Assembly: GCA_035516965.1 (NCBI GenBank) | Contig: DATIZR010000111.1 | Location: 1-64,000 of the forward strand | Reading direction: 5' to 3' | Length of the DNA stretch: 64,000 nucleotides | DNA from: Nitrospirota bacterium | GTDB lineage: Bacteria; Nitrospirota; UBA9217 | In this document: piece after piece, positions 1 to 64,000 of the stretch | Layout: every line of letters begins with the position of its first letter | How positions within the stretch are numbered: the first letter of the stretch is position 1 | Program-made: the position numbers and the translations under genes | Notes under the pieces: generated by a model | What the model was told of the DNA's origin: nothing | Seen by the model: the letters and a program-made list of their open reading frames with translations, nothing else | Database searches by the model: none

Positions 1-10
1 TTTCGGTCAT
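1..10 (-). CDS. First codons of the next gene in the glycan operon (partial)
   Basis: On the minus strand an ATG at 10-8 overlaps the galE stop codon as TGATG, and reads Met-Thr-Glu before leaving the window. The same kind of stop-start overlap joins many genes of this cluster, so a co-translated downstream gene is likely. The product cannot be told from three codons. Confidence 0.4.
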
Positions 11-1008
11 CAAGGCCGCCCTTTTTGTTTTGCGCCGATTGCCAACTTTTGCTCCCATCGCCACGCATCTGAGACGATCGTCCCGAGGTCTTTATACCGT
101 GGCTGCCATTGAAGGACCTCGCTGATCTTCCCGGCGCGCGCTACCAGGCTCGCGGGGTCACCGGGGCGGCGGGGCGCCTCCTGGACGGCAAAAGAGACGC
201 CCGACACGTGGCGAACGGTCTCGATCACGTCGCGGACGCTGCTGCCGGCGCCGTAGCCGACATTCAACGTCGTGGACAGGCCGCCCTGCTCGAGATAGCC
301 GAGGGCCGCAAGATGGGCCGCCGCAAGATCCTCCACATGGATGTAGTCCCGGACCCCGGTACCGTCCGGCGTTGCGTAGTCAGTGCCGTATATCGAGACC
401 GAAGGCCGCTGCCCGAGAGCCGCCTGGCAGCAGACCTTGATCAGATGGGTGGCATCGGGCGTGCGCTGGCCCATGCGGGCAAGGGGGTCGGCGCCGGCGA
501 CATTGAAGTAGCGCAGGGCCACCGATCGAAGACCGTGGGCCTGACCCACGTCGCGAAGGACCCACTCGCTCATCAGTTTGGATGCCCCGTAGGGGTTGAT
601 CGGTATGGTGGGGCTGTCTTCCGATGCAATCCCCGAATCGGGAAGGCCGTACACGGCCGCGGTGCTCGAAAAAATGAACTGCTCGGCCCCGTGGCGGACG
701 CAGGCTTTCAGCAGGTGAATGGTATTGCAGGTGTTGTTCCCGTAATATTTCAGCGGATCGCCGACCGACTCGGGCGCCACGATCGAAGCGGCAAAGTGCA
801 GCACCGTCTTGAAGCGGCGCTGCCTGAAAAGCGCCTCCACCTTTCCGGCGTCGCCGAGATCCGCGACGACCAGCTCCTCCCCATGGATGAGGGCATCGGC
901 AAATCCCGTCGAAAGATTATCCAGGACCACCACCTGGTGCCCTGCTTCCGAAAGCTGCCGGACCACGTGGCTGCCGATATAGCCTGCACCGCCGGTTACT
1001 AGGATCAT
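10..1008 (-). CDS. galE: UDP-glucose 4-epimerase (GalE), copy 1
   Basis: Extended short-chain dehydrogenase of about 332 residues that should interconvert UDP-glucose and UDP-galactose (or the N-acetyl forms) in the cytoplasm, supplying sugars for the surface glycan. The N-terminal NAD-binding motif TGGAGYIGSH, the FSSTAAVYG segment with the catalytic Ser/Thr and the YGASK catalytic Tyr-Lys pair are all visible. Two adjacent ATGs (1011 and 1008) follow a GGAGG; the second has the better spacing. The open frame extends further upstream but without a ribosome site. A second, diverged galE lies two genes upstream (1989-2954), so one copy may act on a different UDP-hexose. Confidence 0.92.
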   Translation of the reverse strand: MILVTGGAGYIGSHVVRQLSEAGHQVVVLDNLSTGFADALIHGEELVVADLGDAGKVEALFRQRRFKTVLHFAASIVAPESVGDPLKYYGNNTCNTIHLLKACVRHGAEQFIFSSTAAVYGLPDSGIASEDSPTIPINPYGASKLMSEWVLRDVGQAHGLRSVALRYFNVAGADPLARMGQRTPDATHLIKVCCQAALGQRPSVSIYGTDYATPDGTGVRDYIHVEDLAAAHLAALGYLEQGGLSTTLNVGYGAGSSVRDVIETVRHVSGVSFAVQEAPRRPGDPASLVARAGKISEVLQWQPRYKDLGTIVSDAWRWEQKLAIGAKQKGRP

Positions 1009-1063
1009 CATCTTACCTCCCGTTGTATGCTCTCGTTCCTGGTGAACCCGGTCCCGTCTTCGC

Positions 1064-1957
1064 TCATGACCCGAACGCCTGCCGCAGGAAAGACGCCATG
1101 ATGCGCACGAGCGACAGGGCCGCAATCCGCGCGTTCCGGGACTTCAGGGACCGGACGAACCGGCCCCGGCTCTTCCCGTACATGCCGGTCTTCAACAGCG
1201 CAAGCCCCATGCAATAAGAAAAATATTTTTCCGATTCCCGCCGGTCTCCTGGAGGCAGTCGGTCCTTGAATTTGTCGAACAGGGCGGCATGGGCGGATAT
1301 ATGCCGGGGTGTCCCCGAGATATTTCCCTCGCCCTCCGAATATCCGCAGAGAGGCAGGGGGACATGGACAAAGCGGTCCGTGATCAGCGATATCCTGAGC
1401 CACAGGTCATAATCCTCGATTGAGATCAATTCCTTGTCCTCAGGAAAACCGCCGGCTTTTTCGATGACCGCCTTCCTGACGCAGACGCCGGAAGTTATAA
1501 AGGCATTGCCCTTCGTCATCATATCGTTGAACACAGGGGGTCTCAGGGTTCTGCCTCGCATCCTGACCAGACGCTTTTTCCCGTCCAGGGTATACACGTC
1601 TCCATCATGATGAACGACATCAACAGGGGAAATCCTTTCCTGCACGCGCTCCAGTTTCTCGGGGTACCACCAGTCATCGGCGTCAAGGAAGCAGATCCAT
1701 TCGCCCTTTGCGGCCCGGATGCCGTTGTTCCGGGGCCGCGCGGGCCCTCCCCAGTTCTCCTCGCGGACGTACGTGATCCCGAGACGCTGCTGAAAGGACT
1801 CGACGACATCCCGGGTGTGGTCGGTCGAGCCGTCGTCGCAGACGATGAGCTCGAAATCCCGGAAGGACTGACGCTCCACGGATTCGATGGCCCGGCGCAG
1901 CTTCTCCGCGCGGTTGAAGGTGGGAATGATTACCGAGAAGAGGGGTCTGTCAGCCAT
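1064..1957 (-). CDS. Family 2 glycosyltransferase
   Basis: About 297 residues with a GT-A fold beginning FSVIIPTFNR, followed by the DDGSTD nucleotide-binding segment and a DADD motif that would coordinate the metal and sugar nucleotide. It should transfer one sugar from a nucleotide donor to the growing glycan at the inner face of the membrane. No transmembrane segment is obvious. The start at 1957 gives a typical N-terminus and has an AGGA upstream; an in-frame ATG at 1984, 5 bases past the stop of the upstream galE, is an alternative. Donor and acceptor cannot be read from the sequence. Confidence 0.88.
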   Translation of the reverse strand: MADRPLFSVIIPTFNRAEKLRRAIESVERQSFRDFELIVCDDGSTDHTRDVVESFQQRLGITYVREENWGGPARPRNNGIRAAKGEWICFLDADDWWYPEKLERVQERISPVDVVHHDGDVYTLDGKKRLVRMRGRTLRPPVFNDMMTKGNAFITSGVCVRKAVIEKAGGFPEDKELISIEDYDLWLRISLITDRFVHVPLPLCGYSEGEGNISGTPRHISAHAALFDKFKDRLPPGDRRESEKYFSYCMGLALLKTGMYGKSRGRFVRSLKSRNARIAALSLVRIMASFLRQAFGS

Positions 1958-1988
1958 GTGATCCTGCCCGCTGTTGCGCTGCATCGAC

Positions 1989-2954
1989 TCAGGTCCTGCT
2001 GTGCCATTTCCACGCGGTTTGAATGATCGCTTCCAGGTCCTTGTATTCCGGTTCCCAGCTTAATATCTTCTTTGCCTTTTCCGAGCTCCCGATGAGCACG
2101 GGCGGGTCTCCGGGTCTTCTGTCCTGGACGACGGTTTTGATCTTCTTCCCCGTGACTTTCCCTGCGGCATCGATAACCTCTTTGACGGAAAAGCCCTTTC
2201 CGTTGGCGAGGTTGAAAGAGTCGCTTGTCCCGGATTTCAGCAGATGCTCCAAGGCGAGCTGGTGGGCATGAGCGAGGTCGGTCACGTGAATATAGTCCCT
2301 GACGCAGGTACCGTCCGGCGTACCGTAATCCGCGCCGAAGATCCTTACCGCGTCCTGCCGGCCCGATGCGGTGTTCAGGACCAGCGGGATCAGATGCGTC
2401 TCGGGATCGTGCCGCTCCCCGACCTGGCCGTCCGGGTCCGCCCCGGCCGCGTTAAAGTACCTCAGATTGACGTGCCTGATGCCGTGGGCCGTATCGACGT
2501 CCTTCAGGATCTGCTCGACCATGAGCTTGGTCCTGCCGTAGGGGTTTATCGGCGCCTGCGGGTGCTCCTCCGGGATCGGTATTCGCTGCGGTATGCCGTA
2601 GGTCGAGCAGGAGGAGGAGAACACGATGAACGACACATTGGACTCCTTCATCGCCTGGAGCAGGTTCACGGTGTTGGAGACGTTGTTGGCATAGTAGCGT
2701 AAGGGGTCGACGACCGATTCCCCCACGTAGGCGAAAGCGCCGAAATGCATGACTGCCTTGATGGGGAATCTCTTGAACAGGAGTATCAGCTGCTCCCTGT
2801 CCGACAGGTCTCCCTGAACGAACTCGCCCCATTTTACAAACTCACCGTGCCCGGTGGATAAATTATCGAGCACCACGGTCCGGTAACCCCGGCCGTGCAA
2901 AAACTTGTTCGCGTGGGAGCCTACGTAGCCCGCACCACCCGTGATCAGTATCAT
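1989..2954 (-). CDS. galE: UDP-glucose 4-epimerase (GalE), copy 2
   Basis: About 321 residues of the GalE family: TGGAGYVGSH at the N-terminus, an FSSSCSTYG segment and the YGRTK catalytic Tyr-Lys pair. It should epimerise UDP-hexoses at C4 for the cluster. The start at 2954 follows an AGGA at suitable spacing and lies 11 bases past the stop of the upstream glycosyltransferase. The catalytic loop (YGRTK against YGASK) and N-terminus differ clearly from copy 1, so this is an older paralogue or an independent acquisition rather than a recent duplication. Confidence 0.92.
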   Translation of the reverse strand: MILITGGAGYVGSHANKFLHGRGYRTVVLDNLSTGHGEFVKWGEFVQGDLSDREQLILLFKRFPIKAVMHFGAFAYVGESVVDPLRYYANNVSNTVNLLQAMKESNVSFIVFSSSCSTYGIPQRIPIPEEHPQAPINPYGRTKLMVEQILKDVDTAHGIRHVNLRYFNAAGADPDGQVGERHDPETHLIPLVLNTASGRQDAVRIFGADYGTPDGTCVRDYIHVTDLAHAHQLALEHLLKSGTSDSFNLANGKGFSVKEVIDAAGKVTGKKIKTVVQDRRPGDPPVLIGSSEKAKKILSWEPEYKDLEAIIQTAWKWHSRT

Positions 2955-2964
2955 GCTTATCCTT

Positions 2965-4254
2965 TCATGCCTGCCCCGGTCCAGCTGTTGAGCACGCGGA
3001 GGGGATTGCCGTATCATCCGGATACAGCCGTTTATAAACGTCAAGGTATTTCCTTAAAATCTTATCAAGCGCAAAGGATGCTTGGTATCTGTTCCTGGCG
3101 CTTGCGCCGTAGCTGGAGCGCAGGCTGCTGTCGGAATGCAGCTCCTTGATCAAGGCTGGCAATCTATGGAGCTCCGCAGGATCGAGCAGCACGCCGTCGA
3201 TGCCGTCCCTGATCTCTTCGACGATACCCGCCACTTTTGTCGAGATCACGGGCTTGCTCAGTTCCATTGCCGACAGGATCACGTAGGGCATGTCCTCGTC
3301 CCGGAGCGACGGAAGGATGAACAGGTCGGCGGCGTTGATGAAGTGGTAGTCATCGTTCCGGAATCCCGTCAGGATGACCTTGCCGTCAAGGCCGTGCTCC
3401 CTGATGTAGCTCTCTATCTCCGGCCGCATCTCGCCGTCGCCGACCAGGAACAGGACGAGGTTGTCGTAGAGGTCGGCGTCCGTCCGCCGGATGCTGTCCA
3501 GCGCCTCCAGGAGGAACAGATGGCCCTTGCGCTCGGTCAAATACGCCACCGTCACAATGACGAATTTGTCGGATGCCACGCCGTACTCACCCAGCACTTC
3601 TTCCCGGGTCTTCCGGACGGGATTCGGCTTCTGCGCATTGAAAATCTGCACGATCTTTCCGGCGTCGAATCCCCTGTTCTTGATCAGGTTGCTCCTTGCG
3701 GCCTGCGATGCCGTAATGAAGTAGTCCACATGCTTGTGAACGTACCAATCGACCAGCCGGTCGATGACGCCCTTCTGCTTTTGGGCCAGGTTGTTCACGT
3801 TGAAGACAATCCTCGGCACGCCGGCCAGCTTTGCGCTGAAGACCGCGGTTCGGCATGAGAGAGCGCTTGGATAGCCGCCGTTATTGATATGCAGGATGTC
3901 CGGCTTTTGTTCCCTGATGAACAGAGAGAGCCTCAAAAAATTATAGAGGGCATACACGCCCATCCTTTGAAGCAAAGCTAAAGGCGCTTTGATGAGAAAC
4001 GCCAGATATTTGTTCATCCCGCTGCCGTCAATTCGGTAGAAAAGGTTGCCGTTGCTCAGGATGCGGAGCGGGTATTTCTTCGGGAACGCGCCGAACCTGC
4101 TGTCCACGCCGCGCTGGTAGTCCCTGTTCCGGGCGTAGGCGTAAAGAACGTCGAACCGCTCGTTGACTACAGGGCTCAGGATAAGATTGACGAGGACATT
4201 TTCGCAGCCGCCGAAAATGTAACATTCCGAGTAAAAGAGTATTTTCTTTTTCAT
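2965..4254 (-). CDS. Family 4 glycosyltransferase
   Basis: 429 residues of GT-B type. The C-terminal half carries the family 4 signature: a VTVAYLTERKGH segment, GDGEMRPEIE, and the ExxxxxxxE-like stretch around EDMPYVILSAMELSKPV that contacts the donor nucleotide sugar. Expected to be a retaining transferase building the surface polysaccharide repeat in the cytoplasm. The N-terminus (KKKILFYSECYIFGG) matches the usual acceptor-side Rossmann opening. The last roughly 20 residues are polar and probably disordered. Specificity is not predictable. Confidence 0.88.
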   Translation of the reverse strand: MKKKILFYSECYIFGGCENVLVNLILSPVVNERFDVLYAYARNRDYQRGVDSRFGAFPKKYPLRILSNGNLFYRIDGSGMNKYLAFLIKAPLALLQRMGVYALYNFLRLSLFIREQKPDILHINNGGYPSALSCRTAVFSAKLAGVPRIVFNVNNLAQKQKGVIDRLVDWYVHKHVDYFITASQAARSNLIKNRGFDAGKIVQIFNAQKPNPVRKTREEVLGEYGVASDKFVIVTVAYLTERKGHLFLLEALDSIRRTDADLYDNLVLFLVGDGEMRPEIESYIREHGLDGKVILTGFRNDDYHFINAADLFILPSLRDEDMPYVILSAMELSKPVISTKVAGIVEEIRDGIDGVLLDPAELHRLPALIKELHSDSSLRSSYGASARNRYQASFALDKILRKYLDVYKRLYPDDTAIPSACSTAGPGQA

Positions 4255-4285
4255 GAGTTGTCTTTATCAGCGATCAATGCAGGGA

Positions 4286-4948
4286 TCAGGACCGCGCAAG
4301 AATAGTATAGTTTGCCGGTATTGTTTCCTCATGGTCAAGATAATCCAGTATGAGGCCGAGACAATTAAAGAGCACGATCAACGGAATGAAGCAAACTCTG
4401 CGCAACTGCAGGTTGATCGATAGAAATATCTGGGTCCAGTTCCCGCCATCCGGCCAAATTTCCCAGGAAGAGAAGCCCGCATTTTTCAGCATATTTTCGA
4501 ATCCGTATTTGGTGAACCGGTGATAGTCGTATGGCTCCTCGTGGAGCGGCCAGTAAAAGGGCCCGGTCAGGATCAGAAATCCCCCCGGTCTTAAAATTCT
4601 GTGGCACTCCCGGACCATCGCCTGTGGGTCAGAAACGTGTTCTATTACCTGGGTGCTGAACACTATATCCATTATCGCCGACTGAACCGGAATCGCGGCC
4701 GCATCACCAATGATATCCGGAGATGCATCATCTGATGAGAAATCCATGCCCAGATACCTGCATCCCTTGAATAGGTCTTGGTAGGGCTTGTTGCCGCACC
4801 CAACGTCCAGTACTGAAGGGGTCGGATTCGATGTTTCAGCGCGCGCGGTGGCGACCGCCCGCTCGATGTTTTTCCACATGGATCTATAAATAAGGTAGGT
4901 CGGATGCCAAATTCTTAAGTGTCTTTCTGACAATCTGCGCGGTGTCAT
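4286..4948 (-). CDS. Class I SAM-dependent methyltransferase
   Basis: 220 residues of the Methyltransf_11 type. Motif I is LDVGCGNKPY near residue 48, an acidic residue follows (LGMDFS), and the VIEHVSDP and LRPGGFLILTGP segments are the later family motifs. The C-terminus carries a hydrophobic stretch (FIPLIVLFNCLGLILDYL) that may sit at the membrane. It probably methylates a sugar or lipid-linked glycan intermediate. The start has no clear Shine-Dalgarno sequence. The next feature upstream is the IS30 remnant. Confidence 0.82.
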   Translation of the reverse strand: MTPRRLSERHLRIWHPTYLIYRSMWKNIERAVATARAETSNPTPSVLDVGCGNKPYQDLFKGCRYLGMDFSSDDASPDIIGDAAAIPVQSAIMDIVFSTQVIEHVSDPQAMVRECHRILRPGGFLILTGPFYWPLHEEPYDYHRFTKYGFENMLKNAGFSSWEIWPDGGNWTQIFLSINLQLRRVCFIPLIVLFNCLGLILDYLDHEETIPANYTILARS

Positions 4949-5018
4949 TATTTAATCTCGTAAGCTCGCGTTTTTTTCTCAATAAATATTTTAACTAGCG
5001 GGCACGATCATTATATCA

Positions 5019-5301
5019 TCAAACGGATCCCAGGAAAAACGTTGGTGACTGCCGTAGCAACTCGAAATGCTCGTGCTTGTTGGCCTTAGTCTTCCGCTCA
5101 CAGGCCCGAGCAATGTGCCCGGCAGGGTGTATAGCGCTGACGCTCAGGAGCTGAGTTCCGAGCAAGTTCCCGGGAGATCGTGCTCTTGTCCCGGCCTACT
5201 GCTTTAGCTATGTCGCCGAGACTGAAATCTTCTGAGAGCAAGTTGGCAATATGCTCTCGTTCTTCTTGGCTCAGTTGCTTATATGGTTTTGGCATAGACA
5301 C
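5019..5301 (-). pseudogene. IS30-family transposase remnant, frameshifted and truncated
   Basis: The first 55 or so codons from an ATG at 5301 read as an IS30 transposase N-terminus: an HTH_38-like helix-turn-helix with LSQEEREHIANLL, AKAVGRDKSTISREL. The frame then ends at 5098. The adjacent +1 frame continues with a basic stretch (AGHIARACERKTKANKHEHF) compatible with the next part of an IS30 transposase, until a stop at 5019-5021. No DDE catalytic domain follows. This is therefore a dead remnant with at least one frameshift and loss of most of the gene. Confidence 0.75.
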
Positions 5302-5346
5302 TTAGGGTAGCATGACTGCCCCAAGTGTTGCACTTCGCTATAGAAC
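5019..5346 (-). mobile_element. Decayed IS30-type insertion sequence
   Basis: This interval contains the transposase remnant plus, upstream of its start, the segment ccaagtgttgcacttcgcta (5323-5342), which resembles terminal sequence seen at IS30-family ends. The opposite end was not found, so the element's true limits are unknown. The remnant lies at the edge of the A+T-rich, gene-decay part of the glycan cluster and probably marks a past rearrangement. Confidence 0.5.
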
Positions 5347-5442
5347 TGGCGTTGATTATCACCGCGACATGCGAATGATAACCAGGCCGGCAGAAAGGCC
5401 GTTCCGATAAGTGAAACAATATTTTAAACAGTTCTAACAGGT

Positions 5443-6258
5443 TCAAGACTTTATACGAGTTATTGAATCTATTGAAGATGCATCGGCACGCCTCGCTAAA
5501 ACAGCAAGATAATCGCTGTGCCGGACAAGGCGGGAGCGGGAGCCCGTGAACATTGTATAAGGCACGTAGAATAAATTGAAAATGGCACCCATGATGCGTC
5601 TCATCAATTGTAGCCTGAGCGAGTCACCCTGCCACACCCCTTGCAGAATATCATACGGATGCTGTTCCGTTTCGCAGATTAGGTTTTTTAACGACCAACT
5701 ATTTTTGATAAAATATATTTCATTAATCTCGTAACTAAATCTATTTGATAATTGAGACAATGCTTGGGGATCGATCCAGCATGTATGCTCCGGATTAATT
5801 AAAAACCTTTTTTTAAACGCAGTAAAGTGAAACTCTCCAGCGTAGAAAGGATTAGGGGTCGTGATTATTATTACACCATCAGCTTTGAGAAGACGCGAGC
5901 AGTTTTCAAAAAAACCTTCAAAATTCGCCAGATGTTCAATCAGATCACCGGCGACGATTACGTCAAAGGTCTCGTGAATGGCCAGCGGTTTTGTCACGTC
6001 GCCCCAAATTATGTCATAGCCTAAGGCATTAAGTTTCTTTATTTCATCAGGCAAGTAATCCACGCCTATCACTTTTTTTGCGACAAATTTTATTATTTTA
6101 TGTAGCCAGTTGGGATCATTGATCGCAAAATTAGCACTGTGGCGTATACAGCCCAAGTCGAGCACACTTTTCCCCCTGCATGCATCCTGAATAAAGTTTT
6201 CCTTCACGACAGGTTTCGAATTGTTCAATTTCGCAGCCAACGCATAACGTGCAACCAT
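5443..6258 (-). CDS. Class I SAM-dependent methyltransferase
   Basis: 271 residues with motif I (SVLDLGCIRHSA), an acidic motif II residue (VIGVDYL), a DVIVAGDLIEHL motif and a post-motif IIITTPNPFY. Likely methylates a sugar in the surface glycan. The start codon overlaps the stop of the broken methyltransferase upstream as TGATG, so the two were once translationally coupled. Base composition is clearly more A+T-rich than the flanking galE or leg genes, suggesting separate acquisition. The C-terminal 60 residues are basic with a short hydrophobic stretch. Confidence 0.8.
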   Translation of the reverse strand: MVARYALAAKLNNSKPVVKENFIQDACRGKSVLDLGCIRHSANFAINDPNWLHKIIKFVAKKVIGVDYLPDEIKKLNALGYDIIWGDVTKPLAIHETFDVIVAGDLIEHLANFEGFFENCSRLLKADGVIIITTPNPFYAGEFHFTAFKKRFLINPEHTCWIDPQALSQLSNRFSYEINEIYFIKNSWSLKNLICETEQHPYDILQGVWQGDSLRLQLMRRIMGAIFNLFYVPYTMFTGSRSRLVRHSDYLAVLARRADASSIDSITRIKS

Positions 6259-6632
6259 CAGCTTCTCCTCACGAGTTCTTGTAGATGTACGCGGTTGAAA
6301 TAGAAGAACGGATCAATTGTTATAAAGTCTGTGCATTGGATCGATGAAGGCCCACTTCGCCTGGGAGTAGGGGACGACGATCTTCACCGGCACCAACCCG
6401 CCGGGCTTGCTGATTCTCTACAGTTCTTCCATCCCCTTGATGACGTCATCGAGGTGCTCCAGAACGTTGTCTACATAAGTTCCATCGAAGGTAGTGCCAC
6501 CGAAGGGGTAGGGGAATGAATTGAAATCCTGCACCACATCGGCGCTGGTATTTATGTTCACATCGATACCGATCGCACCCGGCCGCTTTTGGCTACCGCA
6601 TCCAAGATCAATATCTTCCGTGATTCTGCCAT
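6258..6632 (-). pseudogene. Broken SAM-dependent methyltransferase
   Basis: Starting at an ATG at 6632 (AGGAAAGG just upstream), the reading runs Met-Ala-Glu-Ser-Arg-Lys-Ile-Leu and then needs a +1 shift to continue as DLGCGSQKRPGAIGIDVN, a good motif I. The same frame goes on through FDGTYVDNVLEHLDDVIK to an in-frame TAG exactly where family members have a Tyr before RISKPGG. It continues through KWAFIDP, and a second shift is needed to read FITIDPFFYFNRV to a TGA that overlaps the next start. Three independent lesions (a missing base in motif I, a nonsense codon, a second frameshift) make this a clear pseudogene. Confidence 0.8.
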
Positions 6633-6672
6633 GCGAAGCACCTTTCCTGAAAAGAATAGCCTGTTTCGTCGC

Positions 6673-7509
6673 TCAACCCTTATTTCGGCTGGTGCCAACC
6701 CGATTACTCGATTTTCCACAAACAAAATGAACTAATTCAGTTCCTTTTTTGTCTTTTTTTCGTGCCAGGTACGGCGTCTCTATTGTTTCTAGCAGGTCAA
6801 AGCCCGCTGTAGTGATCGCTTTTTCCCAATACCAGCGCGGATAAAATCTATCGCCCAGATATGCATCATAGAGATATCCGCTGGAAGAGATGGACGGCGA
6901 TACGGTCTTGTAGCGGCGGAGGACGGAATTTGTCATGATTGATAAAAATTGTTTGAAAATTAAAAGAAGATATTTAAAGCTTCCGTGGGGATTCTCATTT
7001 AATATAAAAAGGATGCCGTCTTCTTTTATGACACGGTGTGCTTCTTTTAAAATATTTTCAAGATTGTCGCTATGATGTAATGAGGAACTGGCCACGACGA
7101 TATCGACGGACTCGTTATCGAATAAAATGGGCGAGAATAACCCAAGAACCGGAGTGATCTTTTCTGTGTTCGCATCCATTAGCCTCGCGATCTCGGGAAA
7201 CATTATCGTTAAGAAATATTCACTGGAATCAAGAAGAAAAATGTTCCTGACTTGGTCTAACTTTGATAAATACGCACTCAGCCACCCGGTGCCTCCACCG
7301 ATGTCCAGCACAGAGCAAGTGGATTTATTGATATATTTCCCCCAGTCTATCAGCTTGATCGCATCCAATAGATTCCACTCCTCATGCAAGCTTCTGTAGT
7401 GCTCCCTGGGATCTCTCCATGCTTTTAAATACTGCGGATAATAGATCTCGATTGCTTTGTCCCACTGAGCTATCGTATGGTTAAGTTGATCATTGGTCCA
7501 GTTCTGCAT
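6673..7509 (-). CDS. Class I SAM-dependent methyltransferase
   Basis: 278 residues from an ATG at 7509 preceded by AAGGA. Motif I is SVLDIGGGTGWLSAYL, followed by VDIVVASSSLHHSDNLE and HRVIKEDGILFILNENP. The longer open frame upstream of 7509 lies antisense to the flippase and is ignored. Probably a sugar or glycolipid methyltransferase of the glycan operon. Like its neighbour at 5443-6258 it is A+T-rich compared with the surrounding genes. The C-terminal tail is basic and could be slightly altered by drift. Confidence 0.8.
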   Translation of the reverse strand: MQNWTNDQLNHTIAQWDKAIEIYYPQYLKAWRDPREHYRSLHEEWNLLDAIKLIDWGKYINKSTCSVLDIGGGTGWLSAYLSKLDQVRNIFLLDSSEYFLTIMFPEIARLMDANTEKITPVLGLFSPILFDNESVDIVVASSSLHHSDNLENILKEAHRVIKEDGILFILNENPHGSFKYLLLIFKQFLSIMTNSVLRRYKTVSPSISSSGYLYDAYLGDRFYPRWYWEKAITTAGFDLLETIETPYLARKKDKKGTELVHFVCGKSSNRVGTSRNKG

Positions 7510-7556
7510 GTGGTCTTCCTTATGCGGCAATATCCTGGAGGCACTGGGCCTTTGGA

Positions 7557-9113
7557 TCAAAGAACCCCGAGCGCAGATTTGAATTGAGCAACGATGTGCC
7601 TCATCTCTTGACGATCCATGCCGATAAGCCACGGCATCATCCATATGAAGATCGAGACTAGAATCAGATAGAAGACACCGGCGGTGAGAAATGGTGGCAG
7701 AAGACTTCTTATCGCATCCGAGCGCGAAAGTTGCCAGAAAAGACCGACTCCCTGCTTGGCCGCGTAGCCTGAGATCATTACCAGGCCGATGCCGATGACT
7801 TGGTAAAGCCACTCGAATTTCCAGCCATGGTACCGGGCGATAAGCCATGCCAGTATGTTTACAGACAAGATGTTCAATAAAATCATCTTGAGCGCCATCC
7901 CGACGGCGCCGAGTCCTAATCCGGGAATAGTAACTCCATGAGTTGGGGCCTGTACCAAGTACGCCAAAGGAAGACTGATCAGCATCATAGCAATGCTCAT
8001 TTTCGTGTATGCCGTAGTGTGTCCTCCTGCCAGCAACATGGTCCCGCCGATCTGCCCCATGGACTGGTGAATCGGATAGAGAAACATGATCACTAATACC
8101 GGCACTGCCGTGAGGTAGGATTTTCCCAGTAAGACAGCAACGATCTGTTCGGTCCAGGGAATCAGGAAGCCTGATAATACCGCCCCGAGCATGACGAGCG
8201 AACGGGATACTTTATGGTAAAGTGCGGCAAGACGCTGCTTATCCTGGCGTGCATTGGCCTCAGCGATCTCTTTCCAGAAGACATTTAAGATGGAGGTGGT
8301 AGCCAACAGACTGACACTCGCGAACTGATAGGCGATCTGGTAAAAACCTTGCTGGCTTGGTCCTCCAAAGCGCTGAAGTAGCCAGCGATCGGCAAACTCA
8401 TACAAGAAGGCAACCAATGATAAAAAAGCCAAAGGCTGACAATATAACCAGTATTCCTTCAACAGGGATCCGGCAGAGAGGGCCCCGGACTCATCTGGCC
8501 CCGTTGTTGCCTCCTTATCCCGTAAAAACCGAAACGCCCAGAGGGCTGCCAGCGGGTATTCCCCGATCAAAAGCAGAAACACCATTCTGACCGATAAAAG
8601 ATCGTAGGCAAGGAGCATGAAAACAAGGCCAAGGTGGCCAATCGCTACTGCCGTGCAAATGATCTGAACCCGGATGGTCTTTCTCGACGCCTCTCCGATC
8701 TGGTTCAACGTCTGCCATACCTGTTGCTGCATGAAAGCCGCAGCAAAGGAAAGTAAAATAATCGTACGTGAATGACCCAGCCATACCTTTTCGATCATCG
8801 CATTAGGCAGGAGCACGATAATCAGGACTGCGGGAATGACAAATTGCAGCGCAAGCCAAGCATAGTAATAAAGGTAAAACCGGCGGCTCCTGGGTCGCTG
8901 CGAGATAAATGTATAAAAAGCACTGGAAGTCCCCATATCCAGAAGCGTCCGAACAGCAACGAAGCTCCCGAGCAGAAACATCATGTCTCCGTAACCCGCA
9001 GGGTTCAGCCCGCGTGCAATGAGGAGCCCGCTGAAGAAACCGATCACGGAACGCACGGTGTTCGAGAGCACGGATACGATGAATCGAGTTTTTACGGACG
9101 AAGAATCTATCAT
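7557..9113 (-). CDS. Polysaccharide repeat-unit flippase (Wzx-like, MOP superfamily)
   Basis: 518 residues, strongly hydrophobic along the full length with roughly 12-14 predicted membrane spans. The N-terminus (NTVRSVIGFFSGLLIARGLNP) is typical of polysaccharide exporters of the MATE/MOP superfamily. It should flip undecaprenyl-linked glycan repeats across the inner membrane. Its presence implies a Wzy-type route; no polymerase or ligase was recognised here, so those genes may lie outside the window. The start at 9113 lies one base past the stop of the upstream gene. Confidence 0.85.
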   Translation of the reverse strand: MIDSSSVKTRFIVSVLSNTVRSVIGFFSGLLIARGLNPAGYGDMMFLLGSFVAVRTLLDMGTSSAFYTFISQRPRSRRFYLYYYAWLALQFVIPAVLIIVLLPNAMIEKVWLGHSRTIILLSFAAAFMQQQVWQTLNQIGEASRKTIRVQIICTAVAIGHLGLVFMLLAYDLLSVRMVFLLLIGEYPLAALWAFRFLRDKEATTGPDESGALSAGSLLKEYWLYCQPLAFLSLVAFLYEFADRWLLQRFGGPSQQGFYQIAYQFASVSLLATTSILNVFWKEIAEANARQDKQRLAALYHKVSRSLVMLGAVLSGFLIPWTEQIVAVLLGKSYLTAVPVLVIMFLYPIHQSMGQIGGTMLLAGGHTTAYTKMSIAMMLISLPLAYLVQAPTHGVTIPGLGLGAVGMALKMILLNILSVNILAWLIARYHGWKFEWLYQVIGIGLVMISGYAAKQGVGLFWQLSRSDAIRSLLPPFLTAGVFYLILVSIFIWMMPWLIGMDRQEMRHIVAQFKSALGVL

Positions 9114-9114
9114 A

Positions 9115-10359
9115 TCAGAAAGACAGTCTCTGTTTTTCTGAATTCATTTTCTGTATCTCTCTTGCTACGAACTCCCAGGTCGTCAACTCCTCCGCATCCG
9201 GCGATTTTACGTACTTATACTTGTACTCATCGTAATTATCCCTGGGCCAGTTCGCGTAATCAAAGCTGGTTCCGTTCAACTCGGAGGGGTCGTCTATGTT
9301 GATGGTCTTTGCTCCCAAGGCAGTCTTCATTGCATCCATTGCAGTAGAGAAATGACTATTCTTCATCATTTCCTCGGTTTTTATGATTACGGCCGGCTTG
9401 TTGAAAAGGACCGCAAAACTGACAGCCGTACTGCCATGCAGCAGCACCAGGGAGCTTTTTGCAACGAGTTCGACGGTCTTCCCTTTGATGATCTCACGTT
9501 CCCCGTATATCCCTGACATTTGTTCATAGTGCGAACGGGGATGGGCGGCGATCACGACCTTAAGGCCCGTTTTTTTCTCGATCACATCAAACAACCGGGC
9601 CATGCTCGGGAAATATTTTTCCGGGGTCAGGGGTCTCAGGTTCAATATTGCGAAATCGACATTATGGCATGCGTTTTCGTCGAGGAAAACGCAGGTCCTC
9701 TCGATTGTCCTCTCGGCGGGGCTCGTTTTCCTGATGTAGTGGAGAAAGGTGTCATAATCCAGGGAATGAATCGAGGTCACCCTTTCAGAAGCGACCTTAA
9801 ACCTTCTCAGGTAAGCATCGGCAACCTCTGAATTTCCGCAGAAAATCCGTTCTGGAGAGGCATACAACGCCGTATTTCTTTTCAGGAAGGCGATGATCTT
9901 CCGCACGGCATAACTCGCCAGTTTCTTCGGGTTCAAGGCCGTTTTGATCTTCGTGAACAATCGCTTCGCACGGCCCCTGGTTACCGGTAAGGCGCCTGCC
10001 GAGATCAAGAAGTATTTTGCCCGGTAGCGGCCCAGGACCCTGAATAATTTCTCTGTCTTGAGGTCCGGATCGGCGAAACCCATTATGTAATCTATGAAAA
10101 CAGCACTGGACGCAACGGAACTTACCCGGCGCTCGAAATCCTCATAGGAAGTTATCTTACGGATGAGGTTCCTATCGGCTTCCCGATTGTCTCGACTGCA
10201 TTCCAGGGAGGCAGGGGTCAAGAAAGGGGACAGGTCATAGACCTCGACAGTATACCCCTCTGATCGCAGGTATTCGAAACCCCACTTTTCCTGATCATGG
10301 CTGGATAGGGGGAAGTGTACCAGAAAGATGATTCTTGTTATGCCGGCTCGTGTCACCAA
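9115..10359 (-). CDS. Putative GT-B glycosyltransferase, candidate nonulosonate transferase
   Basis: 414 residues, no confident family by eye. Three motifs resemble those of bacterial sialyltransferases: an acidic FLDENA (225-230), an HP motif in AAHPRS (273-274) and a Ser-Thr motif in LHGSTA (310-311) in the donor-side half. The gene directly follows the nonulosonic acid pathway genes and precedes the flippase, where a transferase that uses a CMP-sugar would be expected. Translation probably starts at TTG 10359 or GTG 10356 (GGAGG upstream), overlapping the SDR stop. The glycosyltransferase call is fair; the donor is inference. A capsule-type surface carbohydrate protein is the main alternative. 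Confidence 0.55.
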   Translation of the reverse strand: MVTRAGITRIIFLVHFPLSSHDQEKWGFEYLRSEGYTVEVYDLSPFLTPASLECSRDNREADRNLIRKITSYEDFERRVSSVASSAVFIDYIMGFADPDLKTEKLFRVLGRYRAKYFLISAGALPVTRGRAKRLFTKIKTALNPKKLASYAVRKIIAFLKRNTALYASPERIFCGNSEVADAYLRRFKVASERVTSIHSLDYDTFLHYIRKTSPAERTIERTCVFLDENACHNVDFAILNLRPLTPEKYFPSMARLFDVIEKKTGLKVVIAAHPRSHYEQMSGIYGEREIIKGKTVELVAKSSLVLLHGSTAVSFAVLFNKPAVIIKTEEMMKNSHFSTAMDAMKTALGAKTINIDDPSELNGTSFDYANWPRDNYDEYKYKYVKSPDAEELTTWEFVAREIQKMNSEKQRLSF

Positions 10360-11180
10360 GCAGTGAGGCCTCCATCGACAATAATGTTCTGGCCACTTAC
10401 ATAGGAGGACGCATCTGAAGCCAAAAAGAGCAACGCTCCGACCATTTCCTCGGCCTCGGCCATGCGCCCCAGCGGGACCCTGGCGCTGTATTTTTCACTG
10501 AAGGTGTTGTTTTGACCTGAGGAGACGCCTCCCGGTGAAAGAGTGTTCGTGCGGACGCCGCGCGGACCCCAGTAGGCTGCGAGATATTTTGTCATGGCGA
10601 TCACAGCGCCTTTTGTCGCCGAGTAGATCAAAGGTGTATTGATGGCGCCGCCAAGTTTCTCGTACCAGGACCCTTCGTATATCCGTTGGTCTGGTCCGAC
10701 CACGCCGTAGATGGAACTGACATTGATGATACTGCCACGGCCCCTGGCCGCCATGGCAGGGCCAAGTTCCCGTATCACCAGGAACATGCCGGTAACATTG
10801 ACCGCCATCACCTGGTTCCAGTCCGCGAGGGTGAACTTGTCGAGGAGAGCGAAGAAACCCGGAGATTTGGCAGCTGCGTTATTGACGAGCACATCTACAT
10901 TCTGATAAAGGCCGTTTATCTGTTTTGCCCAGCGCATTACCGAAGATTCATCACTGAGATCAACGGCTAAACCCGCGGCGGTGACCCCCGTTTTTTCCGT
11001 GATCTCGGCCGCGAGCGTCGCGCAGCTTTCCGCCGAGAGATCGGCAACGATGACCTGTGCACCGGCTTCGGCCAGGCGTCGGCAGTAGAGCGATCCGAGG
11101 ATCCCCGTACCGCCGGTCACGACCGCCGTTTTCCCGGACAGATCAAAGTGATTATGCGGTAAGTCTTTTAAACCCGGCAT
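10353..11180 (-). CDS. SDR oxidoreductase, PtmA-like
   Basis: 275-residue classical short-chain dehydrogenase. It shows the TGGTGILG cofactor motif, NNAA, the catalytic Ser in NVSSIYG, the YSATK Tyr-Lys pair and a C-terminal GQNIIVDGG. Members of this type accompany legionaminic acid genes in Campylobacter (PtmA), where the exact reaction is not firmly settled. Here it sits with a PtmF-like dehydrogenase and an aminotransferase, which suggests keto-sugar chemistry on the precursor. The 5' end overlaps the aminotransferase gene by 29 bases. Confidence 0.82.
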   Translation of the reverse strand: MPGLKDLPHNHFDLSGKTAVVTGGTGILGSLYCRRLAEAGAQVIVADLSAESCATLAAEITEKTGVTAAGLAVDLSDESSVMRWAKQINGLYQNVDVLVNNAAAKSPGFFALLDKFTLADWNQVMAVNVTGMFLVIRELGPAMAARGRGSIINVSSIYGVVGPDQRIYEGSWYEKLGGAINTPLIYSATKGAVIAMTKYLAAYWGPRGVRTNTLSPGGVSSGQNNTFSEKYSARVPLGRMAEAEEMVGALLFLASDASSYVSGQNIIVDGGLTAW

Positions 11181-12468
11181 GAATGACCTCGCCTTTTAAA
11201 GAATCGCGGATAGTACCTGCGTCGAGCGTGCTCTTGATCTTTCCGAAAACCTTGTCAGATGCGGCAATGAACCGGTCGATGATCTCGTCGGTATATGCAG
11301 CGGAAGCGTAGACGGCAGCACCCACGAGAAAGCCCCGTTCCAGCATTTCCTGCGCATACAGGGTTTGTACCGCGAGCGGATCGGCGGCCTTGAACGAGAT
11401 ATGGGTAAGCGGCGGGATCCCTGATATCTGAATATCGATCCCATGCTTGCATGCGATGGTCGTCCATCCCTCGTTGATGCGCTTCCCGGCCTGGACCAGG
11501 CGGGACGGCACATTGTCGTCCTCGATCTTTTTCAACGTCGCAAGCGCTGCCACGAAACCGATCCGCTCTGTCCAGAACGTCGAGCTGATGAAACTTTCCT
11601 GGGCGTGCTCCATCACTTCCCGCCGACCGATAACGGCCGATATGGGAAACCCGTTCCCCAGAGCCTTGCCGAACACCGCGATGTCGGGATTCACTCCATG
11701 GATCAAATGAATTCCGCCGACATTCATGCGGAATCCGGAGGTCACTTCATCAAAAATGAGGACCGCCCCAATCCGGTCGGCAATCCTCCTGACGCCCTGC
11801 AGGAAGCCCGGTGCAGGATCGGATCCCCGCTGCGGCTCCATGATGATCACGCCGATCTCGCCCGGGTGGTTTTCTATGATCCCCTCCAGTTCGTCGATCC
11901 GGTTGTAATTGAAGGGGAGGGCCGTCTCGCGCAACTCACGGGGGACACCTCGGGGCTCGAGTCCCGGAAGCAACTGCCCGTCAAGGTTTGAGGCATTGCC
12001 CAGGTTCGCGGCCAAGTACCAGTCGTGCCAGCCGTGATAGCCGCAAAAGGCGACCTTTGCCTTTCCGCTGGCGGCCCGTGCGATCCTCACGGCCACGGCG
12101 CATGCTTCGCCGCCGGTCCTTGCAAATCGTGCCATCGAGGACCACGGATGAAGGCTGATCAGGCGTTCGGCCAGTGTTACCTCCTCGAAGCAGTTCAACG
12201 AGCTCATGGAGCCGTCGCGGACGGCCTGGTGTACGGCGTCGTTCACGCGCTCATCGGCATATCCGAGAATGCAGGAACCGACACCCATTTGGGCGAAATC
12301 GTAATATTTGTTCCCGTCCAAGTCCCAGAGCTCGCAGCCTTTCGCCTTGGTATAGTAGGACGGCCAAAGGCCCGGAAGGAACTTCTCACTTCTCTTCGAA
12401 AGAAGCTGGCCTCCGCCAGGGATGATCGTTTTCGCCCTTTTCCATAGTTCCGGCCCTTTTGAGGTCAT
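11152..12468 (-). CDS. Class III PLP aminotransferase (glutamate-1-semialdehyde aminomutase-like)
   Basis: About 438 residues. Recognisable parts are GCELWDLDGNKYYDF, TGGEACAVAVRIARA, the YHGWHDWY motif, LIFDEVTSGFR and the PLP-lysine region VFGKALGNGFP. The fold is that of HemL and related sugar or cyclitol aminotransferases, but the position inside a nonulosonic acid operon argues for an aminosugar substrate rather than tetrapyrrole synthesis. The start at 12468 overlaps the cytidylyltransferase stop as ATGA. LegC supplies the pathway's own 4-aminotransferase, so this is an additional amination step. Confidence 0.85.
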   Translation of the reverse strand: MTSKGPELWKRAKTIIPGGGQLLSKRSEKFLPGLWPSYYTKAKGCELWDLDGNKYYDFAQMGVGSCILGYADERVNDAVHQAVRDGSMSSLNCFEEVTLAERLISLHPWSSMARFARTGGEACAVAVRIARAASGKAKVAFCGYHGWHDWYLAANLGNASNLDGQLLPGLEPRGVPRELRETALPFNYNRIDELEGIIENHPGEIGVIIMEPQRGSDPAPGFLQGVRRIADRIGAVLIFDEVTSGFRMNVGGIHLIHGVNPDIAVFGKALGNGFPISAVIGRREVMEHAQESFISSTFWTERIGFVAALATLKKIEDDNVPSRLVQAGKRINEGWTTIACKHGIDIQISGIPPLTHISFKAADPLAVQTLYAQEMLERGFLVGAAVYASAAYTDEIIDRFIAASDKVFGKIKSTLDAGTIRDSLKGEVIHAGFKRLTA

Positions 12469-13259
12469 GATGATTTCCCTTTCACGGGATTCCCGGCGGG
12501 AGATCCCTTTTGTTCCTCTTCCTGAAGACGGTAAAAGTTGTCCCAATATTGCTTCGTGATCACGTGGTTGATCAGGAAAAGCTTTTTTTCAAGAACGATG
12601 TTCACGATCCCCGAATCGTGCTCGGTGTAAGCGGCATCACCGAGCGAATCGATGACCGAGCTGAAAAATTGAAGGTCTTCAGGGTAGTCCAAGGTGAACC
12701 GGAGCGCCGAATCCTGGACAGGAAATGCGATCTCGATGTCCGTCAGCTTTCTACTGTCGAAGATGCGGCCCCAGCCGGTTTCGAGGGTATCGTCGAGATG
12801 CCCCTCGAGCGAGGTTCCGAGAAAAATCGTGGTATAGCCCATGGAATTCATTCCAAACGGGAGCCCGGTCGTTCTGACGTAGCTCGAGCCCTGCAATAAC
12901 CGTTGATACACGGCGCGCATCCCTTCAACGGAGCAGAGAATGTCGTCGCCGTCAACGGCGATGATCGCGTCAAGAAGATGCGCGCGCGCTGTTTCCAGAT
13001 GACGGAGTGGAATATTGTTCTTGCAACCGTAATGAACTACTGCGCCTTCTGCAGAGAACCGCTCGAATTCCTGGTTTTCCGGCTCATTCGATGTCGCTAT
13101 GATGAGCTGCACCCGTCCCGATCGCATCTCGTCTGCAAATTCCATCCTGATCCGCGCAAGCAGGTAATGGAGGATCGGTTGTTCTCTTACCGGCAGGAGA
13201 TGTTTGTTTTGTAGCCTCGTCGAACCGAGCCGCGCAGTGATCAGGATCCCGATCTTCAT
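12465..13259 (-). CDS. Cytidylyltransferase, probable CMP-nonulosonate synthetase
   Basis: 264 residues of the CTP_transf_3 (NeuA/SpsF) type, with the N-terminal ITARLGSTRLQNKHLLPV nucleotide-binding loop and a VDGDD metal-binding segment. In this setting it is expected to activate the nonulosonic acid as its CMP form, as PtmB/LegF do in Campylobacter. The sequence is closer in style to SpsF than to classical NeuA, so activation of another sugar acid cannot be excluded. ATGA overlaps join it to the gene on each side. Confidence 0.75.
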   Translation of the reverse strand: MKIGILITARLGSTRLQNKHLLPVREQPILHYLLARIRMEFADEMRSGRVQLIIATSNEPENQEFERFSAEGAVVHYGCKNNIPLRHLETARAHLLDAIIAVDGDDILCSVEGMRAVYQRLLQGSSYVRTTGLPFGMNSMGYTTIFLGTSLEGHLDDTLETGWGRIFDSRKLTDIEIAFPVQDSALRFTLDYPEDLQFFSSVIDSLGDAAYTEHDSGIVNIVLEKKLFLINHVITKQYWDNFYRLQEEEQKGSPAGNPVKGKSS

Positions 13260-14272
13260 CCGGCAACCTCTACGGAGGCGGCCGCCTTGTCGGACCGTTC
13301 TATTGCATACAGGAGAGCGAGCACGCGCTGATCATCTTCGAGGGAATTGATGAACTCCTTCTTTCCCCGGACAGCATCTATGAAGTCCCGGAGCTCGTCG
13401 ATATACATGTTCTCTCCGATATTGGCATTGTACCCGGCTTCCGCCTGCTTCATTTCATAGGGAAGCACGGTCCATCGTGAAACAGCGGGATCGAACAGGG
13501 AGATGTGGTTCTTGTCCCAGTCCCAGACAAGCTGCTGCCTGTCTCCGTTGATCAATAATCTTCTCGTAGCGTGACGTGAAACGACATCTACGGTTACCGT
13601 GGCCAGGAAACCGTCATAATCGAGAAGGAAGTTGTACGTATCATCGATCGATTCCGCCCCGGGGATCCTGATTGTCTTCCTGACGTTGCCGAAGACCCTT
13701 CGCGGGAAACCGAACAGTTTGGTGACCCAGGTCAGTTCAAAGGGGACGATCTCGCGGGCCCCCCCGGTCGATGGGTTCGAGACGTAGTAGTCGGACACCT
13801 TTTCATAGGTATGCCAGTCGGGCAGATACTGGCCGGAATGCAGCATGATGTTCGAGATTTTGCCGAGCTGTCCGGAACGGATGACCGCTGCTATCTGCGT
13901 GATGGCGGGATGAAACAGCAGGGTAGCGGAAGGGGCGGCAACGATCCGGCGGCCCCGCAGCTTCTTCCGTATCTCCTCCAGATCGGTGTCCACCACACTC
14001 GCTTCCACGAAGAAATGAAGGCCGTGCTCGATGGCTAGTTTCATATAGAGGTGGTGGACGTCGGGCGGAACGGATATGATGAGGCAGTCCGGTTTTACGG
14101 CGGCGAGCGCTTCCTGGAAGTCCGCATAGACAGCGATCCCGTATTTCTCCTCTACTTCCGTCCTTCGGTCGGATCGAACATCTAATCCGCCGATTGCTCC
14201 GTACCCCAGCGCTTTCAGGCACCTGATGCGACGTTTCCCCATGGAGCCCAGACCGGCCACAAGAAAATTCAT
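13256..14272 (-). CDS. Gfo/Idh/MocA-family dehydrogenase, PtmF-like
   Basis: 338 residues with an N-terminal Rossmann motif (VAGLGSMGKRRIRCL) and the typical C-terminal beta-sheet domain. A conserved-looking SVPPDVHH and an EASV segment stand where other family members have the conserved EKP lysine motif; here the lysine is not obvious (FFVEASVV). The gene overlaps the cytidylyltransferase start by ATGA and lies 24 bases after the nucleotidyltransferase. A PtmF-type role in making the GDP-sugar precursor is inferred from context. Confidence 0.75.
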   Translation of the reverse strand: MNFLVAGLGSMGKRRIRCLKALGYGAIGGLDVRSDRRTEVEEKYGIAVYADFQEALAAVKPDCLIISVPPDVHHLYMKLAIEHGLHFFVEASVVDTDLEEIRKKLRGRRIVAAPSATLLFHPAITQIAAVIRSGQLGKISNIMLHSGQYLPDWHTYEKVSDYYVSNPSTGGAREIVPFELTWVTKLFGFPRRVFGNVRKTIRIPGAESIDDTYNFLLDYDGFLATVTVDVVSRHATRRLLINGDRQQLVWDWDKNHISLFDPAVSRWTVLPYEMKQAEAGYNANIGENMYIDELRDFIDAVRGKKEFINSLEDDQRVLALLYAIERSDKAAASVEVAG

Positions 14273-14296
14273 GGTAGTTGTCCCCGTTCTTCGCAG

Positions 14297-15343
14297 TTAG
14301 AAGTTTCTGTTGTACTCCCCGTTGGCCTTTTCAAAATCATCAATGCGTCCGATGTCGATCCAATACTCCCTGATTGGGAAGACGGCGGTTTCTTTGTTCT
14401 GCCTGATCAATTCCTGGAAAAGGTCCGGCATGTCGAAGTATCGGTTCTTCGGTACGAGAGCCACCACTTCGGGATCAAATACATAGATGCCGGCGCTCAC
14501 AAAGAAATGATGAATCGGCTTTTCTTCGATGCCTGCCAGCCGGTGTTTGTCGATGGTTACGACCCCGTAGGGTACCTGGTAATCGTAGTCGCGTACGCAC
14601 ATTGTTGCTTTGGCATTGTGTTCCTTATGAAAGTCAAGTAACTGATGGAAATTGAGCCGGGTCAGCAGATCGCCGTTCATGATGATGACCGGTTTTTTCA
14701 ACTCATCCGCCAGCAATGTTAACGCACCCGCAGTTCCTAACGGCGCTTTTTCGCGAAGGTAGGTCAGCCCAACCCCCCACCGGGAACCATCTCCAAAATA
14801 TTCTTCGATCATTTCCGCTTTGTAATTAACCGATATGTAAAATTTTCTGAATCCCTGATCTATGAAGTTCTCGAGGATGATCTCAAGGATCGGCTTGCTG
14901 CCGACCTTCAGGAGGGGCTTCGGGCAGTCATCCGTTAAAGGCCGCAAACGGCTTCCTACGCCTCCTGCCATGATGACCACGACGTTATCCGGCTGCTTTC
15001 CCCGGATCAGTTCATCCAGTATCTCGATCCCAACGACGCGGCCTTCCTCATCAACGATCGGGATCTGATGAAAACTTTTGCTCTTCATCAGGGCAAGGAC
15101 CGTTTCGCGGTTCTCGTGCGACCTCACGGTGGTCGGGTGGGCATTCATGATCTTCTCTACGGTATCATCGAGCGATAAGCCCCGAAGGAGGCCGCGCCGG
15201 ATGTCCCCGTCAGTGACGGTGCCGACGAGACGACCGTTCTCATCGACCGCAACCGCGATCTGCAGAGCCCCGAGATCGATCGTTTCAATCGTCTTTCGGA
15301 TGGAGGACGAGACTGGAACAAGCACTTTTTTCCATTCTTTCAT
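14297..15343 (-). CDS. CBS-domain sugar nucleotidyltransferase, PtmE-like
   Basis: 348 residues. The first about 115 form two CBS domains (GTVTDGDIRRGLL and the IPIVDEEGRVVG repeat); the rest is a nucleotidyltransferase with MAGGVGSRLRPLTDDCPKPLL and a MNGDLL metal site. PtmE of Campylobacter has this architecture and makes GDP-GlcNAc for legionaminic acid synthesis; the same is inferred here. The CBS pair suggests nucleotide-responsive control. The start at 15343 has GGAAGGTGG upstream and overlaps the acetyltransferase stop as ATGA. Confidence 0.82.
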   Translation of the reverse strand: MKEWKKVLVPVSSSIRKTIETIDLGALQIAVAVDENGRLVGTVTDGDIRRGLLRGLSLDDTVEKIMNAHPTTVRSHENRETVLALMKSKSFHQIPIVDEEGRVVGIEILDELIRGKQPDNVVVIMAGGVGSRLRPLTDDCPKPLLKVGSKPILEIILENFIDQGFRKFYISVNYKAEMIEEYFGDGSRWGVGLTYLREKAPLGTAGALTLLADELKKPVIIMNGDLLTRLNFHQLLDFHKEHNAKATMCVRDYDYQVPYGVVTIDKHRLAGIEEKPIHHFFVSAGIYVFDPEVVALVPKNRYFDMPDLFQELIRQNKETAVFPIREYWIDIGRIDDFEKANGEYNRNF

Positions 15344-15978
15344 TGCTGTACCACCTTCCCGGGCACACCCCATACCGTTACGCCTTCCGGAACGTCGGTC
15401 AACACGACCGAACCAGCACCAACAATACTGTTTCTGCCGATGCGAATCCCTTGAACCACTGTCGCCCCAGTCCCGATATGAGATCCTTCCTCAACGCTGA
15501 CCCCTCCGGAAAGGGTGACTCCCGGAGCAATATGGACATGGTCCCCGATCGAACAGTCATGGTCTACGGAAGCCCTCGTATTGATGATCGTATTCCGACC
15601 AATCGTAGTACCTGATTGGATCACTACGCCCGCCATGACCTGAACTCCTTCCGAGAGAAGCACCTCCGCACCGATTACTGCCGAGGGATGAACCACATTC
15701 ATAAAGCCGTATCCTCTGGCCTTGAATCGTTCGAATAGCCGTCTCCTGCCCGCAGATTCCCCGATCGAGCCCACACCGTTCGCGAGTCTGACCATTTCCG
15801 GTCCATTGCTCAGCAGGACCTCATCGCCCCCCAGGACCCGGACCCCGAGAACGCTTGACCCGTGTTTTGCGTGATCAGGATCGGTAATACCCGAGAGCTG
15901 CACGCCCATTCTGAGAAGGGTATCGATCAGCACCTTCGCATGACCGCCTGCGCCCAGTATGATGACGGGTTGGGTCAT
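15340..15978 (-). CDS. NeuD/LegH-family sugar O- or N-acyltransferase
   Basis: 212 residues: an N-terminal Rossmann-like part (VIILGAGGHAKVLIDTL) followed by left-handed beta-helix hexapeptide repeats with the trimeric acyltransferase pattern (GTTIGRNTIINTRASVDHDCSIGDHVHIAPG). PglD, NeuD and LegH share this layout and acetylate aminosugar intermediates or the finished sugar acid. In this operon it probably N-acetylates the 4-amino group made by LegC. It overlaps neighbours on both sides by ATGA. Confidence 0.85.
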   Translation of the reverse strand: MTQPVIILGAGGHAKVLIDTLLRMGVQLSGITDPDHAKHGSSVLGVRVLGGDEVLLSNGPEMVRLANGVGSIGESAGRRRLFERFKARGYGFMNVVHPSAVIGAEVLLSEGVQVMAGVVIQSGTTIGRNTIINTRASVDHDCSIGDHVHIAPGVTLSGGVSVEEGSHIGTGATVVQGIRIGRNSIVGAGSVVLTDVPEGVTVWGVPGKVVQQ

Positions 15979-17063
15979 ATACCTACCATCTCATCCTTGT
16001 GATAGTCCCTGTCGGCTTTTTTGCCGAGCATTTCCCAGTACCGGAGCGGGGACAAACCGTTACCCGGCCGTTTGCAGGTCAAGTTTTCCGGCGTCAAGGC
16101 CTCGCCTCTTTTTATATTCCGCGCGGCCATAAGGCTTCGCCGGGCTACAACAAAATTCTTCTCTTCGCCGGGTGCCGGCTTCTTCTCGCCCGACCCGAGG
16201 GTCAGCTCAACGTCCCGAATCGCCCGTACCATTGCTCTGAGCTCGCGGGGCTCCAGGGACGCCTTGTGGTCGGGGCCGGGAAGTTCCCGGTTTAAGGTGA
16301 AATGTTTCTCTATGACGGCTGCGCCCCGGGCAGCGGCTGCTATCGGGACGATTATGCCCTGTGTATGGTCGGAATATCCGACGGGAAGCCCGAAGGCCTC
16401 TCGCATTATTTCCATGGCGCAAAGGTTCACGTCTGCGAGGGGGGCAGGATACTCGGTCGTGCAGTGCAGGAGTATGACCCGTTCTTTCAGGCTTCGCTGG
16501 CCCTTGGGGGAAGAAAGGGCGGCCTTAAAAGCCTTTTGCGATGGTTTTTCTTTTTTGACCGTGTACCCGAAGGCAATAACTCCCAGCGCCGCCTTGATAT
16601 CCGCCAGGGTGCTCATACCCGTAGAGAGAATGATAGGCAGGCCCGTCTGCGCTGCACTGAGGAGGAGCGGGCCATTCGTGATCTCGCCCGAAGGCAGCTT
16701 GAGCATCGGCACCTTGATCCTCGCTGCCAGCAGGTCTACGCTGTCCCCGTCGAAGGGCGTGGAAAGGAACTGGATTCCCCTCTTCCGGCAATGATTGGCA
16801 AGGACCCGGTGCGCTGCCTCGTCGAGCTCCAGTTTTTTGAGCATTTCCCGCTGCGATTCTGTTGTACCGGTCGCGGCTTTCTGGTAATCGGCTTTGGGAG
16901 CCGTACTGCTGACGAGCTCGTCGGCCTTGAACGTCTGGAACTTGACCGCATCGGCGCCGGCATCAGCGGCCGCGTCGATGAGCTTTTTGGCCATCTCGAG
17001 CGAACCGCCGTGGTTTACCCCTGCTTCGGCGATGATATAAGTGCGCTGTATGCTCATGGTCAC
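15975..17063 (-). CDS. neuB: N-acetylneuraminate/legionaminate synthase (NeuB/LegI)
   Basis: 362 residues with an N-terminal TIM-barrel synthase domain (AEAGVNHGGS, DAVKFQTFKADELV, STGMSTLADI, the GYSDHTQG motif and EKHFTLNRELPGPDH) and a C-terminal SAF domain (RRSLMAARNIKRGEALTPENL) typical of sialic acid synthases. It condenses an N-acetylated hexosamine derivative with phosphoenolpyruvate to the nine-carbon acid. The start is GTG 17063 or ATG 17057. The GTG overlaps the epimerase stop as GTGA. Substrate choice between legionaminic acid and neuraminic acid follows from the LegB/LegC neighbours. Confidence 0.93.
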   Translation of the reverse strand: MTMSIQRTYIIAEAGVNHGGSLEMAKKLIDAAADAGADAVKFQTFKADELVSSTAPKADYQKAATGTTESQREMLKKLELDEAAHRVLANHCRKRGIQFLSTPFDGDSVDLLAARIKVPMLKLPSGEITNGPLLLSAAQTGLPIILSTGMSTLADIKAALGVIAFGYTVKKEKPSQKAFKAALSSPKGQRSLKERVILLHCTTEYPAPLADVNLCAMEIMREAFGLPVGYSDHTQGIIVPIAAAARGAAVIEKHFTLNRELPGPDHKASLEPRELRAMVRAIRDVELTLGSGEKKPAPGEEKNFVVARRSLMAARNIKRGEALTPENLTCKRPGNGLSPLRYWEMLGKKADRDYHKDEMVGI

Positions 17064-18211
17064 AGGTCGAAGAACCTCTTCTTTAGGAGCTTGGCATAGT
17101 CTGGGGTCGCCTTGAGTGCTGCGACGATGCGCTGTGCGCTGTTGCCCTTATCGTAGGGGTTTACCGCATCGGAGCAGTCTTTCGTGAAGGCCTCCCGCAT
17201 AGCTCGCTCGATGTCCGACGCTTCGGGCCGGCAACTGATCACCGATGATGCCTGTAGCCGCCCTTTCTGGCGGTCGCCGATATTGACGGTCGGCTTCCTG
17301 AACGAGGGCACTTCATAGAGCCCGCTTGAGGAGTTGCCTACGACGGCGTCCATCTGGGCCACGCAGCTTAAGTAGCGGACCTGGCCGAGGGAAGCGAAGG
17401 CCTTTGCCCGGGGCCTGGCAGCGGTATATTCTTCGATCAAGGCGCTGATAGTGTTTCCTTCGGGGTCTGCGTTCGGGAGCGTGAAGATGATACCCACTTC
17501 ATCTCCCAGTCGGTCGAGGGCCGTGAGCAGTTCCCGGAACTGCGTTCCGGCAGGCTGGGCGTCGAGAGTCGCCGGATGGAACGTGACAAGAAGATTACGC
17601 TTCCGGAACGTGAATCCCAGCTCTCGTTCGAGCGCCGCCCGGTCCAGGAGCTCCTTCTTGATCGCATCGATACCCCCCGGACTCCCGAAATTGTAGATAT
17701 GCGCCGGGTCCTCGCCGAGTTGTCGCACCCGCCGGGCAGCCGCTTCGTTGGTTACGAAGTGGATGTGCGACATCTTGGTGATGCTGTGTCGGATGGCCTC
17801 GTCGAAGGAGCCTTCGGTGGTGTCACCTCCGGCGATGTGCGCCATCGGGATTTTCGCGATCATAGCCGACTGCGCAGCGGCGAGGATCTCAAACCGGTCT
17901 CCCAGCACGAGCAGGAGATCAGGCTGGAGGCGGTCGAGTGCTTCGGCGAATCCCTTGACGCCCCGACCGAGAGACCTGGTCACATCAGAGGGGGTGTCGC
18001 CGGTCAACTCCATGTCCACCTTCGCATCAATCGTAAAACCGTCCGCTTCTATGCTCTTGTAGGTCAGTCCGAACTGCGGGGCAAGGTGCATGCCTGTCGC
18101 GATCACCTGCAACCGAAAGGACGGCTCCTGCCGGATCTTTTTCATTACGGGGGTCAGAAGGTCATAGTCAGCGCGAGAGCCGGTGACGGCACATATCTTA
18201 CGTTGTAGCAT
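17060..18211 (-). CDS. neuC: Hydrolysing UDP/GDP-sugar 2-epimerase (NeuC/LegG)
   Basis: About 383 residues of the epimerase_2 family: TGSRADYDLLTPV at the N-terminus, LVLGDRFEIL, HIAGGDTTEGSFDEAIRHSITKM, and the C-terminal VGNSSSGLYEVPSF with NIGDRQKGRL. The enzyme inverts C2 and releases the nucleotide, giving the free sugar for the NeuB-type synthase. ATG 18211 is preferred (AGGTG upstream); GTG 18220 is possible. The 5' end lies within the last codons of legC. Confidence 0.92.
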   Translation of the reverse strand: MLQRKICAVTGSRADYDLLTPVMKKIRQEPSFRLQVIATGMHLAPQFGLTYKSIEADGFTIDAKVDMELTGDTPSDVTRSLGRGVKGFAEALDRLQPDLLLVLGDRFEILAAAQSAMIAKIPMAHIAGGDTTEGSFDEAIRHSITKMSHIHFVTNEAAARRVRQLGEDPAHIYNFGSPGGIDAIKKELLDRAALERELGFTFRKRNLLVTFHPATLDAQPAGTQFRELLTALDRLGDEVGIIFTLPNADPEGNTISALIEEYTAARPRAKAFASLGQVRYLSCVAQMDAVVGNSSSGLYEVPSFRKPTVNIGDRQKGRLQASSVISCRPEASDIERAMREAFTKDCSDAVNPYDKGNSAQRIVAALKATPDYAKLLKKRFFDL

Positions 18212-19388
18212 AAGGAGCACCTAAAATGGCACTGCTTGGAATATTGATCAGCCTGCGTTCAATGCTTTCGGCAACGGCAAGGTCCATCCGGGGACAGTCC
18301 CTGAACATGGGGAGCTGATGCATCAGGCTCCATGCAGGACGGGTCATGATCCCGGCATCATTGCTCGCCTTCAGTATCCTGTCGCGGGAGCATGCCAGAG
18401 CCTCGTCGAGCAGAAGGACATTCAGCCAGTAATTGCTCTTTGCAAATGGAGGTTCGGTGAAAAATCTGACGCCATCGACACCGGCAAAAGCATTCTGATA
18501 GCGGCGCGCCAGAGTCCGCTTGCTCTGCAGGAAGGCCGGCAATTGTTCCAGTTGGGCGCAGCCGAGAGCTGCGTTGATGTTGGGAAGCCGGTAATTATAG
18601 CCGACCTTGTCATGATAGAGCTGCCAGGGATGGGGCACCTTCGCCGTTGTCGTGAGATGTTTTGCGCGTTTCGCGAGCTCCTCGTCATCGGTCAGGATCG
18701 CGCCGCCCCCGCCCGTCGTGATGGTCTTGTTGCCGTTAAAGCTGAGTGCGGACAGCTTCCCCATGGTGCCCGTATGGCGGCCCTTGTAAAAGGAGCCGAG
18801 GGATTCGGCAGCATCCTCGATCAATTCAAGCCTGTAGCGGGCGCAGACCTCAAGCAGGGGTTCCATATCAACAGGATGTCCAAAGGTGTGCATGGGAACC
18901 ACTGCTTTAATTCTTCTTCCCGTCCTTTTATTAAAACAAGCGTCAGGCCTCATCTCACCAACTTCGTTCAGATAGACATCGAGCTTATGGGGGTCGAGAC
19001 CCAGCGTCCGCTCCTCGCTGTCCACGAAATGGGGCACAGCACCGCAATAGACTACAGCGTTCGCAGTAGCCACAAAGGTCAACGCAGGGACCAGGACTTC
19101 GTCGTCGTGCTCCACCCCTGCGAGCAGAAGACAGATATGCAGGGCAGCCGTGCCATTCACCACCGCCACCACGCGACGTGCGCCCGTATACTCGGCCACT
19201 TGCCGCTCGAACATATCCACAAACGCACCGGCCGATGACACCCAGCCCGTGTCGAGGCATTCCTTGACGTAGGCCCATTCATTCCCCTTGAAGCAGGGCT
19301 CATGGAGTGCAACGGGCCCATTGCCCGCAGCGGGAAGGACCGTCCTCAGCGCTTGTACAACCTTATGAGGGTCGAGATTTTCTGTCAT
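18198..19388 (-). CDS. legC: LegC-type sugar 4-aminotransferase (DegT/DnrJ/EryC1 family)
   Basis: 396 residues. Motifs include NGTAALHICLLLAGV, VPALTFVATANAV, EDAAESLGSFYKG and the PLP-lysine segment SFNGNKTITTGGGG. It should aminate the 4-keto-6-deoxy sugar produced by LegB. The opening (LDPHKVVQALRTVLP) matches LegC-type aminotransferases rather than perosamine synthases. The start overlaps the legB stop as ATGA, so the two enzymes are co-translated, as expected for consecutive steps. Confidence 0.92.
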   Translation of the reverse strand: MTENLDPHKVVQALRTVLPAAGNGPVALHEPCFKGNEWAYVKECLDTGWVSSAGAFVDMFERQVAEYTGARRVVAVVNGTAALHICLLLAGVEHDDEVLVPALTFVATANAVVYCGAVPHFVDSEERTLGLDPHKLDVYLNEVGEMRPDACFNKRTGRRIKAVVPMHTFGHPVDMEPLLEVCARYRLELIEDAAESLGSFYKGRHTGTMGKLSALSFNGNKTITTGGGGAILTDDEELAKRAKHLTTTAKVPHPWQLYHDKVGYNYRLPNINAALGCAQLEQLPAFLQSKRTLARRYQNAFAGVDGVRFFTEPPFAKSNYWLNVLLLDEALACSRDRILKASNDAGIMTRPAWSLMHQLPMFRDCPRMDLAVAESIERRLINIPSSAILGAPYATT

Positions 19389-20401
19389 ACATTATAGAGG
19401 TCGGCCTTGTAGCCCTTCAGATTCCCGGGTACCCGGAACCAGTCTATGGTTTCTTTGAGCCCGCGCCTGAGGCCTTCCGTGCCCGCGTATTCCGGTTTCC
19501 AGCCAAGCAGTTTCTCCGCTTTCGCATTGTCTGCCCAGAGCCGCTCTACTTCGCTGTTCTCGGGCCGGAGACGGGTGGCCTCTGTTGTTATCCCGCAATC
19601 GGAACCCATGATGTCGGCGATCATACGAACGAGGTCTCCGATCGAGATCTCATAATTGCTGCCGATATTGACAATTTCTCCGACCGCGCGATCCGACTCT
19701 GCCACTGCAATAAAGGCCCTGACAGTATCCCTGATATAGTTGAAATCGCGCGTCGGATGAAGCGCTCCGAGTTTCAATGTTTTCTGGCCGCCCGCGATCT
19801 GTGTAACGACGGTAGGGATAACGGCCCGGGCGGACTGCCGGGGGCCGTAGGTGTTGAAGGGCCGGATGATCGCAACCGGCGTACTAAAGGAATGAAAAAA
19901 TGACATCGCAATATGATCCGCCCCGATCTTGGAGGCGGAATAGGGCGACTGACCCTGCAGGGGATGGTCTTCGGTTATGGGGACGAATCTGGCCGTGCCG
20001 TATACTTCGCTCGTAGAGGTATGCACGACTTTCTGGACACCCAGTTCGCGTGCCGCCTGGACGATATTCAGTGTTCCTTTTACATTGGTGTCAACATAGG
20101 TGTCTGGAGAATGATAGGAATAGGGAATTGCGATCAGGGCTGCCAGGTGCAGGACCACGTCGCATCCCTTCATCGCTGTTCTTACTCCGTGCGGGTCCCT
20201 GATATCACCGGAAAACACATCGAGGGACCTCCTGATCTCGTTGTCGACACTCTCCAGCCAACCCCAGGAGTTGAATGAGTTATAGAGCACGAAAGCACGC
20301 ACCGAGTGGCCCTGCCGGACCAGTTCCTCGGTAAGATGGGAGCCGATGAATCCATCAGCGCCGGTGACCAGGATCTTTTTATTCTTCAATGAAGAATTCA
20401 T
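19385..20401 (-). CDS. legB: NAD-dependent 4,6-dehydratase LegB
   Basis: 338-residue extended SDR with VTGADGFIGSHLTEEL, the HTSTSEVYGTA segment and the YSASKIGAD Tyr-Lys pair. The FVLYNSFNSWGWLE stretch near residue 40 is a feature I associate with LegB dehydratases. It would convert GDP- (or UDP-) GlcNAc to the 4-keto-6-deoxy sugar, the first committed step. A GAGG precedes the ATG. It is the first enzyme gene after the regulator, 70 bases away. Confidence 0.92.
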   Translation of the reverse strand: MNSSLKNKKILVTGADGFIGSHLTEELVRQGHSVRAFVLYNSFNSWGWLESVDNEIRRSLDVFSGDIRDPHGVRTAMKGCDVVLHLAALIAIPYSYHSPDTYVDTNVKGTLNIVQAARELGVQKVVHTSTSEVYGTARFVPITEDHPLQGQSPYSASKIGADHIAMSFFHSFSTPVAIIRPFNTYGPRQSARAVIPTVVTQIAGGQKTLKLGALHPTRDFNYIRDTVRAFIAVAESDRAVGEIVNIGSNYEISIGDLVRMIADIMGSDCGITTEATRLRPENSEVERLWADNAKAEKLLGWKPEYAGTEGLRRGLKETIDWFRVPGNLKGYKADLYNV

Positions 20402-20471
20402 GCGATAGCCTCATCTCCTCTGTCTGCATCAGGCGGGAGAATCTTGCGCCCCGCTTCGCCGTTGCTCATGA

Positions 20472-21083
20472 TCAGAAAATGAATACCTGCCGGATGCTTT
20501 TCCCGGCAATGCCGTTCTTGACCAGCGCCTGTTCGATCGCATCCCGCTGAAGATACGAAGTGATGACCACACAATCATGTTGCAGGGACTTGCAGGCCCC
20601 GATCTCCCGGATCTCCCTGCCGAAGAATAGGTCGCCCTTCTTCTCATCGTCCACCACGCCGGTCAGCTCCAGGCCGGTCTCGTGCAGCGTGATGAACGCG
20701 ATGTCGGTCACTTCGTCAACGCCCGCAAAAATGATCTTTTTCTGTCCCGATCGCTCGAGATTTTGGAACAGCGTCCGGTAGTTGTTCTTTGCCTCCCGGT
20801 AAATGCGGGTATAGTCCTGGAGCAGGTCATAGGCAAGGCGGGTCTTCTCGGCAAAGCCTTTGGGTGTAAGATAGTAGGCGTAGCGCTTCGGAGGGATCGC
20901 CGCGACCGTGATGAAGCCCTTGGTCACGAGATTCTTTATGTATGAGTTCACGAGCCCCAGCGCCAGGCCGAGGCGCTCGCTCAGATCACGCTGCGTCATG
21001 GAATCGTTCACCGAAAGCTCATCGAGGATCTGGAGAGCTTTGAAATGATCTGTATCTGGGGCAATCGGAGCCTTCTTGTTCAT
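20472..21083 (-). CDS. Winged-helix regulator with a C-terminal nucleotide-sensor-like domain
   Basis: 203 residues from an ATG at 21083. Residues about 10-75 form a MarR/ROK-like winged helix (LSVNDSMTQRDLSERLGLALGLVNSYIKNLVTKG, split by wing residues). Residues about 110-203 begin KKIIFAGVDEVTDIAF and include GVVDDEKKGDLFFG, like the small Rossmann domains that precede PglD or CapD enzymes. It lies at the head of the glycan operon and probably controls it. ATG 21146 is an alternative start; both ATGs lie inside matching dyads, and neither has a Shine-Dalgarno sequence. The later start is preferred because a promoter ends on it. Confidence 0.8.
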   Translation of the reverse strand: MNKKAPIAPDTDHFKALQILDELSVNDSMTQRDLSERLGLALGLVNSYIKNLVTKGFITVAAIPPKRYAYYLTPKGFAEKTRLAYDLLQDYTRIYREAKNNYRTLFQNLERSGQKKIIFAGVDEVTDIAFITLHETGLELTGVVDDEKKGDLFFGREIREIGACKSLQHDCVVITSYLQRDAIEQALVKNGIAGKSIRQVFIF

Positions 21084-21119
21084 AGAATGAACGTTACCAT
21101 GAAAAAAAACGGGTGTCAA
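21078..21119 (-). promoter_or_regulatory. Promoter with overlapping operator at the regulator start
   Basis: On the minus strand TTGACA (21119-21114), a 17-base spacer and TAACGT (21096-21091) form a plausible sigma-70 promoter whose predicted start falls on or next to the ATG at 21083. The perfect dyad gttcat-aga-atgaac (21078-21092) covers the -10 edge, the transcription start and the start codon. This is the layout expected for autorepression and for a leaderless message. Confidence 0.5.
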
Positions 21120-21140
21120 TGATTTTTTAGAGTTTTCTTT

Positions 21141-21156
21141 GTTCATATAATGAATC
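21141..21156 (-). promoter_or_regulatory. Second operator-like dyad upstream of the promoter
   Basis: gttcat-ata-atgaat repeats the downstream dyad with one mismatch at the end of an arm. The centres of the two copies are about 63 bases apart, close to six helical turns, so a dimer on each could meet by looping or cooperate on the same face. Confidence 0.45.
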
Positions 21157-21962
21157 TATGCCGGGAAATGAGCTGTAGAAAGAGCTCCATGGAAGCGTGA
21201 GAGGGGGCCCCCGGTGCAGGGCAACGAGGTCAAAGCAACTGTAGAGTGTTGCTGAAACCCCGTCTTCACCCAGAACGGTCAAAGATGTCATCTGAGCGTA
21301 GCGAAGAATCTCGCATTTACCGTGTTATGGCTGCCCTTTCACTTCTGAGACAAGCCGGAACCAAAACCTTGGAACCGCGAAGGCGTAAAGGTCGCGAAGG
21401 AAATCATGCAGATCTGTATTAATATCGAAATACCCTTGTTTTTTACTTCCTTTGTGTTCTTGGCGCCTTCGCGGAAAATATTCTTTCCATTTTGAGTAGG
21501 TTAGTAACTAAAGTGATTTGGGCAACAGGCCGTCTCCTGCTGACCATGCTGTCATCCCCGGATTTGCGTTGTATCTGATATAGGCTTGTGCGGAATGCCG
21601 GCCCATGAAACCTCTTTACTCTTCCCGTGTCGGATGTTATGATTGCTTCGATAATCACAAGCGCAGGGATCACGGGGACGGGTACTATGAGAAGTTCTAT
21701 GAGAACAGGGATGAAAGATGAAACCACAGAGAGCCCTGAGGAATGCCCCGATTCATTCTGAATACGAAAAGGCTGTTTTTTTCAACCTGCTCTGTGCGCT
21801 CGCCGGGTTTGAGAAACGGGGGAAAGAGTGTAAATCGCTATTAATGACAGGGCAACGAGGGGGAAGCGATTCTGAAGAATGTTGTTTTCCCTGAGATTCA
21901 AGAAGTTCTCGGTGGACGCTGTGGTTAGATTTTGACAATACGCGGAACAATAAAGGATATCC
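21147..21962. other. Intergenic region with degenerate repeats, no gene recognised
   Basis: About 800 bases between the divergent glycan operon and the patatin gene. It holds a gagcgtagcgaagaatctcg segment (21295-21314), a familiar dispersed-repeat type, and the inverted repeat at 21375-21474. Short frames in it (for example about 94 codons at 21443-21727, minus) are driven by the repeat and look non-coding. No RNA gene was seen. Confidence 0.55.
21375..21474. repeat. Imperfect inverted repeat, MITE-like interspersed element
   Basis: The left arm (21375-21401, opening ccgcgaaggcg) and right arm (21448-21474, ending gccttcgcgg) are inverted copies matching at about 21 of 27 positions, with about 46 bases between. 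The wording is of the 'gaaggcgcgaagg' kind found dispersed in many genomes of this GC range. No coding capacity. Confidence 0.5.
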
Positions 21963-22925
21963 ATGGAACCGAAGATATGTCTGGCACTGGGCGGCGGCGC
22001 GGCGCGGGGACTGGCTCATCTGGGCGTGCTCAAGGTCTTTGAGGACGCGAAGGTCCCCATCGACATGATCGCCGGTACGAGCCTGGGCGCATTGGTCGGC
22101 GGGCTTTATGCACTCCAGCCCGACTCGGCATACTGGATGGGAAGGCTCGAACAGTATCTTCGCAGCTTCCGGTCCCGGAAGACCCGGCTTGAGTTCCTGA
22201 GGAGGCTGGAAGAGACTGACGAAAGAAACCACGGGTTTTTTACCGACATGGCGAACCTTATCCGGAAGGGATATTTCTGGGGCATCACTGCGACGAAACC
22301 CGCCTTCATTTCCGAACAAGAATACGAAGATTTCATCTATCCGTTGATCCCGGACAATGCCTTTGAAGACACCAAGATCCTGTTCGCGTGCGTCGCCACG
22401 GACATCCGGAACGGAAAGCGGGTTGTTTACCGCAGCGGTTCGCTGCGCCGCGCGATCAGCGCCAGCTGCGCACTGCCGGGCATCTTTCCGCCGGTCGTGG
22501 ACGGGGACATGCTGCTCGTGGACGGCGGCTGGGTGGAGCGCGTTCCGGTCCATTGCGCCAGGGAGCTGGGAGCCGACATCGTGATCGCCGTGGACGTCTC
22601 GAGCGAGGTCGGCAGGTTCGAGGACAAGTTCGGGCTCGACGTGGTCATGCGCGCCGACGCGGTGTCCCGGATCTACCTGAACGAACTCCTGATGCGCGAT
22701 GCCGACGTGGTCATCCATCCGCCCGTGGGCGGGACGAACTGGGCGGATTTCAGCAACCCCCGCGAGCTTTACCGCTTGGGAGAGACGGCGGCGCTCGAGA
22801 AGCTCCTTTCGATAAAGACCGCGATCTCCCGCGCATCCGTGGACAGTCTTCCGCAGAAAACGCTCGGTGCGCAGATCAAGGACATCAAGGACAGGATCAT
22901 GGGGAAAGTGGCCGGGGGAAAATGA
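21963..22925 (+). CDS. Patatin-like phospholipase (RssA/NTE type)
   Basis: 320 residues. The oxyanion motif GGGAARG is near residue 13, the catalytic Ser lies in GTSLGA (about residue 42) and the catalytic Asp in DGGWVERVPV (about residue 185). This Ser-Asp dyad hydrolyses acyl esters of phospholipids; no signal peptide, so it is cytoplasmic or peripheral. AAGGA stands six bases before the ATG. The next genes (glycerophosphodiesterase, GlpD) would process the deacylated lipid, so a phospholipid-recycling function is likely. Confidence 0.88.
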   Translation: MEPKICLALGGGAARGLAHLGVLKVFEDAKVPIDMIAGTSLGALVGGLYALQPDSAYWMGRLEQYLRSFRSRKTRLEFLRRLEETDERNHGFFTDMANLIRKGYFWGITATKPAFISEQEYEDFIYPLIPDNAFEDTKILFACVATDIRNGKRVVYRSGSLRRAISASCALPGIFPPVVDGDMLLVDGGWVERVPVHCARELGADIVIAVDVSSEVGRFEDKFGLDVVMRADAVSRIYLNELLMRDADVVIHPPVGGTNWADFSNPRELYRLGETAALEKLLSIKTAISRASVDSLPQKTLGAQIKDIKDRIMGKVAGGK

Positions 22926-22969
22926 CCCTCTCCGTGCGCATTGCACCCTTGCTCACGCAAACCGCCCTG

Positions 22970-22997
22970 TTGTCATTTTTTCGCATTCAGGTATAAT
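22970..22997 (+). promoter_or_regulatory. Sigma-70 promoter for the glycerophosphodiesterase, leaderless
   Basis: TTGTCA (22970-22975), a 16-base spacer and a perfect TATAAT (22992-22997). Six bases separate the -10 box from the ATG at 23004, which places the expected transcription start on the start codon. No Shine-Dalgarno sequence is present. Confidence 0.65.
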
Positions 22998-23003
22998 TGG
23001 CCG

Positions 23004-23711
23004 ATGGCGAAACCGCTCGTTATTGCTCACCGCGGCGATTCCTCCGAGGCGCTCGAAAATTCACTTGCAGCCTTCCGGCTTGCCCTCACGGTCCCGGTCG
23101 ACATGATTGAGCTCGATCTGAGGCTGAGCAGGGACGGGTTCCTCTATGTGATGCATGACAGGCATACGGGCAGGACGGCCGAGAGGAATGTCGCCGTGGA
23201 AGCGGCTTCGTCAAAAGAGCTGGACGGCATCAGGCTCAGGGACGGAGAGCGCATTCCGCGATTAGACGATGTGCTCGAGCTGGTGGCGGGAAAAGCCGGC
23301 ATCAATACCGAGATCAAGAGCCACGGAGGAGGGGCGGCGCTTGCCCGTCATCTTGCCGGGCACCCATTTGCAGGAACCCTCGTGGTGTCCTCCTTCAGGG
23401 AAGAGGAACTCCCGCCGGTGCAGTCGGCTCTGCCCGAAGCCCGCTGCGCCGTCATTTATGATACTTTCTCCCTCCGGCATGTGGCCGCCTACCGGGCAAA
23501 GGGATACTCGCTGATCAGCCTGCGGAAGAACACGGTGACCGAACCGCTTGTCAGGGCATGCCACGGGCAGGGGGTGGACATCTTTGTGTGGACCGTGGAC
23601 ACGGAAGAAGAAATGAAACGATGCATCGATTGGAAAGTCGACGGCATCTACACGAACAGGCCCGCCTTGCTGAAACAGGTTTTGGACAGGCGATATGCAA
23701 AAAAAAAATAA
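23004..23711 (+). CDS. Glycerophosphodiester phosphodiesterase
   Basis: 235 residues of the GDPD TIM-barrel family. IAHRGDSSEALENS supplies the N-terminal catalytic His and Glu, ELDLRLSRDG the metal ligands and VMHD the second catalytic His; IYTNRPALL closes the barrel. It hydrolyses glycerophosphodiesters to glycerol-3-phosphate and an alcohol, feeding the downstream GlpD. No signal peptide, so cytoplasmic. The ATG at 23004 is fixed by the family N-terminus and stands directly after a -10 box. Confidence 0.92.
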   Translation: MAKPLVIAHRGDSSEALENSLAAFRLALTVPVDMIELDLRLSRDGFLYVMHDRHTGRTAERNVAVEAASSKELDGIRLRDGERIPRLDDVLELVAGKAGINTEIKSHGGGAALARHLAGHPFAGTLVVSSFREEELPPVQSALPEARCAVIYDTFSLRHVAAYRAKGYSLISLRKNTVTEPLVRACHGQGVDIFVWTVDTEEEMKRCIDWKVDGIYTNRPALLKQVLDRRYAKKK

Positions 23712-23863
23712 AGAGCCTGGTTTCCCGCAAAGCCCGCAACGTTCGTGGTGAAAAGCGGATGCCAGGTTCAGAGCATGTATCGCCGCTGCGAGAACAATTT
23801 CTTTTTTGTCCGGCCAGGCCGCGTGAGGCGTTCTCCTGTTGCTGCCGGACGTGAAGGAATCCT

Positions 23864-25471
23864 GTGTCCGCCATCGAAAGACCGGAACAAAACGTATACG
23901 ACATCGTCGTGATCGGGGGCGGCATCACCGGGGCGGGGACGGCGCGGGACGCCGCGCTCCGGGGCTTGTCGTGCCTGCTCCTGGAAAAGGGCGATTTCGC
24001 CTCGGGCGTCACGTCCAAGACGACGCGGCTGATCCACGGCGGCCTGCGGTATCTTGCCAATTTCGAGATCGATCTGGTCGCCGAGTCATTACGGGAGCGG
24101 GCGATCCTCCGGCGCATGGCGCCCCATCTGATCCGCCCCATCCCGCTTGTCATTCCCATCTATCGGGACGACCCCCGCGGCAGGGCCGTCATTTCCCTCG
24201 GCATCCACCTCTATGACCTGCTGTCCCATGAACGGGACATCCCCCACTATTTCACCTCCAACAGGGACAGGACGCTCGCCTTCGAGCCGCGCCTGAACCG
24301 CAGTGGTCTGACGGGAAGCGCACGGTACTACGATCACCAGATCCTGATGCCGGAGCGGCTCGTGCTGGAAAACATCATTGCCGCCCGGGAAGCGGGCGCC
24401 ATGGTCCGGAACTACGTCCGGGCCGAACGGATCGAGGAGACGGACAGCGGCGTGGTCGTCACCGCCCGGGATCAGTTGAATGGCGAGGCATACACGTTCC
24501 GCGCAAAGGTCCTGATCAATGCGGCCGGTCCGTGGATCGACAGCGTCCGCAGGGCGGGGAAGATCGACCAACACAGGATCATCTTCCCGACAAAAGGCAT
24601 CCATCTCGTGCTGCCGAAGCTCTCCGATCAGGCCCTCTTCGTTGCATCCCGGGACAACAGGATGTTCTTCATCATACCGCTGGACTCCTGGTCCCTCATC
24701 GGGACAACGGACACGAGGTACGACGGCGACCTTGACGAAGTGCACGCAGACCGCGACGACGTGGAGTATCTGCTCACCGAGAGCAGGCGGGTGCTTCCCG
24801 GCCTGAATATCAGGCGGGAAGCGATCCTGTACACCTACGCGGGCATTCGTCCGCTCGCGTTCGCGGGCACGAGCGAAGCAAAAATATCGCGCAAGCACCG
24901 GGTGATCCGGGAAGGCCGGAACAACAGGATCATCACGATCGCCGGCGGCAAGCTGACGACGTACCGCGCCATGGCAAAGGATGTCGTGGACACCGCCTGT
25001 ACCGCGCTCGGCGTGAAAGCATCCTGCCTGACGGATGCCCGGCCCTTTCCCGGCGGCCTGCCCCTGCCCTATGATGAATATGTGGCACAGGCGGTGCCGG
25101 ACCTGGCGGCGCGGTACGCGGTCGACAACGAAACGGTATCGCACCTCATCAGGTTCTATGGCTCGCGGACCGAACGCGTGCTGGACCTTGCCGGCAGGGA
25201 CCCGGCTCTGCGTGAAGAGGTCTCGCCCGGGAGCAGGGACATTTACGCGCAGGTCCTGTACAGCATCCGGGAAGAGGGTGCGAGGACGCTCTCCGATGTC
25301 GTGCTGCGCAGGATGCATACGGGGATGACCGGGGCGCGCGGCACAGACCGGATCGAAAAGCTGGCTGCTGTCGCTGCCCGGGAATTTGACTGGAACCAGG
25401 ACGAAACAAAACAGCAGGTCGGGGGCTTTCTCCAGGACCTGGACAAGGATCGCGTCTGCCTGAAAGCGTGA
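23864..25471 (+). CDS. glpD: Aerobic-type glycerol-3-phosphate dehydrogenase
   Basis: 535 residues. The FAD-binding motif IGGGITGAGTARDAALRG starts the protein, followed by TSKTTRLIHGGLRYL and YYDHQILMPERL, which are GlpA/GlpD signatures; the C-terminal 130 residues form the DAO_C-type domain. It oxidises glycerol-3-phosphate to dihydroxyacetone phosphate and gives electrons to the quinone pool at the inner membrane. Translation starts at GTG 23864 with AAGGA six bases upstream. The lipase and GDPD genes before it provide its substrate. Confidence 0.93.
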   Translation: MSAIERPEQNVYDIVVIGGGITGAGTARDAALRGLSCLLLEKGDFASGVTSKTTRLIHGGLRYLANFEIDLVAESLRERAILRRMAPHLIRPIPLVIPIYRDDPRGRAVISLGIHLYDLLSHERDIPHYFTSNRDRTLAFEPRLNRSGLTGSARYYDHQILMPERLVLENIIAAREAGAMVRNYVRAERIEETDSGVVVTARDQLNGEAYTFRAKVLINAAGPWIDSVRRAGKIDQHRIIFPTKGIHLVLPKLSDQALFVASRDNRMFFIIPLDSWSLIGTTDTRYDGDLDEVHADRDDVEYLLTESRRVLPGLNIRREAILYTYAGIRPLAFAGTSEAKISRKHRVIREGRNNRIITIAGGKLTTYRAMAKDVVDTACTALGVKASCLTDARPFPGGLPLPYDEYVAQAVPDLAARYAVDNETVSHLIRFYGSRTERVLDLAGRDPALREEVSPGSRDIYAQVLYSIREEGARTLSDVVLRRMHTGMTGARGTDRIEKLAAVAAREFDWNQDETKQQVGGFLQDLDKDRVCLKA

Positions 25472-25523
25472 CGCCTGGCCGGCGGGAACGGCCCAGGACC
25501 CTGTACATCGGAAAGGAGCTATC

Positions 25524-26000
25524 ATGAATTGGCCGCATCTGCATCTCATCATCAACCATGTACCGGTCATCGGCGTCCCGGGAGTCATACTCCTGCTTGT
25601 CTACGGAATGGTAAGAAAAAGCGGGGAAGTGTTGGCCCTGAGCCTTGCTCTCTTCGTGCTCCTTGCCCTCATGACGCCCGCCGTCTTCTTCAGCGGTCAG
25701 GCCGCGGAGGACACGGTCAAGAAACTGCCGGGTGTGACGGAAGGATACATCGGCAGGCATGAAGAGGCGGCTGATATCGCGCTCACCCTGGTGGAGATCC
25801 TCGGTGCAATGTCCCTTGCCGGTCTCTTCCTCCTGCGTCGAAAAGGCGCGATACCGAAATGGGTTTCGTTCCTGGTCCTCGTAGCGGCGCTGATCACTGC
25901 CGTCGTCGTGGGCTTCACCGCAAATCTCGGCGGTCAGATCCGCCATCCGGAGATCCGGGAAGGGGCGGGCTCTACCCTCCCGACGGGAACCGTCAAATGA
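25524..26000 (+). CDS. Four-helix membrane protein with conserved-looking His residues
   Basis: 158 residues, four predicted membrane spans. The N-terminus NWPHLHLIINHVPVIG has three His, the central loop has GRHEEAAD, and the last helix ends NLGGQIRHPEI. This pattern resembles DUF2231-like membrane proteins; the His residues at membrane edges could hold heme or metal, but that is inference. It has an AAAGGAG ribosome site and lies 52 bases after glpD, so it may be part of that operon and perhaps of its electron path. Confidence 0.65.
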   Translation: MNWPHLHLIINHVPVIGVPGVILLLVYGMVRKSGEVLALSLALFVLLALMTPAVFFSGQAAEDTVKKLPGVTEGYIGRHEEAADIALTLVEILGAMSLAGLFLLRRKGAIPKWVSFLVLVAALITAVVVGFTANLGGQIRHPEIREGAGSTLPTGTVK

Positions 26001-26071
26001 ATCATGCCGCATTCAGGATAAGTCGGGGGGCCATGCCCGTCTCTTGATCTTTTTTCTCGTGAGGAGGTACT

Positions 26072-26971
26072 ATGTCGCAACTGATGAAGGGTGTCGAGCT
26101 CTCCGCAAAGATTCTGGCAACGGTAAAGGCGGAGACGGACAGATTGGCGAAGCATGGCATTCGGGCGGGCCTCGCCCTCCTGCTCGTCGGGGAGGATAGA
26201 TCTTCCCTGATGTACTATCAGGCGATCCAGAGCGCGGCGGCCCGCTCGGGCATCGACATCTTCAACCACACGATGCCGGCAACGGCCACGCTGAATGAGA
26301 TCCTGAACCTGATCAAGACGCTGAATAATGACGAGCGCGCAAACGGGATCCTCGTTTTTCTACCGCTCCCGCGGCACATCGACACCCGGAAGGTCGTGAA
26401 CGCCATCGCGCCGGAAAAGGACGCTGATGGACAGGGCGCGATCTCCGTGGGCAGGCTGTCGGCCGATGAATCCACGGACCAGCTCTTCGAGCCAGGGTTC
26501 ACGCTCTCGGTCCGGTCGACCTTCCTGCCGTGCACGCCCTATGGCGTGATGCGCCTGCTGGAACAATACGGCGTTGAGGTCAGGGGGAAGAAGGTCGTGA
26601 TCGTGGGCAAGAGCCTCGCCGTGGGCAAGCCGCTCGCAATGATGATGCTCGTCCGGGAGGCAACGGTCACGGTCTGCCACCGCGAGACCAAGGACCTCGG
26701 CCTCGAGACGAGGCAGGCGGACATCCTGTGCAGCGCAACGGGCCGGCCCGGCCTGATCAAGGCCGACATGGTGAAGGAAGGGGCCGTGGTGGTGGACATC
26801 GGGATCAACGTGCTTGCCGACGGGACGACGGTCGGCGATGTGGAGTTCGGCGCCGTCTCGCACAAGGCGTCCCTGATCACGCCCGTGCCCGGCGGCGTGG
26901 GGCCAGTGACCATCGCGATCCTGCTCAAGAACACGGTGATCTCAGCCAAGCGGATGGTTGGGGTGGGGTAG
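26072..26971 (+). CDS. folD: FolD-like methylene-tetrahydrofolate dehydrogenase with altered active site
   Basis: 299 residues of the FolD family. The NAD(P) domain is well preserved (VVIVGKSLAVGKPLAMMML, PVPGGVGPVTIA). In the catalytic domain Tyr48 is kept, but the invariant Lys of the YxxxK motif is Ile52 and the Gln of the usual VQLPLP is Phe96 (VFLPLP); the DxDG Asp (Asp119) remains. These Lys and Gln residues are needed for cyclohydrolase and normal dehydrogenase chemistry. The protein is therefore either a specialised dehydrogenase or not a classical FolD. GAGGAGG precedes the ATG. Confidence 0.85.
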   Translation: MSQLMKGVELSAKILATVKAETDRLAKHGIRAGLALLLVGEDRSSLMYYQAIQSAAARSGIDIFNHTMPATATLNEILNLIKTLNNDERANGILVFLPLPRHIDTRKVVNAIAPEKDADGQGAISVGRLSADESTDQLFEPGFTLSVRSTFLPCTPYGVMRLLEQYGVEVRGKKVVIVGKSLAVGKPLAMMMLVREATVTVCHRETKDLGLETRQADILCSATGRPGLIKADMVKEGAVVVDIGINVLADGTTVGDVEFGAVSHKASLITPVPGGVGPVTIAILLKNTVISAKRMVGVG

Positions 26972-27010
26972 GAAGTTCAGAGGCCGAGCAGGGGGAAGAG
27001 AAGACAGACT

Positions 27011-27053
27011 CCGGATGAGAGAATCAAGCTCTACGCTGATAGCGGTCATCCGG
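27011..27053. terminator. Inverted repeat between convergent genes
   Basis: A perfect 8-base dyad, ccggatga (27011-27018) and tcatccgg (27046-27053), sits between folD and the convergent secreted-protein gene. The loop is 27 bases and no T-run follows on either strand, so an intrinsic terminator is only possible, not shown. Confidence 0.35.
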
Positions 27054-27071
27054 CTTCCGTGCTCTTCTTCG

Positions 27072-28244
27072 TTACTTCGGCGAGACCTTCAATTCCAGCG
27101 AATTCGCCGTGGATCCCACGACCTCGACCGAGAAGGTCCCGAAATCCCTGAGCACGAGCTCGTCCGACAGTTGCTGCGCGCCCGTCTTTGAGTCAACGGA
27201 GATCTTCGCCGTCGTACCGTCAAAGCTCCGCTCATGCAGGTCCTTGATGCCGCGCACCTGGTTCCTGAGCACGTCCTTGAATTTCACAAACTGCGTCTTG
27301 GTCAGGCCGCTCACCGTGATCGCGACCGGCCGGGTGCCGCCCACTTCCCTCGAGTAGAGGGCGAGGATCTTGGTCATCATCTCATCGGACGCCTGGTTGG
27401 CCGCTTTTTTGAGCGCCTCGGTCCCGGCGCTGATCTCCGAGATGTGAACTGCCGCCGCATGGGTTATCGCGGTTGCGATGACCTGGCCCGTGTCCGTCCT
27501 GACCGCCCGGGCGGTCAGGTCCGCCTGCACCGATTTCAACCCGCCCCCGACCTCTCCGTACAGTTTGGCGACGGCCTTGCCGATGATCACCACTTCGGCA
27601 TCTGCCTGCTTCCCGAGCATTTTCGCCTGGGTCGCCGTCAGGTCCTGCACCCGGTACGGGGCCGTCACCCTGATCTCCTTCGACGCGACCGCGGGATCGA
27701 TGAATTCAAACCCCTTCTCGGTGAACGTGTCCATGAACGCGTGCTCCACCACGTTCAGGTCCGTCTCCCCGCGCACACCCAGCCACCAGGCGTTCACGCT
27801 TCCGTCGATGTTCTGCTCGGCGACCATGATCATGGTCCTGGGCTTGTGCATCTGGCTCATGAGGATGCCGATGGCGGAGAGATCGTCGCTCAGCTTGCCC
27901 ATGGACACGTCGGCCGTGACGCGTACGCGCAAAAGCCCGCTGTCCTGATTCTCGCCGACCACATTGTATCGTGTAATATATCCCTTGACCTGGGAAAGGA
28001 TCTTATCGCTGATCAACTGGTAGTTCTCGACCTGGGTCTGAGAATCGATCACGATCCCGATGGCCTGTTCGACAGCGCGCTTCTGGGCGTCCTCGATCGC
28101 CGCGTCGCGCGCGATGTCGACGGCGCCCTGCTGGACCGCGGCAACGCCCTCGGCAGTCACGGTCTTGATCTCCTGGGCGAACGCAGGAGTGGATGATGCG
28201 AGGGCAAGGAATAAAGCCATCAATGACAGATGCAGGCTACGCAT
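27072..28244 (-). CDS. Secreted FlgT/LPP20-like protein
   Basis: About 390 residues with a signal peptide (basic start, hydrophobic core, cleavage after AFAQ). The part after it (TAEGVAAVQQGAVDIARDAAIEDAQKRAVEQ, split here by eye) looks like the repeated-alanine helix of the LPP20/FlgT N-terminal family, followed by a RVRVTADVSMG beta strand. Proteins of this type are periplasmic; some belong to flagella, but no flagellar gene is present here. GGGAGGT precedes the ATG at 28244. Confidence 0.65.
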   Translation of the reverse strand: MRSLHLSLMALFLALASSTPAFAQEIKTVTAEGVAAVQQGAVDIARDAAIEDAQKRAVEQAIGIVIDSQTQVENYQLISDKILSQVKGYITRYNVVGENQDSGLLRVRVTADVSMGKLSDDLSAIGILMSQMHKPRTMIMVAEQNIDGSVNAWWLGVRGETDLNVVEHAFMDTFTEKGFEFIDPAVASKEIRVTAPYRVQDLTATQAKMLGKQADAEVVIIGKAVAKLYGEVGGGLKSVQADLTARAVRTDTGQVIATAITHAAAVHISEISAGTEALKKAANQASDEMMTKILALYSREVGGTRPVAITVSGLTKTQFVKFKDVLRNQVRGIKDLHERSFDGTTAKISVDSKTGAQQLSDELVLRDFGTFSVEVVGSTANSLELKVSPK

Positions 28245-28273
28245 GAGGATACCTCCCGTTTTTGCATGCACGT

Positions 28274-28302
28274 ACTATAACAGAGTGGTCCATTGCGGTC
28301 AA
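28274..28302 (-). promoter_or_regulatory. Sigma-70 promoter of the FlgT/LPP20-like gene
   Basis: Minus strand TTGACC (28302-28297), 17-base spacer, TATAGT (28279-28274). The predicted start lies about 23 bases before the ATG at 28244 and leaves room for the ribosome site, so this is a conventional leadered promoter. Confidence 0.65.
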
Positions 28303-28350
28303 GACCGCGGCGGATCAGGACGGTACCATGCCCCAGGTCCGTGAATGTTC

Positions 28351-28379
28351 TGGATATTTTGGCGGAGAGATGATAGAAT
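28351..28379 (+). promoter_or_regulatory. Possible promoter of the pdxJ operon
   Basis: TGGATA (28351-28356), 17-base spacer and TAGAAT (28374-28379) stand about 35 bases before the pdxJ start, divergent from the promoter at 28274-28302. Match is fair at both boxes. Confidence 0.4.
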
Positions 28380-28413
28380 CTGGAAGAAGACGAAACGAGG
28401 AGGGTGCGGTATC

Positions 28414-29130
28414 TTGTCCAGGCTGTCCGTGAACATCGATCACATCGCGACGATCCGGCAGGCGCGAAAAGGGAGCGAGCCTGATCCCGTTGCGGCGGCC
28501 GTGCTGGCCGAGCTTGCCGGGGCCGAAGGTGTCATCGCCCACCTGCGCGAAGACCGGCGGCATGTGCAGGACCGCGATCTCCGCCTTCTGCGGGAGATCG
28601 TGCAGACGAAATTGAACATGGAGATGGCCGCGACCGCTGAGATGCAGCGAATCGCACTCGGCGTGAAGCCGGACATCACGACGCTCGTTCCCGAAAAGCG
28701 TCAAGAGCTCACGACCGAGGGTGGCCTCGAGGTCGCCTCCCGGGCAGAGTTCATCAGAGAGTTCATCGGGCCGCTCCAGCAGGCGGGGATCATCGTCAGT
28801 CTTTTCGTGGACCCCGATGAGCGGCAGATCGCGGCTTCCAAGAAGGCAGGCGCGGACTGGGTGGAGATTCACACGGGCGCGTACGCGAACGCGCGGTACG
28901 AGAAGGAGCGCGAGGCCGAATTCGCCAGGATCGCCGAGGCCGCAACGCTTGCGGCGAGCCTGGGCATGCGCGTCGGGGCAGGGCACGGCCTGAACTATGT
29001 GAATGCCCGGAAGATAACGTCCCTCCCCGAGGTAGAGGAACTGAACATCGGCCACAGCATCATCTCCCGTGCCGCGCTGGTCGGAATGGACCGGGCCGTG
29101 AGGGAGATGCGGGCATTGATTGCAGACTGA
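28414..29130 (+). CDS. pdxJ: Pyridoxine 5'-phosphate synthase
   Basis: 238 residues, normal length for PdxJ. The opening [17 protein letters not shown], the [13 protein letters not shown] segment, the central NMEMA and the C-terminal GHGLNYVNA and [10 protein letters not shown] are all family signatures. It condenses 1-deoxyxylulose 5-phosphate with 3-amino-2-oxopropyl phosphate in vitamin B6 synthesis. Family N-termini start at the TTG at 28414, which has GAGGAGGGT upstream; the open frame before it is not family-like. First gene of a housekeeping run reaching tsaE. Confidence 0.95.
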
Positions 29131-29176
29131 AACGGATGCATTGCCGATGGTAAATTCGCAGCATCCCGGGGGGCAC

Positions 29177-29551
29177 ATGATCGTGGGCATCGGCGTCGAT
29201 CTCGTCAAGATCGACCGCATTGACAAGGCAGGCAGGAACCATCCCGGCTTCCTCGAACGGGTCTTTACCGAACGGGAGCGTGAGTATTGTGCGAAACAGA
29301 AGTTTTCGGCGCAGCATTATGCCGGCAGGTTCGCGGCAAAGGAAGCGGTGCTCAAGGCGATCGGAACCGGCTGGAGCGCCGGGGTCAAGTGGACCGACAT
29401 GGAGGTCCTCCACGGCGAAGGCGGCGGCCCGATCGTGAACATCTCGGGCAGGGTGAAGGACCTCATGGACCTGAAAGGCGTGAAGCAGGTTCTGCTGAGC
29501 TATTCCCATGACGAGGGGTACGCCGTGGCCCAGGTAGTGCTGGTGGGGTAG
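29177..29551 (+). CDS. acpS: Holo-[acyl-carrier-protein] synthase
   Basis: 124 residues. IVGIGVDLVKIDRI supplies the metal-binding Asp, and FAAKEAVLKAIGTG is the conserved helix that binds coenzyme A and Mg2+. It transfers 4'-phosphopantetheine to acyl carrier protein in lipid synthesis. The ATG at 29177 matches the family N-terminus and follows a G-rich ribosome site; a longer frame from 29120 overlaps the end of pdxJ and is not needed. Confidence 0.94.
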   Translation: MIVGIGVDLVKIDRIDKAGRNHPGFLERVFTEREREYCAKQKFSAQHYAGRFAAKEAVLKAIGTGWSAGVKWTDMEVLHGEGGGPIVNISGRVKDLMDLKGVKQVLLSYSHDEGYAVAQVVLVG

Positions 29552-29576
29552 GAATAAGAAAATTCAGTTCAATGCC

Positions 29577-31130
29577 ATGACGATCGTCACTGCACAACAG
29601 ATGAAGAATATCGATCGCAGGGCGATCAAGGACTTCGGCATCCCCGGTCCCGTTCTGATGGAGAACGCTGCGGCGGCGGTCATGGCCGGGATGGAGGAGT
29701 TCTTTGATGGCCTCGCGGGAATCCGCGTCGGCATCCTCTGCGGCAAGGGCAATAACGGCGGAGACGGCCTGGCGCTTGCGCGGAGGCTCCGCATCCGGGG
29801 TGTGCCGGTGCGGGTCGCCCTGCTCGCGCCGTACAGCGCGGTTGCAGGCGAAGCGAAGGTCAACCTTTCCATCCTGCGCAAGATGGATGTGGAGATCCGG
29901 CAGAACGCGGCGACGCAGGCTGTCGCCGATGTGGTCGCCTGGTCCGATATCATTGTGGACGCCCTGCTCGGCGTGGGCCTCTCGCAGCCGCTCAAGGGAA
30001 CCTATGCCTTTGCCGTGGAACTGATGAACGCATCGGGAAAGCCGGTCGTTGCCGTGGACATCCCCACGGGCATCAACGCGGATACGGGAGCGGTCATGGG
30101 GTCCGCAGTGAGGGCGGACCTGACCGTGACCATGGCGCTTTTGAAGCGCGGTCTGGTGCTGCATCCCGGAGCGGCCCATGCGGGGACCCTGCGGGTCGCG
30201 GATATCGGGATCCCGCCGGAGGTCATTGAAGCCGAAAAGAGCAACCTGTTCCTGCTGGACAGGGGCGCGTGCTGGGGAATGCTGACCCGCAGGGACCCTG
30301 ACTCCCACAAGGGAGAATTCGGCCATCTCCTGGTCATAGCCGGCTCGCCGGGCAAGGCAGGCGCGGCCGTGATGGCGGCTCAGAGCGCGTTGAGAGCAGG
30401 CGCGGGCCTGGTCAGCGTGGCTGCGCCGAACAGCCTCATCCCGATCATCCAGCAGCAGGTCAGGGAAGCCATGTGCGTTCCATCCGCCGAGAGCATCGAC
30501 GGCACGATCGGGATCGAAGCAGGACTCGAACTGCTCAAGACAGCCGCGAAGATGACCGCCTGCGCCATCGGGCCGGGGCTCTCCACCCACTACGAAACGA
30601 CCGAGATGGTGAGAAGCTTTGTCCGCGAGCTTGCGGTTCCCACTGTCATCGATGCAGACGGATTGAACGCACTCGCCGGCTCCCGGGATATTCTCAAAAA
30701 GGCAAAGGCTCCCTTCATCCTGACGCCCCATCCGGGCGAGATGGGCAGGCTGGCCGGACTGTCCGCTGCCGATGTGCAGAAAGACAGAATCGGCATTGCC
30801 GCGCAGTTCGCGGTACAATACAGGGTCACGCTGGTGCTGAAGGGAGCCGGCACCGTGATTGCGCTCCCGGATGGCCGGGCCTTCGTGAATTCGACGGGCA
30901 ATCCCGGCATGGCTACGGGAGGCACCGGCGATGCGCTCACCGGCATGATCGGCGGTCTCCTGGCGCAGGGATATGCCACCGAGCAGGCGGCATGTCTTGG
31001 CGTGTATCTCCACGGTCTGGCAGGCGATCTTGCGGCAGAGGAAAAAGGCGAGGCGGGAATGATCGCCGGAGACCTGATCGAAAAGATCCCGCAGGCGATG
31101 AAGAATACTGCTCAGGAAGCCACAGATTAG
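29577..31130 (+). CDS. nnr: Bifunctional NAD(P)H-hydrate epimerase/dehydratase
   Basis: 517 residues. The N-terminal half is the YjeF epimerase domain (VLMENAAAAV, GILCGKGNNGGDGLALARRL); the C-terminal half is the ADP-dependent dehydratase (SHKGEFGHLLVIAGS, DADGLNALAG, LTPHPGEMGRL, GNPGMATGGTGDALTG). It repairs hydrated NAD(P)H. The last five codons (Gln-Glu-Ala-Thr-Asp) lie within the repeat element at 31120-31197, so the natural C-terminus has been remodelled by it. Confidence 0.95.
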   Translation: MTIVTAQQMKNIDRRAIKDFGIPGPVLMENAAAAVMAGMEEFFDGLAGIRVGILCGKGNNGGDGLALARRLRIRGVPVRVALLAPYSAVAGEAKVNLSILRKMDVEIRQNAATQAVADVVAWSDIIVDALLGVGLSQPLKGTYAFAVELMNASGKPVVAVDIPTGINADTGAVMGSAVRADLTVTMALLKRGLVLHPGAAHAGTLRVADIGIPPEVIEAEKSNLFLLDRGACWGMLTRRDPDSHKGEFGHLLVIAGSPGKAGAAVMAAQSALRAGAGLVSVAAPNSLIPIIQQQVREAMCVPSAESIDGTIGIEAGLELLKTAAKMTACAIGPGLSTHYETTEMVRSFVRELAVPTVIDADGLNALAGSRDILKKAKAPFILTPHPGEMGRLAGLSAADVQKDRIGIAAQFAVQYRVTLVLKGAGTVIALPDGRAFVNSTGNPGMATGGTGDALTGMIGGLLAQGYATEQAACLGVYLHGLAGDLAAEEKGEAGMIAGDLIEKIPQAMKNTAQEATD

Positions 31131-31197
31131 CTCAGAGGGACACAGATTATAAAACAAAAAACTGATCGCATCCGTGTGTACCTGTGCTCACCTGTGG
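31120..31197. repeat. Imperfect inverted repeat overlapping the end of nnr
   Basis: Left arm 31120-31147 (opening ccacagattagc) and right arm 31170-31197 (ending cacctgtgg) pair at about 20 of 28 positions with a 22-base middle. It resembles the 'cacagattacacagatta' class of small dispersed elements. It supplies the nnr stop codon and may form a hairpin between nnr and the CBS gene. Confidence 0.5.
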
Positions 31198-31224
31198 TTA
31201 TTAATCTTTTTCTGAGGTGATTCA

Positions 31225-31683
31225 ATGCTTACCGCGAAAGACATCATGACGAAGGACGTTGTCACCGTCAAGCCTGAGACTTCGATCGAGGAGTTGGCAG
31301 CCCTGCTGATGAAGAACGAGATCAGCGGCGTGCCTGTCGTGGACGATGCCGGCGCGCTCTACGGCATCGTGACCGAGAACGACCTCATAAGCAGGAACAA
31401 GAGGCTCCACATCCCCACGGTCATCAGTTTCCTGGACGCGGCCATTTACCTCGAAAGCTCGAAGAAGTTCGAGGCTGACGTCAAACGGCTCGCCGCGACC
31501 CAGGTCAAAGACATCTGCTCGCGCAAGGTCATCACCATTGCAGAGGACGCGTCCGTCGTGGACATTGCGACGATCATGGATGAAAAGAAGGTCCATATCC
31601 TCCCGGTCGTGAAGGGCGGCAAGGTCGCGGGCATCGTGGGCAAACGCGACGTGGTCAGGGCCGTGGCCATGCGGGCGGAGTGA
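31225..31683 (+). CDS. CBS-domain protein
   Basis: 152 residues made of two CBS domains: LTAKDIMTKDVVTVKPETSIEE... with IPVVDDAGALYGIVTENDL-like wording in the first and VKDICSRKVITIAEDASVVD with ILPVVKGGKVAGIVGKRDVVR in the second (given in short pieces). Such stand-alone pairs bind adenine nucleotides and sense energy state. The gene stands between nnr and tsaE, a recurrent arrangement; the target is unknown. Its stop overlaps the tsaE start. Confidence 0.85.
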   Translation: MLTAKDIMTKDVVTVKPETSIEELAALLMKNEISGVPVVDDAGALYGIVTENDLISRNKRLHIPTVISFLDAAIYLESSKKFEADVKRLAATQVKDICSRKVITIAEDASVVDIATIMDEKKVHILPVVKGGKVAGIVGKRDVVRAVAMRAE

Positions 31684-32153
31684 TGTTCAGCGTGGTCACG
31701 GGGAGCCCGGAACAGACGTGGAGGATCGGAGAGAGGCTGGGCGCGCTGCTCGGGCCCGGGGATACGGTCTGCCTCTACGGCGACCTCGGGGCCGGCAAGA
31801 CGAGCTTCTCCTACGGCATCGCCCTCGGGCTCGAAGTAAAAACGCAGTATGTGACTAGCCCCACGTTCACCTTTGTGAACGAATACCAGGGGCGGGTGCC
31901 CTTCTACCATATCGACCTGTACCGTCTGAAGGGTCCTGAAGAGCTCGAGAACATCGGGTTCGGAGAGTACATCGGTTCCCGCGGCGCCGCCGTGATCGAG
32001 TGGGCCGAACGGGCCGAGGACGAACTCCCGGCGGAGCGCCTCAGTGTATACCTCACGTACGTTGACGAGCAGCGCCGCGAGATAGGGTTCCTCGGCGAAG
32101 GCGAGCGGTACCGGAGGATGGTCGATACCCTGAAGCAGGAGCTGGGAACATGA
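31683..32153 (+). CDS. tsaE: tRNA threonylcarbamoyladenosine biosynthesis ATPase TsaE
   Basis: 156 residues with the Walker A LYGDLGAGKTSF, the TSPTFTFVNEY switch and HIDLYRL, all TsaE signatures. It works with TsaB/TsaD in making t6A37 of ANN-decoding tRNAs. The ATG at 31683 overlaps the CBS stop as TGATG; a GTG one codon earlier is possible. Confidence 0.94.
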   Translation: MFSVVTGSPEQTWRIGERLGALLGPGDTVCLYGDLGAGKTSFSYGIALGLEVKTQYVTSPTFTFVNEYQGRVPFYHIDLYRLKGPEELENIGFGEYIGSRGAAVIEWAERAEDELPAERLSVYLTYVDEQRREIGFLGEGERYRRMVDTLKQELGT

Positions 32154-32275
32154 CAAGCTCTTTAGCCACTGAGGCCATAGGGATCTTAGAGAAAATCTTG
32201 TTGGAGGCCGTGCTTAGCGCGCTGCGTGCGGCCCGTGGCCATTCCTGATCTCCCGGCTGTTCTCCCCGGTATCCA

Positions 32276-33127
32276 ATGAAAAAGATCGGAATCATCGCAA
32301 AGAACATTCCGGAAGCGCAGCGGGCCACGCGGAAACTGGCTGCGTGGCTCGATTCACGCGGCAAGAAGGTATTTATTGACACCGTCACCGCCGAAGCCAT
32401 CAGGATGCGCGGCCACGAGGCGGCGTCCATCCCTTCGCTCGTCGAGATGATCATCGTGCTCGGCGGGGACGGCACGCTCCTCTCCGCCGCACGCCACGTG
32501 GCCGATGCCCACAGCGATGTGCCGATCTTCGGCGTGAACCTGGGGAGCCTCGGGTTCATGGCGGAGGTGTCCCTGGACGAGCTGTACGACAACCTGGAAA
32601 AGGCGATAGCGGGCCGTCTCGCAACCGAGGACCGGATCATGCTCACCGCGAGCGTCATCCGCGGGGGCGACCGTGTGTCCCAGTACCGCGTGCTGAACGA
32701 CGCGGTCGTGAACAAGGGGGCGCTCGCCCGCATGATGGAGCTCAAGGTATCCGTGAACGAAGGGCACCTGACGACCTTCCGTGCCGACGGTCTGATCGTC
32801 GCGACACCTACGGGCTCCACGGCCTATTCCCTCTCGGCCGGCGGGCCCATCATCTATCCGACAATCCACTGTTTCGTACTGACCCCGATCTGCCCCCACA
32901 CGCTCTCGAACCGGCCGATCGCCCTGCCGGACAACGTCGTCGTGACGGTCTGCCTGATATCGCCGAGTGAAGACGTCACCCTCACGCTCGACGGTCAGAT
33001 CGGGTTTCCCCTGCTCCCGAAGGACATCGTGGAGATCAAGAAGTCCCGGTTCAGGATGCGGCTGATCAAGCACCCCGCGAAGAGCTATTACGAGATCCTG
33101 AGGACCAAGCTGAAGTGGGGGAATTGA
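32276..33127 (+). CDS. nadK: NAD kinase
   Basis: 283 residues. VLGGDGTLLSAAR is the GGDGT motif, VNLGSLGFMAEV the second, ND of LNDAVVNKG the substrate-binding pair, and ADGLIVATPTGSTAYSLSAGGP the C-terminal signature. It phosphorylates NAD to NADP. No Shine-Dalgarno sequence is visible before the ATG. The 120 bases between tsaE and nadK contain no gene. Confidence 0.94.
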   Translation: MKKIGIIAKNIPEAQRATRKLAAWLDSRGKKVFIDTVTAEAIRMRGHEAASIPSLVEMIIVLGGDGTLLSAARHVADAHSDVPIFGVNLGSLGFMAEVSLDELYDNLEKAIAGRLATEDRIMLTASVIRGGDRVSQYRVLNDAVVNKGALARMMELKVSVNEGHLTTFRADGLIVATPTGSTAYSLSAGGPIIYPTIHCFVLTPICPHTLSNRPIALPDNVVVTVCLISPSEDVTLTLDGQIGFPLLPKDIVEIKKSRFRMRLIKHPAKSYYEILRTKLKWGN

Positions 33128-33185
33128 ACCGAAATGCATCGTGGGAAGTCCACCGTTCAGGGCAAGCAGAGATGGCATGCGTTCC

Positions 33186-33980
33186 ATGAATGACAGCCGG
33201 CGCGATTTTCTGGAAATTGTAACGCAGATAAGGTCGCATCTCGAGTATCAGCGCGCGCTGGGGGTTTCAGGGGTCCCGATTCTTCCGGCCGTTGATGCTG
33301 GGGCCGCGACTCCTGCAAAGAGCGATTCCCGTCCTTCCGCGCCGGCCGCTGTCAAAGGGAATGCGGCCCAGCCCCCACCGCTGAACACGCCGGAAGCGGG
33401 TGGATCGGGTACGCAGGCTTCAGCACTCGCCGCCGTTCGCGAAGAGCTCGGCGAGTGCGTCCGGTGCAGATTGAGCACGGGGCGGAAGACGATCGTGTTC
33501 GGGGAGGGGGACCCCGCTGCCGCGCTCGTTTTCGTGGGAGAAGGACCGGGCAGGGAAGAAGACGAGCAGGGAAGGCCTTTCGTGGGCGCGGCCGGCCAGC
33601 TCCTGACGGACATCATCGTAAAGGGAATGCAGCTGAGACGAGAGGATGTCTATATCTGTAACATCGTGAAGTGCAGGCCGCCGGATAACCGGAACCCCGA
33701 GACGGACGAGATCGACGCCTGCGCGCCGTTCCTCAGAAAACAGGTCCAGGCGATCCACCCCCGGGTCATCATCGCGCTCGGAAACATCGCCGTGAAGACG
33801 CTGCTGAAAACGGACAAGGGGATCACCGCGCTTCGCGGGAAATGGCAGACCTTCGAAGGGATACCGCTGATGCCGACCTTTCACCCGGCATATCTCCTCA
33901 GAAATCCCAGGGACAAGAGGCTCGTCTGGGAAGACATTCAAAAGGTGATGGCAAAGCTGGGGATCGCGGCGAAAGAATAA
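33186..33980 (+). CDS. Family 4 uracil-DNA glycosylase
   Basis: About 264 residues. The catalytic domain begins near residue 85 with ECVRCRLS, continues with GEGPGREEDEQGRPFVGAAG (a family motif) and CNIVKCRPPDNRNP, ACAPFL and MPTFHPAYLLRNP. The four Cys would hold a 4Fe-4S cluster as in Thermus UDG. It removes uracil from DNA. A Pro/Ala/Ser-rich linker of about 50 residues separates a short helical N-terminus from the enzyme. Start at 33186 is chosen among three candidates; an earlier GTG at 33141 is possible. Confidence 0.88.
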   Translation: MNDSRRDFLEIVTQIRSHLEYQRALGVSGVPILPAVDAGAATPAKSDSRPSAPAAVKGNAAQPPPLNTPEAGGSGTQASALAAVREELGECVRCRLSTGRKTIVFGEGDPAAALVFVGEGPGREEDEQGRPFVGAAGQLLTDIIVKGMQLRREDVYICNIVKCRPPDNRNPETDEIDACAPFLRKQVQAIHPRVIIALGNIAVKTLLKTDKGITALRGKWQTFEGIPLMPTFHPAYLLRNPRDKRLVWEDIQKVMAKLGIAAKE

Positions 33981-34041
33981 TGTCCCTCCGTTCAGGCGCC
34001 ACTGGCCAGCGGCCAGACTGACGTAAAGGAGAGTGTTTCCG

Positions 34042-34054
34042 GGAGACTGTCTCC
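34042..34054. promoter_or_regulatory. Perfect dyad upstream of mutS
   Basis: ggagac-t-gtctcc is a 13-base perfect palindrome ending 24 bases before the mutS ATG. It may be an operator or a small hairpin in the leader. No match to a named regulator is claimed. Confidence 0.3.
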
Positions 34055-34078
34055 TGCGCTCTGTCCTCAGTTTTCACT

Positions 34079-36751
34079 ATGTCCGACTTAACCCCCCTCA
34101 TGAAGCAGTACCGCGAGATCAAGCGCCAGCATCTCGATGCGATCCTCCTGTTCCGCATGGGTGACTTCTACGAGATGTTCGACCAGGACGCGGTGACCGC
34201 CTCGAAGATCCTGGAGATCACGCTCACCGCCCGGAACAAGTCGAAGGGCGTCGAGACGCCGCTTTGCGGCTTTCCCTATCACGCCGCCGAAGGGTACATC
34301 GCGAAGCTCATCCGGCGCGGCTTCAAGGTGGCGGTCTGCGAGCAGGTTGAGGACCCCAAGCTCGCCAAGGGGATCGTGAAGCGCGAGGTGATCCGCGTCG
34401 TCACCCCGGGCACGGTCCTCGACGCGAACCTGCTCGACGCGAAGGACAACAACTACCTTGCGTCGCTCTCTCCTGCAAAGGACGGCTTCGGGCTTTCCTT
34501 CCTCGACATTTCCACGGGTGATTTCTTCATGGCGGAGGTCGCCGGCAGGTCCAACCTGGCGGAACTGGACACCCTGCTCGCCCGGTTCGCGCCGCGGGAG
34601 ATCGTGCTGCCGGAGGGTGTCCAGATCGAAGCGGGGCTGGCGTCCCTCCTCCGGCAGTACACGCAGGCGGTCAATGCCTATGATGACTGGACGTTCGACC
34701 GGGACACGGCCCTGCGGACCCTCCTCGATCACTTCAAGGTAGCCTCGCTCGAAGGGTTCGGCTGCAGCGGCATGAAGGCGGGCATTTCCGCGGCCGGCGC
34801 AGCGATACGGTACATCGGGGAAACGCAGAAGACGGGCCTTGCGAACATAAGGAGGATCAAGCCGTACCTGGCGCGGGAGCACATGGTGCTGGATGCGTCG
34901 TGCTCGCGGAACCTGGAGCTCGTGAAGAATATGTTCGACGGCTCATCCCGGGGGACGCTGCTCTCGGTGCTCGATCACACGGTCACCTCCATGGGCGGCA
35001 GGAAGCTGCGCGAATGGCTGCTGAACCCGCTCCGGGACGCCGGGGAGATCGAGCGCCGTCTCGACGCCGTGGCCGAGTTCAAGAACGACCACCAGCTCCG
35101 CGCGAACCTGCGCACCGCGCTCGGGGCCGTCTACGACCTCGAACGGCTGATCAGCCGCGTCTCGCTCGGCGCGGCCAATGCCCGCGACCTGCTCGCGCTC
35201 AAGCAGTCCTTCACCGCCCTTCCCCGGATCCGCGAGCACCTCGCCGGCTGCATGGCGAAGCTGATCTTCGCGATGACCGGCGACTGGGACGACCTTCAGG
35301 AGGTGCTCCAGCTCATCGACAGGGCCGTCTCCGACGATCCCCCCTATGCGCTGCGGGAAGGAAAGCTGATCAAAAAGGGTTTCAACGCGGAGCTCGACGA
35401 ACTCCGGTCCATCAGCTCCGAAGGCAAGGGCTGGATCGCCGGCATCGAGCAGCGAGAGCGGGAGAGGACCGGCATCAACTCCCTCAAGGTGAGCTACAAC
35501 AGGGTCTTCGGTTACTATATCGAGATAACCAGGGCGAACCTCGCAAACGTGCCGCAGGATTTTATCCGGAAACAGACCCTGGCGAACGCGGAGCGGTTCA
35601 TCACGCCGGAGCTCAAAGAGTTTGAGGAGAAGGTCCTCGGAGCGGAAGAGAAAATTCTCGACCTGGAATACCGGCTGTTCCTGCAGGTTCGGGACAACGT
35701 CGCCGCGTCCACGGTCAGGGTCCAGGACATGGCGGGAAGGCTCGCGGTCATCGACTGCCTCGCATCCCTGGCGGAGGCTGCGGCCAGGAACAGTTACGCC
35801 AGGCCCATAATCCTCGAAGGCGACCTCCTGAAGATCGTGGAAGGCCGGCATCCGGTCATCGAACAGCTCGTGGAGGAGCGGTTCATCCCGAACGACACGG
35901 TGCTGGACTGCGAGGAGAACCAGATCATGATCCTGACCGGGCCGAACATGGCCGGCAAGTCCACCTACATGCGGCAGGTGGCACTGATCACGCTCATGGC
36001 GCAGATGGGCGGCTTCGTCCCTGCCCGGGAAGCGCAGATCGGGATCGTGGACCGGATCTTCACCCGCGTCGGCGCATCGGACTTCATCGCACGAGGACAG
36101 AGCACGTTCATGGTCGAGATGAACGAGACCGCCAACATCCTGAACAACGCCACGGACCGGAGCCTGATCATCCTTGACGAGATCGGAAGGGGCACGAGCA
36201 CATTTGACGGCATCAGCATCGCCTGGGCTGTTGCCGAGCATATCCATACCAGGCTCAGGGCGCGGACGCTGTTCGCGACGCACTACCATGAACTAACGGA
36301 ACTGGCGCTGACCATGGACCGCGTGAAGAACTGCACCGTGGCCATCAAGGAGTGGAACGACCAGATCGTTTTCCTGCGGCGCGTCGTCGAGGGCGGCGCC
36401 GACAAATCGTACGGCATCCAGGTTGCGCGGCTCGCCGGGCTTCCCGCGTCGGTCATCGACCGGGCGAAGGAAGTGCTTGCCAACCTTGAGCAGGCGGAGT
36501 TCAACGAGCTGGGAGAGCCGGTCGCCGCATCCCATCTCCCGGGAACGGGCGCGGGGGGCGGGCCGAAAGCACCAGGGAACGGGAAGGACGGCGAAGGGGC
36601 AGATGCGCCACAGCCCCAGCTCGGGCTGTTCGCGACCGAGGCCGGGCTCCTGTTCAAGGAGATCGCCGACCTGAACCTGGATGCCATGACGCCCCTGGAC
36701 GCGATGAACAAGCTCCATGAACTGAAGAAAAAGGTGGAGGGTGACTCCTGA
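34079..36751 (+). CDS. mutS: DNA mismatch repair protein MutS
   Basis: 890 residues, full family length. The mismatch-binding domain has FRMGDFYEMF (Phe-x-Glu reading motif near residue 26), and the ATPase domain has GPNMAGKSTYMRQ (about residue 620), LILDEIGRGTSTFDG and ATHYHELTEL. It recognises base mispairs and recruits MutL. The tail (about 780-890) has a low-complexity linker and a dimerisation motif near the end. The stop codon overlaps the next start as TGATG. Confidence 0.97.
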   Translation: MSDLTPLMKQYREIKRQHLDAILLFRMGDFYEMFDQDAVTASKILEITLTARNKSKGVETPLCGFPYHAAEGYIAKLIRRGFKVAVCEQVEDPKLAKGIVKREVIRVVTPGTVLDANLLDAKDNNYLASLSPAKDGFGLSFLDISTGDFFMAEVAGRSNLAELDTLLARFAPREIVLPEGVQIEAGLASLLRQYTQAVNAYDDWTFDRDTALRTLLDHFKVASLEGFGCSGMKAGISAAGAAIRYIGETQKTGLANIRRIKPYLAREHMVLDASCSRNLELVKNMFDGSSRGTLLSVLDHTVTSMGGRKLREWLLNPLRDAGEIERRLDAVAEFKNDHQLRANLRTALGAVYDLERLISRVSLGAANARDLLALKQSFTALPRIREHLAGCMAKLIFAMTGDWDDLQEVLQLIDRAVSDDPPYALREGKLIKKGFNAELDELRSISSEGKGWIAGIEQRERERTGINSLKVSYNRVFGYYIEITRANLANVPQDFIRKQTLANAERFITPELKEFEEKVLGAEEKILDLEYRLFLQVRDNVAASTVRVQDMAGRLAVIDCLASLAEAAARNSYARPIILEGDLLKIVEGRHPVIEQLVEERFIPNDTVLDCEENQIMILTGPNMAGKSTYMRQVALITLMAQMGGFVPAREAQIGIVDRIFTRVGASDFIARGQSTFMVEMNETANILNNATDRSLIILDEIGRGTSTFDGISIAWAVAEHIHTRLRARTLFATHYHELTELALTMDRVKNCTVAIKEWNDQIVFLRRVVEGGADKSYGIQVARLAGLPASVIDRAKEVLANLEQAEFNELGEPVAASHLPGTGAGGGPKAPGNGKDGEGADAPQPQLGLFATEAGLLFKEIADLNLDAMTPLDAMNKLHELKKKVEGDS

Positions 36752-37986
36752 TGCTGGTTGCCCGGGAAAGGAAAATCTACCGGAACTTCATACTCTCGAC
36801 CGGCCTGGTCACGGCTCTGGTGCTGTCGGTCATCTTTCTCGATATGGCCTTCCGCACGCGGCAGCTCATGAACGAGGAGAACCTGATCCAGGCCCGTGTC
36901 CTGTTCAACACGATCGTGCTGACCAGAAAATGGAACGCCAATTACGGCGGTGTGTACGTGGAGAAGAGGCCCGGGGTAAGCTCCAATCCCTATCTCGAAG
37001 ATCCGGACATCAGGACTTCCGAGGGAAAGGTCTTCACCCTCCGGAACCCGGCGCTCATGACCCGCGAGATATCGGAGTACGCCGCACGGGAAGGCCTGTT
37101 CCGGTTCCATATCACGAGCTTGAAGCTCCTGAACCCCGGGAACGCAGCCGATGTTTTTGAGACGGAGGCCCTGCGTGAATTTGAACGGGGAAATCTGAAG
37201 GAGATGAGCAAGGTAGAAAACAGCAACGGCCGGAGTTCCTTCCGGTATATGGCTCCGCTGTACGTGGATGAAAGCTGCCTGCAGTGTCACGGCCGCCAGG
37301 ACTACCGGCTGGGAGATGTCCGCGGCGGCATCAGCATCACCTTCGATATCGAAGACCTGCAGAAAAAAATCAAGACGAACACATTCTGGATTTTCTTTTT
37401 CGGGATCACGAGCACGGCGATGCTCCTGGGTCTTATCGCCGTCTTCATGGCCCGGCTCATCAAGAAACTTGCCGATGCGCGGCAGCAGATAGAGCGGATC
37501 GCGATCACTGATGAATTGACCGGACTGTACAACCGTCGGCATGTCCTGGACCGGTTCGGCGAGGAGTTTGAAAAAAGCGCCCGGTTGAAGACAAACCTGT
37601 CCTGCATCATTGCCGATATCGACCATTTCAAAAACGTCAATGACCGCTACGGACATCTCAAGGGCGATGGCGTCCTGAAGGAAGTGGGCCGTCTTTTGAA
37701 GAGCACGGCGCGGGCCTACGACATCGCGGGCCGGTACGGAGGGGAAGAGTTCCTGATCATTCTGCCCGCTACCAGTCTTGAACAGGCCTGGAACTACGGG
37801 GAGCGGATCCGGATGCAGGTCAAGGAAACCATGATGGATGACGTGCAGGTTACCATCAGCATGGGAGTTACCGAAATCCAGGCGGGCGATGCGTCCATCG
37901 ATGACCTGATCAGGCGGGCCGACGACGCCCTGTACCGGGCAAAGGATGCGGGCAGGGACCGGGTGGACTGGCTGCCGCGCTTCTGA
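36751..37986 (+). CDS. Membrane diguanylate cyclase with DUF3365-type heme sensor
   Basis: 411 residues. A membrane span near 12-32 is followed by a periplasmic DUF3365/Tll0287-like domain with CLQCHG (CxxCH, about residue 176), a second span near 212-232 and a GGDEF domain (about 255-411). The signature is GGEEF, so the cyclase should be active, and RAYD five residues before it is an inhibitory I-site for c-di-GMP feedback. The CxxCH would bind one c-type heme. It is translationally coupled to mutS. Confidence 0.9.
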   Translation: MLVARERKIYRNFILSTGLVTALVLSVIFLDMAFRTRQLMNEENLIQARVLFNTIVLTRKWNANYGGVYVEKRPGVSSNPYLEDPDIRTSEGKVFTLRNPALMTREISEYAAREGLFRFHITSLKLLNPGNAADVFETEALREFERGNLKEMSKVENSNGRSSFRYMAPLYVDESCLQCHGRQDYRLGDVRGGISITFDIEDLQKKIKTNTFWIFFFGITSTAMLLGLIAVFMARLIKKLADARQQIERIAITDELTGLYNRRHVLDRFGEEFEKSARLKTNLSCIIADIDHFKNVNDRYGHLKGDGVLKEVGRLLKSTARAYDIAGRYGGEEFLIILPATSLEQAWNYGERIRMQVKETMMDDVQVTISMGVTEIQAGDASIDDLIRRADDALYRAKDAGRDRVDWLPRF

Positions 37987-38025
37987 TCCGGCTGCAGCAG
38001 GCCGGGCCGGTTCTCGAATTTCCCA

Positions 38026-38054
38026 TTGACACCCTGACCAGGTTTTGGTAATAT
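38026..38054 (+). promoter_or_regulatory. Sigma-70 promoter of rplI
   Basis: TTGACA (38026-38031), a 17-base spacer and TAATAT (38049-38054). The predicted start is about 33 bases before the rplI ATG and leaves the AAAGGAG ribosome site in the leader. Confidence 0.75.
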
Positions 38055-38093
38055 CGTCCCTCTATTCCGCATTTGAAAGGAGCAGAACCAGCG

Positions 38094-38540
38094 ATGCAGG
38101 TGATTCTTCGGGAAGATATTGATAAACTGGGCAAGATCGGCGACCTGGTGAAGGTTGCGGACGGGTACGCCCGGAACTATCTGGTGCCAGGGAAAAAAGC
38201 GATCGAGGCCACGCCGGACAACGTCCATGCCATGGAGCATGCGAAGAAAATGGTTGCCGACCGCCTTCGCAAGCTGAAAAAGGAAGCGGCAGCCGATGCC
38301 GACCAGATCAAGGGCCTGTCAATCGAGATCAAGGCCAAGGTCGGCGAGGAAGGCAAGCTCTTCGGCTCCGTCACGCCCATGGACATCATCGAGGCGGCGA
38401 AGGCCAAGGGCGTCACCATCGATAAGAGAAAGATCGTGCTCGAGGAGCCGATCAAGCGAGTGGGCGAATACACGATCACCGTGAAACTCCACGCCGACGT
38501 GACCGCCGACTTCAAGGTGTCCGTCACGGCTGCGGAATAG
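38094..38540 (+). CDS. rplI: 50S ribosomal protein L9 (bL9)
   Basis: 148 residues, the normal length. MQVILREDIDKLGKIGDLVKV and the GYARNYLVPGKKAI segment are the bL9 signature; a long central helix joins the N- and C-terminal RNA-binding domains. The ATG at 38094 is set by the family N-terminus and follows AAAGGAG. In many bacteria rplI follows rpsF and rpsR; here it has its own promoter after a diguanylate cyclase. Confidence 0.96.
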   Translation: MQVILREDIDKLGKIGDLVKVADGYARNYLVPGKKAIEATPDNVHAMEHAKKMVADRLRKLKKEAAADADQIKGLSIEIKAKVGEEGKLFGSVTPMDIIEAAKAKGVTIDKRKIVLEEPIKRVGEYTITVKLHADVTADFKVSVTAAE

Positions 38541-38587
38541 GCTGAGCGTACACGCTCCTCGCTTTCTTCCTGACACGTCCTACTCTC

Positions 38588-38620
38588 AAGGCTGGTGGAT
38601 CCACACCAGCCTTCGTTTTT
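38588..38620 (+). terminator. Rho-independent terminator after rplI
   Basis: A perfect 10-base stem, aaggctggtg (38588-38597) and caccagcctt (38604-38613), with a 6-base loop, followed by cgttttt. It separates rplI from dnaB, which therefore depends on read-through or its own promoter. Confidence 0.85.
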
Positions 38621-38650
38621 CCATTCCCCCGATGTACGTGGAGATGAACC

Positions 38651-40033
38651 ATGGCGCTTGAGACCGAAATCTCCCTTCAAAAACTCCCCCCGCAGAACAT
38701 CGAAGCCGAACAGATGGTGCTGGGCGCCATCATGATCGAGAATGACGCTATGAACAAGGTCGTGGAGCTCCTGTCGCCCGAGGATTTCTACAAGGACGCC
38801 CACCGCAGGATATTCAAGGTCATGATCGACATGTTCGAGTCGGGTGAGGCGATCGACCTCGTCACGCTGCCCGACGCGCTGCGCGGGAAGGTGGGCCTCG
38901 AGGCGATCGGCGGCGCGTCCTATCTCGCGGCCCTGGTCAGCATGGTCCCCACGGCGGCGAACATCAAGAACCACGCACGGATCGTACGTGAGAAATCGGT
39001 CCTGCGCAGGCTCATCCATTCCGCAACGGACATCGTCACCCAGAGCTACGACGACGCCCGCACGATCGACATCGACGAACTGCTCGACCGTGCGGAGAAG
39101 TCCATTTTCGAGATCGCCCAGAACAAGATCAGGGACTCCTTCGTGTCCATGAAGAACATCGTAGGGCACAGCTTCGCAATCGTGGAACGGCTCTACGAAC
39201 GGAAGGAAATGGTCACCGGCCTCCCGACGGGGTTCGTGGACCTCGACGAGCGGACGTCCGGCTTTCAGCCGAGCGACCTGATCATCATTGCCGGGAGGCC
39301 GTCGATGGGCAAGACCGCCTTCGTCCTGAACATCGCGGCCCACGCGGCGATCGACAAGGGGAAATCGGTCGCGATCTTCAGCCTGGAAATGTCCAAGGAG
39401 CAGCTCGTTCTCCGGCTCCTCGGCTCCGAGTCGCGGGTGGACGCGCACCGGCTGCGGACGGGCCATCTTTCCGAGCGGGACTGGCCGGCGCTCTCGAACG
39501 CTGCCGGACGTCTCGCCGAAGCGCCCATCTTCATCGATGACACGGCGGCCATCTCCGTGCTCGAAATGCGGGCAAAGGCAAGACGGCTCAAGGCGGACCA
39601 GGGAGTGGACCTGCTCATCGTGGACTACCTCCAACTCATGCGCGGAAGGGGAGACGAGGGCAGCCGCGAGCAGGAAATCTCCAACATCTCCCGTTCGCTC
39701 AAGGCTCTCGCCAAGGAGCTCCAGATACCCGTGGTCGCACTCTCCCAGCTGAACCGGGCCGTGGAAACTCGCCCGGGGAGGGAGAAGCGGCCGATGCTGG
39801 CGGACCTCCGTGAATCCGGCGCGATCGAACAGGACGCGGACGTGATCCTCTTCATCTATCGCGACGAGGTATACAACAAATGCGAGTGCCCCCACGACGG
39901 CGAATGCCTCTGCGGAAGAAGGGGCGTGGCCGAGGTTATCATCGGCAAGCAGAGAAACGGCCCCATCGGTAAGGTGGACCTGACGTTCATCAACCGGTAT
40001 ACGCGGTTCGAGAACGCGGAAAAGCGGTTCTAG
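38651..40033 (+). CDS. dnaB: Replicative DNA helicase DnaB
   Basis: 460 residues. The N-terminal domain opens LPPQNIEAEQMVLGAIM, and the RecA-like domain carries the Walker A GRPSMGKTAFVL (about residue 217), LLIVDYLQLM (Walker B) and ALSQLNRAVE with RPMLADLRESGAIEQDAD. No intein is present. It unwinds DNA at the fork and loads primase. A small Cys cluster (NKCECPHDGECLCG) near the C-terminus is unusual wording but the surrounding motif EVIIGKQRNGP is standard. Confidence 0.97.
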   Translation: MALETEISLQKLPPQNIEAEQMVLGAIMIENDAMNKVVELLSPEDFYKDAHRRIFKVMIDMFESGEAIDLVTLPDALRGKVGLEAIGGASYLAALVSMVPTAANIKNHARIVREKSVLRRLIHSATDIVTQSYDDARTIDIDELLDRAEKSIFEIAQNKIRDSFVSMKNIVGHSFAIVERLYERKEMVTGLPTGFVDLDERTSGFQPSDLIIIAGRPSMGKTAFVLNIAAHAAIDKGKSVAIFSLEMSKEQLVLRLLGSESRVDAHRLRTGHLSERDWPALSNAAGRLAEAPIFIDDTAAISVLEMRAKARRLKADQGVDLLIVDYLQLMRGRGDEGSREQEISNISRSLKALAKELQIPVVALSQLNRAVETRPGREKRPMLADLRESGAIEQDADVILFIYRDEVYNKCECPHDGECLCGRRGVAEVIIGKQRNGPIGKVDLTFINRYTRFENAEKRF

Positions 40034-40152
40034 AAAGAAGCACCGGCTGCCAGGCGTTGGATTATCCATAAGCATCAGCTCCAAATTAGTATGGTAACGT
40101 CGTGACGGGATGTTGTTTGTAGTTGAGGATATGCAATTTCAGGAGGGCTTCC

Positions 40153-40935
40153 TTGGCTTCGGAAAAGGCGGCAATCACCGATAGGCTGCAGAAGTATATT
40201 GATAAGGCCGAGTGGAAATCGGCCATTGCCGAGATGGAGAAGCTGTTTGCCATCGACCCCGACCCCATCGTGCGGGTCCGGATCGGCGATGCACGCCAGA
40301 AACTGAATCAGAAAGCGGAAGCCATAAAAGAATACATGACCGCCGCCCACCTCTATGCCGAGAAGGGGTTCGTGGTCAGGGCCCTGGCCCAGTACAAGCT
40401 GGCGCTGCGACTCGATCCGGGGAACCGGGAGGCCCAGCAGAGGATGGAAGGCCTGCATTCGAACAAGACAGTCTCTGAGCTCAAGCTCGAACCGACCGTG
40501 GAAGGAGAAGCGCAGCCCACCCGGAGCGTGATCCCGCTGTTCTCCGACCTGACCCAGGAGGAGTTCAACGAGTTCACGAAGCGCATGATGATCCATACCG
40601 TCCCAGCGGGCAAGCCTATCGTCCGGGAGGGGGAGGCAGGCAGCTCCGTCTACATCGTCACGCGGGGATCGGTAAGGGTCTATTCCTCTATCCAGAACAA
40701 GCGCGTCGATCTCGCGGTGCTCCAGGCGAGCGATTTTTTCGGCGAGATCGCCTTCCTGACCGGGAATCCCCGGACCGCTACGGTCGAGGCGGCGGAGCCG
40801 ACCGATTTGCTCGAGGTGGCCGAGGAGGATCTCAGGGACGTGATCCAGAAGTGGCCCCGCGTCAAGGAAGTGCTGCAGAACTATTACGAGGAACGCGTGA
40901 AGGGCACCATGGAAAAAATGAAAGGCGCTCTGTAG
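40153..40935 (+). CDS. TPR-containing cyclic nucleotide-binding protein
   Basis: About 260 residues. The first 110 or so form TPR-like helical repeats (AEWKSAIAEMEKLFAIDPDP, KGFVVRALAQYKLALRLDPG, given in pieces). Residues about 130-245 are a cyclic nucleotide-binding domain with the phosphate cassette FFGEIAFLTGNPRTATV intact, so cAMP or cGMP binding is expected. No DNA-binding or enzymatic domain follows. The likely start is TTG 40153, six bases after AGGAGG; the upstream ATG has no ribosome site. Confidence 0.85.
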   Translation: MASEKAAITDRLQKYIDKAEWKSAIAEMEKLFAIDPDPIVRVRIGDARQKLNQKAEAIKEYMTAAHLYAEKGFVVRALAQYKLALRLDPGNREAQQRMEGLHSNKTVSELKLEPTVEGEAQPTRSVIPLFSDLTQEEFNEFTKRMMIHTVPAGKPIVREGEAGSSVYIVTRGSVRVYSSIQNKRVDLAVLQASDFFGEIAFLTGNPRTATVEAAEPTDLLEVAEEDLRDVIQKWPRVKEVLQNYYEERVKGTMEKMKGAL

Positions 40936-41029
40936 TATTCGGCACCGTCGCGCAGGCCGAGTGGTTTCTTCGGCGGGAAGAAAAGGTTCAGGAGCCGAAC
41001 AAGTAACGTCCACACACGATGAGGTGCCT

Positions 41030-41869
41030 ATGCGCCGTCATCCGGCGGTTGCAGGACAGTTTTATAAGGGAACGGCTGAAGGGCTCAGGCAGCAGGTGGA
41101 GTCCTTTGTTGTCCCCGCAGCCGAAAAAGTCCGGGCACTGGGCATCCTCTCCCCCCATGCCGGTCTCATGTATTCCGGCACCGTGGCAGGGGCGGTCTAC
41201 TCACGGCTGGATCTGCCCGACACTTTTATCCTGATCGGGCCGAACCATACGGGTCTTGGCGCGCCAATCTCGATCATGGCCAGGGGCAGTTGGGAAACGC
41301 CGCTCGGAACCGTTGCTATCGACGAGGCTCTGGCCGGCATACTGTTGTCGAGATCCTCCCGCATCCGCGAAGACTCCCTGGCCCACCTGCATGAGCATTC
41401 TCTCGAGGTCCAGCTCCCGTTCATCCAGTACTTTAAGAAAGACTTCTCCATGGTGCCCATCCAGATGATGGACACCAGGCTTGAGACCTGCCTTGAACTG
41501 GGCCGGGCCGTGGCCGGGGCGATCAGGGACCGGATGGGCAGCGAGAGACAGGGGACGAAGGACGAGAGATCGGGCAATGTCCTCATTGTGGCGAGTTCCG
41601 ACATGAGCCACTATGAAGCGGCGTCAATTGCAAAGGAGAAAGACCAGAAAGCAATAAAGCAGATCCTGAACCGCGACCCCGCAGGCCTCTACCGCACGAT
41701 CAGAGAATACGGTATCACCATGTGCGGCTACGGTCCCGCCGTCGCGATGCTGACCGCCTGCAACGAACTCGGCGCCACCCGGGCCGACCTGGTAAAATAT
41801 ACCAACTCCGGGGAGGTGAGCGGGGACTTTGATCGGGTTGTGGGGTATGCCGGTATCATCGTTTCGTAA
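41030..41869 (+). CDS. amrB: AmmeMemoRadiSam system protein B (MEMO1 family)
   Basis: About 279 residues. RRHPAVAGQFY is the family opening, PHAGLMYSG and GPNHTG give two conserved His, SSDMSHY and CGYGPAV the Asp and Cys of the metal pocket. It is related to extradiol dioxygenases and occurs with AMMECR1 and a radical SAM partner; neither is seen in this window. The start at 41030 follows GAGG. The reaction of the family is unsettled. Confidence 0.9.
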   Translation: MRRHPAVAGQFYKGTAEGLRQQVESFVVPAAEKVRALGILSPHAGLMYSGTVAGAVYSRLDLPDTFILIGPNHTGLGAPISIMARGSWETPLGTVAIDEALAGILLSRSSRIREDSLAHLHEHSLEVQLPFIQYFKKDFSMVPIQMMDTRLETCLELGRAVAGAIRDRMGSERQGTKDERSGNVLIVASSDMSHYEAASIAKEKDQKAIKQILNRDPAGLYRTIREYGITMCGYGPAVAMLTACNELGATRADLVKYTNSGEVSGDFDRVVGYAGIIVS

Positions 41870-41993
41870 TCTCCCTCCTTCTTATTGCCGTAAATATAGG
41901 TAAAAACAAAAAATAATAGCATACCGTCATTTTAGCGCTACCCTCTTATCGTAATCTTCATCATGATACATACCCCTGTTAAGGAGGTTCATG

Positions 41994-42545
41994 ATGAAGA
42001 TCAGGAAAGAGAACGGGATCAGCCTGGTAGAACTGATGGTCGTGATTTCTATTGTAGCCATACTGGTCGGGTTCACATCGGTCGGGAGGGACGTTATCCG
42101 AAGAGGTCAGGTCATGGGCGCAGCCAAACAGCTCCTCGCGGACCTTCAGCATGCGAGAATGGATGCCATGACGCAAGATTCGAGAGGCTTTGGCATTCGT
42201 TTCGCTTCTTCCAAATCATACGCTGTCTTTCAGTTTAATGACTGTAATAATGATTTCAACTATGATGCAGGCACCTGCCCGGGCGGGACGCGGGAGGAGG
42301 CGAACCCGGTTCTTCGTACCCTGCCGGGAACGGTCATTCTGAACAAATCCGACCTAAAAACGGACATCAGCAATGAAGTCAGAATCTTCGATCGTTTCGG
42401 CAGGTCGCGTCAGGAAACGGGAGGCGTGGGCGGTATAACGGTTATCGTGAGCGACTCAGCAACCCCGGGGATGGTCCATTGCATCAAGATAAGCGCGAGC
42501 AGAGTCATCGAGGGCCGATGGAACGGGGGAGAGTGTACTATGTGA
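41994..42545 (+). CDS. GspH/FimT-family type IV minor pilin, copy 1
   Basis: About 183 residues with a short basic leader and the prepilin peptidase site NG-ISLVELMV (Gly before the cut, Ile at +1, Glu at +5), then the hydrophobic pilin helix. The C-terminal region has DCNNDFNYDAGTC wording, as in FimT/FimU-type minor pilins that make up the pilus tip. AAGGAGG gives better spacing for ATG 41994 than for 41991. First gene of a tip-complex operon reaching PilY1. Confidence 0.88.
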   Translation: MKIRKENGISLVELMVVISIVAILVGFTSVGRDVIRRGQVMGAAKQLLADLQHARMDAMTQDSRGFGIRFASSKSYAVFQFNDCNNDFNYDAGTCPGGTREEANPVLRTLPGTVILNKSDLKTDISNEVRIFDRFGRSRQETGGVGGITVIVSDSATPGMVHCIKISASRVIEGRWNGGECTM

Positions 42546-42886
42546 TAAGCTATTTTATAGGCATGCAATGAGAAATCGAAACCGGTAACGGTCCACCCCA
42601 TCCGAAAACTTATCTTTCATACCGCATGAATCTGCGCCCCGGCATGGATTGCTATTCTCTGTGACGGGGCTTCTTTTTTTTCTCTCCTCTCCGTAGGCAA
42701 CTGTGGCGGCTTTCCTCCTATGTCGTATATCGTAATAAATTGAAAAAAAATGCTGATGGATTTGCGTATGTATTTCATTACATACCTGAGGAACAACAGC
42801 ACATTCCAGGGTTAGTCTTGCCTGGCTAACATGCTGAAAAGACGTATTTGCTGTATGGCATTCGCATTGCAAAGCTTGAGGTCAGA
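42546..42886 (+). other. Structured leader between the two GspH/FimT genes
   Basis: 341 bases, clearly more A+T-rich than the flanking genes, without a coding frame I trust. It contains a terminator-like hairpin (42636-42680), a perfect 7-base dyad gtatgta/tacatac (42766-42785) and ccagg-gttag-tcttg-cctgg-ctaac (42806-42830), which allows two mutually exclusive short hairpins. It looks like a regulated leader of the second pilin gene. Confidence 0.45.
42636..42680 (+). terminator. Possible terminator or attenuator after the first pilin gene
   Basis: gccccg (42636-42641) and cggggc (42665-42670) pair, followed by ttcttttttt. The 23-base loop is long, so strength is uncertain, but the T-run is good. 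Confidence 0.5.
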
Positions 42887-43495
42887 ATGAACATTTTTAT
42901 TAATAGAATGTACGATTTACGACGCGGTATAAAGGACGAAAGGGGCTTCAGCCTCGTCGAGGTCGTCGTGGTAGTGGCCATCATCGGCATACTGGCTGCG
43001 ATCTCGATGGAGAGCATGGACCTGGTTCGCAGGGAGCGTGTGTCGAGCGCCTCAAAACGACTGTTGGGCGATCTGCAAGGCGTCAGAATGGACGCCATGA
43101 GCACGGGACCCTCCGGCACAATGGATGCCATGCAATACATTCGGGGGGCAGGCATCCGGCTTGTGTCTTCGAGCCAGTATGTGACCTTCAAGTTCAATGA
43201 CTGCAATCAGGACTACATATACAGCAGTACCAGCTGCACCGGCAGCACACCCGAGGAGTACCTCTCCACTACGGTGACTCTTCCGAACAATGTCCAGCTC
43301 TTTACCGCTCCTACCAGCACTATCGTGCTATTCGATCATCTCGGGATGGCGCATAAGTACGACTGGACCAGCCTGGGGGGATCGCCCATAGTCTTCGTTG
43401 TACAGTGGCCATCGCTAGCATCATACTGCATCAATGTAAGCAACAACAAAATCAGAGAGGGGTCCTGGGATGGGACAACCTGCAACGAAAAATAA
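42887..43495 (+). CDS. GspH/FimT-family type IV minor pilin, copy 2
   Basis: About 202 residues. The leader is longer than in copy 1 and ends RG-FSLVEVVVVV, a standard prepilin peptidase site with Phe +1 and Glu +5. The middle and C-terminal parts (RGAGIRLVSSSQYVTFKFNDCN and a C-terminal Cys) parallel copy 1, so the two genes are tandem paralogues. GAGGTCAG precedes the ATG at 42887. The 3' end overlaps pilV by 26 bases. Confidence 0.87.
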   Translation: MNIFINRMYDLRRGIKDERGFSLVEVVVVVAIIGILAAISMESMDLVRRERVSSASKRLLGDLQGVRMDAMSTGPSGTMDAMQYIRGAGIRLVSSSQYVTFKFNDCNQDYIYSSTSCTGSTPEEYLSTTVTLPNNVQLFTAPTSTIVLFDHLGMAHKYDWTSLGGSPIVFVVQWPSLASYCINVSNNKIREGSWDGTTCNEK

Positions 43496-43934
43496 GGGAT
43501 TTACCCTGGTCGAGATGATGATGGCCATCGTGATCATTATGGTTTCCATGATGGCTCTGGTCACCATGATGATGATGTCGATGAACGCCAATCTGGCGAA
43601 TGACATGCGAGGCGCCGCGGTGAGGGTCACCAACCAGACCGCCGAGGCCCTCCTTGCTATCCCGACTACTCCGGATTCTGCCGTAGACCCGCTGCTGTCC
43701 GCAGGAACGCATTCGCGGATCGCGGGCGATTCCGCCAATCAGGACAGCCGGGGGTTCCCGAAGATCCAGCAATCTATACGAGGAACATCTCAGTCTTTCA
43801 ATATCCAGTGGAGCGTTACGGACACGACCTCCACGGTCAAACAGATAGAGGTCAATGTCGGCTATCAAAATCTGAAAACAGGCCAGACCTTCACCAACTC
43901 GGCGTTAGTGTTTAAGCACTCGTCAGGAATGTAA
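43470..43934 (+). CDS. pilV: PilV-type minor pilin
   Basis: 154 residues with NKG-FTLVEMMMAIVII as the prepilin site and pilin helix, then an EALLAIPTTPDSA stretch. Length and place between FimT-like and PilW genes suit PilV. The mature domain has no Cys. Part of the tip complex that primes pilus assembly with PilY1. Confidence 0.82.
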   Translation: MGQPATKNKGFTLVEMMMAIVIIMVSMMALVTMMMMSMNANLANDMRGAAVRVTNQTAEALLAIPTTPDSAVDPLLSAGTHSRIAGDSANQDSRGFPKIQQSIRGTSQSFNIQWSVTDTTSTVKQIEVNVGYQNLKTGQTFTNSALVFKHSSGM

Positions 43935-43964
43935 GGAAGCAGCCGGTCCGGAGGGCAGGAGCGA

Positions 43965-45137
43965 ATGATGATTCAAACAGTGAACAAGCCGGCCTCGGCA
44001 TTAGTCAATTCCATCAGGACCCATCGCGGCTTTTCGCTGATCGAGCTGGTCATTGCCTTGGCCATTTTCGCGACCGTCATCGTCGGCCTGTACAAGGTGT
44101 ATGACGTCCAGTTCAGCCAGCAGGTAAAGGAATATCGCGTGGCGGAGTCCTCGATGGAACTGGGGATCGCAAAGAACCTCATCGAGCGCGACCTCATCAT
44201 GGCGGGATACGGCATCATGGATGATTATGGGACGACCGGGTTTACAGCACGGGCGGCCAGCGCAGCAGAGGGAACGGGTCCTGGCGGATCCGACAAGTTG
44301 ACGACGCAGGGAACTGCATTGGGCATCGGCTCCCGGGCCGCGCAGGAGTGGGCCGATGTTACAGCGACAGCGCCGACGCTTACGTTCTCCAGCAGCACCG
44401 ACGCCCGGGAGAATCTCATTTCCGGCGATAGGATCATTATCACGAATCCCTCGGGAACGAGCGGCAAGACGATCCTAACCCAGGCCGGCCAATGGTATTT
44501 TCAGTACAATGGTCAGGGCAACATGCCTACGGTCAAGAGCTCGCCCAGCACGTCCTTTACGTCTCTCCAGACCGGGCATGTATTTTACGGCCTCAATACT
44601 TCGAGCGAGACGGACGCAACATTTCCTTATTACACGGTTCTCTATTCCCTGGGATCAATTACGAATAATCCATCCTACTGCGCTCCCGGGACTTACAGCC
44701 TTTTGCGGGCGGAAAGCAGGACATCCAACAATCCGACAGGCGGAGACCCGGTCATAAGCTGCGTGCTGGATTTTCAGGTCGCTTTCGGGCTTACGGACAA
44801 CATTGCGAGCCTCGATCCATCCAAGGCGCTGAATTATCCGATCAATTACTGGGACAATGGCGGTGTCAACAAGGCTGCGGCATATACGCCAAAGGAGCTG
44901 AACCAGCGCTTGAAACAGATACGGGTATACATCCTGGTCCAGGAGGGGAACAAGGACTTGACCTATAACTATGTAAATCCCGATCCGAATGCCGCGGCTC
45001 CGGACAAGATCAGGGTCGGTGAATTAGGCCTTGCTGGCGGTGCAACGGGCAGGGATTTTCAACTAAGCGCAGCTCAGCGGCAATACCGGTGGAGAGTGTT
45101 AACCATAGTAGTTACGCCGAGGAATATTCGAGGATGA
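43965..45137 (+). CDS. pilW: PilW-type minor pilin
   Basis: 390 residues; the leader ends HRG-FSLIELVIALAIFATVIV with the Glu +5 in place. The large C-terminal domain, with VTATAPTLTFSSSTDA-like beta-rich wording, is typical of PilW, the largest minor pilin. GGAG precedes the ATG pair. It lies 30 bases after pilV and 13 before pilX. Confidence 0.88.
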   Translation: MMIQTVNKPASALVNSIRTHRGFSLIELVIALAIFATVIVGLYKVYDVQFSQQVKEYRVAESSMELGIAKNLIERDLIMAGYGIMDDYGTTGFTARAASAAEGTGPGGSDKLTTQGTALGIGSRAAQEWADVTATAPTLTFSSSTDARENLISGDRIIITNPSGTSGKTILTQAGQWYFQYNGQGNMPTVKSSPSTSFTSLQTGHVFYGLNTSSETDATFPYYTVLYSLGSITNNPSYCAPGTYSLLRAESRTSNNPTGGDPVISCVLDFQVAFGLTDNIASLDPSKALNYPINYWDNGGVNKAAAYTPKELNQRLKQIRVYILVQEGNKDLTYNYVNPDPNAAAPDKIRVGELGLAGGATGRDFQLSAAQRQYRWRVLTIVVTPRNIRG

Positions 45138-45150
45138 AGAGGGAGTATCG

Positions 45151-45741
45151 ATGATGCAGAACACCCGAACTAGCGAGCGCCTGGAAGAAATCGGGATACG
45201 ATTGAAACGTACCCTAGGTCAATCAGCACTCAAGAACCAGCAGGGCTTTGCGCTGGTCACCGCCATCATTATTTCCGTCGCGGTGTTCGTGCTGATCACG
45301 GGGATGCTGTATTTTGCCACCAAGTCGACGACCATGTCCGGGGTAGGCAAACGGTACGCCACTGCCTGCGAAGCCGCGGACGGCCTTGCTGAGATCATGA
45401 AAGACGCCATCATGCATTCTGACAGCCCTCCGGCCGGTGTTCCTGCAATCTGCTCCGGCAGTGGGGAAAACTATAACTTCTCCTATGCCGTGGGGACTCA
45501 ATCCACGCCTTGCACCATGAGTCTCACGCTGCCGGGGGCCGTTGGCACGATCTATCAGGCCTTGGTCAATATCAACATGACGGCCATCGCCCGGTCAGGA
45601 GGATACAGTGCCGAGTTCCCGCCGAGGGGCTATGCTGGAGGCGGGAACGGCACTTCCGAGATATTCAGGATAGACCTGAAGGTCACGGGGCCGAATAATA
45701 CTCAATGCGAGAATTCCATTCTGTACCGCTATTTTAACTGA
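45151..45741 (+). CDS. pilX: PilX-type minor pilin
   Basis: 196 residues. The prepilin site is QQG-FALVTAIIISVAVFVL; Thr replaces the usual Glu at +5. PilX and the related GspK-type pilins normally lack this Glu, consistent with a place at the very tip of the pilus. The mature part has four Cys that could form two disulfides. Confidence 0.85.
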   Translation: MMQNTRTSERLEEIGIRLKRTLGQSALKNQQGFALVTAIIISVAVFVLITGMLYFATKSTTMSGVGKRYATACEAADGLAEIMKDAIMHSDSPPAGVPAICSGSGENYNFSYAVGTQSTPCTMSLTLPGAVGTIYQALVNINMTAIARSGGYSAEFPPRGYAGGGNGTSEIFRIDLKVTGPNNTQCENSILYRYFN

Positions 45742-45766
45742 TGAGACAGGACAGGAGGATGTTGAT

Positions 45767-46156
45767 ATGAAAGAGCTGATAAAAGGCCGGGCCATGAACG
45801 AAAAATCAGGATGTGATGCGGTGCCTTTCCGTGCCCTTGTCGGCCAGGATTGGCTGGCGCACCGGCTGCTTCCGGTCATGATGATACTGTCCCTGGTGCT
45901 CATGTGGTCATCCCTGCAGACTTCATTTGGGCAGGATCGCGTCGTAAAGGCCGAGGGCATCGTGACAGCGGTAGCAGACGAAGCGGTCTTTATCGATCGC
46001 CGAGGATATATAATCAACCGGACGACCAAGGTATTCGATGTGAACGGCAAGCGGGTCAAGATGGACGACCTTCAATATCCCGTGAAGGTCAAGTATGAAT
46101 ACCTGTACACTGATAAAGGCCCGCTCGTTCAGGTTTTAAGGGCTGTCGGTCAATAG
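45767..46156 (+). CDS. Small secreted protein between pilX and pilY1
   Basis: 129 residues. A long polar N-terminus is followed by a hydrophobic segment (RLLPVMMILSLVLMWSSLQ) ending at SFGQD, most likely a signal peptide. The mature 70 residues are beta-rich (VKAEGIVTAVADEAVFID, YPVKVKYEYL) and resemble the small beta-barrel proteins such as PilY2 or DUF5666 in general appearance only. Position suggests it helps export or stabilise PilY1. Confidence 0.65.
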   Translation: MKELIKGRAMNEKSGCDAVPFRALVGQDWLAHRLLPVMMILSLVLMWSSLQTSFGQDRVVKAEGIVTAVADEAVFIDRRGYIINRTTKVFDVNGKRVKMDDLQYPVKVKYEYLYTDKGPLVQVLRAVGQ

Positions 46157-46187
46157 CGTGACGAACACAGAAGAATGAGGTGATACC

Positions 46188-49100
46188 ATGAATTGGAATA
46201 ATTCCATACGAAAAGGGGTTGTGGTCTCCGGCCTGTGCATCGTCCTGGCGATTACTTCCACTGCCCCGGCCATGGCCGCCGCCATGTCTGATTACTGTTC
46301 GGTGCCGCCATTTCTGAGCAGCTCGCAGGCTTCGCCGAACGTGATGATCATGCTTGACGACTCGGGCAGTATGAACGATCACCCCTTCACCGGCACCTTT
46401 AACCCAAAGCAGTTCCTGAGCGGGTACTATTTCGGTTATTTTGATCCGACCAAGATGTACAAGTACGACAGTGTGAACAAGATGTGGAAGATCTATTCCG
46501 GATTCGATCCGGGCACAACCTATGCCGACACGACACAACCTATTGCGAGTGGCAATCTGCTGAACTGGGCTGTTACGCGCAAGATGGAGGTGGCCAAGAA
46601 GCTGCTCGTGGGCGGGAACCCCGGCATCGTAAGCGGAACCCCCAATCCCCGCACGGTGACCGCGCCCAATACCATAAAGCTCTATACCGAAGATGACAGT
46701 TCTTCGAACAATGTCAGCTTTGACAACTCGACTGCGAATTCGCTCGTAACATCTTTGTCGTGGACTGCCCCCTACCTGGTGCCCGGCTACAGCGATGTCA
46801 TTTACCCGTTCAACGGCAATTTCTGGTACAAATTGGGGAAAAACGGATGCTCCTCGGGCCCGGCCTGTTCGAGCCTGTCGCTCACGCCAATAAACACCGG
46901 GACCACCACGTCGACCCTCTACCCGAACGGTGACATCAGCGTGGCATCCAACTGGAAAAGAATGAACAACCTGACGACTTCCGCAACCGGATCGTATTAT
47001 ACCTATGTTGATGAGACCACCCAGGACAGCGATGCCACAACAATTGCGAACCGCGTTGATACCAATCCGGTTATTTTCAATTATGGGCCAAATACCGTCG
47101 ATCTGTCAGGTCACACCATCCAGGATGTGAACGTCGTGGTGACCGCCAGAATGGTTGACGGAACGACCGGGGCATGCTTATCAACCAGCAGTACCACCGG
47201 CTGTTATCTTACAAATCATAACAATACGTGTAATGGCAACAGCTGCGGCTTTAATAACAGTGAAACTAAATGCCGCAATACTCAATGTGAAATATCTGGC
47301 ACTAATTTCGGTACCTGTGCAGACCGCAACAACAGCGGTGCCAACTGTAGTTGGCAAACTATTGGCGGCATTACTCAGTGTGCCCCTGCCAGCACAACCA
47401 CAGTAGCCACGAGAGCGATCCAGGGAGTGCTGTCGATAGGGACCGGCACCACGGCGAACTGGGCTTCCACATTCACGAACCTGAATAATACGAGCAGCAC
47501 CTACAATAAATATGACACGTACACCTTCACCTGGTCGACCAATCCTGCGACAGGCAAGGCCTGGTCGTTCAACGACATCATAAGCGGCGCTTCCACCACG
47601 ACGCTGCTCGCCGGATTCGGGGTCCAGAACAACGGCTCCGATGTGTACAGCGGGCCGACGGTGAGCTGCTATGTCAACATTTCGCAGGTCTATTTATACG
47701 TCGATGCCACAGAGCCGAGCGGCGGACCCTATAGCCTCGTGGTAGACACGGGGCAGCAGTCGATCACCGGGATGCTCGACACCCTTTCGAGCGGGGTCAG
47801 GTTCGGCCTGGCAACGTACGGAGACAACTCGAACGGCGCCAAGGTATTGGCCCCCGTGGATTTCAGCAATATGGACGCCATCGCAAAGCAGACCATTCTC
47901 ATGTCAGCGAACGGCAACACGCCGCTTGCCGAATCCGAATACGAACTGCTGAACTATTTCAGCCAGGTCTCGCCGAAGTTCGCTTCAAACGATTATACCG
48001 CGAGCAAAAACACCAACAACGACCCCTACTACTTCATGTATTCCCACCTGGCATCCCATGGCACGAGCACGGCAAACGATGTGTATGTGCCCTGCGCAAA
48101 GTCGTATATTCTTCTGATGTCCGACGGAGAGCCGACGGCAGATGATTATAAGAACGCGAGCGGGGGGACGGTCAGCAAGCCCACGGGATTTACTACCGAC
48201 CGATTTGTTACCGGCAGTTATCTTGATGACCTGACGCTCTGGGGCAGGACAACCGATATGCGCCCGGGGACCTGCAGCGGGGCTTCGTCAACATGGACGT
48301 TTCCCTGCATCCCGTCCCCGCCCGATCAGGTCGTTGTTACCTACCCGATCTTTCTGTTCGGAACAGGGTCCGCTATCATGCAATCTGCCGCCCTCAACGG
48401 CGGATTTACCGGGCAGCCGGTAAGCGGCTTGCCGCCCTGCCTGGATCCGGCAAATCCAACCAAATTGAAAAGCGGCTACACGCAGAATGACCTGAAAGCC
48501 TGCTTCCGGTTCGCGAGCGATAATACGAGCGGCATCCTAAATCCCATGCCGCCCTGGGGCACCGGTGATGACCCGCCCATCACCTACTATGAGGGCTCGG
48601 ACGCCTACGCGCTCCAGTCATCGCTTACCGCGGCCATCGCGGATATGATGAAGAGGTCGGCGTCGGGTACGGCGGTCTCCGTGCTCACGACATCGTCGCG
48701 GGGCGTGGGATCCATGCTCCAGGCTTACTTTCTGCCGATCAGACAGGAAGGGCAGAGGCAGGTTACATGGACCGGGTACACGCAGAACCTGTGGCTCTAT
48801 GATGACTTGAGGGAGGATACTAATTCTAACAAACAGCTCGATATGACTGGTGACCCGAATACTCAAGATAAAGTATTGAAGATGTACTTTGACCCATCGC
48901 TGAACCAGACCATGGCTGCCAGGTTCAATACACGGGCTGACGGCACCAGCCCGTCGGCAGATGCTTCGCAGCCCGGGACCATGGCGTCTTGCATACCTGA
49001 TTCTACGATCCAGTTTTCAGACATCAACTACCTTTGGGAGGGCGGAGAAAAACTGGCCCTGAAGCGCCCCTCCGCAAGGACCATTTTTACCTCGAGCAAG

Positions 49101-51140
49101 GTCATACGCGGCTCTTCTACGACGAATACATTCACGACCACCGATTTCTCGGTTACCAGTCTCTTGACGAACCCTACATTCAGCACGGCGCTCAATCCGG
49201 ACAGCGTGTATTCGGCCGAGAACATCGTCCGCTACATCAGGGGAGAGTGCCTGGAAACTGGCCAAACAGATAATAACGCCTGCGGCAGCACGGCGAATTC
49301 CACGTACCGGGACCGGAGGGTTACCGTTCTGGACAACAGTAATCAGAATATGGGGAACCCGAATGGCAACGTATGGAAACTGGGCGATATCATCACCTCA
49401 ACGCCCCAGGTCCTCGGCAACATGTCAACGTATACCTATGATAGTAACTATAATGATAAAACCTTTTACGACTATACGCACGCCAATAATTATCTGCAGC
49501 GGTCCAGCATGGCGTTCATCGGCGCGAACGACGGCATGCTGCATGCTTTCAGGGTCGGCTATCTGAAACAAAAGACCGATCCCGGCGGGCTGGCGGACAA
49601 TGTCTGGGCTCTGTTCAAGAACTTTTTCTCCGACAGCGACAGCACCAACAACCTGCTCGGGGACGAAAAGTGGGCGTATATTCCGTTCAACGCCTTCCCC
49701 TATTTGAAATACCTTGCCGACCCCACGTACTGCCATATCTACTATAATGACCTTCCGGTGTACCTGGTCGACGTGAGCATCGGCGGGAGCTCGGACCAGC
49801 CGACGGACACGAAGACTGCAAGCACCTGGAGAACGGTCGTCATCGGCAGCATGAGGTTCGGTGGCTGCGGAGGGGCGTCGCCCCAGTATCCGCCGACTGG
49901 CGCGAGCGCTACGGTAGGGTTCTCCGCCTTTTACGCCATCGATGTCACCGATGCTGAAAATCCGGTGCCCATGTGGGAATTCTCGGACGCGGACCTTGGC
50001 TATGCCACGAGCTATCCGGGCATCATACGGACGGGCGATGGCTCGACCAACGGGAACTGGTACGTCGCGATCGGGTCGGGTTCTCAGAATTTGCCCAAGA
50101 CCGCGCAGGACATTTCCCGGAGCACCCCAGGGTATGTCTATCTTCTCAACCTCAAGACGGGCGACCTAGTCAAGAAAATAGCCCTCGACCATAATGCGAT
50201 CGTGAGCGATATCCTGTCCGTGGACATCAACAACGACTACGCATCGGAGAAGATCTATTTCGGGACATCCTATTACAGCTCAGGATGGAAGGGGAAGGTG
50301 GTCAGCATCGACATCCCGAACGCACAGTTGTCGTCGTCATCGACCACGACGGTCCATTATCTCTTCACGGGTAATTACCCCATCACGGCGAAGCAGGACG
50401 TCGCCCTTGACGATGCCGTCCCCAGAAATACCTGGGTCTATGCAGGCTCGGGCAAGTATTTTTACGACGGCGATGCCGCAGACAGCTCGCAGCAGGTATT
50501 CATGGGGTTCAAGGACCTGGGCCTTTCATCGAACCTCACGGTCACGGCATTCGACGACAGGACACTCACGTCGACGACGGGCAGCGTGGTCAGCGGGGCT
50601 ACGGCCACGGTCTGCGCTTACGATGCCACGATCGACGGTGGAACGCAGAAGCCCAAGGGCTTCAGTCTCCAGCCCATCGTGACCGCGATTACGCCCGACA
50701 CCGTGACTGCACCGTCGACAACGGGATGGTACCTGAAACTAGTTACGACCCCGGCCGCGGAGCGAGTCATATCCCGCCCCCGGGCAGTCGGAGGCCTGGT
50801 CGACTTTCTTACCTATTTGCCCAACGGCGACCCGTGCAATGCGGGAGGAAATTCGTACCTTTATTCCGTGGGATATACCACAGGCACTGCTCCTTCGACC
50901 ATCTCGATCTACAGCCCGGGTATCACGAACGGGACGACCGGCCATGTGACGGTCGCGAAAGGCATCCTCATGGGACCCGGAGCTCCTCCGATGGGCGAGT
51001 CCATCATCATCGCGCCGAAGATCGACAACAGCAATACCTTCGGAAAGAAGGTGCAGGTATCTACGGGCGTCATCGTCGAACTGACGGACAATCCGCCCAT
51101 CGACACGACATCCCGGGTCATTCACTGGCTCAGAAAATAG
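46188..51140 (+). CDS. pilY1: PilY1, type IV pilus tip adhesin
   Basis: 1650 residues with a signal peptide cleaved near AMAA (about residue 31). A VWA domain starts at NVMIMLDDSGSM (MIDAS residues 57-61) and has a later MSDGEPTADD near 644. The C-terminal PilY1 beta-propeller starts near 1067 (DIITSTPQVLGN), with GANDGMLHAF near 1110 and a calcium-loop-like DINNDYASE near 1345. A Cys-rich block of about 80 residues (about 326-404, nine Cys) is inserted in the VWA region and coded by A+T-richer DNA. PilY1 primes pilus assembly and mediates adhesion and surface sensing. Confidence 0.95.
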   Translation: MNWNNSIRKGVVVSGLCIVLAITSTAPAMAAAMSDYCSVPPFLSSSQASPNVMIMLDDSGSMNDHPFTGTFNPKQFLSGYYFGYFDPTKMYKYDSVNKMWKIYSGFDPGTTYADTTQPIASGNLLNWAVTRKMEVAKKLLVGGNPGIVSGTPNPRTVTAPNTIKLYTEDDSSSNNVSFDNSTANSLVTSLSWTAPYLVPGYSDVIYPFNGNFWYKLGKNGCSSGPACSSLSLTPINTGTTTSTLYPNGDISVASNWKRMNNLTTSATGSYYTYVDETTQDSDATTIANRVDTNPVIFNYGPNTVDLSGHTIQDVNVVVTARMVDGTTGACLSTSSTTGCYLTNHNNTCNGNSCGFNNSETKCRNTQCEISGTNFGTCADRNNSGANCSWQTIGGITQCAPASTTTVATRAIQGVLSIGTGTTANWASTFTNLNNTSSTYNKYDTYTFTWSTNPATGKAWSFNDIISGASTTTLLAGFGVQNNGSDVYSGPTVSCYVNISQVYLYVDATEPSGGPYSLVVDTGQQSITGMLDTLSSGVRFGLATYGDNSNGAKVLAPVDFSNMDAIAKQTILMSANGNTPLAESEYELLNYFSQVSPKFASNDYTASKNTNNDPYYFMYSHLASHGTSTANDVYVPCAKSYILLMSDGEPTADDYKNASGGTVSKPTGFTTDRFVTGSYLDDLTLWGRTTDMRPGTCSGASSTWTFPCIPSPPDQVVVTYPIFLFGTGSAIMQSAALNGGFTGQPVSGLPPCLDPANPTKLKSGYTQNDLKACFRFASDNTSGILNPMPPWGTGDDPPITYYEGSDAYALQSSLTAAIADMMKRSASGTAVSVLTTSSRGVGSMLQAYFLPIRQEGQRQVTWTGYTQNLWLYDDLREDTNSNKQLDMTGDPNTQDKVLKMYFDPSLNQTMAARFNTRADGTSPSADASQPGTMASCIPDSTIQFSDINYLWEGGEKLALKRPSARTIFTSSKVIRGSSTTNTFTTTDFSVTSLLTNPTFSTALNPDSVYSAENIVRYIRGECLETGQTDNNACGSTANSTYRDRRVTVLDNSNQNMGNPNGNVWKLGDIITSTPQVLGNMSTYTYDSNYNDKTFYDYTHANNYLQRSSMAFIGANDGMLHAFRVGYLKQKTDPGGLADNVWALFKNFFSDSDSTNNLLGDEKWAYIPFNAFPYLKYLADPTYCHIYYNDLPVYLVDVSIGGSSDQPTDTKTASTWRTVVIGSMRFGGCGGASPQYPPTGASATVGFSAFYAIDVTDAENPVPMWEFSDADLGYATSYPGIIRTGDGSTNGNWYVAIGSGSQNLPKTAQDISRSTPGYVYLLNLKTGDLVKKIALDHNAIVSDILSVDINNDYASEKIYFGTSYYSSGWKGKVVSIDIPNAQLSSSSTTTVHYLFTGNYPITAKQDVALDDAVPRNTWVYAGSGKYFYDGDAADSSQQVFMGFKDLGLSSNLTVTAFDDRTLTSTTGSVVSGATATVCAYDATIDGGTQKPKGFSLQPIVTAITPDTVTAPSTTGWYLKLVTTPAAERVISRPRAVGGLVDFLTYLPNGDPCNAGGNSYLYSVGYTTGTAPSTISIYSPGITNGTTGHVTVAKGILMGPGAPPMGESIIIAPKIDNSNTFGKKVQVSTGVIVELTDNPPIDTTSRVIHWLRK

Positions 51141-51235
51141 GGCCTGACAATCCGGCAAGAGATCGGGATGAGGCTCCGGTCTCCGGCGCCTCATCCGCAG
51201 TTTGTTAACGGTCAGCCATATATCGAAGAGGTTAC

Positions 51236-52294
51236 GTGCAGAGAAAAAGAAAAAAATTAATCCGAGTGGAGCGAGTAGCTCCTCCGGCTGAAAAGGGCCA
51301 AAAGAAGAAGGTCTCTTTGATCGCGGCAATCGTTCTGCTTGTGATATCCGGCGCCTTTCTCGGCTACGCGGCTCTTCGTACCAGACCCGGAAGCAATGCG
51401 GCCGCGGTCAACGGCGGGATGCCGACGAGCCCTTCGGGATCCGAATCGGCACGGGCATCCGGAACTCCTGGGCTGGCCTCGGCCGTCATAACGCCGGAGA
51501 ATCCCACAACAGATTCGCAGCTCAGCCTCGATTATTCGGGGCAGGGGCAGGATGGCGTTGCAGCGAACTGCCGTTTCCGGTGGTATGTGAACGGGAGGGT
51601 CATCCAGGAAGGACCGTCGCCCACTCTTGCGCCGGAAAACTTTAAAAAGGGATCGATCGTATGTGCGGAGATCATCCCGGGCGATGCTTCCGGAGAGGGG
51701 ACAGCCTATCGGACGCCCGAGGTTGCCATCGGCAACCGTCCGCCGGTTGTTAGTTCGGTCACGCTGGTCCCCGTCCATGCTCCCGTCGATACTGTGGTCA
51801 GGGCCGAGGTCGCAGGTCAAGACCCGGACGGGGACACGGTCAGCTATACCTACCAGTGGGGATTGAACGGGAAGTACGTCACAGGCCCGGGAAAAGAAAA
51901 CACCTTCTCGACCGCCGGACTGCATAAGAAGGACAAGCTTTATGTCACGGTTACCCCGTCCGACGGCTATAGTACGGGAGCGCCAAAAGCCTCGGATATC
52001 AGCTTTCTGTCCAATTCTGCTCCCCGGATCACCTCTTCGCCGAATTATGAGATCGTGAACGGGCTGTACACCTACCAGGTGACCGCTGTGGATCCCGACA
52101 ACGACAGCATCACCTTTAGCCTTCTGAAAGGGCCGCAGGGAATGACGATCGACAGTGCCAGCGGCCTGATACGCTGGGAGACGCCGAAGGACGCGGCAGG
52201 GAGGCAGGAGATCCCGATAAAGATCTCCGCAGACGACGGAGACGGCGGCACTACTTATCAGGATTTTTCGATAATACTCGAAATGAAACAATAA
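51236..52294 (+). CDS. Membrane-anchored Ig-like/cadherin-like protein
   Basis: 352 residues from GTG 51236 (AGAGG upstream). A basic N-terminal tail is followed by one membrane span (about 27-48), a Ser/Gly linker and three beta-sandwich-like domains: LSLDYSGQGQDG...CRFRWYVNG, AEVAGQDPDGDTVSYTYQW and TYQVTAVDPDNDSITFSLL. The last two resemble Ig/cadherin domains with DPDGD/DPDND calcium-type loops. It directly follows pilY1 and probably acts in the periplasm or at the pilus base; no exact family recognised. Confidence 0.7.
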   Translation: MQRKRKKLIRVERVAPPAEKGQKKKVSLIAAIVLLVISGAFLGYAALRTRPGSNAAAVNGGMPTSPSGSESARASGTPGLASAVITPENPTTDSQLSLDYSGQGQDGVAANCRFRWYVNGRVIQEGPSPTLAPENFKKGSIVCAEIIPGDASGEGTAYRTPEVAIGNRPPVVSSVTLVPVHAPVDTVVRAEVAGQDPDGDTVSYTYQWGLNGKYVTGPGKENTFSTAGLHKKDKLYVTVTPSDGYSTGAPKASDISFLSNSAPRITSSPNYEIVNGLYTYQVTAVDPDNDSITFSLLKGPQGMTIDSASGLIRWETPKDAAGRQEIPIKISADDGDGGTTYQDFSIILEMKQ

Positions 52295-52327
52295 GTTCAC
52301 TGCTTCCTATTTCACGCCGCTTTTGTA

Positions 52328-52356
52328 TTGAAATTTCCCTCCCATTCACGTAGTAT
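52328..52356 (+). promoter_or_regulatory. Sigma-70 promoter of maf
   Basis: TTGAAA (52328-52333), a 17-base spacer and TAGTAT (52351-52356), with the predicted start about 55 bases before the maf ATG. Confidence 0.6.
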
Positions 52357-52417
52357 CGGTCTCTCGCTTGCAGATCCGTTCACAACGCGAACTATCAAAA
52401 ATGAAGGAAACACAGGA

Positions 52418-52999
52418 ATGGCAGAGCAAAAGATCATCCTCGCATCGGCCTCGCCGCGCCGGCGTGATCTGTTGCAGCAGATCGGGTTGACGTTCACCAT
52501 CGACTCGGCTGACGTGGATGAGACCCTTCTCCCGGGGGAGGGACCCGAACCGTACGCGGTGCGTGTCGCGCTCGACAAGGCCCGGGTGGCCGCGGCGAAG
52601 GCCGGGTCGGGGATCGTCATTGCCGCGGACACGATCGTTGTCCTGAACGAACTGATCCTCGGCAAGCCCGCCGATGCCGGTGAGGCGGTGCGGATGCTGT
52701 CCCTGCTTTCAGGCAGGCGCCACAGCGTGATCACGGGCCTTGCGGTCATGGATGCGCTCTCGGGTATGACCCGCTCTGCGGTGTCCGTGACTTCGGTCTG
52801 GTTCAGGCAGCTTAGCCAGTCCGAGATCAGGTCTTATGTGATTTCCGGAGAGCCCCTGGACAAGGCAGGCGCCTACGGCATTCAGGAAAAGGGTGCGCTG
52901 CTGGTGGACCGGATCGAGGGGTGTTATTTCAACGTTGTCGGTCTTCCTCTTTCCTTGCTCGGAAAGATGCTCCCTGAGTTCGGGGTCACTCTTTTTTGA
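52418..52999 (+). CDS. maf: Maf-family nucleoside triphosphate pyrophosphatase
   Basis: 193 residues. ILASASPRRRDLLQQIG is the Maf signature, with the catalytic Glu in the SADVDET segment and VIAADTIVVLN as the second motif. It hydrolyses dTTP, UTP and modified nucleotides. AAGGA stands nine bases before the ATG at 52418; longer upstream frames are not family-like. Confidence 0.93.
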   Translation: MAEQKIILASASPRRRDLLQQIGLTFTIDSADVDETLLPGEGPEPYAVRVALDKARVAAAKAGSGIVIAADTIVVLNELILGKPADAGEAVRMLSLLSGRRHSVITGLAVMDALSGMTRSAVSVTSVWFRQLSQSEIRSYVISGEPLDKAGAYGIQEKGALLVDRIEGCYFNVVGLPLSLLGKMLPEFGVTLF

Positions 53000-53099
53000 A
53001 CGCCGGCATTGGTTCGTTCTCCCTGCAGCAGCGGGCCCCCACGGATCCCTTACCCGCCTTGGCGGCCAAAAAGAAGAACAAAAAAATAGTGTAAGCAGC

Positions 53100-53128
53100 T
53101 TGACAAGCATCGATTATCATTCTAAACT
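53100..53128 (+). promoter_or_regulatory. Sigma-70 promoter of the LuxR-type regulator
   Basis: TTGACA (53100-53105), 17-base spacer, TAAACT (53123-53128). The predicted start is about 27 bases before the GTG, with GGGGGTG as ribosome site between. Confidence 0.65.
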
Positions 53129-53161
53129 ATTAGATAGACTAAAGTATGGGGGTGATATATT

Positions 53162-53806
53162 GTGGCTGCTATTCGAGTAATGGTTGTGGAAAATGATCCG
53201 GGACAGGCGGACATGATAAAAGCGGCCTTGGATCAGCACGAGGACTTTGAAATAACAGCGATTGCAACAACAAGGGAAGCGGCGCTCAGGCAGATCGCGA
53301 CCGGGCCCGATGTAGTGATCCTGAACCCTGAAGTGCTGAAGCAGCACACCCTTTCCCGCTTCCTGCATTCGCTGCAGACGAGGTCCCAGGCATCCCGAGT
53401 GATCTGTGTGCTGAAAGAGTCACCGACCGAGGAGAGCGCCATTTCGGACATCAAGGCGGGCATTCGAGGAATTCTCAAGATTGGCGACCCACCGTCCATC
53501 ATCGCCAAGGCCGTACGTTCCGTCCATGAGGGAGAGATCTGGGCCGAGCGCAGGATTCTCGAAAAGGGCATTGCCAAGCCGATGCTTCTGCCCGAGACGC
53601 TTCAGACCCATGTGCCCGGACTGCCGCCGCTCACGACTAGGGAGATGGAGATGCTGACCCTGGTGCTGCAGGGCGCGACAAACAGGGAAATCGCCGACAG
53701 GAGCAGTATCAGCGAGCGAACGGTAAAGACCCATCTGTATCGCGTTTACCGGAAACTCAGGGTCAAGAGCAGGACCAAGGCTATCGCACTCTTGTCTCAT
53801 GCCTAG
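53162..53806 (+). CDS. NarL/LuxR-type regulator with non-canonical receiver
   Basis: 214 residues. The N-terminal receiver keeps an acidic start (VVENDPG) and the late Lys (VLKES, Lys85), but the phosphoacceptor position is Asn55 in VVILNPEVL rather than Asp. The C-terminal helix-turn-helix (about 150-214) is a normal LuxR type: LTTREMEMLTLVLQGATNREIA with SERTVKTHLYRVYRKL. It should bind DNA but not be switched by ordinary phosphorylation. GTG start after GGGGGTG. Confidence 0.85.
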   Translation: MAAIRVMVVENDPGQADMIKAALDQHEDFEITAIATTREAALRQIATGPDVVILNPEVLKQHTLSRFLHSLQTRSQASRVICVLKESPTEESAISDIKAGIRGILKIGDPPSIIAKAVRSVHEGEIWAERRILEKGIAKPMLLPETLQTHVPGLPPLTTREMEMLTLVLQGATNREIADRSSISERTVKTHLYRVYRKLRVKSRTKAIALLSHA

Positions 53807-53936
53807 TTCGGCCTGAGAAGACGGTTCTCCTCACAATATCCGCTCAGGGGATGATGAACAAAAAGCCGTGGGCGTGGGGGAGAGAGCCTGTATTGTCATG
53901 TCATGGATTTATTACATAGCTTTAAACAGGACTTTT

Positions 53937-53967
53937 GGCGCCCCAAGGTAAGAAGGGGCGCCTTTTT
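53937..53967 (+). terminator. Rho-independent terminator after the LuxR-type gene
   Basis: ggcgcccc (53937-53944) and ggggcgcc (53955-53962) form a perfect 8-base stem with a 10-base loop, followed by tttttatt. It lies 130 bases past the stop codon. Confidence 0.85.
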
Positions 53968-53987
53968 ATTCTACTCTGTGCGCGGGC

Positions 53988-54016
53988 TTGACCATCCGCC
54001 GGAATCACGGTATGAT
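53988..54016 (+). promoter_or_regulatory. Sigma-70 promoter of the M48 protease, leaderless
   Basis: TTGACC (53988-53993), a 17-base spacer and TATGAT (54011-54016). Only five bases separate the -10 box from the ATG at 54022, so the message should begin on or at the start codon. No Shine-Dalgarno sequence. Confidence 0.65.
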
Positions 54017-54021
54017 GGCAT

Positions 54022-55296
54022 ATGCTTCTCACGTCTATCATCCTGCTCCTCTATCTGCTGTTTATCGGCATCGGCTACTGGCTGAAATATCTGAATCTCT
54101 CCTATTTAAAGAAGCATGGCAGCAGCGTGCCTCTCGAATTCGAGGGAGCGATCGATCCGGAACTCCTCCGGAAGATATCCGCCTACACCATTGAGAACAG
54201 CCGTGCCGGCCTTGCAGAATCTATCGTCAGCAATGCGATCCTGCTCGTTTTCCTCTTTGGCGGGCTGCTCGGCCTGTATGACCGATGGATCGCCTCCCTG
54301 AGTTCATCATTCAGAACCTCGGGCCTGCTGTTCGCTCTCTGTCTCTATCTGGCCCAAACGGCCATCGACCTGCCCTTCAGCATCTACCATCATTTCACGC
54401 TGGAAGAGCGGTATGGCTTCAATACCATGACGGTCCGGCTCTGGCTCACGGACCTGGTCAAGTCTCTCGCGATCTCGCTGGTCCTGGGGGGGCTGGTCAT
54501 TGCCGCGACACTTACGCTGGTCTCAGCCAGCCCGTCCTGGTGGTGGTTCTGGGTCTGGGCATTCCTGCTTGCGGCGGGCGTGTTCCTGATGTACATTTCG
54601 CCGACCCTGATCGAACCGCTCTTCTTCAAGTTCGAGACCGTGAAGGCGGAAGGGCTGGAAGAGGGGATCCGCGAATTGATGGCCCGCGCCGGCCTTACGG
54701 TGAGCCGTGTGTTCCAGGTGGACGCATCGCGCAGAAGCCGTCATTCAAACGCCTATTTCACGGGCATCGGCCGGGTAAAGCGGATCGTCCTCTTTGATAC
54801 GCTGATCCAGCAGATGTCCCGCGAGGAAATCCTCGCCGTCCTCGCCCACGAGGCGGGGCATTGGAAGAGGAAACATGTGCTTAAGCGGATCGTTCTGACC
54901 GAGACATTTGCATTCGTCGGCCTGTTCGTTGCGTACCATCTCGTCCGGTGGAGCGGTCTTCCCGGCCTCATCGGCTTGCAGCAGGCTTCGTTCTACGCCC
55001 GGGCCATGATCGTTATTTTCCTGGGCTCCCTGGTAACCTTCCCGCTTACGCCCCTGTTCAGCCATCTTTCGCGGCGCGATGAACACGAAGCGGACCGGTT
55101 TGCAGCGGAGCTTTCCGGCAATCCCGAAGCCATGGCCTCATCGCTCGTCAAGCTCTCGCGCGAGAACCTGTCCAACCTTCACCCGCACCCCCTGTACGCT
55201 GCCTTCTTTTACTCGCATCCGCCGGTAGTTGAGCGGATCAGAAGCCTGAAAGGACAGAACGCAGAAGACAGGGGACAGAAGGCAGAAGCCGGATAA
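54022..55296 (+). CDS. M48 membrane metalloprotease (Ste24/CAAX-protease type)
   Basis: 424 residues with about six or seven membrane spans. The zinc site is HEAGHW (HExxH, about 276) with the third ligand Glu in DEHEADRF (about 355). The N-terminal YLKKHG segment and YHLVRWSGL match the Ste24 family rather than HtpX. It degrades or processes membrane proteins. The last 15 residues (GQNAEDRGQKAEAG) look like a random repeat-derived tail. Transcription seems leaderless. Confidence 0.88.
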   Translation: MLLTSIILLLYLLFIGIGYWLKYLNLSYLKKHGSSVPLEFEGAIDPELLRKISAYTIENSRAGLAESIVSNAILLVFLFGGLLGLYDRWIASLSSSFRTSGLLFALCLYLAQTAIDLPFSIYHHFTLEERYGFNTMTVRLWLTDLVKSLAISLVLGGLVIAATLTLVSASPSWWWFWVWAFLLAAGVFLMYISPTLIEPLFFKFETVKAEGLEEGIRELMARAGLTVSRVFQVDASRRSRHSNAYFTGIGRVKRIVLFDTLIQQMSREEILAVLAHEAGHWKRKHVLKRIVLTETFAFVGLFVAYHLVRWSGLPGLIGLQQASFYARAMIVIFLGSLVTFPLTPLFSHLSRRDEHEADRFAAELSGNPEAMASSLVKLSRENLSNLHPHPLYAAFFYSHPPVVERIRSLKGQNAEDRGQKAEAG

Positions 55297-55362
55297 GAGA
55301 CAAGCTTCATTGCATTTCGTCAGTCATCCGGCTATTTGTGAGATCTGCTCAGTTTTTTCCAA

Positions 55363-55391
55363 TTGACCGCTGTTGCGCCGATATGTTATTG
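55363..55391 (+). promoter_or_regulatory. Possible promoter of the GAF-PP2C gene
   Basis: TTGACC (55363-55368) is clear. The -10 is weak: TGTTAT (55384-55389, 15-base spacing) or TTATTG (55386-55391, 17-base spacing). The ATG at 55399 stands 8-10 bases after, and no Shine-Dalgarno sequence is present. Confidence 0.4.
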
Positions 55392-55398
55392 TTTCTCC

Positions 55399-56682
55399 AT
55401 GGCAAAGTCCGCTGCGATCATCCGGCTCGAACAGAAGATACAGCGCCTTCATACCCTCATCGACGTCAACAGCCTCATCAGTTCCTCGCTCAACCTGGAC
55501 CAGATCCTCGAGAACGTGATGACCATATCGAAGCAGGTCATGAATGCCGATGCGTCCAGCCTGATGCTGATCGACGAGAAGACGAACGAGCTCGTGTACC
55601 AGGTGGCCCTGGGGAGCGTCGGCGAGAAGCTCAAGCAGGAGTTCCGGCTCAATCTGGGGCAGGGGATCGCGGGAACGGTGGCGCAGGAAGGGAAGCCACT
55701 CCTGCTCGAGGACGCCTATACCCACCCGAAGTTCTTCCGAGGCCATGACGAGGCGACCGGCTACCGCACGAAATCCATGATCACGGTGCCGCTCATGGTC
55801 GGCGACCGGATCACCGGCGTTGCCCAGGTGATAAACCGGCTGGATGACAGGCCCTTTGACAAGGATGACCTGGAGCTCTTCATCGCGCTCTGCAGCATGG
55901 CGGCGATCGCGATCGAGAACGCAAAAATGCACCGCAGCCTCATGGAGAAGCAGCGGCTCGTGAAGGACATGGAATTCGCCCGGACCGTGCAGGAGAGCTT
56001 CCTCCCGCAGCAGGCGCCGGAGATCGCGAACTACCGCTTCAGTGCCCACTACACGCCGGCCCAGGAAGTGGGCGGTGATTTCTATGATTTTATCCGCCTC
56101 GACCGGGAGCGGACCGGCATCGTGATCGGCGACGTCTCGGGCAAGGGGGTTCCCGCGGCCCTTTACATGGCCAAGCTCGGGAGCGATCTCAGGACCCTTG
56201 CCTTCACCGAAGGGGACCCGGCGTCGGCGCTCCGGCAGCTGAATGCCGTCCTGGTCGAGCGGGGCCGGCGAGGCATGTTCGCCACGCTGCTCTATATCGA
56301 GCTCGATTCCGCGGCAGGGTCCGTCACCCTGTCCAACGCAGGGCATTTGCCGCCGCTCGTTAGAAAAGCAGGCGGTGCGGTGGAGAGGCTGTCCGGGGCC
56401 GGTGGTGCGCCGCTCGGCATTCTCGGAGGTATTCAGTTCGGACAGGAAACGAAGACCCTGGAGCCGGGCGACCTGATGGTCCTTTACACGGACGGGATCA
56501 TCGAGGCCATGAATGCCGCTGGCGAGCAGTACGGGTATGAACGCTTCGAAGAGATCGTCCGCGCGGGCCCGTCTGATCCTGATGCCGTGAAATCGGCGAT
56601 CCTTGCCGACGTGAATCGTTTTACCGGACTGAGCCCGCAGCATGACGATATGACGCTTGTCTGCTTCGGGGCGCTGACGTAA
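55399..56682 (+). CDS. GAF-domain PP2C phosphatase (RsbU/SpoIIE type)
   Basis: 427 residues. A coiled start (LEQKIQRLHTLIDVNSLISS) leads into a GAF domain (about 30-175; LGQGIAGTVAQEGKPLLLEDA, SMITVPLMVGDRITGVAQV). The PP2C domain (about 195-427) has VGGDFYDF, IGDVSGKGVPAALYM, LSNAGHLPPLV and LYTDGIIEA, with the metal-binding Asp residues present. It should dephosphorylate a STAS protein in answer to a GAF-sensed signal. It begins a run of partner-switch genes leading into mlaE. Confidence 0.92.
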   Translation: MAKSAAIIRLEQKIQRLHTLIDVNSLISSSLNLDQILENVMTISKQVMNADASSLMLIDEKTNELVYQVALGSVGEKLKQEFRLNLGQGIAGTVAQEGKPLLLEDAYTHPKFFRGHDEATGYRTKSMITVPLMVGDRITGVAQVINRLDDRPFDKDDLELFIALCSMAAIAIENAKMHRSLMEKQRLVKDMEFARTVQESFLPQQAPEIANYRFSAHYTPAQEVGGDFYDFIRLDRERTGIVIGDVSGKGVPAALYMAKLGSDLRTLAFTEGDPASALRQLNAVLVERGRRGMFATLLYIELDSAAGSVTLSNAGHLPPLVRKAGGAVERLSGAGGAPLGILGGIQFGQETKTLEPGDLMVLYTDGIIEAMNAAGEQYGYERFEEIVRAGPSDPDAVKSAILADVNRFTGLSPQHDDMTLVCFGALT

Positions 56683-56705
56683 CGGAACACCAGGATGGAA
56701 AACCG

Positions 56706-57140
56706 ATGGCGGACAGCAAACAACGGGGTCCCGACGTCGTCTCCCTCACCGTCCCGAGCCACCCCAAGTTCCTCTATGTGGTGCGGAGCGCGGCCTATCC
56801 CGTTGTGATTGAAGCAGGCTTCAGCAGAAAAGAGGCACGCAGGATCGTTCTCGCCCTCGATGAGGCATGCTCCAACATCATCCGGCATGCCTATGAGGGC
56901 GATCCGGAGGGGAAGATCTCCCTTACCCTGACCGTGACCGGCACCGAGCTCCTCATAGAGCTCCGGGACACGGGCAAGCAGGTGGATATAACGAAGATCG
57001 CCCCGCGTGATTTGAAGGACATCCGGCCGGGCGGGCTCGGCACGCATTTCATCAATGCCGTGTTCGACACGGTGCGGTATGATACCAGCGGGCGGGAAGG
57101 AACGCTGCTGACGCTGCAGAAGAAGAGACCGTGCGCTTGA
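56706..57140 (+). CDS. RsbW-type serine kinase/anti-sigma factor-like ATPase
   Basis: 144 residues of the HATPase_c fold. The N box is LDEACSNIIRHAY (about 53), and LRDTGKQVDI and GLGTHFINAVFDTV are the later ATP-binding parts. Such proteins phosphorylate a Ser in a partner STAS protein and bind it or a sigma factor. No sigma factor gene is near. It lies 23 bases after the phosphatase and 12 before the STAS gene. Confidence 0.9.
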   Translation: MADSKQRGPDVVSLTVPSHPKFLYVVRSAAYPVVIEAGFSRKEARRIVLALDEACSNIIRHAYEGDPEGKISLTLTVTGTELLIELRDTGKQVDITKIAPRDLKDIRPGGLGTHFINAVFDTVRYDTSGREGTLLTLQKKRPCA

Positions 57141-57152
57141 CGGGAGAGCGGC

Positions 57153-57500
57153 ATGAAAGTCGAGATCACGAGCGAAATGACCGGCACCGGGTTCCTGCTC
57201 AGGCTCAAGGGCGACGTTGACATGAGCTCCTCCTCCGATGTCCGCATCGCCCTGGGCGAAGTGTTCCGGCAGGGCGGCAAGGGGATCAGGGCGCTCTTCG
57301 TCGACCTGTCCCAGGTCCGGTACATGGACAGCTCGGGCATCGCAACGCTCGTGGAGGCGATGCAGACCTGCATGAAGCTGGGAGCCCGTCTCCGCCTCAT
57401 CGACCTGAGCCCGGCGGTCCGCGACGTGTTCGAGCTTGCGCGGCTCGCGAGCATCTTCGAGATATTCCCGTCCGTGGACGAAGCGATCAAGGGACTCTGA
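57153..57500 (+). CDS. STAS-domain protein (anti-sigma antagonist or MlaB-like)
   Basis: 115 residues. The phosphorylatable position is intact in YMDSSGIATLVEAM (Ser about 60). The C-terminal helix (AVRDVFELARLASIFEIF) is that of anti-sigma antagonists. In E. coli the Mla transporter has a STAS subunit, MlaB, encoded beside MlaF/MlaE; here this STAS gene directly precedes mlaE (34 bases). It may therefore link the phosphatase/kinase pair to the transporter. Confidence 0.9.
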   Translation: MKVEITSEMTGTGFLLRLKGDVDMSSSSDVRIALGEVFRQGGKGIRALFVDLSQVRYMDSSGIATLVEAMQTCMKLGARLRLIDLSPAVRDVFELARLASIFEIFPSVDEAIKGL

Positions 57501-57534
57501 GGACGCGGAGCGGGAGGAAGCGGTCAGAACCGCG

Positions 57535-58323
57535 ATGAAGAGCCTTTTCGGACATATCGGCAGGAAGTTCATTACGTTCCTGCAGGACCTCTCGAGCATT
57601 GTCTCCCTGTTCTTCGAAACGATGGTGCAATCCTTCGCGCTGCTGCAGGACCGGAAGAAGCTCAGGGAGGCGCATCTCCTGAAGCACGTCGACGAGATCG
57701 GGACCCAGTCGCTGCCGCTGGTCCTGGCCGTGGCCGCGCTGCTCGGCATCGCGATCACCGTGCTCGTCTCCTACGAATTGAAGGAAGTGGGCGCGCTCGC
57801 CTATCTTCCCGGCTTCGTGGCGGTGGCCATCTTCCGGGAAATGGGGCCGCTCCTCACGGCCATGATCGTGGCGGGAAGAGTGGGTGCCGCGTTCACGGCG
57901 CGGATCGGCACGATGAGGGTCTCCGAGGAGATCCTCGCGCTCGAGACCATGGCGATCAATCCAGTCCGGTTCCTCGTTGTCCAGCGATTCGTCGCGCTGC
58001 TCCTCGCGCTGCCGGCGCTCATCCTGATCGCCAACTTCACGTCGATCGTCGGGGGGTTCCTCTTCGGCGCGACGAGGCTCGGCATCCGGCCCGACACCTA
58101 CGTGCGGGAGACCCTCGATGTGCTGACGTTCACCGACGTCTCTTCGGGCATCGTCAAGGGGATCGTTTCCGCCGTGGTGATCGTCATGGTCGGCTGCTAC
58201 CGGGGGCTGGTGGTCGAGGGCGGCGCCGAGGAAGTGGGCAGGTCGACCATGCTCTCCGTCGTCTCCTGCACGCTCGCGATCATCATGCTGGACACGGTCA
58301 TGACGGCGGCCTTCTACGGGTAA
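57535..58323 (+). CDS. mlaE: MlaE-family lipid ABC transporter permease
   Basis: 262 residues with five or six membrane spans. EMGPLLTAMIVAGRVGAAFTARIGTM (in short pieces) and ALETMAINPVRFLVVQRF are MlaE signatures. It moves phospholipid between the outer and inner membranes with MlaF and MlaD. The start at 57535 has only a distant GGAGG (17 bases). Ends three bases before mlaF. Confidence 0.92.
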   Translation: MKSLFGHIGRKFITFLQDLSSIVSLFFETMVQSFALLQDRKKLREAHLLKHVDEIGTQSLPLVLAVAALLGIAITVLVSYELKEVGALAYLPGFVAVAIFREMGPLLTAMIVAGRVGAAFTARIGTMRVSEEILALETMAINPVRFLVVQRFVALLLALPALILIANFTSIVGGFLFGATRLGIRPDTYVRETLDVLTFTDVSSGIVKGIVSAVVIVMVGCYRGLVVEGGAEEVGRSTMLSVVSCTLAIIMLDTVMTAAFYG

Positions 58324-58326
58324 GGC

Positions 58327-59112
58327 ATGATCGCAATCGAGAACATCAAAAAGGGTTACGGCGGCCGGGACGTGCTCGATGGAGTGAGCTTCGTTGCGGA
58401 GCGAAAGAAGATCACCCATATCTTCGGCACGAGCGGGGGAGGCAAGAGCACGCTCCTCAAGATCATGATCGGCGCGCTCAAACCAGACTCCGGAAGGGTG
58501 CTTGCCGGCGATTCGGAGCTCACGAAGCTCGAGGGGAGGCAGCTGGACCCCTTCCGCAAGAAGATCGGCGTGCTGTTCCAGCATGGGGCGCTGATCAATT
58601 CGCTGACCGTCGGCCAGAACGTGGCGCTCCCGATCCGCGAGCACACGACCCTGGACGACAATATCATCAAGATCATGGTAAAGATGAAGCTGGAGCTGGT
58701 GGGCCTGCGCGACTTCGAGGACCTCTTTCCCGGGCATCTGTCGGGGGGGATGCAGAAACGGGTCGCGCTTGCCCGGGCGATCGCCCTGGACCCCGAGATC
58801 GTCTTCTTCGACGAGCCGACATCCGGGCTCGATCCCATCGTCGCCGCGGTCATCACCAAGCTGATCGCCGACCTGAACCGGCTTCTGGGCATCACCTGCA
58901 TCGTGGTCACTCATGCCGTGGAGGAGGCAATGAGGATCGCGGACAAGATCGTGATCCTCTACCGGGGGAAAGTGCTGGCCCAGGGGACTCCCCAGGAGAT
59001 CCGGAGCAGCAGCGATCCCCTCGTCCAGCAGTTCATCACCGGCAGCCCCGACGGTCCGATCTCGTTCCGGGCATCGAGCAGAGATTATCGGGAAGACCTG
59101 CTGATCGGATGA
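58327..59112 (+). CDS. mlaF: MlaF-family lipid ABC transporter ATPase
   Basis: 261 residues. Walker A GTSGGGKSTLL, Q-loop LFQHGALINSLTV, signature LSGGMQKRVALARAIA, Walker B VFFDEPTSGLDP and switch VVTHAVEEA are all present. It powers MlaE. No STAS domain is fused, consistent with the separate upstream STAS gene acting as the subunit. Confidence 0.94.
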   Translation: MIAIENIKKGYGGRDVLDGVSFVAERKKITHIFGTSGGGKSTLLKIMIGALKPDSGRVLAGDSELTKLEGRQLDPFRKKIGVLFQHGALINSLTVGQNVALPIREHTTLDDNIIKIMVKMKLELVGLRDFEDLFPGHLSGGMQKRVALARAIALDPEIVFFDEPTSGLDPIVAAVITKLIADLNRLLGITCIVVTHAVEEAMRIADKIVILYRGKVLAQGTPQEIRSSSDPLVQQFITGSPDGPISFRASSRDYREDLLIG

Positions 59113-59171
59113 ATCATACATTACGCGACGGGGCCTACGGGCCGCGGAGAAGCTCAACAACGAAAATGTGA

Positions 59172-59224
59172 GCTGAGCCAGGTTCAGCCGTTTTCCAGCG
59201 TCACCGCGGCCCGGAGGCCGTTTT
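59172..59224 (+). promoter_or_regulatory. Two small hairpins with T-runs between mlaF and mlaD
   Basis: gctga (59172-59176) pairs with tcagc (59184-59188), followed by cgtttt; cggcc (59207-59211) pairs with ggccg (59216-59220), followed by tttt. Each is a weak terminator-like unit in the 130-base gap, perhaps lowering mlaD expression relative to mlaEF. Confidence 0.3.
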
Positions 59225-59242
59225 CTTCGTTGAGGTGAAAGA

Positions 59243-60043
59243 ATGGATTACCGCCGCACCGAGATCCGGGCGGGCATTTTTCTCCTGCTCGCCTTCGTGA
59301 TCCTCGTCATCATGGTCTTCGCCGTGAGCGATGTCCAGAGCCTCTTCAAGAAGAAGAAGGAGGTCAGCGTCCTTTTTGCTTTCAGCGACGGCATCGAGAA
59401 GAACGCGCCCGTGCGGTACGCCGGGATGAAGGTCGGCAAGGTGGAGAACGTCCGCGTAGCGCCCGCGCAGAACGACCGGATCGAGGTGACGCTGAGCGTG
59501 TACAGCGACACCGCCATTCAGAAGGACACCCGGGCCGCGATCAAGACCCTGGGCCTCGTGGGAGGCAAGTACGTGGAGCTGAGCGGCGGGACGCCCGGGT
59601 CGAGCCTGCTCGGACCGAACGAGTCGCTGGTGGGGGAGGAGCCGCTCAAGCTCGAGGACGTGACCAAGGCCGCCCTCGACGTGGTCGCGAAGCTCCAGAA
59701 CATCGCGACCAACCTGAACCGGGCGCTGGGAGACCCCGAGCTCGCGAGATCCCTCAAGACGACGGTCCAGAACCTGCAGGAGGCATCGGGGAACATCAAG
59801 GTCATGACTGCCAGCAAGGACGACGTTGCCCAGACGCTCAAGAATCTGCCCGCCCTCGTGAAGAAGCTCGATGAAAGCGCAACCAGCCTTCAGGCATTGA
59901 CCAAAAAAACGGACGCCCTCGTGGGGGAGAACAAGAAGAACGTCGACGCCATGATGCAGAGCCTCCGCGACACGGCGCAGAACCTCAAGGAGACCACGGA
60001 TGACGTGAAGAGCCATCCCTGGAAACTGCTCCGGAAACCGTAG
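59243..60043 (+). CDS. mlaD: MlaD-type MCE-domain substrate-binding protein
   Basis: 266 residues. One N-terminal membrane span (about 8-28) anchors it, then the MCE domain (VSVLFAFSDGIEKNAPVRYAGMKVGKV in pieces, and LGLVGGKYVELSGG). The C-terminal third is coiled (LNRALGDPELARSLKTTVQNLQ). It forms the periplasmic ring receiving lipids. GAGGTG precedes the ATG. No mlaC or mlaA homologue is nearby. Confidence 0.92.
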   Translation: MDYRRTEIRAGIFLLLAFVILVIMVFAVSDVQSLFKKKKEVSVLFAFSDGIEKNAPVRYAGMKVGKVENVRVAPAQNDRIEVTLSVYSDTAIQKDTRAAIKTLGLVGGKYVELSGGTPGSSLLGPNESLVGEEPLKLEDVTKAALDVVAKLQNIATNLNRALGDPELARSLKTTVQNLQEASGNIKVMTASKDDVAQTLKNLPALVKKLDESATSLQALTKKTDALVGENKKNVDAMMQSLRDTAQNLKETTDDVKSHPWKLLRKP

Positions 60044-60155
60044 TGAACCAGGAGACAGGGAGGTAAGGAAGGTGAAAGGTCAGGAAGCCGTGATACCGCT
60101 TCAACTTCCTCTCCTCCCGTCCCGGCTATTTGAGCTGTTTGAATAAGGAGTCAGC

Positions 60156-61409
60156 ATGAGCATCCAGGCCATCAAGGGCGTGAAGGACGTGCTTCCCGCC
60201 GATATTCATCTCTGGCAGCATCTTGAATCGACCGCGCGGTCATTATTCGAAGATTACGGGTTCACCGAGATCAGGGTCCCCGTATTCGAATACACCGAGC
60301 TGTTCGCGCGGAGCATCGGCGCGTCGACGGACATCGTGGAAAAGGAGATGTACACCTTCGAGGACCGCGACGGGAAAAAGATCACCCTGAGACCCGAGGG
60401 GACCGCCGGCACGGTACGCGCGTTCGTGGAACATAAGCTGTACGTCGATGCGCAGCTCACGAAGCTGTACTACCTTGGCCCCATGTTCCGGCACGAGCGG
60501 CCGCAGAAAGGCCGCTACCGCCAGTTCTACCAGATCGGGGTCGAGGCGCTGGGGATCGATCATCCCCACGTAGACATCGAGATCCTGGTCATGCTGCACA
60601 CCCTGTTCGCGAAGCTCGGCATACCTGGCCTGACGCTCCAGATCAACTCCCTGGGGGACGGTGTTTGCCGCGGGGGCTACCGGGATGCGCTGAAGGAGTA
60701 TCTTAAGGGAAAGCTGCCGGAACTCTGTGCTGATTGCCAGCGGCGGTACGAGACGAACCCGCTCCGGGTGCTGGACTGCAAGGTGGACGCGGACAAGTTC
60801 GCAGATTCTCCGGTCATGCTGGACCATCTCTGCGGACCCTGCAAGGCACACTTCGAAACGGTCGAAAGCGGGCTCACCAGCCTGGGCGTCCCCTTCACCG
60901 TGAACCCACGCCTCGTCCGCGGCCTTGACTACTACACCCGCACGACATTCGAACTCGTCATGGGCCAGATGGGCGCGCAGAACACGGTCGCGGCCGGGGG
61001 ACGCTATGACGGCCTGGTAAAGGAGATCGGCGGACCCGAAACGCCCGGCATCGGTTTCGCGCTCGGGGTCGAGCGTGCGGTGTCCCTCATGGACGCGTCG
61101 CGGCTTCGGCAGCCCCGTCCGGACCTGTTCCTCTCCGCGCTCGGCGAGCAGGCCGTTGCGTTCGTGCTGCCCCTGATACACGCTCTCCGGGCGGCCGGCA
61201 TCCGGGTCGAGACCGATTACACGGGTGCGAGCCTCAAGAGCCAGATGAAGAAGGCGGACAAGTCGGGTGCCGCGCACACGCTGATCGTGGGAGACCAGGA
61301 ACTGCAGTCGAAGACCGGCATTCTCCGCAACATGCAGACCAAAGAGCAGGTCACGGTGCCCCTTGACGCTCTTGTCGGAGAGATGAAGGCGAGAGGGGGA
61401 CGCGGATAA
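60156..61409 (+). CDS. hisS: Histidine-tRNA ligase
   Basis: 417 residues. The class II motifs are present: KGVKDVLP opening, TLRPEGTAGTVRAFVEH (motif 2 region), FRHERPQKGRYRQFYQIGVEALG and GLDYYTRTTFELV, plus the motif 3 segment GIGFALGVERAVSLM. The C-terminal anticodon domain follows. AAGGAG precedes the ATG. The 110 bases before it hold a long imperfect inverted repeat without a T-run. Confidence 0.96.
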   Translation: MSIQAIKGVKDVLPADIHLWQHLESTARSLFEDYGFTEIRVPVFEYTELFARSIGASTDIVEKEMYTFEDRDGKKITLRPEGTAGTVRAFVEHKLYVDAQLTKLYYLGPMFRHERPQKGRYRQFYQIGVEALGIDHPHVDIEILVMLHTLFAKLGIPGLTLQINSLGDGVCRGGYRDALKEYLKGKLPELCADCQRRYETNPLRVLDCKVDADKFADSPVMLDHLCGPCKAHFETVESGLTSLGVPFTVNPRLVRGLDYYTRTTFELVMGQMGAQNTVAAGGRYDGLVKEIGGPETPGIGFALGVERAVSLMDASRLRQPRPDLFLSALGEQAVAFVLPLIHALRAAGIRVETDYTGASLKSQMKKADKSGAAHTLIVGDQELQSKTGILRNMQTKEQVTVPLDALVGEMKARGGRG

Positions 61410-61490
61410 CACCGGAAGGAGCGGATTCCGGCTTCGAGGGGTCCGTCCTTTTCGGAGTATTCGCGTTCTTTTCCATTCCGGGGAGCATTC

Positions 61491-61970
61491 ATGAAGGTTG
61501 GTGTCATATCGGATACTCACGTACCTGTTGTCGGCACCTCGCTTCCCGCCGCTGTGTTCGAACTTTTCAAAGGAGTTGACCTGATACTCCACGCCGGCGA
61601 TATCGTCGACCTGTCGGTCCTCGAGGAGCTTAGGGTGGTCGCGCCCGTCGAGGCCGTGGCAGGGAACATGGATGATGCAGAAGCGCAGGCCCGTCTTCCG
61701 CGGAAGAAAGTCCTCAGGCTCGGGAAGTTCGCCATCGGCCTTATCCACGGCAAGTACAGGATCGACGTGCAGCGGGAGATGATCAGGAAAGAGTTCGACC
61801 AGGTCGACCTCATCGTCTACGGCCATTCCCATGTGCCATTCTGGGGGCTGGCGGATGGCGTCTACTATCTGAACCCCGGCAGCCCGACGGACAAACGCTA
61901 CGCGCCCTACAACTCGGTCGCCCTCCTCCACATCGGCGATGAACTTCGGGCGGAGATCATCCGGATCTGA
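61491..61970 (+). CDS. YfcE/MJ0936-type metallophosphoesterase
   Basis: 159 residues, a minimal calcineurin-like enzyme. Metal ligands are in ISDTHVP, LHAGDIVD, GNMDD, IHGK and YGHSHVP. Family members cleave phosphodiesters of nucleotides; the natural substrate is not known here. GGGAG precedes the ATG. Confidence 0.9.
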   Translation: MKVGVISDTHVPVVGTSLPAAVFELFKGVDLILHAGDIVDLSVLEELRVVAPVEAVAGNMDDAEAQARLPRKKVLRLGKFAIGLIHGKYRIDVQREMIRKEFDQVDLIVYGHSHVPFWGLADGVYYLNPGSPTDKRYAPYNSVALLHIGDELRAEIIRI

Positions 61971-62134
61971 AGCGGACGTCAGCTTCCGCGGACCGGTTCC
62001 CCTTCAGGCGTGCGCGCAGACGTTGTCGCGGATCCAATCTGATTTTCTCTTTTCCGCAGAGCATTTGCTCCTTCCTCCGCTCGATCCAAAAGCGATCGTC
62101 ATGATCTTCAAAACAGCGCCTGAGGTATTTTGAG

Positions 62135-62163
62135 TTGCAATGCCCGACTGTTTATGATATTTT
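62135..62163 (+). promoter_or_regulatory. Possible promoter of the phosphohexomutase gene, near-leaderless
   Basis: TTGCAA (62135-62140), a 17-base spacer and TATTTT (62158-62163). The ATG at 62173 lies nine bases after the -10 box and has no Shine-Dalgarno sequence, so a leader of only about three bases is expected. Confidence 0.4.
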
Positions 62164-62172
62164 TGAAAACAT

Positions 62173-63603
62173 ATGGCGGTTGAGAAGATAAAGTTCGGAA
62201 CATCGGGATGGCGCGGCGTCATCGCCGATGATTTCACCTCCGCGCGGGTCAGGGCGGTGACGCAGGCCATCGCCGACCATCTCGGTGCGCAGGGGCTGAA
62301 GGACAAGGGCGTCATCGTGGGGTACGATACGCGCTTCCTGTCCGAACGCTTTGCCGTTGAATCGGTAAGGGTGCTCGCGGCCAACGGCATCCGCTCCTTT
62401 CTTTCGAACCGCGACTCTCCCACTCCCGCGGTGGCCTTCGAGATCATCCGGAGAAAGGCCGCAGGCGGCATCAATTTCACCGCCAGCCACAACCCCCCTG
62501 AATACAACGGCCTCAAATTCTCCGCGGCATGGGGCGGCCCCGCCCTGCCCGAAACGACCAAAGACATAGAAACCCGCGCGAATGCCCTCGTCGACAAGAA
62601 CTCGGTCCCGGCCATGCCGCTCGCGGAAGCGAGGCAGAAGGGCATGGTGGAGGACGCTGACCTGCGGCGGTTCTACCTGGACGATCTCCGCAAGAAGATC
62701 GATTTCGAGCCGATCAGGAAAGCAAAGCTCAAGATCGGTGCCGACCTGCTCTATGGGACGGGCAGGGACTATCTGGACACGCTGCTGCGCGAGGCGGGAT
62801 GCTCCGTATCCGTCGTGCACGGGCACCGCGATGCGTTCTTCGGAGGCAGGTCGCCCGAGCCGTCTGAAGAGAACCTGGCGGAGCTGGTCGAAACGATCAG
62901 AAAGGGACGGCTCGACCTGGGGCTGGCTGTTGACGGGGACGCCGACCGCTTCGGCGTCGTGGACAGCGACGGGACCTGCATCAACCCGAACCAGGTCCTT
63001 GCCCTGCTCCTGGACTACCTCTGCCGCACGCGCGGCTGGAAAGGCGGCGCCGCCCGCTCCATCGCAACCTCCCACCTCGTGGATGCGGTGGCAAAGAAAC
63101 ACGGCATCGAGGTCTACGAGACCGGCGTGGGGTTCAAGTACATCGGCGATCTTCTCGTGCAGGGCAAGATCATCTTCGGAGGCGAGGAAAGCGCCGGTCT
63201 GACCATGAAGGACCATGTCCCGGAAAAGGACGGCATCCTTGCCTGCCTCCTGGTTGCCGAAATGGTCGCAAGCGAGAAAAAATCGATCCGGGAAATGCTG
63301 AAGCGGCTCTACAAGGAGGTAGGGACGATCCTGAACGAACGGATCGACATCCACCTGACCGAAGCGAACCGGAAGGCGGTCGGCGAACGCCTGAGCCAGC
63401 CGCTCAGCGAACTGGGGGACCTGCGGGTCAAGGGCAAGAAGACCACGGCCGATGGCACCAAGTATATGCTCGAGGACGACAGCTGGGTGCTGATGCGCGC
63501 CTCGGGAACGGAGCCGGTGGTCCGGGTCTATGTGGAAGCCGGGTCCGAGGAACTGGTGAAGGAACTCGTCAACGCCGGCAGGGCTTTCGTTCTGGGACAG
63601 TAG
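62173..63603 (+). CDS. Phosphoglucomutase/phosphomannomutase family protein
   Basis: 476 residues of the alpha-phosphohexomutase family. The phosphoserine loop is TASHNPPEYNGLKF (about residue 117), the metal loop DGDADRFG, the sugar loop FGGEESAG and the C-terminal phosphate loop RASGTEPVVRVYVE. It interconverts hexose-1- and 6-phosphates and supplies precursors for surface glycans. Whether it prefers glucose, mannose or glucosamine cannot be told by eye. Confidence 0.93.
   Translation: MAVEKIKFGTSGWRGVIADDFTSARVRAVTQAIADHLGAQGLKDKGVIVGYDTRFLSERFAVESVRVLAANGIRSFLSNRDSPTPAVAFEIIRRKAAGGINFTASHNPPEYNGLKFSAAWGGPALPETTKDIETRANALVDKNSVPAMPLAEARQKGMVEDADLRRFYLDDLRKKIDFEPIRKAKLKIGADLLYGTGRDYLDTLLREAGCSVSVVHGHRDAFFGGRSPEPSEENLAELVETIRKGRLDLGLAVDGDADRFGVVDSDGTCINPNQVLALLLDYLCRTRGWKGGAARSIATSHLVDAVAKKHGIEVYETGVGFKYIGDLLVQGKIIFGGEESAGLTMKDHVPEKDGILACLLVAEMVASEKKSIREMLKRLYKEVGTILNERIDIHLTEANRKAVGERLSQPLSELGDLRVKGKKTTADGTKYMLEDDSWVLMRASGTEPVVRVYVEAGSEELVKELVNAGRAFVLGQ

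Positions 63604-64000
<397 letters not shown>

Follow-up and report, generated by a model that had tools for sequence, protein, structure and literature searches.

Conserved linkage of a serine partner-switching module with an Mla-type lipid ABC transporter, its candidate output, in Nitrospirota and other bacterial phyla

Main finding

In the window, the 64,000-nucleotide stretch of Nitrospirota DNA analysed here, six genes at positions 55399-60043 on the + strand encode, in this order, a GAF-PP2C phosphatase, an RsbW-type kinase, a STAS protein, MlaE, MlaF and MlaD. The first three form a partner-switch module. Its output is probably not a sigma factor but a lipid ABC transporter of the Mla type (MCE), with the STAS protein as the MlaB equivalent. 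The best reading of the sequences is that the STAS protein would be an MlaB-type subunit that changes partner, RsbW or MlaF, depending on Ser phosphorylation.

Genes of the locus and of the host genome

The intergenic gaps along the six-gene order were 23, 12, 34, 3 and 130 bases. The phosphatase (55399-56682, +), of the SpoIIE/RsbU type, had a GAF domain at about 55492-55914 (E 5e-20) and a PP2C domain at about 56104-56667 (SpoIIE/PP2C Pfam, E 2e-52) with the metal motifs GGDFYD, GDVSGKG and DDMT. Its start was placed at the ATG at 55399, and an in-frame TTG was found upstream, at 55363. The Ser kinase of the RsbW/SpoIIAB type (56706-57140, +) matched HATPase_c_2 (PF13581, E 5e-25). The catalytic motifs of the switch proteins all read as intact. 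In the kinase they included the N-box E53xxxN57 and the GGLG motif, and E53, N57 and GGLG were invariant in the kinase alignment.

The STAS protein (57153-57500, +), with an RsbV/SpoIIAA-like fold, scored above the cut-off of TIGR00377 (E 6e-24). Its predicted phosphosite, Ser60 (codon 57330-57332, +), lies in the sequence Y-M-D-S-S-G (D59-S60-S61-G62). The permease gene mlaE (57535-58323, +) starts 34 bases past the STAS stop codon. It is followed by mlaF (58327-59112, +), an ABC ATPase for which MlaF (PRK11831) was the best curated family, with a score below the family cut-off, and by mlaD (59243-60043, +), encoding an MCE-domain protein with a long helical C-terminus. The initial annotation had the coordinates, the common direction of the six genes and the distance between the STAS gene and mlaE exactly right, and the phosphorylatable Ser that it had read in an SSG motif of the STAS protein is Ser60 of DSSG. 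Rfam gave no match, and the signals of a promoter and terminator scan were near chance level.

The host genome (3.80 Mb, 97.7% complete) carried a second mlaE on another contig, together with mlaF and mlaD and without a STAS or kinase gene. Seven sigma-70 proteins were recognized in this genome: RpoD, an RpoD-like protein, two RpoS-like proteins, two ECF sigma factors and FliA. A sigma-factor output was sought genome-wide, and no SigB/F/G-type protein scored above the cut-off. The earlier remark that no sigma factor is near thus holds in the window and, for the SigB/F/G types, in the whole genome. The same annotation had spoken of retrograde lipid transport, for which we found no support. MlaA and MlaC were missing from the host genome (no PF04333 or PF05494 match), with positive results for the E. 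coli and Caulobacter controls. A retrograde pathway like that of E. coli is therefore unsupported.

Conservation of the gene order

We searched 61 Nitrospirota genomes with a profile of the mla-linked RsbW. Strong matches (E < 1e-40) were found in 13 genomes, each directly upstream of a window-type MlaE, and no further genome of the 61 had this type of MlaE. The other 48 genomes had no strong mla-type RsbW, and one weak match among them (E 1e-14) lay in a 938-residue open frame. Ten other genomes of the host genome's family had a window-type MlaE (G001-G004, G007-G011, G013; 62-79% identity), and all kept the order phosphatase-kinase-STAS-mlaE, in many cases extending to hisS where the contig was long enough. 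Family members without the window-type MlaE were also missing the kinase. In two remoter Nitrospirota families, with an MlaE identity of 40-42%, PP2C, RsbW and STAS genes again preceded mlaE, in one of them with a STAS-mlaE spacing of about 1.1 kb.

Beyond Nitrospirota, we examined the best 80 MlaE relatives from 84,980 species genomes; they were chosen by likeness to the window MlaE, and the fractions are therefore not descriptive of all MlaE. The order PP2C-RsbW-STAS-MlaE was found in 45 of the 80 and RsbW-STAS-MlaE in another 22, so that 67 had a kinase-containing order. STAS-MlaE alone occurred in nine, and four had neither STAS nor kinase. The relatives came from Nitrospirota, Calditrichota, KSB1, Hydrogenedentota, Auribacterota, Omnitrophota, Rhodothermota, Chlamydiota and Acidobacteriota, and from deltaproteobacterial, myxococcal and verrucomicrobial bins; with few exceptions they were metagenome assemblies. 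Since the order recurs over about ten phyla among these 80 relatives, the clustering is far above chance. The mla-linked partner-switch order is not a local accident, and the possibility raised at the outset that it was unique to this genome is strongly contradicted. The sensor domains of the phosphatase varied, for example FHA-GAF in L078 and L079, and HAMP instead in L100.

In the KSB1/Calditrichota-type phylum, about 60 of 82 genomes had an mla-type kinase. STAS and MlaE lay directly behind RsbW in all 30 of the best loci, and behind the kinase in eight of ten lower-ranked loci (L228-L237), giving 38 of the 40 loci checked. The two exceptions were L229, with neither STAS nor MlaE, and L230, with STAS and without MlaE. 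A second RsbW class in this phylum (L218-L227) was linked to MlaE in none of ten loci, and nine of the ten had a low-scoring STAS with an ISSAGLG motif. One acidobacterial locus came from a genome in whose phylum only two mla-linked loci turned up in a sampled draw of 149 genomes, and the other RsbW matches examined in this draw belonged to a different class.

Two genomes, G080 and G081, separated the module from the transporter. Their mla operons (L106, L109) included the STAS gene and lacked the kinase, and a PP2C-RsbW pair of the mla type was located elsewhere, with no STAS adjoining. The STAS gene preceding mlaE was the sole high-scoring STAS of the mla type in these genomes. Similarly, each of ten whole genomes examined had one STAS protein scoring at least 113 bits, which was mla-linked, the next best reaching at most 80 bits. 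The STAS gene was thus kept with mla where the kinase and phosphatase had moved. This favours the STAS protein as a part of the transporter, and the kinase/phosphatase pair as the controllers of this part.

The STAS protein as a candidate MlaB equivalent

The STAS protein was predicted to fold with high confidence (pLDDT 93, pTM 0.88), and in the model a helix begins at Ser60. The nearest structures were those of kinase-bound SpoIIAA and RsbV (TM about 0.88 for SpoIIAA in the SpoIIAB complex), and P. aeruginosa MlaB was also matched (TM 0.80 by target length). In a read-through model of RsbW and STAS (pTM 0.63) the domains were confident and their docking was not. The protein was 32% identical to E. 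coli MlaB over most of its length. It scored 22.3 bits against the curated MlaB family NF033618, below the cut-off of 90, and we therefore propose that it works like MlaB, not that it is a member of NF033618.

Ser60 aligns with Thr52 of E. coli MlaB and was invariant in 63 sequences. All 78 kinase-linked STAS proteins whose motif was readable by motif search had DSSG, and in the kinase-less loci with a readable motif it was still DSSG or DSAG. Ala64 was likewise invariant; its MlaB counterpart is Ala56, and the sigma-type STAS proteins compared have Gly at this position. The mla-linked STAS proteins carried the motif GxA[TS]xxE, versus GLG in their sigma-type counterparts. DSSG was missing from the remaining free-standing STAS proteins that were read in the host genome.

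In E. coli, Thr52 is the centre of the MlaF interface on MlaB (PMC7784689, PMC7367683). Together with Gln22 it faces MlaF K128 and T114 (PMC7784689), and MlaF M127 and Y261 of the swapped tail lie against MlaB L55, L59 and L90 (PMC7784689, PMC7367683). MlaB is required for assembly of the complex, and its T52A variant keeps assembly and abolishes ATPase activity (PMC5016091, PMC7367683). T52E binds MlaF more weakly in pull-downs (PMC7367683). Thr52 has been proposed as a phosphoregulatory site (PMC5016091, PMC7367683), which was called an open question in PMC7367683; according to its authors, the T52A data are at odds with simple phosphoregulation. No kinase is known to act on this residue.

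The MlaF side of this interface is recognizable in the window, where K121, T107, M120 and Y254 correspond to E. coli K128, T114, M127 and Y261. Met120 (codon 58684-58686, +) is the equivalent of the residue contacting MlaB L55/L59/L90. The C-terminal "handshake" extension DGPISFRASSRDYREDLLIG (59050-59109, +) compares with the E. coli MlaF tail DGPVPFRYPAGDYHADLLPGS, Y254, L258 and L259 aligning with Y261, L265 and L266. Lys at position 128 (E. coli numbering here and below) was invariant in the alignment. Position 127 was M, I or L in 73 of 73 STAS-linked MlaF and E, R, Q, A or D in 26 of 28 without STAS, and position 261 was Tyr or Phe in 63 of 73 versus none of 28. Both correlations call for caution. 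The MlaE tree shows only about three changes of STAS linkage (two independent pairs, p = 1), so that the MlaF correlations are not phylogenetically independent; for the most part they amount to a single deep contrast and are no independent statistical test. Two Omnitrophota MlaF without a linked STAS retained Met127. The paralogous MlaF from the second mla operon of the host genome ended at GPITAD and had no equivalents of the handshake residues Y261, L265 and L266. In general, MlaF of the STAS-less paralogue operons in Nitrospirota had neither the handshake tail nor a hydrophobic residue at position 127.

The initial annotation had suggested that the STAS protein could be at the same time the substrate of the switch and a transporter subunit of the MlaB type. 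The Ser60/Thr52 alignment and the MlaF tail and residue 127 back this suggestion, as do the absence of a SigB/F-type sigma factor and the two genomes in which STAS stayed with mla and the PP2C-RsbW pair did not. From these sequence features we infer binding of the STAS protein to MlaF and phosphorylation of Ser60.

Proposed mechanism and alternative explanations

In the proposed mechanism, the unphosphorylated STAS protein would dock on MlaF via the helix starting at Ser60, against a surface formed by the helical subdomain of one MlaF and the C-terminal tail swapped in from its partner MlaF. Once docked, it would permit assembly and ATPase activity of the transporter. The RsbW-type kinase would bind the same face of the STAS protein and phosphorylate Ser60; phospho-STAS would leave MlaF and transport would stop. 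The GAF-PP2C phosphatase, with a ligand sensed by its GAF domain, would dephosphorylate the STAS protein and turn transport back on. We propose that kinase-on means transporter-off because T52E lowers MlaF binding, assembly depends on MlaB and ATPase activity is lost in T52A. We infer the sign of the effect, the GAF signal, and the lipid substrate and its direction.

The STAS protein might instead be a permanent MlaB-type subunit, in which a phosphate or the Ser hydroxyl tunes the ATPase within the assembled complex, with no exchange of partners. The intact and ATPase-dead T52A complex of E. coli would fit this, as would the contact of T52 with an invariant Lys, MlaF K128; however, T52E reduces MlaF binding in pull-downs. 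Moreover, RsbW-type kinases characteristically grip their STAS partner through the phosphosite face, and the kinase would therefore compete with MlaF. We regard a permanent subunit as unlikely. A classical switch, in which the STAS protein would make RsbW release a sigma factor or a different regulator, with the mla genes as no more than co-transcribed neighbours or targets, is what annotation pipelines would point to, as they would label these genes anti-sigma. The STAS protein is indeed closest to SpoIIAA/RsbV in fold and sequence, and the kinase to RsbW/SpoIIAB. Yet the genome is without a SigB/F/G-type sigma factor, the linkage to mla is kept over about ten phyla, the STAS gene remains with mla after the kinase and phosphatase depart, and the MlaB-binding tail of MlaF is found only where STAS is linked, which makes such a switch improbable.

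The same parts would also fit a reversed flow of information, in which the transporter, by binding or releasing the STAS protein, reports the lipid state of the envelope to RsbW, and free RsbW acts on another target. RsbW-type proteins usually have a second partner, but in the loci examined the operon had no second target linked to it. Furthermore, it is the phosphatase, upstream of the switch, that carries the sensory GAF domain (in some loci together with FHA, or replaced by HAMP). We give this arrangement very little credence.

Comparison with known systems and significance

The module shares with the SigB and SigF modules of B. subtilis (RsbU/SpoIIE-RsbW/SpoIIAB-RsbV/SpoIIAA) the PP2C phosphatase, the HATPase_c_2 Ser kinase and a DSSG STAS protein of the same fold, but it has no sigma factor, and its linked output is an ABC transporter. 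Partner switches without a sigma factor are found in Bordetella (BtrUVW), Pseudomonas (SiaABCD) and Vibrio (SypE/SypA). To our knowledge, none of them has a lipid ABC transporter as output, and, in contrast to all three, the STAS protein here would itself be a transporter subunit.

With E. coli MlaFEDB the locus has in common MlaE, MlaF and MCE/MlaD homologues and a small STAS protein, a conserved MlaF C-terminal extension and residue 127, and Ser60 at the position of Thr52. It differs by the absence of MlaA and MlaC, by Ser instead of Thr, by a full-length SpoIIAA-like STAS protein encoded upstream of mlaE, and by a dedicated kinase and phosphatase encoded in the operon. An MlaEFD without MlaA and MlaC is also known as the minimal Veillonella-type system, which lacks MlaB and whose MlaF tail is shorter than that in the window (PMC10665443). 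In that survey MlaB was largely confined to Proteobacteria (PMC10665443). The window STAS protein falls short of the profile used there, which probably explains the reported distribution. Full-text searches of openly licensed papers gave none on RsbW with MlaE, or on MlaB with STAS and partner switching, and with wider terms no relevant paper linking a partner switch to Mla.

We lean toward a broader view, that these operons represent an ancient and widespread Mla/MCE class, switched by a dedicated Ser kinase and phosphatase acting on an MlaB-type STAS protein that exchanges RsbW for MlaF, and possibly ancestral to the kinase-less proteobacterial MlaB. Since the genes of the kinase, phosphatase, STAS protein and transporter lie together in operons of about ten phyla, phosphoregulation of MlaB becomes directly testable. 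If true, the proposed switch would make a lipid ABC transporter one more known output of partner switching in bacteria, and would represent direct post-translational control of an ABC transporter by such a module. It would imply a far wider occurrence of MlaB-type STAS subunits than the survey concluded (PMC10665443). A STAS protein that is the regulatory subunit of the transporter would explain how such transporters are turned on and off.

Variation around the window operon

In the 130-base gap between mlaF and mlaD in the window, a T-rich stretch comes directly after a GC-rich hairpin (59206-59221). This site could partly uncouple mlaD expression; sites of this kind occur near chance frequency.

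The sensor part of the phosphatase differs from phylum to phylum (loci L078, L079 and L100), with FHA and GAF domains in Hydrogenedentota and Rhodothermota, and HAMP in Terriglobia. Seven acidobacteriotal loci (L097, L107, L116 and L119-L122) encoded RsbW-STAS-mlaEFD without a PP2C gene upstream; there, a PP2C gene was found on the opposite strand, a short distance downstream of mlaD. The operons of L095 and L104 were nearly identical, one lying on a contig labelled Actinomycetota and the other assigned to Calditrichota. The Actinomycetota-labelled contig is probably mis-binned.

Kinase and STAS arrangements

On contig C27 of the window's own genome (L134, L145), a STAS protein carrying INTLG in place of DSSG adjoins an AAA-type protein that ends in an RsbW-like domain at its C-terminus. 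This is a second STAS/HATPase pair, unrelated to that of the window.

In a Hydrogenedentota bin, a single open reading frame apparently spans RsbW and STAS (L065:5201-5986), with mlaE directly 3' of it, and appears to be a natural kinase-substrate fusion. In Omnitrophota (L075, L077, L081 and L105), STAS-mlaE was preceded by another RsbW subtype (83-94 bits), in which SGRGVFLI replaces the PGGLG glycine motif, and the C-terminal MlaF tail was likewise divergent. Possibly, the same STAS gained its kinase here by independent recruitment.
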